Positions 1 through 34,808 of a DNA stretch of 34,808 bases are shown here, in pieces. The notes under the pieces are model-generated. The model saw nothing but the letters and a program-made list of their open reading frames with translations. It ran no database searches and was not told where the DNA came from. Position numbers and translations under genes: made by a program. Every line of letters begins with the position of its first letter. Positions within the stretch are counted from its first letter, which is position 1. This DNA comes from a virus, in the IMG/VR virus record IMGVR_UViG_3300025141_000367, positions 1-34,808 of that record; one strand, given 5' to 3'.

Positions 1-309
1 AACCTGCCCCTTTTCTGGGAAAGAGGCATTAAGACGCAAAAAGTTCTTCAAACAGGTAATTATCTTAGGTTCGTAGGTTTTACCAAATTTATAGGTTTCA
101 CGCAAATTCGTAGCAATCTGCTGTAATTCCTCTAAAGTGGTACACTCTGCTCCTTCTTCAAAGATCTGGTGTATATATGATCCAAACTGTAAAGCGTCCA
201 TATTTCCTGGGTCGGTCTCCTGTAGGTAATCTACATAGCGATAACGGTACTTAAGCCTACATTGCCTCCATAGGTCTCTTTTGGTATTACTTATCTGGTT
301 ACAAAACAT
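1..309 (-). CDS. PD-(D/E)XK nuclease-like protein, 5' part only
   Basis: The reverse strand is open from an ATG at 309 down to base 1, giving 103 visible residues with the rest outside the window. The N-terminus reads SNTKRDLWRQCRLKYRYRY, followed by FGSYIHQIFEE. This is the usual opening of RecB/Cas4-like PD-(D/E)XK nucleases: a Ser/Cys-containing helix with basic and aromatic residues, then a G-x(2-3)-H helix. The acidic D...(D/E)XK residues would lie further on and cannot be seen. The ATG overlaps the stop of the upstream 102-residue gene (TAATG), so the two are translationally coupled. In phages such enzymes act in recombination, replication or DNA end processing. The substrate cannot be inferred here. 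The nuclease superfamily is likely, but activity is unproven. Confidence 0.6.
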   Translation of the reverse strand, partial: MFCNQISNTKRDLWRQCRLKYRYRYVDYLQETDPGNMDALQFGSYIHQIFEEGAECTTLEELQQIATNLRETYKFGKTYEPKIITCLKNFLRLNASFPEKGQV

Positions 310-617
310 TAGAGATCCTCTACAAAACCAGTAATTACTGGGCTATATGCTTCTATGTCGATGGATTCAAGGAAATTAAGGACTTGTTCTCTGGAATAGT
401 TGCATTTAGAGGTTAGGAAGGTATATAAAGTAGATAATTTTAAACATCTTCTATCAGAAAGACATTTAATTAATCTAGTTTGAAAGAGCTTAAGGAACTT
501 AGTACTATATTTATCTTTCCACCTAAGGATAAATTCATTACTTAATGTAAAGTCTAGTAATTCTGTAAATTCAAACAATAATTGATTAATATCTTCTGTA
601 TTAGTAGTGTATACCAT
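309..617 (-). CDS. Unknown 102-residue protein upstream of the nuclease
   Basis: I do not recognise this small protein. It begins MVYTTNTEDINQLLFEF and is predicted mostly helical from its leucine, phenylalanine and lysine pattern, with two cysteines in the middle and an acidic tail ending FVEDL. It has no signal peptide, membrane segment or obvious catalytic motif. The ATG at 617 is preceded by AAGGA (reverse complement of 622-626) at good spacing, which supports this start. Its stop overlaps the ATG of the nuclease-like gene, so the two are made together and may work together. It is divergent from the late structural operon that starts 43 bases away, which hints at a different expression class. 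Confidence 0.65.
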   Translation of the reverse strand: MVYTTNTEDINQLLFEFTELLDFTLSNEFILRWKDKYSTKFLKLFQTRLIKCLSDRRCLKLSTLYTFLTSKCNYSREQVLNFLESIDIEAYSPVITGFVEDL

Positions 618-659
618 AATTTCCTTTATTTTAATCTATTCTACCTTAAGAGGCTTAGT

Positions 660-1205
660 ATGTCAAATGCTTTTTCGAAAAATTTTGAAACTTTTGTAAG
701 TGATGTCGCTACAAAGTTAAATGTAGCTGGATCTGAGGGGGTTCCTGGAAGTAGGTTCAGTAAATCTACGGTCTCTTCAGCCTCTATAGTAGCAGGGGAT
801 GTCCTGTTTTTCAAATATAGATCAGATAAATTTGGCTCTGGTGATCATATAGTTATGGTTGTGGGAAATAAAAGAAACCCAAATGGTATATATAACTACA
901 AGAGTAAGAACGGTAAAGCAAAGAAGTATTTATCTGCGGTAAAGCTAAATAAAGTATGGGCTACCACAGCTAAAATTATTATTGAAGCATACAGAGACAA
1001 CAGGCTCAAGTATTCTTCAAAAAAAGATGATAGCGATGACCCACAGAGATTTCAGGAAGAGGATGCTAGTATACTAGAAAGTAAGGATAGAAAAACAAAA
1101 CAATCTTTTATGGCTATAGTAGGAAGAAAGAATTATAGGTCTTATATAATAAATAATATGTGGAATGCTAATGAGTTTACTAACAAAAAAGAGGATATTG
1201 AATAA
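660..1205 (+). CDS. Unknown 181-residue protein, first gene of the structural operon
   Basis: Translation most likely starts at the ATG at 660 (MSNAFSKNF). AAGAGG at 648-653 is a good ribosome binding site for it, while the longer frame from 582 has none and would overlap the divergent gene. Residues about 40-70 (GDVLFFKYRSDKFGSGDH followed by IVMVVGN) look like a small beta-barrel with alternating hydrophobics, possibly SH3-like. The C-terminal half is highly charged and lysine-rich. No catalytic motif is visible. The stop overlaps the next start (TAATG), tying it to the tape-measure candidate. By position it may be a baseplate or tail assembly factor, like the small T4 proteins gp26 and gp51, but that is inference from location only. 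Confidence 0.6.
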   Translation: MSNAFSKNFETFVSDVATKLNVAGSEGVPGSRFSKSTVSSASIVAGDVLFFKYRSDKFGSGDHIVMVVGNKRNPNGIYNYKSKNGKAKKYLSAVKLNKVWATTAKIIIEAYRDNRLKYSSKKDDSDDPQRFQEEDASILESKDRKTKQSFMAIVGRKNYRSYIINNMWNANEFTNKKEDIE

Positions 1206-2782
1206 TGCCAGCTAATATCCAAGATGTCCATGGTGAACTAGAAAGTATTAATGCTAGTATAAATAGATTATCGGAGGTAACCCAGGAACACTCCCAACGA
1301 ATTTCTTCAAGCATAATGAGTGCTGGTGGTGGGGCAGGAGGAGGAGGTATTAGAAGTGACCTAGGTACTATAGTTAAAGGTTTTGTAGAAGCAAAAGGAC
1401 TTTGGGGCAGACTATTTAATGTGTTGGGGGTTATGGTAAAGGGACAAGCATTGTCTTATCAGTTGGTGTTTTCTGTAGATAAGCTTCAGTACTCTAATAT
1501 CTCATCAGGAAGAAATATTGAAAAATCTATCGCTAAGATGACCCAGGAGACTGGTACGCAGTTGGGTGGGGTGCAGGAAAATCTTCGGATGTTAATGCAG
1601 ATGCAGGAAGCTGGGATAGATGTAGCTTTTGGCGCAGGAAATGAACAAGAGGCTTTATTAAGAAGACAATTAACTCTTCTTGATAAGGATATGGGCCAAG
1701 GAACTCTAATGTTGAATTATGTTAAGAGTTTAGTTACCAGAGGATTTACTAGATCGGAAGCCCATGAGTCACTTAGACATTTAGCCGATATATCCTTTAC
1801 TTCTATACAGAATGGTGTGACACAGGCAAACATGTTAAAGAAGATGAATGAGAATATGGCTCTTCTTAAGACGGCAGACCCAGAACTAGCGGCATCTATG
1901 ATAGCTATAGAACATAGTAAACTCTATAAAGACGCTACTGATGTACAAAAGAACATGATTGCTGAGATGATGAATTTCATAACATCCCCAGAGGGGACGG
2001 AGCAATTCTCTATGTGGGCTCAGTTAGGAGGACAGGAGCTTCAAGATAGGTTAAAATTCCTAGGCCAAGATTTAATGGCTGCTGGAACTAATACTCAGAA
2101 ACGGGAAGCTGTCGAACAAAAGATAATGATGGTGATGCAGGACGCAGCACTCGCCATTAAGGGTCTAGGAGGAGATATGTTTGGGGGTAGGTCTACGCTA
2201 GGAAGGCAGGCAATGCTGAGAGGATCCCCTTATTTCGAGGAAGTTCGACAATTTATTGAGATAGCTAATGGTGTTATGGGTGGATTCATAGTACAACAAG
2301 ATATAGATAAAAAAAGATCTGAGGATGCGAATGGGGAATTTTTTAAAACTTGGGATGGTTTATCTAAAGGAGTGCAAGATAACACTATGTTGCTATTAGA
2401 TAAACTAACTACTGACTTCTTCAAGGCAGTAGTTCCAGAGGGCACCGCGCTACGAACTGCAATGATGCCTTTTATGGAAAGTATTGGCGGGTGGCTTATA
2501 GAGGGGGCGGGGTATGGAGCCGATGCAACTGGGGCCTTGGCTAGCTTGATAGAAAGTGGAGCGCAGACACTGGCAGAAGTTAGGGGCTGGATTGCTAATC
2601 CAATTGTAAGCATAGATGGAATCAATATGACGGAAACTCAGTTACGCAGTGCGATAGAAGGGCTTCAACGCGCCCAGGCCATATCGGGCGTTGACCGAAG
2701 CGTAGAGATAGCGATGTATAGATCGCAGCTTGCCATCCTACAGGCACAGAAGGAGACAAAAGAGGATGAACCAGGGGGCTAG
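1205..2782 (+). CDS. Probable tape-measure/baseplate hub protein (gp29 position)
   Basis: This 525-residue protein opens with a helical heptad-like stretch (residues 5-35), then a glycine run near residues 41-50 (AGGGAGGGG). A long, mostly helical, methionine- and glutamine-rich body follows, and then a glycine/alanine-rich hydrophobic segment around residues 415-465 (SIGGWLIEGAGYGADATGAL). Such hydrophobic segments are typical of tape-measure proteins that enter the host envelope. T4 gp29, the tape measure that also belongs to the hub, has 590 residues and lies just upstream of gene 48, the same relative place as here. No enzymatic motif is seen. The call rests on composition, length and synteny, and a different internal structural protein remains possible. 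It is joined to its neighbours by TAATG upstream and a 3-base gap downstream. Confidence 0.5.
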   Translation: MPANIQDVHGELESINASINRLSEVTQEHSQRISSSIMSAGGGAGGGGIRSDLGTIVKGFVEAKGLWGRLFNVLGVMVKGQALSYQLVFSVDKLQYSNISSGRNIEKSIAKMTQETGTQLGGVQENLRMLMQMQEAGIDVAFGAGNEQEALLRRQLTLLDKDMGQGTLMLNYVKSLVTRGFTRSEAHESLRHLADISFTSIQNGVTQANMLKKMNENMALLKTADPELAASMIAIEHSKLYKDATDVQKNMIAEMMNFITSPEGTEQFSMWAQLGGQELQDRLKFLGQDLMAAGTNTQKREAVEQKIMMVMQDAALAIKGLGGDMFGGRSTLGRQAMLRGSPYFEEVRQFIEIANGVMGGFIVQQDIDKKRSEDANGEFFKTWDGLSKGVQDNTMLLLDKLTTDFFKAVVPEGTALRTAMMPFMESIGGWLIEGAGYGADATGALASLIESGAQTLAEVRGWIANPIVSIDGINMTETQLRSAIEGLQRAQAISGVDRSVEIAMYRSQLAILQAQKETKEDEPGG

Positions 2783-2785
2783 ATA

Positions 2786-3901
2786 ATGAGTAATATCGAA
2801 AATCAAAGAGGTGGTATACAGGATACGGGTGGGATAGGTCAAGAAAAGATATCTTCCCCAGGACAACCTACTAATAGAACTGTGAGGGTAGACTCTCATT
2901 TAGGGGACGAGAATTGGGTGGGTAAACTGACCTTACAGTACTGGGAATCAGAAACTTTACCAAAATTTAGAGTTATACCTTTTTTTGAAAACCCCACCAT
3001 TATAGAATCTCAAAATCCTCGTTATATGAATTATGCTGTTATAGGGAGATCCTCTAACCTCTTTGGATACTTAGGAGCAGATTCCAGAAAGTTTAATTTA
3101 TCTTTCAAATTAAACTTACCACACATAACTTCTTTACTTAAGCAGTACTCAAACTTATGGTCTACTCCCCCGAGTAAGTTGCAAAAAAGAAGAGATATGT
3201 TGGAGGAAGATAATGTTAATCAAGCTGGTTTAGAGAAACAGGGAAGAGAAAACTCTATGAAGCTGGGCTCCTTTACCCAAGAGATTACAGGGATAGGTAC
3301 TGCTCAAAGAATGCAGGGAGCTAATCAGGAAATGGAAGCGATAAAAACGCAAATATCTAATGACCAGCAATTAGATGATATTAGTGAAAAGGAAAAACAT
3401 TTTGGAGGAGTAGCTAAAGAGTTTGATGAGGAATATCAAAAACTATTAGGTGATACTCCAGCAGGAAACCTTCAGACCTACCTTTCTTACGACAGTCCTT
3501 TATACGATTTAACTAGCGAAGGAGCAAAATTAAGAAGATCAACTATTAACCAAATAGTTTCTCTAATAGCTTCTATAAGATCTACTGTTCTAAATAACAC
3601 GGTTAATCCAGAGTTCGGACCCCCTTTGGTTAGGTTGGATTGGGGAATCTTGTATAGAGATGTTCCTTGCGTATGTAAAGGATATACTATTAATATAAAT
3701 GATAAGGCGGGTTACGATAAAAAGACTTTATTACCTCGCGTTCTAGATATTACAATGAGTTTAGAAGAAGCTAGAAAATTACAAAATATCTCTGGGGTTA
3801 CTCAGGATGATATAAAAGGTTGGGAAATTTTAGTAGGAACGGATCAGAACCCAGGACTTACAATGGACCCAGGAAACTTTAAGCAGGTTAAGAATGGATA
3901 A
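2786..3901 (+). CDS. gp48/gp54-like tail tube-baseplate junction protein
   Basis: Residues about 60-115 contain FENPTIIESQNPRY, then GRSSNLFGYLGADSRKFNLS. This 'fen-P-x-I-x-E-S ... sR-x-f-x-l-s-F' pattern is found in phage tube-initiator and LysM-associated baseplate proteins. Residues about 285-335 (DWGILYRDVPCVCKGYTINI, then DITMSLEEARK) form the matching C-terminal half, where a 'W-G-x-l-y-r-d-V-x-C' strand pairs with an 'I-x-M-s-L-x-E' strand. This resembles the gp48/gp54 and tail-tube-like fold that starts tube polymerisation on the hub. Between them lies a charged helical insert (residues 125-220) carrying a GIGTAQRM motif that is shared with the hub gene downstream. The start is the ATG three bases after the preceding TAG, with a G-rich ribosome binding site. 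Its stop is overlapped by the gp53-like gene. Confidence 0.6.
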   Translation: MSNIENQRGGIQDTGGIGQEKISSPGQPTNRTVRVDSHLGDENWVGKLTLQYWESETLPKFRVIPFFENPTIIESQNPRYMNYAVIGRSSNLFGYLGADSRKFNLSFKLNLPHITSLLKQYSNLWSTPPSKLQKRRDMLEEDNVNQAGLEKQGRENSMKLGSFTQEITGIGTAQRMQGANQEMEAIKTQISNDQQLDDISEKEKHFGGVAKEFDEEYQKLLGDTPAGNLQTYLSYDSPLYDLTSEGAKLRRSTINQIVSLIASIRSTVLNNTVNPEFGPPLVRLDWGILYRDVPCVCKGYTININDKAGYDKKTLLPRVLDITMSLEEARKLQNISGVTQDDIKGWEILVGTDQNPGLTMDPGNFKQVKNG

Positions 3902-4205
3902 TTACCTATCTAGATATGATTATGGTGTGAATACGATAACTCACAAAGGAAAATCTATTACCACTTCTTTACATACTAATTTTATGGATACTTTAGATCC
4001 AACGTCTCCTTTCGCTAATCATGGTATTGCGAGACTTAAACAGTATGTAAAAGAGAGGCCTGATGCGATATCTGATATATTTTATAACTCTAGTGCATAT
4101 TGGTGGTACATTTTATTGTATAATAATATAAATGATCCTTTTGAAGGACTTAGCCCTTCTACTAAAATTCTTATACCTAAAATAAATGTCAACCTTAGAA
4201 AATAA
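3894..4205 (+). CDS. 53: gp53-like baseplate wedge protein (LysM-like)
   Basis: A 103-residue protein whose second half (residues 68-95) reads YWWYILLYNNINDPFEGL followed by ILIP. The aromatic cluster, the 'N-x-I-x-D-P-F-E-G-L' turn and the final 'l-x-I-P' strand are the signature of the gp53/LysM-like baseplate wedge family, whose members are short. In T4, gp53 binds the gp6-gp7-gp25 inner wedge and helps join wedges around the hub. The gene overlaps the previous stop by 8 bases and its own end overlaps the hub gene by 20 bases, so it lies in the middle of a coupled hub cassette. Nothing is missing relative to the small family members. Confidence 0.8.
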   Translation: MDNYLSRYDYGVNTITHKGKSITTSLHTNFMDTLDPTSPFANHGIARLKQYVKERPDAISDIFYNSSAYWWYILLYNNINDPFEGLSPSTKILIPKINVNLRK

Positions 4206-6447
4206 AATAGATTCTATTAATATAGTTCTAGGAAAGTCCCCAGAGGATATAGACACTTTTTTTGAAGGTGGTTTGAGTCCTGATACATTAGTAGTGAGTA
4301 CTGGGAACGGCACTTTAATATCATTGGATCATTCCTTTGGGGGCGGGGTAGGGGCCGAGCAAAATGTTATTTTAAAGTTTGTTGATTCTGGTGGAACTAC
4401 TTTACAATCTATGATGTCCTTAAATATATCGAATCAGATTAAACGAGGTCGGATGGGAAGTAAAGAAAACTTATTTCTTCTTACTTATGGGTCTGGGTCG
4501 GATAGACGAAATTGGAGCCAGCCAACCTATCACTACATCTATAAACTTGATTTCGATATAATGGCAGATGGGTTAGATATTACCACTGCGTCCTTTACCC
4601 CCAGTTTGTCGGTATATGAGTCTGGGATACCAGTTAGATCCCCCCTTAATAAAAAGAATAGAATAGTCGAAAAAGAAATTATAGGGGAAATATCAAACGA
4701 AGGGCTTATTACCCTTGATTCTGAAGATAATATCGTAAATGCTTTTTTACGAGTACTACAGAGAAGCGGCACTAGAGCTTATGGTCTCCCCACACTAATG
4801 AGGATCTCTAAATCCCTTATTAATAGTTACCTAACTAAAACTTTAGGTAATAGATTTCCTTCGGGGGGAGAGAATCTAGATGAGAAAGCCTCTTTTAGTA
4901 TAGCTGAATTAGCCAAATTATCCAGTGTACTTCCTGAGAAAGAGGGCCACACTGATAGTTCTCCAGCAGACTTCATGAATTTTGATATAGCTATAGATGA
5001 TAGCACTGATTATAGAGTGAGGGCTAGTTTGCTTGATGAAAAGCAAGGGGGTGTGGAGCTAGACAATTGGGGAGCCGCAGAAAAGCTGAATGGTTTGCTA
5101 ACTTTATTAGGCATAACTGGATTTACACTTCAAAAAATGAAATCTTCTGAATCTCTTAGTTCTGGTAAGGAAGAGATATTTGGTATGGGGACTGCTCAAC
5201 GAGTGGAAGCGAAAAGAGTAGAGGATTTATCTCCTTACTTAACAGATAGCACTGATATAGATATAGCAACCACTGATATGGAAGAGGTAGATTCTCCCCC
5301 CAATCCTAAAACTTATTTAGTCCTTGCACTTTCTTTAAATTATGCAAGCAGAAGAACAAGATTTGTATCTGTAGTCAGAGACTTATTTTCATACTTAAGA
5401 ATACTGACAGGTAAGAAATTAGACTTTACTTTGTATACTCAGAACGAGTCTCCTGCTCTTAGAAAATTAGCTGATGCTGGTCATATAAAAGGGGATGAAG
5501 TTAACGCTCCTGTAGTAATTTTTGGGGATCTTATGGATATAATAAACTCCTTAGGTGAAGGGGCAGGACAAATTCCTTACAGGCAGTATGAGACGGGGGG
5601 AGACTATACTTACAATAGAACATTAACAGCACCTTTATTCCTGTCTACTTCTAAAAATATATTAAATGTAGAGGTAAACTCCAAATTACCAGCGGTAGAA
5701 TTTTTTACTAACAATACTTTTTATTCTGATGCGGCAGCTAATGGAACAGAAGAGGAGTATATTAATTATATAAGCGACTATCTAATGCAGGAAACGGAAA
5801 GGTTTACCCCTTCCGAAGAGAATCCTTACTCCGAGGATGTGTTTGAGTATTATGATTATAAAAGAGCAGCTAAACTTATATGGAAAAGATTAAAAACTAA
5901 CGATCCTAGAGCCTTTGGGAATACAGTGCTAACTTCTGAGTCTAAATTTGGTGGTATGTTAACTTATCTGTATTATTACTATAGATACGCTGCTTTAGGA
6001 ACAGTATTTACTACTATAAAGGCTACCCCACATTTCAATTACTCTTCTAATATTTTATTGGGACAAGATGCCTTTGTATCTATTTTAAGAAACCCTACTC
6101 CTTATGATCATTTAATGGATCAGATTTGGAAGGCGAATAATTTACCTCCGCACAAAGATAGTTTTGTTAGTGGAAGATACAGGATACAAGGATTTACACA
6201 TTCCATATCTAACTCCGTTGCAACATCTACTTTTTATCTACAAAAAGTTAGTTTGGACGAACTCCGTACCCCTACCCAACATGCAGGACATTCCCCTAAC
6301 CTTACAGAAGAGGGAGAGTTTTCCTTAGGGGGCACAGAAAGCTTATTAACTGGTATGTCTACAAATATTAGAGATTTAGCGAAAAATGATTCTATTTATG
6401 AACAACCTTTAGGGGACAAATATGATCCCGCTACCCTCCCTAAATAA
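4186..6447 (+). CDS. gp27-like baseplate central hub protein, enlarged
   Basis: A 753-residue protein directly upstream of the gp5-like spike gene, the position of a hub that cradles the spike. The N-terminal part has beta-rich stretches (YHYIYKLDFDI). The C-terminus ends with a strand pair, GRYRIQGFTHSISNSVATST and FYLQKVSLDEL, typical of hub/gpD-like proteins in which the last barrel strands describe 'y-x-I-x-g-i-x-H-x-i-s-x-g-x-a-x-T'. T4 gp27 has 391 residues, so this version is nearly twice as long and must carry insertions, including an acidic helical region with a GMGTAQRV motif at residues 333-340. The first ATG lies inside the gp53-like gene, and no good ribosome binding site precedes it, so translation may be by coupling. 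Hub role likely, fold unproven. Confidence 0.65.
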   Translation: MSTLENKIDSINIVLGKSPEDIDTFFEGGLSPDTLVVSTGNGTLISLDHSFGGGVGAEQNVILKFVDSGGTTLQSMMSLNISNQIKRGRMGSKENLFLLTYGSGSDRRNWSQPTYHYIYKLDFDIMADGLDITTASFTPSLSVYESGIPVRSPLNKKNRIVEKEIIGEISNEGLITLDSEDNIVNAFLRVLQRSGTRAYGLPTLMRISKSLINSYLTKTLGNRFPSGGENLDEKASFSIAELAKLSSVLPEKEGHTDSSPADFMNFDIAIDDSTDYRVRASLLDEKQGGVELDNWGAAEKLNGLLTLLGITGFTLQKMKSSESLSSGKEEIFGMGTAQRVEAKRVEDLSPYLTDSTDIDIATTDMEEVDSPPNPKTYLVLALSLNYASRRTRFVSVVRDLFSYLRILTGKKLDFTLYTQNESPALRKLADAGHIKGDEVNAPVVIFGDLMDIINSLGEGAGQIPYRQYETGGDYTYNRTLTAPLFLSTSKNILNVEVNSKLPAVEFFTNNTFYSDAAANGTEEEYINYISDYLMQETERFTPSEENPYSEDVFEYYDYKRAAKLIWKRLKTNDPRAFGNTVLTSESKFGGMLTYLYYYYRYAALGTVFTTIKATPHFNYSSNILLGQDAFVSILRNPTPYDHLMDQIWKANNLPPHKDSFVSGRYRIQGFTHSISNSVATSTFYLQKVSLDELRTPTQHAGHSPNLTEEGEFSLGGTESLLTGMSTNIRDLAKNDSIYEQPLGDKYDPATLPK
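6411..6416 (+). promoter_or_regulatory. Ribosome binding site favouring the 6422 start
   Basis: AGGGGA lies five bases before the ATG at 6422, inside the end of the hub gene. The later ATG at 6452 is preceded by CTCCCTAAATAATACT, which has no Shine-Dalgarno match, so the upstream start is preferred even though it makes a 26-base overlap. Confidence 0.5.
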
Positions 6448-7510
6448 TACTATGAATTACGAAGTAAAAATAGCCACTGTTATAGATACCAAATCCTTTC
6501 TTAAACAAGGGACTTATGAGGCTAGATTAGTAGGTACGGATTTAGATGTTACAGTTATTATGACGAGTCCTATAGGATCTCAACCTACAGTTACAGAATA
6601 CTACTCTTACGCTGGGCTGTTTGGTTCTCCTACGGTAGGAACTCAAGTTATTATAAAAAGAGTAGGGGAGAGTGATTATTGGTATCATGATTCTGTACCC
6701 TCCCACACTAATCTTAGAGGTTTATCTCCAGGAAAAGGTAGGACTTTAACTGGTAACAAATTAGGATCTTTACAAAGTGTTGGGGATGCAGTAGATACTT
6801 ATTCTCACTCCAGAAGCCCACAAAAATACGGTATGATATCCCCAGAGGGGAATAAAGTAGTTCTAAGCGATAGTAAAAATGCCCTTGATAGAGCATTGTT
6901 TGCCAAGATTGAAAGTAAAACTAAACAGAGAGCTTTATTTAATTCATCTACTGGTATCTCCGCGTTCAAGAATACAGAAGGGGACGGACTTCTCCTTACT
7001 TCTAAAAATACTAAGTCCCGCTACGGTCCTAGAAGTATTAGACTTTCAACTTTTGGGAATATAACCGAATATACCACTAACGGACAGATGACCCTTAAGG
7101 TAGGCTCCGCTGGTAGAGTGTTTAATCTTATTAATGAAGCCATAAAGAACTTCAACCAGTCTGGTATAGCCGCTGATAATGATGTAGGTTCTGTAAATGT
7201 TGAGAGTCTGGAGAATGATATTACTTTAAGGGTAAACAGTAGGGGAACAGGTAGACGAATATTTGTAGATGCTACACAAGCAGATGGGTTAGTTTGCATA
7301 AAGGCTGGAAGCGGGGGAGTAGAGGTATATACAGATGGGAATGTTAATATGGTTTGCGGGGGAGACTTTAATATAAATGCTGATGGTAATATAAATATGA
7401 AGGGTAATAATATACATCTTAACCCAAACTTTAATCTTCCTAAAACAAAGATAGAAGATTTTACTAAAGATAATAAGGAGTTAGCGGAAGATTCCGCTCC
7501 ACAGTCATGA
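6422..7510 (+). CDS. 5: gp5-like baseplate spike without lysozyme domain
   Basis: Residues about 11-105 form an OB-fold-like region (NYEVKIATVIDTKSF, and VGTQVIIKRVGESDYWYHDS), as in the N-terminal domain of T4 gp5 and of VgrG-type spikes. The C-terminal third alternates V/I/M and G/N/D at short period (VEVYTDGNVNMVCGGDFNI, NADGNINMKGNNIHLN), the pattern of the three-stranded beta-helix needle. The segment between them is about 150 residues and shows no lysozyme catalytic E-x8-D-x5-T pattern, so the muramidase domain of T4 gp5 appears absent. The ATG at 6422 has AGGGGA at 6411-6416 in front of it. An alternative ATG at 6452 (MNYEVKIA) lies just after the hub stop but has no such site. The end overlaps the next gene by ATGA. 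Confidence 0.75.
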   Translation: MIPLPSLNNTMNYEVKIATVIDTKSFLKQGTYEARLVGTDLDVTVIMTSPIGSQPTVTEYYSYAGLFGSPTVGTQVIIKRVGESDYWYHDSVPSHTNLRGLSPGKGRTLTGNKLGSLQSVGDAVDTYSHSRSPQKYGMISPEGNKVVLSDSKNALDRALFAKIESKTKQRALFNSSTGISAFKNTEGDGLLLTSKNTKSRYGPRSIRLSTFGNITEYTTNGQMTLKVGSAGRVFNLINEAIKNFNQSGIAADNDVGSVNVESLENDITLRVNSRGTGRRIFVDATQADGLVCIKAGSGGVEVYTDGNVNMVCGGDFNINADGNINMKGNNIHLNPNFNLPKTKIEDFTKDNKELAEDSAPQS

Positions 7511-10500
7511 CAAAATTTAATCCTAATATATTAGATGATCCCCTGGGAACAGGGCTTGAACTGGCTTTTGGTTTCCCAGAATGCTTAGTGAATCTTACTA
7601 AAGATTTATTATCCTTACTTCCTGGAGATATATTAGGAGGCATAGCTAAGGGTGTATCAGAGGGCAAGGACGCTGCACAGGACGCTATGGCTACTGTTTT
7701 TGAAACTATACATGACAAGCTAGGGATACTGGAATACGACTCCACTACAGGCAAGCTCAGTCTGCTAGGCAACTCTTCTCAGGCTGGAGTAGATAAACAA
7801 GCTGGTAGTGTATTGGGTAAGGTAGGAGAAACTCTAGGCTTTATAGCGGGTGCAGGGATGGCTCTTTATCAGGCTGGTCAAGATGTTTCTGATCAGATAG
7901 AAGCTATACAAAATTGTTTACAGGAATACGAAGATTACTTAGATGCTGAGAAGGGTGGAGAAGAATCCAGTAGTGTGACTAGAACTAAAGGGGAGTTTTT
8001 TGTATTAAAGGCTCAAGCTGCCGCTGCTCAAGCGTATATTGAAAAAGCAGATAGAGTGTTAGGTGATATCGCTACTGTCTTAGGAGAAAGATCTGAGAAC
8101 CCTGATCTAATTCCTATATTTGCTCCAGTTGATACACCCCCTGAAGAAGTTGATCCTATTTTCCGACTCACTTTTGGTCCACCAAAAGCGAAGACGGGTC
8201 AGTTTTTACTGTCGGTGGATGGGTTATACTACGATTCACAGACCAGAACCTACGCAGATGGTTCTCCAGTACCAACTACGGAAGATTTGAAGTTTATCCC
8301 TAATCAGGATAGATGGAAACTAGATCACTCCCCCAATTTAGGTGGTAGAGGAACAGCGTATTCCATAAAAGACTTAAATGATTATGTCGATACTATTTTT
8401 GATCCCAATAAAATAGATAATTCTACTTCTTTAGAGACTTTTTACGAAGCTGATCATTTTCTTCAAGTTTTAGAAGCTCAACGGAATCAAGTGATAAGTA
8501 ATTTAGGGAAAAATATAACGGAAATACAAGTCAGTGGATATTCTCCTGAATCGGCATTGCATATAAATTATACTGAGCAAATTAAATCTCAAAACGCTGC
8601 TTTTAATAGAAAAATACATAAAAGAAAGAAGCAAATTGAAGTGGCTGTTAAAGCTCCTGATTTATTTGGATCCACAACTGTATTTCCCATAGGAGAAATA
8701 CCTATTAATGATTTCTCTTATTTAAGTTCTATAAACTTAGATGTTGAATTAGAAAAGCAAAGAAATTTGGTTTTTGATCAGGGTGAGGTAAGTGGTATCA
8801 TACTTCCTATAGTTCCTACTTATGTTCATTCTGATGGGGTGGCTGATAAAGTAGTGTTAACTCCTTTAGAAATATCTGAGACTGGGGTGGGTAGCAATAT
8901 AGAAGGGGAAGGTCTTACTAGCTCTCCTATGCTATCTCTTACTACCAATGTAAACACGCACGGACTACAAGCTATTTATAATTTTGCTGATGTTAATACA
9001 CAGTCCCCAGCGTCTACTGAATTTAAAACATTAAATTGTGCTACCTTAGGGACATATAATAGAGCCCAATTAGTTTCAACAGACTTATCCCTTCTATATC
9101 AGAATGGTTTAGGTTTGCCGTATTTAACTGGTATACCTACATATTTTAAAAGAGATTCTAATTATATGTATAGGGGGGAAACTTGGAACAGTTGGCCTTT
9201 TGAAATTAGGAATTCTGGAAATTATGTTAAATTTCCTGATACAAGTTCCTTCCAAAACTTAATGTATTCTAAATCGGGGGCTACAGTAGATGTGTGGACA
9301 TATATACCAGGGCTTTTTGATAGCCAGGTGTATGCGGGGAATAATTTTTCTGAACATGCTATTGATACTAGTGCCTTTGGATATGACTTAAGTAGTGAAT
9401 CGGGATCATGGTGCGATCTTCATTACTATAGGGTCCTTTTAGGGTGTGAAAACACAGGAGGGGACAACTTAAATATAGATCAATCTTCTGTAATTATTGA
9501 TCGAGATTCTACTAATGTTCGTGGAATGGTAATGGGGTTCAGTAGAGACCCAAGAATGTTCTATGAAGATGGTATAGTTGCCCCTGCTGATACAGACCTT
9601 AATCCTAGACAGAATTTTGGTGGGTATGTAACCTCTGTCTCTACCATCCCCCCACCAGCTACCTGGACAGAAGGAAATAATGTGGAGGGTATATGGACAT
9701 TAAGTTCAGACGCTGGAACTCCCCTTCCTAATGCATTTTGGCAAGCTAGTGGTACTTTTATTACTAAAAAAGTTAATGGTGTTGCTGGGTCCGTAATATT
9801 TACATTAGGGGATGTTGGAGAAGGTTATACATCTTCTTCTAATGATACTTGTTGTGTTTTTTGGGCTTCTGGTGATGGGGGTGTTGCCTATGAGAATGTA
9901 GCTATAAGTGCTGTACCTTCTATAGCCCCGTTTAATCAAGATTATAATGTAGGAACTACTTCTTCTGTATTTTTCATTGCCCCAACCCAATCTTATAATA
10001 CTTCTACTGTAGGATTTGTAAAGAATGCAGATTGTAATACTGAAAGTGCTGATATACTTAAGTTTGTGGTATCCACTAAAAGTTCTGTTGGGGGAGTTGA
10101 TTTTGAGGATATAACATCTAAATTTGTAAACCTTCAGATAGTCTTTGACCCCATCAATGATTTGCTTAAGTTTTATGTGAATGGGGTGTTATTTAAACAG
10201 CAAGCCCTTTCTACAGTTTTTGGTGTTCCCATAGGTAGTGCGCCACAAGTACCCTCTTTTATTATCCCAAAAGATTACGCTACGAGCAGCTTTTATTACT
10301 CTAAAACTACTGTAACACAGTCTTCGGGTGCTGGAGCAGACCAAGTAGGCAATCAATCCCCAACAACATTATTTGATAATGGTCCCAATACTTACCCCCA
10401 ATTCACTCCTTGGGTTATGGGTGGGGGTTGGACGGATGGGAGACCTGTGGATTTAGCCACCTCCTCTGGAGGGTTTATGGATACTGGGGCTGGCATAATA

Positions 10501-10617
10501 AGCTCTTATAATGGGTATGTAGGAAATGTAAAATTTTATAATAGAGCCCTAAATAAAACAGAGGTACTTAATAACTATAAAGCCCAGAAGGACTTTTTTG
10601 AGAATATAGATTTTTAA
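7507..10617 (+). CDS. Large virion structural protein with LamG-like C-terminal domain
   Basis: A 1036-residue protein. Residues 1-200 are helical, with amphipathic and glycine/alanine-rich segments (LGKVGETLGFIAGAGMALYQ) and an alanine-rich coiled stretch near residues 155-180. The middle is charged and helical. From about residue 570 to the end the protein becomes a beta-sandwich of concanavalin/LamG type: it begins GNYVKFPDTSSFQNL and ends with GYVGNVKFYNRALNKTEVLN, the usual last strand and helix of LamG-like jelly rolls. LamG-like domains in phage tails usually bind glycans or form adhesive or decoration modules. It sits between the spike and gp25, so it may be a baseplate-attached adhesin or peripheral baseplate protein. 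It is coupled upstream (ATGA) and is two bases from gp25. The N-terminal half is unrecognised. Confidence 0.6.
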   Translation: MTKFNPNILDDPLGTGLELAFGFPECLVNLTKDLLSLLPGDILGGIAKGVSEGKDAAQDAMATVFETIHDKLGILEYDSTTGKLSLLGNSSQAGVDKQAGSVLGKVGETLGFIAGAGMALYQAGQDVSDQIEAIQNCLQEYEDYLDAEKGGEESSSVTRTKGEFFVLKAQAAAAQAYIEKADRVLGDIATVLGERSENPDLIPIFAPVDTPPEEVDPIFRLTFGPPKAKTGQFLLSVDGLYYDSQTRTYADGSPVPTTEDLKFIPNQDRWKLDHSPNLGGRGTAYSIKDLNDYVDTIFDPNKIDNSTSLETFYEADHFLQVLEAQRNQVISNLGKNITEIQVSGYSPESALHINYTEQIKSQNAAFNRKIHKRKKQIEVAVKAPDLFGSTTVFPIGEIPINDFSYLSSINLDVELEKQRNLVFDQGEVSGIILPIVPTYVHSDGVADKVVLTPLEISETGVGSNIEGEGLTSSPMLSLTTNVNTHGLQAIYNFADVNTQSPASTEFKTLNCATLGTYNRAQLVSTDLSLLYQNGLGLPYLTGIPTYFKRDSNYMYRGETWNSWPFEIRNSGNYVKFPDTSSFQNLMYSKSGATVDVWTYIPGLFDSQVYAGNNFSEHAIDTSAFGYDLSSESGSWCDLHYYRVLLGCENTGGDNLNIDQSSVIIDRDSTNVRGMVMGFSRDPRMFYEDGIVAPADTDLNPRQNFGGYVTSVSTIPPPATWTEGNNVEGIWTLSSDAGTPLPNAFWQASGTFITKKVNGVAGSVIFTLGDVGEGYTSSSNDTCCVFWASGDGGVAYENVAISAVPSIAPFNQDYNVGTTSSVFFIAPTQSYNTSTVGFVKNADCNTESADILKFVVSTKSSVGGVDFEDITSKFVNLQIVFDPINDLLKFYVNGVLFKQQALSTVFGVPIGSAPQVPSFIIPKDYATSSFYYSKTTVTQSSGAGADQVGNQSPTTLFDNGPNTYPQFTPWVMGGGWTDGRPVDLATSSGGFMDTGAGIISSYNGYVGNVKFYNRALNKTEVLNNYKAQKDFFENIDF

Positions 10618-10619
10618 TT

Positions 10620-11063
10620 ATGGTATTATACGGAAAAGTAGCAACTAAAATAACTAAAGAATCAATAGTTTCTGGCCCCAAAGCTAAGAGGATTGGTTTA
10701 CAATGGCCCTCTAAACAGGAAATCGTGGAACCTTTTTTTGATAAGTCTAGTGGTTATTCGTTAATTAAAGATCAAATAAGACAATTCATACTTACGAGCA
10801 AAGGAGAACGGGTTATGATGCCTGATTTTGGAACAAGTTTAATGAATTTTGTATTTGAACCCTTTACATCTTCTTTAGCAAGCTTATTAGCCAACGAAAT
10901 AATAGAAGGAATGGTTAAATATATTCCTAATGTTAGAGTTAGTCGGGTTAGGTTCTTTCAAGATGACAATATTCACGGGTTCGGGCTTCCTGGAATACGA
11001 GTACAGGTGGCTGTAAGCCCTGTGAAGTCGTCCGACATTATAAATATACAGGTAACAATATGA
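10620..11063 (+). CDS. 25: gp25-like baseplate wedge protein
   Basis: A 147-residue protein of the gp25/GpW lysozyme-like wedge family. The diagnostic stretch is residues 62-80: GERVMMPDFGTSLMNFVFEP, matching the family pattern 'G-E-R-v-m-x-P-x-f-G-t-x-l-x-x-x-l-F-E-P'. The following helix and the strand YIPNVRVSRV complete the domain. About 40 residues precede it, slightly more than in T4 gp25 (132 residues). gp25 forms the inner wedge core with gp6 and gp7 and contacts the first sheath ring. The end overlaps the gp6-like start by ATGA, matching the common gp25-gp6 gene pair. Confidence 0.9.
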   Translation: MVLYGKVATKITKESIVSGPKAKRIGLQWPSKQEIVEPFFDKSSGYSLIKDQIRQFILTSKGERVMMPDFGTSLMNFVFEPFTSSLASLLANEIIEGMVKYIPNVRVSRVRFFQDDNIHGFGLPGIRVQVAVSPVKSSDIINIQVTI

Positions 11064-12670
11064 GTAATCCTTACGCCAGCCAAACAGTCCCCTTTACTGA
11101 TGTAACTTCTGATTTTCAGAAATTAGCTACTATCCCAGACAGCTTAAAAGATACTTATATTGATTATGGGGCTACAGACTTTGCCTCTCTTAGAAATGCA
11201 TTAATTAAATATATTAATGCGGTATACCCAACAGAATATAACAACTTTGTAGAGTCTGATTTAGGAATGATGTTAATTGAGATTGTATCTTATATGGGGG
11301 CAGTTATGTCCCTTAAATCAGATATGTTGGCTAATGAAAATTTTATAACGACTGCTAAAGATATAGATAGTGTTAGAAAGCTATTTAATCTTGTGGGTAT
11401 TTCTATGAATGGTCCTACTTCGGCTCAAACTTCTCCTAAAGTTTATGTTGATGGGGTAGCTACTTTAATTAAAAGTTTAGAGTTAACTCCCTCTGAAAGG
11501 GTGTTTACTGTTAACTCTCCTCAAGATGGTGAAGTTCTTACTTATACAATGTATAGAATTAGTGATGGGGTTATAGATAATGTAAATAGTAATGGAACTA
11601 TACAATTACAAACCCAGAGTGCCCCAGATAGAGAGTATTATGTAGACGCGGTACTATTAGAAGGAGCTTTTGGTTATCAAACTGGGACATTCTCTCAAGT
11701 AGATACTTTTAAATCAATAACTTTAGAGGAAAGTCCAGTTATACAAAATAGTGTAGAGGTTTATGTAGATATGCCTACAGTACCTTCGGTAGATGGCGCA
11801 TACAGACAGGTTAATAATTTATACCAAGCATCTTCTACAAATGATAAGGTTTTTGAGGTAGTTTACAATGACAACTATGCAGCTAGAATAGTGTTTGGTG
11901 ATGGTAGTAACGGGGTGTCCCCACCAGCACTAGCTAATTATACGGTCACTTATAGGGTTGGTGGTGGATCTAGGGGAAATCTTCCCGCTAATTATATTAA
12001 CGGAGTGGGTACTGGGACATATGATGGGGGCGAAAAATCTATAAGGATAGTTCAAGATTCTATATCTACTGGTGGCTCAGACGCTGAAACTGTAGATCAT
12101 GCTAAAACATTTGGCCCCCTTTTCTTTAAAACCCAAGATAGAATAGTCTCTTTAGAGGATTATAAAGCTTACGCTAATAATTTTACCTCTCCCTTAGGCA
12201 CTACAGGAAGGGCTACCGCAGTTACCCGTCAGGCGTACTCGTCTGCCAACATCATAGATTTATATCTTTTAGAAAAGGCTAGTACTACTCAATTCCAGAA
12301 AGCCTCATTATCGTTTAAGGACGCTATGCTAACAGCTTTAGAAAGTAAAAAGATGTTAACTGATGAGGTAGTTTTGGTAGATGGTCTTATTAGAACTTTA
12401 GATTTAGTAGTTACGATAAATGTAGATAAGAAATTTGAAGGTATGGAAGGAACTGTTACTTCCAGAGTGGCAGATAGGATACAAAATTATTTCTTAGTAG
12501 ATAATTGGGATTTTGGGGACCCCCTGATTATATCAGATCTTAATAGACATATCTTTGAGACAGATGATGTTCGATTTTCTAGTGTGGACAACATAACTTC
12601 CAACGTACCAGTTGAATTTAATGAAATTATTCAATTAAATAATGTTTCGGTAAATGTAGCTCTGGTCTAA
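11060..12670 (+). CDS. 6: gp6-like baseplate wedge protein (baseplate J family)
   Basis: A 536-residue protein. Near residues 58-100 it has NNFVESDLGMMLIEIVSYMG followed by NENFITTAKDIDSVRKL, the typical baseplate J opening ('f-x-x-S-d-x-G-x-m-l-i-e', then a helix rich in N/E-N). Residues about 245-320 contain a strand-rich region with FGDGSNGVSPP and YRVGGGSRGNLPAN, the 'G-d-G-x-x-G-x-x-P ... Y-r-x-G-g-g-x-x-G-N' motif of gp6/J proteins. Later comes EDYKAYANNF, another conserved J element. gp6 makes the iris-like ring of wedge dimers. The gene is flanked by gp25 (ATGA) and the gp7-like gene (TAATG), the standard order. It is slightly shorter than T4 gp6 (660 residues). Confidence 0.9.
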   Translation: MSNPYASQTVPFTDVTSDFQKLATIPDSLKDTYIDYGATDFASLRNALIKYINAVYPTEYNNFVESDLGMMLIEIVSYMGAVMSLKSDMLANENFITTAKDIDSVRKLFNLVGISMNGPTSAQTSPKVYVDGVATLIKSLELTPSERVFTVNSPQDGEVLTYTMYRISDGVIDNVNSNGTIQLQTQSAPDREYYVDAVLLEGAFGYQTGTFSQVDTFKSITLEESPVIQNSVEVYVDMPTVPSVDGAYRQVNNLYQASSTNDKVFEVVYNDNYAARIVFGDGSNGVSPPALANYTVTYRVGGGSRGNLPANYINGVGTGTYDGGEKSIRIVQDSISTGGSDAETVDHAKTFGPLFFKTQDRIVSLEDYKAYANNFTSPLGTTGRATAVTRQAYSSANIIDLYLLEKASTTQFQKASLSFKDAMLTALESKKMLTDEVVLVDGLIRTLDLVVTINVDKKFEGMEGTVTSRVADRIQNYFLVDNWDFGDPLIISDLNRHIFETDDVRFSSVDNITSNVPVEFNEIIQLNNVSVNVALV

Positions 12671-15600
12671 TGTCACAAAAATACTTCAAGAGAAATTATA
12701 AGGATGCTTTAGAGAGTATCATCCCCACTATCTACTTTTCTACAGAGGTGGAAACTAGTGGTATGGCTGTATCCCAGGTCGATACCTTAATTAATAGCCA
12801 TATTAACTTTTGTATAAACCAACCTTCTTTATTGGGGATCTCTGCGGTAGGAGAATTTTCTTCTATTAACACTGTTTCAGGAATAACTAGATGGTTTTTA
12901 CCTGAAAATATAGATAAAGATAAATTAACTCCTTTAGAGTTTGAAATACAAGTACTTCACAAACTAGGCTTGTGTACAGGAAAGCAATTTGGTCAGCCCT
13001 GTACTTACTTTAATTGTTCTAGTACAGATTGTCAAGAAGATATTTCTGGTATTCCGTATAATAAATTACTTTCTTTTTTTAAGACAAAAGTATTACCTAA
13101 AATTGTACTAAACTCTAATAGTTTAGCTGATACCACCGTTAGTGCATTTTCTAATACTGCATCAGGAACTCATGAGCATCTTATTAACTCCTTAGGGTGG
13201 GCGTATTTTTTAAATACTTCTGCCGATGTTGAAGATCCATCAGGGTATGTAGCAAGTGCGCTTACCGACATGTATATGTCTGGTACTAACTTTTTAATGA
13301 AAGAAGGTATTAAGGGTGCCGCACACTATACCTGGAAAAACTGGACTTCTTTATCCTCCATATCTATAGGATTACTCCCGTCTAATTATTATTCTGGAAC
13401 TGGAGAGTATGTTAGCGGTACGCAGGGGCTAGACAGATTAAAGACTCTTATTGATGTAATATACTCAGATCAAGTTGCTACAAGAGACGATGACTATGTA
13501 TCAGTAGCATTTGAGGATTATATACAGAACGGATTCTTATTAGATAATAGAGAGCGAACAGGACCTCTTAGTAAATTTATCGAAGGGGTGGCGTATTCCC
13601 TGTTTGATATTAATAATGAGTCCCAAAAGATACAGTCCTTATACGATCTAGATAAGTGCCCAGACAATCTATTAAAGTATGTAGCTGAATTAATAGGGTG
13701 GAGTCTTAAGGGAAGTAATCCTAGGGGGTGGAGACGGCAGCTTAGGTATGCAGTAAAGTTATATAAACAAAAAGGAACTAAGGAAGGTCTGTACAATGCT
13801 ATGACTACGGTACTCCCTGGTACTTCTTTGGAGATGTCTACTATATCGGAATTTTATGAGTCTTATATACCTTTTTTAATGTACTACTTAATAAAGACCG
13901 ATAGTTCTTTATTTAATTCCTTTGTTTCTTGGTCCCCTAGTCATGCCTCTGTGTATACAAGTGGGGAGTATAGCTATTCTGACATGGATCATAATATCAG
14001 ACTAGTTATTGACCATTTGATGTTACGAGCTACTAAAAAGTTTAACAGTTTATTTTATGTACGAAACTTTGAGTTTGATCCAAATAACCCAGACTTTATA
14101 TTTAATTATAGAGGACGAAATTTCCCCATACCTCCTTGGGAAGAGATAAAATTTTATAAATCTTGTGATGTTACTACTAACTTATTGACATTTTTTAAAG
14201 ATGAATTAATTTGTTTAGGGGTATCTCATATACATGCTACAAACTTCTTTAACTATGTATTAGAAAATACTGTTAATAATAGTTATTTACCTTCTTATAG
14301 TAATTCCTTCTTATTCTTTACGAGTGGATTGAATACTGCCCCTAATGAAACTTATATCTTAGATAACAGGGAGGCGAATAAGTATAATTTCTTATCTATG
14401 TGGAATAGTAAGTCTTCCACTTTTAATGTAAGTGTATCGTCAGGAACTTTTGATACACAATTTTTTAATGATACTATCTTCACTAAGAATGATTTCTTCC
14501 AAGCTCTTTCTATAGTGGACGACTTCTCTCCAGCAAAGGCTATATCCAGAACCCATGTGGACATGCTTCACACAGACTACATGAGGACCGCTGTATACAC
14601 TTGTCCAAGTACACGGTTCTGGATGCAGGACATAACCGTATCAGGCTTACAGGGAGCTTCCATGGCTTCTGGTATGGACATGCTGAGTATCTCTGGGGCT
14701 AAGGGAGCAGATTACAACTACACGCTTGACAACTCTGGGAGAGCGGCTAATGACCATACTAATTTACCTGTATTTCTAAGAGGGTTTGTTGATTCTCCTT
14801 TAGATTATTCCCAAATGGAGGGTTCCGCAGTTAGTGCTGCCCCCCTTGTTGATGTCTTTAGAACAAATAAAAGAAGAAGAAACTTTTCTAACAACCTTGA
14901 AAAAGGTGGGTGGTACAACCGAACTGGGTACAATATGCCAACCTACTATAACTTAAGTTCTGGTGGTGGAGGTAATCCTGAATTTTGTGTTCAAGGATTT
15001 GTAAACGAGCAGTATGTGTTTAATCCAGTAATTAATTTTAAAAATTTATATGAAGTAAGCGCATGGCCTTTTGATACTGATTTATGGTCTAATTGTTATA
15101 CTCTTAATAGTACCCTTATTGATAATAATATTCCTGTCTCTTCTACTTTTGATGTAAGAGGAAGTAATGCTTTGTCTGCTGATTCCTGTAATGATTATGC
15201 GAGACGAGATAGGCCCCCAGAGTTTGCCGCGTTTTTGCATAAACTTTTAGATAAAAAATATACTAAAGAAGCAGAACGAGTATATGAAGTTAATAAATTT
15301 TTAATTGACACTTCTGCTTTCTTGAATCCAATCACTTGTATAAAAAATAGATTATGGAGTAAAACTACGGACTCGTTTGATGTATTGTATGATATTATCT
15401 TGGGCAAAAGAATATTTAGTATAGGCTCCAAAGATGGAATGCATAAGATGTTTAAAGATTATATCAGTTACTTTACTGGTACTGGTATAGGCAATGGTCT
15501 TTTGGATACTTATGAAGGGGGAGGTGCTGATATACTATCGCATACATATGGACCGTTATTTCTCAATGGTAGATTTACTACGGATGGGTCTGGTATAGAT

Positions 15601-17088
15601 GTAAGTTCTGATTTAATCAGTGATAGTGTTTATAATGAAAAAACCTTTACCATATCTTCACTTGATAATTTAAATAATATTAAGGCTTATTATAAGCAAG
15701 ACATGTTTGTAGGGGCTAGAGAAGTTAGAAACCCGTATGTTCTTTCTGGTGTAGAATTAGTAGACGCTTATGATGGCACTTCAGAGTTTTCTATATTTAG
15801 GTTGGGGTCAGACCAAGCATCCCCCAATAGAGATAATTATAATATACACAACACATTGTGTGTATTAGATCCTCAGGGACAGTTCCCTAGATATAGATTC
15901 AATCTAAAGGATTATGGAGAAGTTACAAATTCTATATTACCAGAACGAAAGTATAAGTTAGATCTTAATGCGTTAATCGGGAGAAAAAATTCAGATACTT
16001 TAGGTGGGGGATCTTTTGGGGTGTGGATACACACTGGGATGGAAACTGATCTAGATGGTAATAAAATGTTTTGGACTTTTATGCCTAATGGAGAGTGGGG
16101 AAGAATATTAGTGAAGGATATACAAGATGAAGGGAGCATAAATTATGTAAAACAATCTTTATCCCATTCCTTGGATTTTTCAGAACTATATTCAATAAGT
16201 TTAGAGGAGTGCTTTGCTGAAGAAGCTGACAAAGAGGTTATAGGAGTTTTACAAAAAGATGATTTTAGAACGGGATCAGTTATATTTAATACATATAATA
16301 ATAAGATTAAGTTGCCATTAAATTATTATGAAATGGAAAATCAAATACATAGAACATCTCAAAATTATATAGTAGAAGTATTTATGTATGACAATAGTGA
16401 TCCTGATTTATTCTCTGTAATTGATTATGTTTCTACTAAGGATTTAAGGCAATATAATAGAGCATTTATTAAGCACCCAATTACCTATCATAAATACGAT
16501 AAATATAAAGATCCTATTGTTAATGATATAGATTTTTATGATAGTAGTGGTGGCTTAATAGGGTCTGGTATAAGTTTATCTGCTGACTCTAATGGAAATA
16601 TTACTACTTTGGGAGGAGATAAGGTTACTGCTCATATAGCTACAGTACTTGGTCCCGCTATATCAACGGGTATTCTATATTCTCAAGTCTCTATGACGAC
16701 TAATGCCTCCTGGGAAAAAGACCAAAACTCAAGGACTATATATTTTGGATCTAGATTATATGATGGTATATTTACACTAAATTCTTCATCCGTTGAGTCT
16801 CCTTCGTCTATAACAATAGTAGGGAAAACTAAAGGTTCTAATATATCTGTAAATGAGACATTATATGTGTCTTTAGATCCTGAAGAGGTTTTGATAATAC
16901 TTAGAGAATTCAAAAGACTACAAGCAGAGATGGGAGCTAGGAATAAAGCTATTAGCGCAGCAGAGTTTGGACCAGAGGGCGGTAGCAGATTGAATTATAG
17001 AGATGCTCCTATGTGGGGTCAGACTGGGGGCTATGCTACTTTCGAAACTGATGCTAGACAATACACAAGGATAAATGTGGAAAACTAA
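12670..17088 (+). CDS. 7: gp7-like baseplate wedge protein with P2 gpI-like region
   Basis: A 1472-residue protein following gp6. Residues about 317-385 contain LDKCPDNLLKYVAELIGW followed by WRRQLRYAVKLYKQKGT and EGLYNAMTTVLPG. This is the phage P2 gpI/tail-protein-I pattern ('cp-x-x-l-x-x-l-a-x-x-l-g ... W-r-x-x-l-x-x-a-x-x-l-y-r-x-K-G-T-x-x-g-l'), which in T4 belongs to gp7. T4 gp7 has 1032 residues, so this copy is about 440 longer. A cluster C-x8-C-x4-C-x4-C at residues 102-121 could bind metal. The long C-terminal part is beta-rich and not recognised. A short region near 14560-14760 is much richer in G+C than its surroundings. It starts and ends with TAATG couplings. Confidence 0.75.
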   Translation: MSQKYFKRNYKDALESIIPTIYFSTEVETSGMAVSQVDTLINSHINFCINQPSLLGISAVGEFSSINTVSGITRWFLPENIDKDKLTPLEFEIQVLHKLGLCTGKQFGQPCTYFNCSSTDCQEDISGIPYNKLLSFFKTKVLPKIVLNSNSLADTTVSAFSNTASGTHEHLINSLGWAYFLNTSADVEDPSGYVASALTDMYMSGTNFLMKEGIKGAAHYTWKNWTSLSSISIGLLPSNYYSGTGEYVSGTQGLDRLKTLIDVIYSDQVATRDDDYVSVAFEDYIQNGFLLDNRERTGPLSKFIEGVAYSLFDINNESQKIQSLYDLDKCPDNLLKYVAELIGWSLKGSNPRGWRRQLRYAVKLYKQKGTKEGLYNAMTTVLPGTSLEMSTISEFYESYIPFLMYYLIKTDSSLFNSFVSWSPSHASVYTSGEYSYSDMDHNIRLVIDHLMLRATKKFNSLFYVRNFEFDPNNPDFIFNYRGRNFPIPPWEEIKFYKSCDVTTNLLTFFKDELICLGVSHIHATNFFNYVLENTVNNSYLPSYSNSFLFFTSGLNTAPNETYILDNREANKYNFLSMWNSKSSTFNVSVSSGTFDTQFFNDTIFTKNDFFQALSIVDDFSPAKAISRTHVDMLHTDYMRTAVYTCPSTRFWMQDITVSGLQGASMASGMDMLSISGAKGADYNYTLDNSGRAANDHTNLPVFLRGFVDSPLDYSQMEGSAVSAAPLVDVFRTNKRRRNFSNNLEKGGWYNRTGYNMPTYYNLSSGGGGNPEFCVQGFVNEQYVFNPVINFKNLYEVSAWPFDTDLWSNCYTLNSTLIDNNIPVSSTFDVRGSNALSADSCNDYARRDRPPEFAAFLHKLLDKKYTKEAERVYEVNKFLIDTSAFLNPITCIKNRLWSKTTDSFDVLYDIILGKRIFSIGSKDGMHKMFKDYISYFTGTGIGNGLLDTYEGGGADILSHTYGPLFLNGRFTTDGSGIDVSSDLISDSVYNEKTFTISSLDNLNNIKAYYKQDMFVGAREVRNPYVLSGVELVDAYDGTSEFSIFRLGSDQASPNRDNYNIHNTLCVLDPQGQFPRYRFNLKDYGEVTNSILPERKYKLDLNALIGRKNSDTLGGGSFGVWIHTGMETDLDGNKMFWTFMPNGEWGRILVKDIQDEGSINYVKQSLSHSLDFSELYSISLEECFAEEADKEVIGVLQKDDFRTGSVIFNTYNNKIKLPLNYYEMENQIHRTSQNYIVEVFMYDNSDPDLFSVIDYVSTKDLRQYNRAFIKHPITYHKYDKYKDPIVNDIDFYDSSGGLIGSGISLSADSNGNITTLGGDKVTAHIATVLGPAISTGILYSQVSMTTNASWEKDQNSRTIYFGSRLYDGIFTLNSSSVESPSSITIVGKTKGSNISVNETLYVSLDPEEVLIILREFKRLQAEMGARNKAISAAEFGPEGGSRLNYRDAPMWGQTGGYATFETDARQYTRINVEN

Positions 17089-19196
17089 TGAAAGGTATAG
17101 TAGAAATATACGGTACTACAGATGATGGTAAGAAAGACCTTCTTTACCAGGGGGAGAACATGACTACGGTTGGATTCTCTGAAAATATTGTAGATATGTT
17201 AACCCTTCCGTCTTCTATAGTTTCATCTACTGAGAGTGGTGATTACTTAAATCCAGAAAATTATATCATAAATGCTTTTTCTATGTCTAAAGCTAAGGAT
17301 CAGTTTAAAAAGAATCTTCATGCTTATAGTACAACTAACTTACTTCACTATTCTAAGGACCTGACTAAGGCAATTTACGGGTTATCTCCTTTTGCTTCTA
17401 TTTGGAGTAGAACTAATCTTGAGCCAGCCAGTGCCGTAGATATAGAAACTGTTGATTACGAGTCTAGTGCATTTTTACTAGACACTATTACTTCTGGGGG
17501 AAGTTTATCACAAGAGATTTTATATGACGACTCCTGGGCTGGTGCTTATGCGTCTTCTTATTTTAGCGCAACAGATTTTGTATTTTCTATAGATATGAAA
17601 ATGAATACTGCTAATCCACCAATCCAAGTGTCTTCTGGTCCTAATGGTGAGTATCGAGGCTACACCCAACTAGCTATTAGTGGTAACGGTGCTGCAAGCG
17701 GAATGTTTTTTGAGTGGGATGAGAGTGGCATACCAACAGTATTCAATAGGGATACTGGGTACAATTTCGGCCAAAATTTAGGGGGAATAAAAAGTTTAGG
17801 TGGTGGATGGTATAGAGCGTTTGTCTACTCTAAGTATGATAGTGGTGGGGATAGTGCCAAAACTATAGTTTATATATACCCATCTTTAGGCCCATTAGGT
17901 GAGCATCTTGTTGGAAAAAGTTATAAGGCTACGGGAAAAGCGGGATCTATATTTGTATCTAGACCCCAACTAGAGTTAGGGATACACCCAACAAATTATG
18001 TGGAAACTAGTGCTTTGTCTCCGAGAGATGGTTTGCTAAAATATTCAAGACTTAATTCTACACCTCCTTACGGTACGGATGTAGATGGAAGCGCAGCTAT
18101 AAACTATTATGTGGTTTCCGACTCTGGGGGACCCACTCTTAGCGGGATATATGATGAAACCTTAGATAAAGGAGTATCAGCGTATATCCCATCTAAAAAT
18201 GAACTTATACCCACAGCTAACCCAGAAGATAGGGAACTTACCCCAGGAGCCCGTACACCTGTCGAAGAAGCATTTAATGTTCAGATAACTAAGGGACAGA
18301 TATCTGATTGTCAGCATATGTGGGATAGGTTAAGAGTAGACAAGTATGATAATTCTTGGCAATATGCCAAGAATTACAAACCTTATTTTGGAAGACATTT
18401 AACTTATGTTGGAGCGTTTTCCTCTAGGAATAATTGGGTTCCTTCTGGGAGTCTGGGTACAAATGATCAAAACGACTCTACTAAAATCCAGGTAACAAAT
18501 TGGGTTCATTATGTTTCAGCCTATGATGAAAATGGATATGCTTCTCCTTTGTCTAGCGTATCTTTGTCTGGTGGTTGGCTTACTAATTTTAATAAAGCAT
18601 CTACTCCTGACATGGATGGGTTTATACCTGTATTAAATTATGCTATTTCTGCGGGGCCAGGAGACACCAATGATACCGCTGCTAATTGGGTTCCTGGGTG
18701 TGGGTGGAGGCGCAATGTAATGCAAAGTCAGATACATCTCGACTTTTCTTCCACAGGGGAAGTAACTTATCATTTAAGACAAATAAATATGTCAGGGAAT
18801 TCTGACTTTGATTTCATATCACCACCAGTAGGTGTAGATGGGGTTACTTTAAATAGTGATTCGGTGCTATTAAATCTTTTCGGTGGTGTAGATGTTATAG
18901 GTTTGTGGGGGTTTGATTTGAAGAAGATAAGAGCAGATGATACTATAGAAGATACTTTGTATAGGTATCCGTTTGTGGGAGCGGGGGCAGATAGAGCTAC
19001 TATTGATGCACAGACTAAGGATAGCGAGGCTGCGCCTAATAAAAATCACCCATGGGATCCCTATAGGAGATATAAACTTTATAGTAAAAAAGTTCTTACT
19101 GATAATATAATGAAGAATGAAGGGTTTGGAACTTCAGCAGGTATATTCACTAATTATAAAAATCTAGACTTGTATTGGAAGGTGAAGTTCATATGA
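17088..19196 (+). CDS. Fibre/adhesin protein A with carbohydrate-binding-like domain
   Basis: A 702-residue protein. The N-terminus (MKGIVEIYGTTDDGKKDLLY, then GENMTTVGFSENI) is a short beta cap shared with the next two genes. Residues about 105-310 resemble the carbohydrate-binding-like jelly roll common in phage tail spikes: an N-terminal 'd-f-v-f-S-i-d-m-K' strand, GGGWYRAFVY in the middle and SRPQLELGIHPTNYVETS at the end. The C-terminus (VIGLWGFDLKK ... NLDLYWKVKFI) looks like a diverged form of the C-terminal cap of the two following paralogues. The likely role is host-surface binding from the baseplate rim. No enzyme residues were recognised. It is coupled to gp7 (TAATG) and to the next gene (ATGA). 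Confidence 0.6.
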   Translation: MKGIVEIYGTTDDGKKDLLYQGENMTTVGFSENIVDMLTLPSSIVSSTESGDYLNPENYIINAFSMSKAKDQFKKNLHAYSTTNLLHYSKDLTKAIYGLSPFASIWSRTNLEPASAVDIETVDYESSAFLLDTITSGGSLSQEILYDDSWAGAYASSYFSATDFVFSIDMKMNTANPPIQVSSGPNGEYRGYTQLAISGNGAASGMFFEWDESGIPTVFNRDTGYNFGQNLGGIKSLGGGWYRAFVYSKYDSGGDSAKTIVYIYPSLGPLGEHLVGKSYKATGKAGSIFVSRPQLELGIHPTNYVETSALSPRDGLLKYSRLNSTPPYGTDVDGSAAINYYVVSDSGGPTLSGIYDETLDKGVSAYIPSKNELIPTANPEDRELTPGARTPVEEAFNVQITKGQISDCQHMWDRLRVDKYDNSWQYAKNYKPYFGRHLTYVGAFSSRNNWVPSGSLGTNDQNDSTKIQVTNWVHYVSAYDENGYASPLSSVSLSGGWLTNFNKASTPDMDGFIPVLNYAISAGPGDTNDTAANWVPGCGWRRNVMQSQIHLDFSSTGEVTYHLRQINMSGNSDFDFISPPVGVDGVTLNSDSVLLNLFGGVDVIGLWGFDLKKIRADDTIEDTLYRYPFVGAGADRATIDAQTKDSEAAPNKNHPWDPYRRYKLYSKKVLTDNIMKNEGFGTSAGIFTNYKNLDLYWKVKFI

Positions 19197-21022
19197 TAGG
19201 TAAGGTTAAAATAAAGAAGGTTAGTAAATCCACTGGTCAGGAAGAGGTTATATTTGAAGACGAGAATCAATTAACAGAAGGGATAAAACATGCTGTCGTG
19301 AATGTTCTTACTGGCACGGGCTCACAAGATATAAATGATTATAAATTTAGTTATTATCAATTAGGCAATCAAAAATACGACTTAAGTACTTATGATATTT
19401 CAGCAGATGTAACTTCTTCAGCCCTTAAATCTTACTTTTGGACTCTTAAAAGTCCTCTTACTATTTCTCAATATGGGAGAGACAGTATTTTTGGTGTAGC
19501 CCCTAAAGATACTTATGTTATGGGATCTATTTACCCATCAGGTACAGGAACCACTAAAGTTATTGATAATTTTGTTCAGCCTCCAGATGCAAGAACAGTC
19601 CGTAATGAATATTCCAATACTTTTGCGCTCGCCCCACTAGGGTATACTCCTGGGAAGAGCGGTACTCTACTTCTTTCAAGTATTTATGTAGCAGGGTGTG
19701 CTGATATTTGGGTTGGACGGCCCGAAAATTACGGTGTAGCCCCCATGTCAAGCTTGCAGGACTACTCTATGTCTGGGCCAGACTTCGCCGCACCCACATG
19801 GAGAATGGCTTACACCCCTGAGAGGTACTTAGAAACTTCGTTAGGTAAAACTGCTTTTGCAGCTACTTGTATAAGGGCTCATTTTGGGTATGTTTATAAT
19901 GGTAACACTGCGGAACACCAAAAAGGGGAGGAGATGGTGATATTTTCTAAATTAAGAAAAAATCAAACCTTATCTAATTATTATGCAGGGGTTCATTATA
20001 CTTCTGGAAGCCCAGAGCTTCCATCTACTACTTTAACTGGGCGAGTTCAGATATTTAATAGATTTGCGATGAACTTAATAGCTACCCACGCTGGGCAAAA
20101 TAGAAATACTTTTTTATATAGGTATGATTATGATAATGTTAACGTCACCTATACCCCTAGAATATTAGATGTATCTAGTGGGTGGGAGCAATATGCGGCA
20201 GCTAAAGGGGACGCCTCCGCAGTCCAAGAATTTAAGGATGTTTATGGTTTCCCTAATAATGCGGCTGAGTCGAAGGCTGAGTACGGAGTAGTGTCAGGTA
20301 ATATTTACAACAAGTATGGGGCTGTATATACTTATGCAGATCATCTAAATAGTTATTCTTCTGAAACTGGTCCTGGGGCTAGTTATATGGATACCCCTAA
20401 TGTAGGTTTTGGTCCAAGTGGTAATTTTTATAGAGCTTCCGTAAGCTGGGTTAGCGCATCAGATAACATGATTAATAATTACCATGCTTATGCTAACGGA
20501 ACAGAACTAGTAGGACAGGGATTAGTACCCTTTACCTATCCTGTAGTTTCAAGTGTTAAGGAGATAGATGGGACTGACGTAGTTGGAGAATATGTTATAG
20601 AGAAAATTCCTAGATCAGCAGCTTATATAGGATTTCAGCAATGGGATTATAATGCAGAGCCACAAGCCAACCAGCATGTTCATGGGGAGGCTTCTTACTA
20701 CTTAACTTATCCACAAGATTTTGTAGACATACCAGACGAATATACTACTAACCATTTAGATAATATCACTAATGTGAGGTTAGTTGTAGATGAGGCTTTA
20801 GCAAATTCTCAAACAATTAGAGAGGTAGGATTATTTCTTAAAAATCCAAGCGGAGCTACAGGTAGAGACGCCCCATTTTTAGCAGCCTATAAGTTTCTTC
20901 CTTGTGATATTAGTAAAACCTCTGAATTTTCGTATATAATTGATTGGGAGCTATCTTTTATGGATACTTCAGTCTCTTACACAGAGCAGTCTGGCGCGTC
21001 CGAGGGGTGTACTTCTTCTTAG
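19193..21022 (+). CDS. Fibre/adhesin protein B, paralogue of its neighbours
   Basis: The ATG at 19193 is chosen over an upstream in-frame TTG because GGAAGG at 19177-19182 precedes it and it overlaps the previous stop as ATGA, giving 609 residues. The N-terminal cap (MIGKVKIKKVSKSTGQEEVI, DENQLTEGIKHAVVNVL, then YYQLGNQKYDLSTYDIS) matches the cap of protein C. The C-terminal cap (residues about 535-595: IREVGLFLKNPSG, LAAYKF, SKTSEFSYIIDWELSF) is even closer to C. The middle of about 430 residues is beta-rich with many Y/S/G and is not recognised. It is probably a trimeric baseplate-rim fibre or short adhesin. No membrane segment or catalytic motif is seen. Confidence 0.6.
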   Translation: MIGKVKIKKVSKSTGQEEVIFEDENQLTEGIKHAVVNVLTGTGSQDINDYKFSYYQLGNQKYDLSTYDISADVTSSALKSYFWTLKSPLTISQYGRDSIFGVAPKDTYVMGSIYPSGTGTTKVIDNFVQPPDARTVRNEYSNTFALAPLGYTPGKSGTLLLSSIYVAGCADIWVGRPENYGVAPMSSLQDYSMSGPDFAAPTWRMAYTPERYLETSLGKTAFAATCIRAHFGYVYNGNTAEHQKGEEMVIFSKLRKNQTLSNYYAGVHYTSGSPELPSTTLTGRVQIFNRFAMNLIATHAGQNRNTFLYRYDYDNVNVTYTPRILDVSSGWEQYAAAKGDASAVQEFKDVYGFPNNAAESKAEYGVVSGNIYNKYGAVYTYADHLNSYSSETGPGASYMDTPNVGFGPSGNFYRASVSWVSASDNMINNYHAYANGTELVGQGLVPFTYPVVSSVKEIDGTDVVGEYVIEKIPRSAAYIGFQQWDYNAEPQANQHVHGEASYYLTYPQDFVDIPDEYTTNHLDNITNVRLVVDEALANSQTIREVGLFLKNPSGATGRDAPFLAAYKFLPCDISKTSEFSYIIDWELSFMDTSVSYTEQSGASEGCTSS

Positions 21023-21048
21023 GAAATATAGCATAATCAAAGTAAAGG

Positions 21049-21056
21049 TATAAATA
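21049..21056 (+). promoter_or_regulatory. TATAAATA box, candidate late promoter
   Basis: TATAAATA is identical to the T4 late-promoter -10 element and lies in the 39-base gap between fibre genes B and C, one of only two gaps of more than 15 bases within the plus-strand genes. Initiation about 6 bases downstream would fall on the ATG at 21062, giving a nearly leaderless message, which argues against it. The same octamer occurs inside genes at 7390, 11039, 32311 and 33618, so chance is a real possibility in this AT-rich DNA. Confidence 0.2.
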
Positions 21057-21061
21057 ATATA

Positions 21062-21643
21062 ATGAGTAAAATACAGCCAATGAAGCCCACAGGGCATCTG
21101 CAAATCTTCAAAAGATATGAGGACGGATCTGAGGAGTTGCATTTTGATGAACAAAACATAATTACTTCTGGTATGGGGGTAGGATTGTCTCATTTATTTG
21201 CTACTTCTGGTGGAACTAGTGTAGTTGATTTCCAAATCAGACATTTTTTAGTGGGGTCTGGGGGCGATTATAATGATTACGGAGTTTCTACTTATAAACT
21301 ACAAGCTCCTGTACTAAAAGCAGCAAGTTGGGGTGCTAATAGTAATTTAATTATAGATTCGTATAATCCTATAGAGGCTGGACGTATTTTATTAGGCACC
21401 AGACCTTTTGCACGAATTATGTTTAGTAATATAAATAAAGTGACAACTACTTCTGTTAGGTATACTTTAGTACTAGATAGAAATACTCTTAATGGTAAAT
21501 ATATTAATGAAGTTGGGTTATATATGCGAAATCCTAGGGGGAATGATACCCCCAACCCAATTTTAGTGGCATACAGACCGTTTTCGGAAATAACCAAGAC
21601 TAGCGAGTTTAGTCTCATCTTTCGCTGGACATTGCAGTTCTAA
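21062..21643 (+). CDS. Fibre/adhesin protein C, minimal paralogue (caps only)
   Basis: A 193-residue protein that appears to be only the N- and C-terminal caps of fibre protein B fused together. The N-terminal cap reads GHLQIFKRYEDGSEELHFDE, QNIITSGMGVGLSHL and HFLVGSGGDYNDYGVSTYKL. The C-terminal cap, from about residue 140, reads INEVGLYMRNPRG, LVAYRPFSEI and TKTSEFSLIFRWTLQF. The 'i-x-E-V-G-L-y/f-x-x-N-P-x-G' and 'i-x-K-T-S-E-F-s' motifs are shared almost residue for residue with B. It may be a trimerisation or attachment adaptor, a fibre base plug, or the ancestral unit from which the larger fibres grew. It is the only gene of the fibre block with a real upstream gap, and its stop overlaps the next start (TAATG). 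Confidence 0.6.
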   Translation: MSKIQPMKPTGHLQIFKRYEDGSEELHFDEQNIITSGMGVGLSHLFATSGGTSVVDFQIRHFLVGSGGDYNDYGVSTYKLQAPVLKAASWGANSNLIIDSYNPIEAGRILLGTRPFARIMFSNINKVTTTSVRYTLVLDRNTLNGKYINEVGLYMRNPRGNDTPNPILVAYRPFSEITKTSEFSLIFRWTLQF

Positions 21644-24600
21644 TGGCTTTTAATTCAAACGACTTATACACACTTTCTGGGGGAGTAACTATATTCAATT
21701 ATTGGAACCCCTTTGTAACCAAGCACGATACCTCTTCTTTCTATAATTGGGAACAAGATAACTTACCCCTATATGACCTGGAGGAAAGAACTCATTACTT
21801 GTGGGAGAAGTTTGGGTATCCCCTTTCTGCTGTCCCCTCTATGGCTTTATTGGTATCTTCTACTGTTCCGACTGATCTAGCCTCTAGTTCCAATGTGTTT
21901 ACCTCTCTGTCTGCTGCTGTAGAGGCTCTCCCAGAGATAATTAGAATGCCCACTTTGATTGAAGTGGCTGTTTCGGGGGATATAGGTTCTCTTGATCTTA
22001 ATAATATTAAGTGTGAGGAGGATGGAGCTTTAGAGATTATTAATAGGGGATTTGCTCCATTAGCTGAGTGGTCTGAGCTTTCTGGTAATACTGTTACAAC
22101 ATCTTTTGTTAGTGTGTACGATAAAAGGTTTGCTGATTCCTATGATCATACTCCTGCTCAATTTTCGGGGGTTGGTCCCATTAAGTATTATACAGAATCA
22201 AGTGCATTAGCATTTTCGGCTAATACTGGGGGATTATTTCCTGCGGTCGGAGTTAATGGATTTTCTAGAAATCTAGTTTTCGCTACTTCACAATGTAGCG
22301 CAACAGGTACTTCCCCTTCTAAACCTGGATATGGTTTTGTGGGAATAGGTAATAATGTTCCGTATTTAATTAATGCGAACACTATAAAACTGACTCCATT
22401 AATGAGGACGGGTTCTGCTGCTCTTGGGGTAGTGGATTCCACTATAGACACCCTAGATGTTTCTTGTTACGATCCTACTGACAGCAGTGCTTTGATGAGG
22501 CCTCGACCCCAAGCTGATTATCAACTTCTTAATGGCATAACTACTGCTAATAGATTATCGCATATTAAGGTAGAAAATAGTGATGGGCCTATTTATGTAC
22601 GGGGATTTATCGTGGATGGATATGATGATGTTGCAGGAGCGTACTCTACCGAGGTTGGTATAGGGGTTTATAATTGTAATAATGTTTCTATTGAAGATTG
22701 CGGTGCTACTCGATGTACTTATGCAGGATATGAAATTAATAACTCTAAAGTAAAACTTAGAAGAAGAAATTTAGCTATTCGTAACTACGACACTGCCTCT
22801 AGATCTTTACAATCTTATAAATCTTATGGATTTAAAATAAATAATAGCGAGGTTGAATACAAAACGGATGCCAGCTACGCTATTGGAACAGCCGCTTGTT
22901 TAGGTTCCTTCTTCCATACTTATGGAATACATATGTCTAACTCTAAACTGTTTGGTGGGGATTTAGACGCAGCGTTAGTAGATTCTGATACAGTTATAGC
23001 TACTAATATGAGAAATGTAACGCCATTAGAGATTGGGTTTAATCATTTTGGTTTATACGCAGACTCTTCTGAGTACGATATAAAAGGTCTCTCTGACATC
23101 TATAATAATGAAGTTAATGTAAAAGCTAAAGGGTCTGAACTTCGGTATGGAAGGTTTATGATTGAGTTTGGGGAGCGTGAAGGCGTAGATCTTACTGCAT
23201 CTAAATTTATTCTTAACACGGATTTTGAAAAGAGAATTAGAAGTGCTAATGCTACTATTTATAACGCTGCCGCTACTGATATTCCATTTTCTCGTTTGGG
23301 TATGTTTACAAAAAATAGAAGGCATCTTCTTCTAAAAGAAGGCTCTTACTATGGCCCAGACTACCCTACGGATTTATCTAGTTATAAACTAACTGATAGT
23401 GCTTTAGCAGACGCTTACAGTATGATTGAATATAATTTTTCGTTTGGTAGCGATCAAAAGATAGGTTCAGCGAGTCAGATACCTTCAATCTCTATTAATA
23501 ACTCTAGAGCAGTTATGCCAGCCACTACCCTCAGAACTGTTAACACTAATGGTGCTACTAGTTTTGTAAAAGGATTAGGTATTCAAGTTAATGATGGGGG
23601 AACTTGTAAGCTTATAGGGTATGGGAACACCAACGGTACAGGTAGTACTTATATAATTGGGGGAACATCCTATCAAGGACAGCAGAAGTGTAGTGGGATA
23701 GCTGCTGTAAATAATTCTACTATTTATATTACAGGACCCACTGGCATCGCTCAATATGGAATAGGGATTTTTGCTGACAATAATTCAGTAATAAAGACTT
23801 GTCCAGTGTTGTCCGAAGATGACGATAGTTATGATGGGTCTGGTTGGGGAAGAATGGGATTATCGTCTAATACTTGTTTAGATATACATGCTACTAGAGC
23901 TTGTGCAGTAGCCAGCAATAATTCTCAACTTAGATTTGAAGATTTAGGTTATTTCCCTAATTTTTGGCCTGAAATTACTACCGCTAGTGCAGATTATACT
24001 CCTATGGGATTGGATAATGTTGAAGGTATAGCATCTTCTTTATGTCAGGGAGGGGCATTACAGTTTTACCCCAATCCTGTGGATGGAATTATGGCTAAGT
24101 CTACCTTAGGTGCTAATTTTAATAGTCTTTATGTTCCTACTCAGTGGCCTGAAGCGTATGCATATGATTCTACCTTGTCATGTAATAGGGTGTTATACGA
24201 TAACCCATATAGTACTGTAGGTATTGCTAGTGAGTTTAGGGATGGTGCTACTAGAGGTGGAGTATGTGTTAGAGCTACAGGAGATAGTGAGATTTTTGTT
24301 AGAAATGTTCATTTCCCAGCAGGACAGGCTAACACTGATGGTTCTTTCTTTGATCCGTCTGCCAGTATAGCGGGATGTAATGATCTACAGATTTGGAATA
24401 TCCAAGATTCTTCCAGACTTAATGCATCTTATGCTACGGTTAGTGGGACATACCCTTCATTAGCTGGTTATACAGGACCCAGATCCTTTTACTCTAGTGG
24501 GATTTTAGAGAATACTCCTCCTTATGATCCTAGTTGTGTGTTGTATGGAGCTTTCTCAGGTACCCCAGACACAGGAACACTTTCCGTTCTTGATCATTAT

Positions 24601-25242
24601 GGAAGCGGTGTGTCTGTATCTGCTGGAAATATCAAGGGTGTAGTTATGCAAACTATACAAATTGCCCGTACAGGAGATGCAAATACTTATGGACCTAATT
24701 CGTATGAAAATAGGGGGCCTTTCAGATTATTCTTCCCAGTTAACCCTGAAGCTAAAGTATTATCTTATTTTGGGGCCAGTGCAAATGATACTAGACCTTA
24801 CCAACACTTAGCACAAGGCTATGCTCTTTCTGGGCAAACCTCTTCTGTAGCTATATTAAGTGCTACTTATCCTAATTTGCTTACTCCTATTAATGCTACT
24901 ACTGGACATGAGATTAATTCTGCTAGTACTAGTGGTTTTTATTTCCCAGCCTCTATATCAATACCTTTAAGTGCGAGTACTGAGTATTCTGGTATGGGCT
25001 ATACTAATTATAATCCAATGCTCCCTAACAATAGTAATATTAATGTATTACTAGATGAATCATTTTCTAATACCTTTAATAATGCTAAACACTGTAATAC
25101 TAGTTTTAGTGGGAGAAAACGATTAGTTAGTATATACAAAGCTCAAACTTATCAAAATGGAGAAAGTTTCCCTGGGGATGCAAGTGGTTTTGGGATGGGC
25201 TTTACTTCTACCAATATATTTGATGTTGAGAGGGAAATGTAA
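21643..25242 (+). CDS. Large fibre/spike protein with beta-helix-like body
   Basis: A 1199-residue protein. Residues 31-57 (SSFYNWEQDNLPLYDLEER, then LWEKFG) form a module shared with the next gene, probably an attachment domain. From about residue 320 to 760 there is a repetitive right-handed beta-helix-like pattern: VENSDGPIYVRGFIVDG, GVYNCNNVSIEDCGATRC, YEINNSKVKLRRRNL, FKINNSEVEYKT, IHMSNSKLFGG and VNNSTIYITGP. The recurrent 'i-x-N-s-x-v/l' turns are characteristic of parallel beta-helices of tail spikes. Such bodies may be polysaccharide-binding or depolymerising, but no catalytic pair can be assigned by eye. The C-terminal 400 residues are serine/glycine/tyrosine-rich. It is coupled to both neighbours by TAATG. 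Its role in host recognition is inferred. Confidence 0.6.
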   Translation: MAFNSNDLYTLSGGVTIFNYWNPFVTKHDTSSFYNWEQDNLPLYDLEERTHYLWEKFGYPLSAVPSMALLVSSTVPTDLASSSNVFTSLSAAVEALPEIIRMPTLIEVAVSGDIGSLDLNNIKCEEDGALEIINRGFAPLAEWSELSGNTVTTSFVSVYDKRFADSYDHTPAQFSGVGPIKYYTESSALAFSANTGGLFPAVGVNGFSRNLVFATSQCSATGTSPSKPGYGFVGIGNNVPYLINANTIKLTPLMRTGSAALGVVDSTIDTLDVSCYDPTDSSALMRPRPQADYQLLNGITTANRLSHIKVENSDGPIYVRGFIVDGYDDVAGAYSTEVGIGVYNCNNVSIEDCGATRCTYAGYEINNSKVKLRRRNLAIRNYDTASRSLQSYKSYGFKINNSEVEYKTDASYAIGTAACLGSFFHTYGIHMSNSKLFGGDLDAALVDSDTVIATNMRNVTPLEIGFNHFGLYADSSEYDIKGLSDIYNNEVNVKAKGSELRYGRFMIEFGEREGVDLTASKFILNTDFEKRIRSANATIYNAAATDIPFSRLGMFTKNRRHLLLKEGSYYGPDYPTDLSSYKLTDSALADAYSMIEYNFSFGSDQKIGSASQIPSISINNSRAVMPATTLRTVNTNGATSFVKGLGIQVNDGGTCKLIGYGNTNGTGSTYIIGGTSYQGQQKCSGIAAVNNSTIYITGPTGIAQYGIGIFADNNSVIKTCPVLSEDDDSYDGSGWGRMGLSSNTCLDIHATRACAVASNNSQLRFEDLGYFPNFWPEITTASADYTPMGLDNVEGIASSLCQGGALQFYPNPVDGIMAKSTLGANFNSLYVPTQWPEAYAYDSTLSCNRVLYDNPYSTVGIASEFRDGATRGGVCVRATGDSEIFVRNVHFPAGQANTDGSFFDPSASIAGCNDLQIWNIQDSSRLNASYATVSGTYPSLAGYTGPRSFYSSGILENTPPYDPSCVLYGAFSGTPDTGTLSVLDHYGSGVSVSAGNIKGVVMQTIQIARTGDANTYGPNSYENRGPFRLFFPVNPEAKVLSYFGASANDTRPYQHLAQGYALSGQTSSVAILSATYPNLLTPINATTGHEINSASTSGFYFPASISIPLSASTEYSGMGYTNYNPMLPNNSNINVLLDESFSNTFNNAKHCNTSFSGRKRLVSIYKAQTYQNGESFPGDASGFGMGFTSTNIFDVEREM

Positions 25243-27665
25243 TGACACATAATGATGATTTTTATGCAGACGGCCAGGGGGCAGGACAAAAAAGCTATAG
25301 GCCAAGCTCCCATCAATTTACGGACCCAATCAGGCTCTTTAAAGCTAATGATCCTTATTATTGGGAAGTAGATAACATTCCTATACAACAACTCCAAGAG
25401 AGTATGTTGTGGCTAAAAGATCAAGTAGGGTCTGAGGAAGTCTTTGATTCTGTTGGTAGAGCAGAGTTCTCTGAACTAAAACCTGATGCTACTGGAGATA
25501 GTAGAGTTGTAAAGATCTCTCCTGGTAGATTTACTGGTAGAGTTAATGATGCTTATAATACTGGTATTTCTACTTTAGCTTTAAAAGCTTTAGCTACAGT
25601 AGATGCAAACCCCCTTAATGAAATAGAAATTACTACCCCAGACGTAACATTAAAGTCTTTAGCTGGTACAATAACTACTAATTTATTGGGCGATAACGGT
25701 CTTTACGATTTTGTTCAACATAATGTAACCGCCCCAGGAGCATTATACAATTTACAGTGGACAAATAACTATACAAGTTTTATTCAAAATAAGCGAACTG
25801 CTAATGGGGTTGTTTATGATTTACAACATATTAAACTAGCTCTATGGAAGCAAGGAACTACTGTTAAAAACTATGGGGGTAGCCCAGATAGTGAGGTAGA
25901 CTTACAACAATTAGCGGTAGAGTTTACTAGAGTTTATGGGGCACCTTTTAGGACTTCTGTAGTAGATGTTGTTAATGAATTATCTATTAGTGTTCCTGCG
26001 TTTGAGGACAATGATTATTCAAATACAACTAATTATGTACCAGCAGTTCGTGTAGATTTATTATTTGTTTATACTAAACCGATTGATGCGGCTTCAACTA
26101 CTATTCTTAGACCCAATGGAACTACAGTAAGTCAGATTCTCTCTCCTCAATTAGGGTTAGTTAAGGGGGCTGGAGTTATTTCCTTAAACGGTAAAGGAAG
26201 TTTTAATGGTCAGACAATAGATGACGCTTTCTTTAATTCTACTATACCGTATGCTGCGGGTAAAGAAAATCCTGCTAATTATTTCGACTCTTCAGGTGGA
26301 TTTGATGAGGATAATAATATGCAGACTGCCTCTGTTATATCTGATCTTAATCAAACTAGTATAGGCGTAAACAATACTTTCGGAAACTTCCCTAGTCCAG
26401 ATGACCTTCTTAATGCTGCTCCTTATATAACGGACGGGGTTTCCAAAACTAACCTTCAATTAGTTGGTCAGTCAGTCCTTCCTATTGCTTACATTTTTAC
26501 TAAGAAAGGGAAGGATACTATAGAGAGGTCTGACATTTTTGATATTAGACCCTTCTTCCGTACTGCTGAATTAACTTATAACGAACGGGCTGGTTTAGCA
26601 GCCGCTAATCCCCCTACTTCATTAGCCAACCCCGTGGTTAGTAAGTATCAATTAGCGGATAATACTAAAAAGTTAAGAGATTATGTTCTTGCGAGCCAAC
26701 CGACCCCCCCAGAGTACCCAAGGCCCGTTGGTAGTGGTTATGTATTTGGAGGAATTAAATATGGTCCTGAAGGAGTGTTGGCTAGGTTAGATGCGGATCA
26801 AGACGCCCAAGCGGGTAATAACCCATTAACGGATTTAACTACACCCGCTCTTATTACCACGCATTTAAAAAACTCAGGATTATATCCTGCTGATTTACCT
26901 GGAATTATTCCTCAGTATCCTGATTGGGATTCCCCTGATTGGGCTCAAGCGCAAAAGGCGGCTCCTGGTCTGTACAGGAATGATAGATTCTTTTTTTACT
27001 ACAATCAAGGTAATAGATCAACATATCCCTTATCTAAGGACGCTTCTTTTAATTCTGTCTATGGGGGTCATGTAGATTATCCTGTATGGATTGACACTAA
27101 CGGATATGGAGCTTATGCAGGATGTATGGCTATGATGATAAGGAAGCGTATTGACCTAGATTCAACTAATGTGGTATCTTGGATGAAAGATTACCATGTA
27201 AGATTAAGTCTAGTTAACTGTGCTTTGGCCGATTCCGATGCTCACTTCAATAATCATTCTAGGTCTGCTGATCAGGCAAATTGGACAAACCCACATGGGT
27301 TATATATAGAAAAGTATACGGACCATTTTAACATTGTATGTGTGTGGAATAATGGAGACCCTTTTAGGGGTACAGGTGAGAATGGCCCAGGATCCTATGA
27401 TACTGTTGGATCTTCTCCTAGGCAAAGAAGGACCAATACCCAATGGAGTAGAGTCTTTGTTACTAATGAAAATGGCATGATTCCACAAAAAGAAGGTAGT
27501 TCTAAAACGGCGTCTTGGTTAAACATGGCTAATGATCCTATGATTAGAGGACAATGGTGTACCTATCCTACTGTACATTTCGAAGTTATTGGATATCCAG
27601 AAACATATGTATCAAATACTAAAATGGATTCTGGTACTAATTCAACTATTACTCTTACCACTTAA
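25242..27665 (+). CDS. Virion structural protein with WE-x-DN N-terminal module
   Basis: An 807-residue protein. Residues 37-63 (NDPYYWEVDNIPIQQLQES, then LWLKDQVG) match the N-terminal module of the preceding beta-helix protein, suggesting both dock on the same baseplate component. The following region (residues about 65-460) has strand-rich segments such as VRVDLLFVYTKPID and LPIAYIFTKKGKDTIERSDI, then DIRPFFRTAELTYNERAGL, which looks like a conserved fibre or baseplate shell. The C-terminal 170 residues (YPVWIDTNGYGAYAGCMAMM and later) are aromatic-rich and may be a receptor-contacting tip. I do not recognise a named family. The ribosome binding site is good (GAGAGGGA just before TAATG). 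A gp10-like baseplate-rim protein is a possible alternative but is not demonstrated. Confidence 0.55.
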   Translation: MTHNDDFYADGQGAGQKSYRPSSHQFTDPIRLFKANDPYYWEVDNIPIQQLQESMLWLKDQVGSEEVFDSVGRAEFSELKPDATGDSRVVKISPGRFTGRVNDAYNTGISTLALKALATVDANPLNEIEITTPDVTLKSLAGTITTNLLGDNGLYDFVQHNVTAPGALYNLQWTNNYTSFIQNKRTANGVVYDLQHIKLALWKQGTTVKNYGGSPDSEVDLQQLAVEFTRVYGAPFRTSVVDVVNELSISVPAFEDNDYSNTTNYVPAVRVDLLFVYTKPIDAASTTILRPNGTTVSQILSPQLGLVKGAGVISLNGKGSFNGQTIDDAFFNSTIPYAAGKENPANYFDSSGGFDEDNNMQTASVISDLNQTSIGVNNTFGNFPSPDDLLNAAPYITDGVSKTNLQLVGQSVLPIAYIFTKKGKDTIERSDIFDIRPFFRTAELTYNERAGLAAANPPTSLANPVVSKYQLADNTKKLRDYVLASQPTPPEYPRPVGSGYVFGGIKYGPEGVLARLDADQDAQAGNNPLTDLTTPALITTHLKNSGLYPADLPGIIPQYPDWDSPDWAQAQKAAPGLYRNDRFFFYYNQGNRSTYPLSKDASFNSVYGGHVDYPVWIDTNGYGAYAGCMAMMIRKRIDLDSTNVVSWMKDYHVRLSLVNCALADSDAHFNNHSRSADQANWTNPHGLYIEKYTDHFNIVCVWNNGDPFRGTGENGPGSYDTVGSSPRQRRTNTQWSRVFVTNENGMIPQKEGSSKTASWLNMANDPMIRGQWCTYPTVHFEVIGYPETYVSNTKMDSGTNSTITLTT

Positions 27666-27678
27666 CTATAATTAAGTT

Positions 27679-30600
27679 ATGGCAAATTTTATAACTTGCT
27701 GGCTACAGGACCCTGGTGATTTGCCCCCTGGTGATGGTCCCCCAGGAGGTAGTGGAGATGGTGGACCTAAAGATGATGATGATGATGGTGAGGATTGTAC
27801 TGGGTTTATAACCTATTATGGTTGTGTAACTCCAGACACTTTAGATTGGGATAATGAAACTAACTGTACTTTTAGTTTTGATGAACCTATAGATTGTGAA
27901 AACGGGAATGCGGAGTGTGTAGCCGATCCTGGCGGGGCGGGACTTGCTTGCTCCTCGATGGGAGATCCCAGATGTGAGGTTACTTGTGAAGGGCCTAAAG
28001 TATCGTGTGCGGGGTCCAAATGTTTAGGTTTGCCTACTGGATCGTGTGACCCGTGGCCTTTGGGTACGGATTATGATCTGTATAGAGCGGGGATGTGTGG
28101 TAAGACAAAGGCTCCAGGGTGTGGTGATATACAATGGCCTTGTGATGGCTCGTATATAGACAATGCCGCTTGTATGGCTGCTGATGCGCCCCCAGCGGGG
28201 CCTGGAAACTGTGTTGCGGCAACTTGCCCCTCGTTTATCTGTGAGACTGTAGGGTGCGAACCTGGGGGTGGGCAGGAAAAGGGAGAGTGTAAGGGTAGTT
28301 CTGTAACTTTTGCGGATTGTCCTAATTTTTTTGACGCTGACGAAGTCACTTGTTATGACAATCCCGCTAATCCTCAAAGTTGCGATGTGAATGGTATTTT
28401 GCATTACCAAAAAGAGTCGGACTGTGAAGATGCAGATGAGTGTATTAAGGTGCTTACATGCCCAGCTTTTGAATGTGACCCCGAATCTGAGGAGTGTGAT
28501 TACACAGGTACGGGAGGTAGTACTGGCGGTGAAGAGTGTTGCAGCGCAGTAACTTTATCTAATGCAGACGGTGATTATTGTGACGCTGGTGGTGACCCCC
28601 CTAACTGTAATGTGGAAGGAGTATACAATGGAACTGGCCCGTATTACATAGATAAACCAACGTGTGAAGCAGATTGTATTAAATGTGGGAATGGATACCT
28701 GTGTAAAAATGAAGATGGGGAGGATACCGAATTCTACGGAGACTGCGAACAGGACCCCCCTGCCTGTCCATTAGTATGGGATTCTGACGACGAAAGCTGT
28801 GAGCTAGAAGAGGGTTACGAGGATAGTTGCTTCAAGTTACAGCCCGATTGTTTGGAGTCTGGGTGTGAGTGTTCAGGTTTTGTTGGGTGTGAATTAGCAT
28901 TAGCTACAGATAATACTAGTACCGACTGTAGAACATGTGATCCTTCTGGTCTGGAGCAAGGAACGGGTGGATTTGGTAAGTGTTTATATGACGACGAGAC
29001 TAAGGTTTTTGCCCTTAATGGTTATCCTACATTAACTTGTCAGGAATTTTATGACGCTTATAAAGCTAGTGACTATTATTTTCCTATAGCATCCGAAGAT
29101 GATAAAGCTGACACTGAGGCACTATGTGAGTCAGCCTGTACTGATGATACCCCACCCCCATGTCACTCATGTACTAAAGAAACAAATTGTTATGAGTGTG
29201 AGGAGATAATGGAGCCTCTTAGGATGGAGGTATGCGTAGAGAGCAACGAAACGGTTAATAAGTGTCAGGAGGATGATGGATGTACCGCAACTAAGGACCT
29301 TGCTGGAGACTGGGAATGTGTTTGTAGTCCAGGCACTTATTACATAGACCCAGATTGTGACGACAAGTGCTATAATTGCCACGAGCACCCCGACGGTGAT
29401 CTGTATGACTCCAATGATTGTGATAACGAATGTGGTCTAACTGGAGGGGGGGGTCCCCCTCCCCCTGAGGAAGGGTATGGATTTTATGGGGGCAAGAAAG
29501 CTTATGAAAGAATTTATGCATCCGATAAAGGCAATCCTATTTTTGAAAAACATATAAGCAATATTAAGGTAAAGAATACCCCTGGGTTTGTTCCTGTACT
29601 AAGAGGAGATCTTAGAGAAGATTTATTCAAGCATAGGATTCATGTAGGTATAAAAGCCACAACAGATATTAATAATAAGACAATTAGATTTAGTGATAAT
29701 CCATTTAGTGATTTAAGTGATAAGAATATAGAAAAGAGTATACATAATCATATTATTTTAAAGTTAAACTTAGCTAGAGCAGCTACAGGTAAACCTCTAA
29801 AGAAAATGTTTTTAAGTACTATTAGAGGATTGATTATATCTAATAGATTAGATACCTTTAACCTCCAACAATTAAATGAATTGTTGGATAGGATAATTAG
29901 CGTTCAAGATGCTCCAGAATATAAGGATACTAGAAAGTATACCCCTTTACTTAATTTAAATACTATAGGAAATGAAGCAGCAGCCATTGAGTTAGCTACT
30001 AAGCATATCTGGCCTTTAAATCCTGATAGTTATAGTGAGGTGAGAGTATCTGAAAGGATGCGTACATGGAAGACTTTGGCCCCCGATCTACAAAAGTATC
30101 TTCCAATCACTACCACAGAAGGAGTTACCACTCCTTTCTATTACTCTATATCAGACACTATTACTTTGGCTGGCAGTGGAACCCTCACATTAAGTAATGG
30201 AGATCTTCAACACATTACTTTAAGTGATGGTAGTACGGGAGCTATCCCTATTCAAAGTTTACGGGATCGTGCTGGGATTCTTAGTATAGAAACTCTTCAA
30301 AAGTTAATGTATTTACTTGGTGATGAGTACGACTTTAATCTTAAGGCTACTACTGATCAGATTGATAGGGTAGATGAGCGGTACGGACTAACTAATGCTA
30401 GAAAGAATATATATTTTCTAGCACTCCAACCAGATACTATTACTGATTTAGAAAGGAGAAACCCTTTTGTGGCTAGATCCAAAGCTACTTATAAATGGGA
30501 GCATACTGCGGAGGCTAAAAATTCTACAGTAAGTACTGCGGGGTCTGGTGCTGCATTTCCTTGCTTAGAAGTTTACTTAGATGTAAATGATCCTTTCTTT

Positions 30601-31350
30601 AGTTATATTGAAAATAAGGGTATTCTTGAACTTACCTTTAAAGACTTCGTGTTAGATCTCTTTGATGAGGAGGATACACAAAACTTATTCATACCAGTAA
30701 TCCCTAGAAGAGTCCCTCAGGTTATAGCCATATATCCTTCTGATATGACCTCTACTGTAGTAACTAATAATATATCTAAGTCTACCTCTTATGGTGTAAG
30801 AGAAGTGGATATTGTTATGAACCCTAATCCAGATAGAATAGATACTTGGCATCCCGTATTCTTACAAGAAGAGTTAGCTTATCCTGCTAGGGGTATAGAT
30901 CCGAGTAAAGATAACTATCAATCCCTTAAATATTCTATGAATACTCAAGATATAAAGGATCAATCCTTATTCTACTCAGGAGAGCAGCCTACAGAGCGCA
31001 TAGCTTGGGGAGAAAGACAGGTGTATAAAATAGCCCAAGAGCTAAAAGCTGATTATCAACTTCCTGCCAACAATACCATTAACTGGTATGAAATTTATGA
31101 TAGGATGGACATTCCTCAAATGAAGTTCTTACATAAAGAATGTAGAAATTTTGAGAGTTTTAAATCTCTTTTAAGTATGGGCAACCCTTCCTCTAGCAAG
31201 GTAGTAAATGCCCATTATCCTAAAATCAAAGAGTATAGATCTAGGAATTGGTTAGCAGGAGGCGATCCTACAGAATCTGTGTACGATGATATAAAATGGT
31301 TAGAAGTAAAACCTAACCATACTCCTATTCCACCTACCCCCCTGGATTAA
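27679..31350 (+). CDS. Two-part virion protein: cysteine-rich N-terminal half plus unknown C-terminal half
   Basis: A 1223-residue protein with two unlike halves. Residues 7-585 carry 65 cysteines by my count, many in C-x(2-6)-C spacing, with high D/E/G/P content and an acidic, proline/glycine-rich start (GDGPPGGSGDGGP and five aspartates). Internal repetition is visible: YYID followed by closely spaced cysteines occurs at residues 322 and 554, and two modules of the type 'a/s-V-T-x ... C ... n-C-n/d-V-x-G ... C-x-x-d-x-x-C' lie near residues 208 and 291. Residues 589-596 are GGGGPPPP. The C-terminal 625 residues have only two cysteines and are helical to mixed, ending VKPNHTPIPPTPLD. I recognise neither half. 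No signal peptide is present. It lies between fibre genes and the PAAR tip gene, so a surface appendage is likely. The ribosome binding site is weak. Confidence 0.6.
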   Translation: MANFITCWLQDPGDLPPGDGPPGGSGDGGPKDDDDDGEDCTGFITYYGCVTPDTLDWDNETNCTFSFDEPIDCENGNAECVADPGGAGLACSSMGDPRCEVTCEGPKVSCAGSKCLGLPTGSCDPWPLGTDYDLYRAGMCGKTKAPGCGDIQWPCDGSYIDNAACMAADAPPAGPGNCVAATCPSFICETVGCEPGGGQEKGECKGSSVTFADCPNFFDADEVTCYDNPANPQSCDVNGILHYQKESDCEDADECIKVLTCPAFECDPESEECDYTGTGGSTGGEECCSAVTLSNADGDYCDAGGDPPNCNVEGVYNGTGPYYIDKPTCEADCIKCGNGYLCKNEDGEDTEFYGDCEQDPPACPLVWDSDDESCELEEGYEDSCFKLQPDCLESGCECSGFVGCELALATDNTSTDCRTCDPSGLEQGTGGFGKCLYDDETKVFALNGYPTLTCQEFYDAYKASDYYFPIASEDDKADTEALCESACTDDTPPPCHSCTKETNCYECEEIMEPLRMEVCVESNETVNKCQEDDGCTATKDLAGDWECVCSPGTYYIDPDCDDKCYNCHEHPDGDLYDSNDCDNECGLTGGGGPPPPEEGYGFYGGKKAYERIYASDKGNPIFEKHISNIKVKNTPGFVPVLRGDLREDLFKHRIHVGIKATTDINNKTIRFSDNPFSDLSDKNIEKSIHNHIILKLNLARAATGKPLKKMFLSTIRGLIISNRLDTFNLQQLNELLDRIISVQDAPEYKDTRKYTPLLNLNTIGNEAAAIELATKHIWPLNPDSYSEVRVSERMRTWKTLAPDLQKYLPITTTEGVTTPFYYSISDTITLAGSGTLTLSNGDLQHITLSDGSTGAIPIQSLRDRAGILSIETLQKLMYLLGDEYDFNLKATTDQIDRVDERYGLTNARKNIYFLALQPDTITDLERRNPFVARSKATYKWEHTAEAKNSTVSTAGSGAAFPCLEVYLDVNDPFFSYIENKGILELTFKDFVLDLFDEEDTQNLFIPVIPRRVPQVIAIYPSDMTSTVVTNNISKSTSYGVREVDIVMNPNPDRIDTWHPVFLQEELAYPARGIDPSKDNYQSLKYSMNTQDIKDQSLFYSGEQPTERIAWGERQVYKIAQELKADYQLPANNTINWYEIYDRMDIPQMKFLHKECRNFESFKSLLSMGNPSSSKVVNAHYPKIKEYRSRNWLAGGDPTESVYDDIKWLEVKPNHTPIPPTPLD
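27772..27786 (+). repeat. (GAT)5 run in the acidic start of the Cys-rich protein
   Basis: Five GAT triplets encode five aspartates. Just upstream, the 10-mer CCCTGGTGAT occurs twice, at 27711-27720 and 27726-27735, 15 bases apart. Both repeats preserve the reading frame, so length changes would lengthen or shorten the acidic linker without a frameshift. Confidence 0.8.
29446..29465 (+). repeat. G8-T-C5-T-C5 tract at the domain boundary
   Basis: A run of eight G, then T, five C, T and five C, encoding the GGGGPPPP linker. It can fold on itself by G:C pairing. It is the longest G run I noticed in the window and sits exactly between the cysteine-rich and cysteine-poor halves of the 27679 gene. 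Confidence 0.85.
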
Positions 31351-31351
31351 A

Positions 31352-32353
31352 ATGCCACAAGTAGCAAGAGAATTTGATACATGTGATCACGGTGGAGCCC
31401 CTATTGGGCAAGACGGGAAGGGGATCGACTCTACGGTATTCGTCAACAGCCGCGCCGTAGCTGTCTCAGATGGCATTGGGGACGGTGCTACGGGTCCGTG
31501 TGGGTTATGGCAAGACAACCTTACCCCAGCAGGGGATGGATTTGATACGCACCCTTTGGGGAGATCCCCTTTATACCCTGCTGGATCGAACCCCCCTGGA
31601 ATACCTGGGCCTACTACTGGATCTGATACTGTTTTCGTAGGGGGTCTCCCTATACATAGGTTTAATGATGATAGGGGCTGTGGTGCAGAAACTATTACTG
31701 CTTCTCCCGATGTGTGGGCTGATTTCGTGGCTAAGATTAGAATTGAGGGTGCTACAGTTAACAATCCTAAACCCTCTCCTGCTGCAATTACTAGTTGGGG
31801 TTATTCTCCAATAACATTCTTTCAGTTTACCTCCGTAAATCCAGGTATGTTTTATGTTATTAAAAATTCATCTAAAAATAAACTCTTTAGGCTCTTAAAT
31901 TTTTACGATTTTGAGGAGTGGGGAACTAGCATTACCGCTACATTAGAGTTTGAAGAAGTTACGGATGCGGATAAATTTAAAGTTCCTGATATAGATTTAG
32001 CAGTGAGGACATTACCCTTCCCTCTAGTAGATCCTTTTGGTGTTCCTAATACTAATAATCCCGCTATTACCGCATCTTTTGGGGGATTAATTGCTAAAGG
32101 ATTTCCTTCTTTTGGAGAAATTAGAGATCTTAGTGGGTTTGGGCGTATATCAGGGCTAGGTACTACGGAGAGTTGGCAAGACTTCTTTGCTCCTTCTTAT
32201 GATAATCCCGAATTCCCCCTTCTTGTAACTGGTTTGACAGGTACTGGATTTAAAGGGTATCCATTTAAAGTGGCTAATGAGTCTGGGTCTATGACTAGCT
32301 ACCTTAAACTTATAAATATACCTACTGTGCCATTCTCAAACTTCCTATTCTAA
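31352..32353 (+). CDS. PAAR-type spike-tip protein with C-terminal extension
   Basis: Residues 1-125 form a PAAR-like domain. Two related hairpins, STVFVNSRAVAVSDG (about 27-41) and DTVFVGGLPIHRFNDD (92-107), show the 'g-s-x-t-V-f-v-n-g-x-p-v-a/h-r-x-x-D' repeat. Cys/His residues at positions 11, 13, 50, 67, 102 and 110 are candidates for the tip metal site. PAAR proteins (T4 gp5.4, T6SS PAAR) sharpen the spike that pierces the outer envelope, so the expected partner is the gp5-like spike at 6422-7510. Unlike gp5.4 (97 residues), it continues for about 200 more residues that I do not recognise (SPITFFQFTSVNPGMFYVIK and so on). The first 120 codons are GC-rich and the rest AT-rich. The gene starts one base after the previous stop. 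Confidence 0.75.
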   Translation: MPQVAREFDTCDHGGAPIGQDGKGIDSTVFVNSRAVAVSDGIGDGATGPCGLWQDNLTPAGDGFDTHPLGRSPLYPAGSNPPGIPGPTTGSDTVFVGGLPIHRFNDDRGCGAETITASPDVWADFVAKIRIEGATVNNPKPSPAAITSWGYSPITFFQFTSVNPGMFYVIKNSSKNKLFRLLNFYDFEEWGTSITATLEFEEVTDADKFKVPDIDLAVRTLPFPLVDPFGVPNTNNPAITASFGGLIAKGFPSFGEIRDLSGFGRISGLGTTESWQDFFAPSYDNPEFPLLVTGLTGTGFKGYPFKVANESGSMTSYLKLINIPTVPFSNFLF

Positions 32354-32453
32354 TAATGGCACAACTAAATTTAAAAAAAAGGGGCTTTCTTTCCCTATAT
32401 ATAATAGATACAATAGGCAGTAATGTCTAAACCCATTTTTGGAGAATAAAACA
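32354..32453 (+). promoter_or_regulatory. 100-base gap before the head module; candidate promoter
   Basis: This is the longest non-coding gap of the window. It contains A8 (32373-32380), GGGG and CCC around a pyrimidine stretch, and a perfect TATAAT at 32400-32405 with no clear -35 box at 17 bases. A start near 32412 would leave a leader of about 42 bases ending in GGAGA (32441-32445). A TATAAATA octamer also lies just upstream, at 32311-32318, inside the PAAR gene. The position between the tail and head modules makes a promoter reasonable. The only hairpin (AGGG/CCCT) is too weak to call a terminator. Confidence 0.35.
32441..32445 (+). promoter_or_regulatory. Ribosome binding site for the 32454 start
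   Basis: GGAGA lies eight bases before the ATG at 32454. An in-frame TTG at 32439 lies upstream of this site and would place the site inside the coding region, so the ATG is the real start. Confidence 0.75.
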
Positions 32454-32858
32454 ATGGATAAAGTAAGTAATGATTTTGTTAATCAGCTTTTAGAATCCCG
32501 TGGTTGGGACAAGGCTGGTATTCGTGTTGATGAAGGTAAGAAGACTGGTGGTGGTCCTGCCGTTGAAGGTGCTAAGGAAGTTGGTAAGAGTGCTTATGAT
32601 AATGAGAATAACTCTCCTGAAGGTATTACTGAGGAAAGCAACTGCTGCCCTCTGTGTGAAGCTGATTTTGGTGAGTACGAGCTTACCGATGAAGCCCTTC
32701 AAGAACATGCTGCTAATATGATGGAAGTTTTCTCAGAAGCTGGTCTCATTTCTGAGCAAGTTGAAGAGTCTTTCATTATTGAGAACGCTGATGAAATTCT
32801 TGGTGTTCTTTCCGAAGCTGGTCTTATTGTTGAAGCTGTTGACGAAGACGACGAGTAA
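32454..32858 (+). CDS. Acidic 134-residue protein, candidate prohead core component
   Basis: Strongly acidic (ends AVDEDDE), with a C-C-P-L-C element at residues 64-68 followed by a helix with one histidine. The C-terminal half contains an imperfect repeat: FSEAGLISEQVEE and LSEAGLIVEAVDE. It carries seven [L/I]-x-E tripeptides (LLE, ITE, LCE, LQE, ISE, IIE, IVE), the cleavage consensus of T4 gp21. T4 gp67, an acidic core protein cut to internal peptides, is encoded in the same place upstream of gene 21, so a gp67-like role is a reasonable inference, although sequence homology is not visible. Codon use differs from the tail genes: all isoleucines are ATT and arginine is CGT where I checked, fitting an abundant protein. 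The stop overlaps the next start (TAATG). Confidence 0.6.
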   Translation: MDKVSNDFVNQLLESRGWDKAGIRVDEGKKTGGGPAVEGAKEVGKSAYDNENNSPEGITEESNCCPLCEADFGEYELTDEALQEHAANMMEVFSEAGLISEQVEESFIIENADEILGVLSEAGLIVEAVDEDDE

Positions 32859-33310
32859 TGGGTAAGTTAGAAGAGTCAGGAATGGGCATTGGGGACTTTG
32901 CTATGTCTCTGATGGACTCTGGTAAGATCTCTAAGAAGGTGCAATCTCCTGAGGTTGCTCGTCCTACAGAATTACCTGTATCAGAGGTTGATATATCTGA
33001 AGTACAAGTAACTGACTCTATGGTAGATAAAGTTCTTAATGAATCTTTTGGATTATCTAAAACCTCTACTAGAAGACAAGTTAACGCCCCTATTCTTACA
33101 GAGCAAGAACTTCTTCAAGAAAAAATCGTAAGTCTTAAAGAAGAGTTAGTTGAGACTATCAATAAACTCTCTTCACTCGTTTCTGAAATGGCTGGGATGG
33201 GAATGACTACTACTCAGTCTATAGGTACTGGTTATTCTACGGAGAATGTAACAGGAAAATATCGTGGACGCAATAAACGCTCTAAAATTATTAAACGCAC
33301 CTCTAAATGA
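32858..33310 (+). CDS. 150-residue helical protein, candidate prohead core component
   Basis: The N-terminal third is flexible and methionine/serine-rich (GMGIGDFAMSLMDSGKISKK), the middle has acid-hydrophobic alternation (VSEVDISEVQV), and residues 79-108 form a leucine-rich coiled-coil-like helix (LTEQELLQEKIVSLKEELVE, then INKL). The tail is basic (KYRGRNKRSKIIKR). Seven [L/I]-x-E tripeptides are present (LEE, ISE, LNE, LTE, LQE, LKE, LVE). A coiled-coil protein with a basic tail placed between an acidic core protein and the protease would suit a scaffold or core component. Named homology is not recognised. Its last 47 bases overlap the next gene in another frame. Confidence 0.6.
   Translation: MGKLEESGMGIGDFAMSLMDSGKISKKVQSPEVARPTELPVSEVDISEVQVTDSMVDKVLNESFGLSKTSTRRQVNAPILTEQELLQEKIVSLKEELVETINKLSSLVSEMAGMGMTTTQSIGTGYSTENVTGKYRGRNKRSKIIKRTSK
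33253..33258 (+). promoter_or_regulatory. Ribosome binding site supporting a GTG start at 33264
   Basis: AGGAAA lies five bases before GTG 33264 (seven counted from the GGA core). The only ATG at the junction (33307) is in a different frame that stops within about 25 codons, so the GTG is the best available start for the basic protein. Confidence 0.5.
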
Positions 33311-33728
33311 AAAGAAAAGTGGTCGCTACCCTTCTGGGAGAGGTGGCTACAAAACTAAAGGAACTAGTGGTGATTTAGCAATTAAATCTAGAGTGAAGGT
33401 GTACGGTACGATAAAGAAAGCATTAGCGGCGAAGGGACCTGGGCATATATTTTCTACACAAGGATCTAGAAGATTGTATGTAGTATCTAAAAGAACTCAC
33501 GGTGGAACTGATTCTAAGTCGGTGGTAAGTGGAAGAATAGCAAAAGGGTTTACGCCAGGAAGTGCAACTCCAAGTGCCGACTGGGGTTCTGTAAAAGATC
33601 ATGCTGCAAGGGTGGGGTATAAATACACTGGTAAGAAGGCTAAGAAGCTTTCCGCTAAAGCTAGAAGAGAAGCTCGTAAGGGCAAAAAATATCAAAAGAA
33701 AACACATACAGGAAGAGGACAAAAATGA
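33264..33728 (+). CDS. Very basic 154-residue protein in the prohead module
   Basis: About a quarter of the residues are Lys or Arg against about seven Asp/Glu. The start is GTG with a good ribosome binding site, and it overlaps the previous gene by 47 bases. Residues about 40-75 (SRVKVYGTIKKALAAKGPGH, IFSTQGSRRLYVVSKRTHGG) contain a short helix and two strands that could form a small nucleic-acid-binding fold. The C-terminus (KKAKKLSAKARREARKGKK) is a lysine-rich tail. I know no named family for it. Possible roles are a DNA-condensing internal head protein or a charge partner of the acidic core protein 0.4 kb upstream (compare T4 gp67/gp68), both inferred from charge and place. The stop overlaps the protease start (ATGA). 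Confidence 0.6.
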   Translation: MDAINALKLLNAPLNEKKSGRYPSGRGGYKTKGTSGDLAIKSRVKVYGTIKKALAAKGPGHIFSTQGSRRLYVVSKRTHGGTDSKSVVSGRIAKGFTPGSATPSADWGSVKDHAARVGYKYTGKKAKKLSAKARREARKGKKYQKKTHTGRGQK

Positions 33729-34808
33729 AATTACTAGAAGATGTATTTATTATTGAGCAGTTACAGGTTATAAATGAAGGTAAGGCTGGCACTGGCCCTA
33801 TGAAGGTTCGTGGAATATTTCAAAGAGCAGATGAGGCCAATAATAACAAAAGGATTTATCGTAGACCCTTATTAGAAAGGGAAGTTACTAAGCTTGCTAC
33901 TGCTATGAATGAGAGAAGGTTGATGGGAGAATTAGATCACCCACAACATGACTCAGTTAAACTTTCTAATGTATCTCACCTTATTACTGGTCTCAACATG
34001 AAAGGCAACGAAGTTATTGGAGAAGCTGAAATCCTTAATACCCCTGCTGGTAAAGTTGCACAAGCTCTTATTGAAGGTGGTGTGAAGATTGGAATCTCTT
34101 CCCGTGGAATGGGTACGGTTACGGAAGAGTTGGATGGTAATAGATATGTTAACGAAGACTTTAAGTTAATCACTTGGGATATAGTAGCAGACCCTTCAAC
34201 TAGGGGAGCTTTTCCTGGTCTTACTGAGTCTACCCAAATCCAAGAGATCATTGATACAGTATACCCAGAAGCTCAAAAGGTTAAGAACTTTACTACTCTT
34301 CTTAAAGAAGAGTTAAAGCCTAGGGTTAGGTCTGATAAGCCTAAACCGAAGTTTAAAGTTGGGTCTAGGCCATGGACTCCTGCCTCAACTTGGGAGGCAG
34401 ATAAAAAAAAGAGACTTGGGATTTCTGAAGCAGCACCCAAGAAACATGATGCTGAGTGGTACAAAGCGTCCGATGTGGAGGCTAGGGGAAATCAGGATAG
34501 GCCAGGAATCAAAACCCCTTGGCTCAAGCGTCATTACGGCCCAGGAGGGGGAAAGGGGAGTTCAACTGATCTTGTTCCTAAGAAGGGCGCGACACCTGTA
34601 TCTAGAACTAGTAAAAAACATACACCTCAAAACTCTTCCACCCAATTCGTTAACTATATGAGAGATAGGTTAGAGGAGAAGACTAGACTCCAAAAAGAAA
34701 CTGAAAAAAGATCTAAGCCAACTAGGCGTGGTAGAGTAGCCACTTTTAGAACTTCTGGGGGAAAAACTGTAAAAGTTCAAGATTATAAAGCTTCAAGAGG
34801 TGGGGGAG
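33725..34808 (+). CDS. 21: gp21-like prohead maturation protease, 3' end outside window
   Basis: Open to the window edge (361 codons). Residues 1-165 match the T4 gp21/herpesvirus-assemblin-like protease family: GELDHPQH at 68-75 (candidate catalytic His72), GISSRGMGTV at 123-132 (candidate catalytic Ser125 or Ser126) and WDIVADPSTRGAF at 151-163, the usual 'D-i-V-x-d-P-S' segment. The enzyme cleaves core and capsid proteins after [L/I]-x-E during head maturation. T4 gp21 has 212 residues. Here a basic, proline/lysine-rich extension of at least 185 residues follows (RVRSDKPKPKFKVGSRPW and on), with several [L/I]-x-E sites (LKE, ISE, LEE). It could be a scaffold-like extension removed by self-cleavage. 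The ATG overlaps the preceding stop. Confidence 0.85.
   Translation, partial: MKLLEDVFIIEQLQVINEGKAGTGPMKVRGIFQRADEANNNKRIYRRPLLEREVTKLATAMNERRLMGELDHPQHDSVKLSNVSHLITGLNMKGNEVIGEAEILNTPAGKVAQALIEGGVKIGISSRGMGTVTEELDGNRYVNEDFKLITWDIVADPSTRGAFPGLTESTQIQEIIDTVYPEAQKVKNFTTLLKEELKPRVRSDKPKPKFKVGSRPWTPASTWEADKKKRLGISEAAPKKHDAEWYKASDVEARGNQDRPGIKTPWLKRHYGPGGGKGSSTDLVPKKGATPVSRTSKKHTPQNSSTQFVNYMRDRLEEKTRLQKETEKRSKPTRRGRVATFRTSGGKTVKVQDYKASRGGG

Follow-up and report, generated by a model that had tools for sequence, protein, structure and literature searches.

It is well established that marine phages which are otherwise near-identical can differ in tail and host-recognition genes (PMC3909814, PMC7029224); such genes have been described as 'metaviromic islands' (PMC3909814) and as the host recognition cluster of pelagimyophages (PMC7029224). 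The variable parts named in these two papers are tail fibres and C1q-like, lectin-like and YadA domains, and the word 'cysteine' is absent from their main texts. The locus described here resembles these cases in that variation is centred on tail genes and a conserved attachment is combined with a variable part. It differs in that the variable part is a region of 11–13% cysteine lying between two conserved ends. Among the papers covered by our literature search for cysteine-rich phage tail proteins there was no precedent.

Several other systems are close in one respect or another. The variant-specific surface proteins of Giardia are cysteine-rich (about 11–12%), exist in many alleles, are marked by CXXC and are made in the secretory pathway. 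The phage protein is likewise cysteine-rich with many alleles, but no sequence relation to them is found and CXXC is not enriched. EGF, TIL and TNFR/GCC2-type proteins are disulfide-rich extracellular repeat families. Spaced cysteines, small loops and Gly or Tyr ahead of cysteine pairs are shared with them, as are tandem modules in one relative (G006 below), whereas the cysteine-rich halves of eight members have no Pfam match at E up to 1. With the long-tail-fibre and short-fibre proteins of T4 the protein shares a place in a T4-like structural block and a likely role; unlike them, its variable part lies between conserved ends and not at a C-terminal tip, and the whole protein has no PHROGs match. 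Finally, proteins varied by diversity-generating retroelements (DGRs), such as the major tropism determinants, also carry a variable display region upon a conserved scaffold, but there adenine-directed change in a short repeat takes the place of the saturated synonymous change and indels seen here over about 1.5 kb.

The window, by which we mean the whole analysed stretch of 34,808 nucleotides (34.8 kb; positions 1 to 34,808 of IMG/VR record IMGVR_UViG_3300025141_000367), is one long co-directional run of tail and head genes. Relatives were found in IMG/VR via the neighbouring 807-aa gene, via a DNA pattern for the N-terminal peptide and via a C-domain profile. They are G001 (3300030382_000638), G002 (3300030382_000863), G003 (3300033153_002417), G004 (3300030419_001186), G005 (3300033153_002147), G006 (3300037634_002466), G007 (3300025131_000256), G008 (3300025118_000031), L040 (3300025286_001551), L041 (3300008217_000157) and L044 (3300025141_000190). 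G001 ends at window position 29232 and G002, from the same metagenome, begins at 29236; they are probably two pieces of one genome, called the sister phage below. The genes of the window that matter here are the following.

3894–4205: gp53 homologue (baseplate)
10620–11063: gp25 homologue (baseplate)
11060–12670: gp6 homologue (baseplate)
In the window: Tail_P2_I-like protein, 1472 aa
21643–25242, plus strand: gene of a 1199-aa tail protein, second hypervariable locus of the phage group
25242–27665, plus strand: structural gene upstream of the ORF, 807 aa, synteny kept in relatives, 99.5% identity with the sister phage
27679–31350, plus strand: ORF of the cysteine-rich protein, ATG start, 1223 aa
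31352–32353, plus strand: directly downstream gene of a PAAR-like spike-tip protein (PHROG 281 'PAAR motif', E 3.9e-9)
33725 to window end: T4-type prohead protease (gp21)

An earlier note, made from the letters of the window, had called the product a phage structural protein. Its setting agrees with this, as the ORF sits in a T4-like tail/baseplate block adjoining the PAAR gene, and the order of 807-aa-like gene, cysteine-rich gene and PAAR-type gene is kept as far as the contigs of relatives extend. The product of 31352–32353 scores below the cut-off of the Pfam PAAR family. In addition to gp6, gp25, gp53 and the gp21 protease in the window, a T4-type sheath and major capsid protein (gp23) are found by tblastn in G002 and G006 at about 25–37% identity to known T4-likes. 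By this Straboviridae-type myophage gene content, the phages carrying the locus are a T4-like group without a cultured member.

Some further variation is observed in the same block. Relatives differ in the gene at the PAAR position, whose product has about 333 aa in one set and about 100–131 aa in the other (short and long loci: window 31352–32353; L040:2627–3019; L041:4605–4997; L044:9801–10103; L006:16172–16507). Two tail genes within 17088–21022 are of very unequal size from one relative to another (702 vs 993 aa; 615 vs 1230 aa), perhaps the mark of exchanged fibre tips. Between the PAAR gene and the protease, a 139-aa ORF conserved in relatives (32439–32858) carries a CCPLCEADFG motif, with a weak Rad50 zinc-hook match under the curated cut-off. 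Two small conserved ORFs (32858–33310 and 33264–33728) overlap in different frames immediately 5' of the protease gene.

The reading frame of the cysteine-rich gene is real, because dN is below dS overall against the nearest allele (0.37 vs 0.58) and because the frame is kept in all relatives. Our recount gives 65 cysteines within residues 1–590, followed in the rest of the 1223-aa protein by just C962 and C1155, as the earlier note had counted. Its boundary for the dense part is also right: the last cysteine is C585, after which the GGGGPPPPEEGYGFYGG linker begins. The remaining ORFs analysed (n = 20) average 0.63% cysteine (62 in 9,904 residues), so that about 3.7 would be expected per 590 residues. 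Among family members the best 300-aa window of the cysteine-rich region holds 36–47 cysteines. In 139 kb of T4-like phages, cultured or single-cell, no such window has more than 8 in any ORF of 300 aa or longer. The cysteine-rich part belongs to a protein of defined order, namely a fixed 35-aa peptide, a linker, the cysteine-rich region, a second linker and a conserved 616-aa C-terminal domain.

27679–27783, plus strand: putative N-terminal docking peptide with Gly/Pro/Asp linker, residues 1–35, MANFITCWLQDPGDLPPGDGPPGGSGDGGPKDDDD
27780–29340, plus strand: exchanged allele block against 3300030382_000638 and 3300030382_000863, from a 60-nt identity profile
27784–29478, plus strand: cysteine-rich variable region, residues 36–600, 64 cysteines
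27796–28173, plus strand: first cysteine module, residues 40–165, 12 cysteines aligned in all eight members in an alignment driven in part by cysteine itself
29434–29499, plus strand: second linker, Gly/Pro, residues 586–607, GLTGGGGPPPPEEGYGFYGGKK
29500–31347, plus strand: conserved C-terminal domain, 616 aa, 41–64% identity to the window protein within the family

Residues 1–35 (MANFITCWLQDPGDLPPGDGPPGG...DDDD, with the Gly/Pro/Asp linker at the end) are near-invariant in relatives, and their coding DNA is 98–100% identical to that of the sister phage. The second linker is the same in the sister contig but for one Gly, and the C-terminal domain is 99.8% identical. Twenty columns are invariant in the N-half alignment of eight members, 11 of them cysteine; the non-cysteine ones all lie within residues 1–35, and past residue 34 only cysteines are invariant. 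The N-half is cysteine-rich at the same locus in every relative covering it, including one with 41% identity in the C-terminal domain, and the complete family proteins have cysteine-rich regions of 365–573 aa at 11–13% cysteine. The proteins of G006 and G008 are identical to each other.

Internal repeats had been proposed for the cysteine-rich half, with two modules near residues 208 and 291. These are not supported: residues 182–257 against 260–335 score 44, at a permutation mean of 44.4, and when the inter-cysteine segments of the window protein are permuted, 31 of 60 permutations reach a self-similarity as high. Self-alignment with standard cysteine weights is useless here, because permuted sequences score equally high. 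The YYID motif that had also been reported is present at residues 322 and 554, but its first copy is absent from the sister allele. Genuine tandem repeats are found in G006 (score 68 vs a permutation maximum of 63; 0/60). There, as in G008 (L026:8635–10212), modules about 40 aa long, each containing several cysteines (CWKC...CC...CP.GSF...KKKCD.GC), follow one another, and the region also carries a Gly-rich insertion. An internal-repeat HMM built from G006 found no carry-over to other members save one weak match in L044. Another cysteine-rich protein (398 aa, 24 cysteines, C-terminal end CPGVDWPCSSPGPCTGAGCEECS) is encoded in G006 at L023:3207–4403 on the minus strand, adjoining the gene of a LamG-domain protein; its sequence suggests a beta-helix-like appendage.

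Database searches place the protein in no described family, as the earlier note had surmised. The cysteine-rich halves of the eight members are without NCBIfam match too, and the profiles of EGF, TIL, GCC2/GCC3, zinc ribbon, metallothionein and Fe-S families gave 0 matches. Pfam and PHROGs gave no useful match to the C-halves of the family, the PDB no credible match by sequence or profile, and the C-domain profile none in GTDB genomes. In tblastn against 50,697 phage records (INPHARED) the whole protein and the cysteine-rich half were unmatched; the single match of the C-half was judged to be chance, as were isolated weak family matches (e.g. isocitrate lyase). AlphaFold models of the two halves have a mean pLDDT of 31.9 and 37.7, too low for use, and a Foldseek search with the better one gave a meaningless best E of 2.8.

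A comparison with the sister phage shows that the cysteine-rich region has been exchanged between near-identical phages. Shared flanking genes are 98–100% identical (proteins 97–100%, nucleotides 98.9–100%), with a dS of about 0.01 and at most about 0.013. Identity in 60-nt bins falls from about 1.0 to 0.3–0.6 at about 27780 and has recovered to about 1.0 near 29340, and dS in successive 80-codon stretches is 2.8 and 2.1, then 0.6, 0.4 and 0.1. Against the sister phage the first cysteine module has 34% identity (25% with cysteines left out); against G003 it has 59%, despite 82–89% in most flanking proteins of the latter. In all comparisons the cysteine-rich region is the least or near-least conserved stretch of the contig. 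Mutation under selection would not by itself bring the synonymous sites of a single block to saturation, which argues for allele exchange borne by recombination. This exchange of a cysteine-rich block between near-identical phages is a new finding, seen in one allele pair and thus in a small sample.

Two other origins of the divergent block were considered. The break between the G001 and G002 assemblies falls inside it; as to a chimeric assembly of the window, the window allele is nearer to the independent relative G003 (59%), which argues for a natural allele. DGR diversification was rejected, as it does not fit a changed block of about 1.5 kb with indels and a dS of 2–2.8 at its 5' end; the scanned ORFs of the window include no reverse transcriptase.

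The 1199-aa tail protein is swapped likewise. Its G007 and G008 versions have 498 differences, mostly central, with flanks near 100% identical, and the cysteine-rich stretch shared by these two phages differs at one position. Since both genes are swapped, tail-protein regions are exchanged separately at two or more loci in the group. In the G008 comparison (L027/L026, 23040–25200), the centre of the 1199-aa protein is at about 0.45–0.9 identity and both ends are near 100%.

Within the exchanged region, cysteines are kept preferentially. In a standard alignment of the window protein with G001, 53 of 54 cysteines are kept, compared with 52% of other residues. Because such scoring rewards Cys–Cys matches, the alignment was repeated with cysteine neutral, and 43 of 54 are still kept (51% of others, P 7e-5). 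By the same cysteine-blind procedure 16 of 16 are kept in G003 (54% of others) and 62% in L041 (33% of others), and the 43% kept in G004 (30% of others) is not a significant excess. Preferential retention thus holds in close and middle relatives, also when alignment is blind to cysteine. The distant G005, G006 and L044 show no excess in cysteine-blind alignment, so that the 12 'invariant' cysteines of the first module rest partly on cysteine-rewarding alignment. In the eight-member alignment G001 and G006 share additional cysteines at about residues 47 and 66, neither of which is present in the window protein, G003 or G005; C80 and C91 are both absent from G004 and L044. The number of cysteines from the equivalent of C7 to that of C165 is even in all eight members (16–24), a parity sought post hoc and no more than suggestive. 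Whole-region totals are odd in some members, and therefore not all cysteines can pair within one chain.

We consider the protein to be probably a tail- or baseplate-associated host-recognition protein with a hypervariable, cysteine-scaffolded domain. A role as adhesin, suggested in the earlier note, is the best supported one, because the cysteine-rich region is swapped between near-identical phages, and hypervariability against the flanks in such phages is what a receptor-binding tail protein would show. The behaviour of separately exchanged tail regions matches that of the host-recognition modules of marine phages, which also supports a recognition role. The region could instead serve for stability or spacing, as armour, as protection from proteases or as a stalk, in which case its divergence would reflect weak constraint plus recombination and not host recognition. 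It is very acidic and Gly/Pro-rich, varies in length from 365 to 573 aa, and family searches found no lectin or other binding domain in it. We nevertheless regard this as unlikely: the divergence is an abrupt, saturated block in genomes at a dS of about 0.01, as expected of whole alleles exchanged and kept in the population, the fold is constrained, as cysteine retention shows, and a second tail protein is swapped in the same manner.

Somewhat less probable still is a domain stabilised by metal (Zn, Fe or Fe-S). The earlier note had left the choice between disulfides and metal. Binding of metal would allow easy folding in the reducing cytoplasm; the PAAR family, to which the downstream neighbour is related, is known for metal-bound tips, and some CWxC/CYxC pairs are present. 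CC and CxC pairs are typical of metallothioneins, yet both are depleted against shuffles in all four full-length members tested. CxxC is without significant enrichment in all four (observed vs expected 5 vs 7.1 in the window protein, 4 vs 6.7 and 5 vs 4.6 in two others, and 10 vs 7.7 in G006, P 0.22). The pair enrichment of metallothioneins or zinc ribbons (CxC, CC, CxxC) is thus not seen in these members. Each cysteine-rich region has 0–5 His, and zinc-ribbon and Fe-S families are unmatched. In three of the four, G006 being the exception, the cysteines are spaced more evenly than in shuffles. Such spacing fits disulfide-braced loops better than metal sites, the bonding state being predicted. 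The appearance of a cysteine-bonded domain noted earlier is therefore retained, and metal binding of the metallothionein or zinc-ribbon kind is disfavoured. No thioredoxin or glutaredoxin is found in the genes scanned on the partial contigs of relatives.

That the protein acts outside the virion, as an assembly factor or released at lysis, as a C-terminal domain without any match might allow, is very improbable given the co-directional tail block and the synteny between structural gene and PAAR gene wherever contigs reach.

For the host-recognition protein that we favour, the following arrangement is probable. The short N-terminal peptide and the large conserved C-terminal domain would anchor the protein to the particle, and the cysteine-rich domain would be held between both ends on flexible Gly/Pro/Asp linkers. 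Its cysteines, most likely disulfide-paired, would make a covalent frame, which would let the residues between them vary almost freely. Recombination in the conserved flanks would then swap whole alleles of the domain, and nearly clonal phages would come to carry different binding surfaces. In a more specific version, a tail adhesin with about 30 disulfides, which could not form in the reducing cytoplasm of the host, would be assembled unfolded or loosely folded and lock after lysis, its frame constant and its loop sets exchanged. The post-release step, raised in the earlier note, is one among several possibilities, and we hold this version to be doubtful.

Phage receptor-binding tips are commonly described as beta-rich folds with variable loops. 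If our reading is true, a variable recognition domain whose cysteine frame stays fixed would meet the same need in another way, with a resemblance to the variable, cysteine-rich coats that some protists have. The question would then arise how a virion assembled in the cytoplasm makes, or delays, many disulfides, and the domain would provide variable loops with a scaffold that is both natural and stable.
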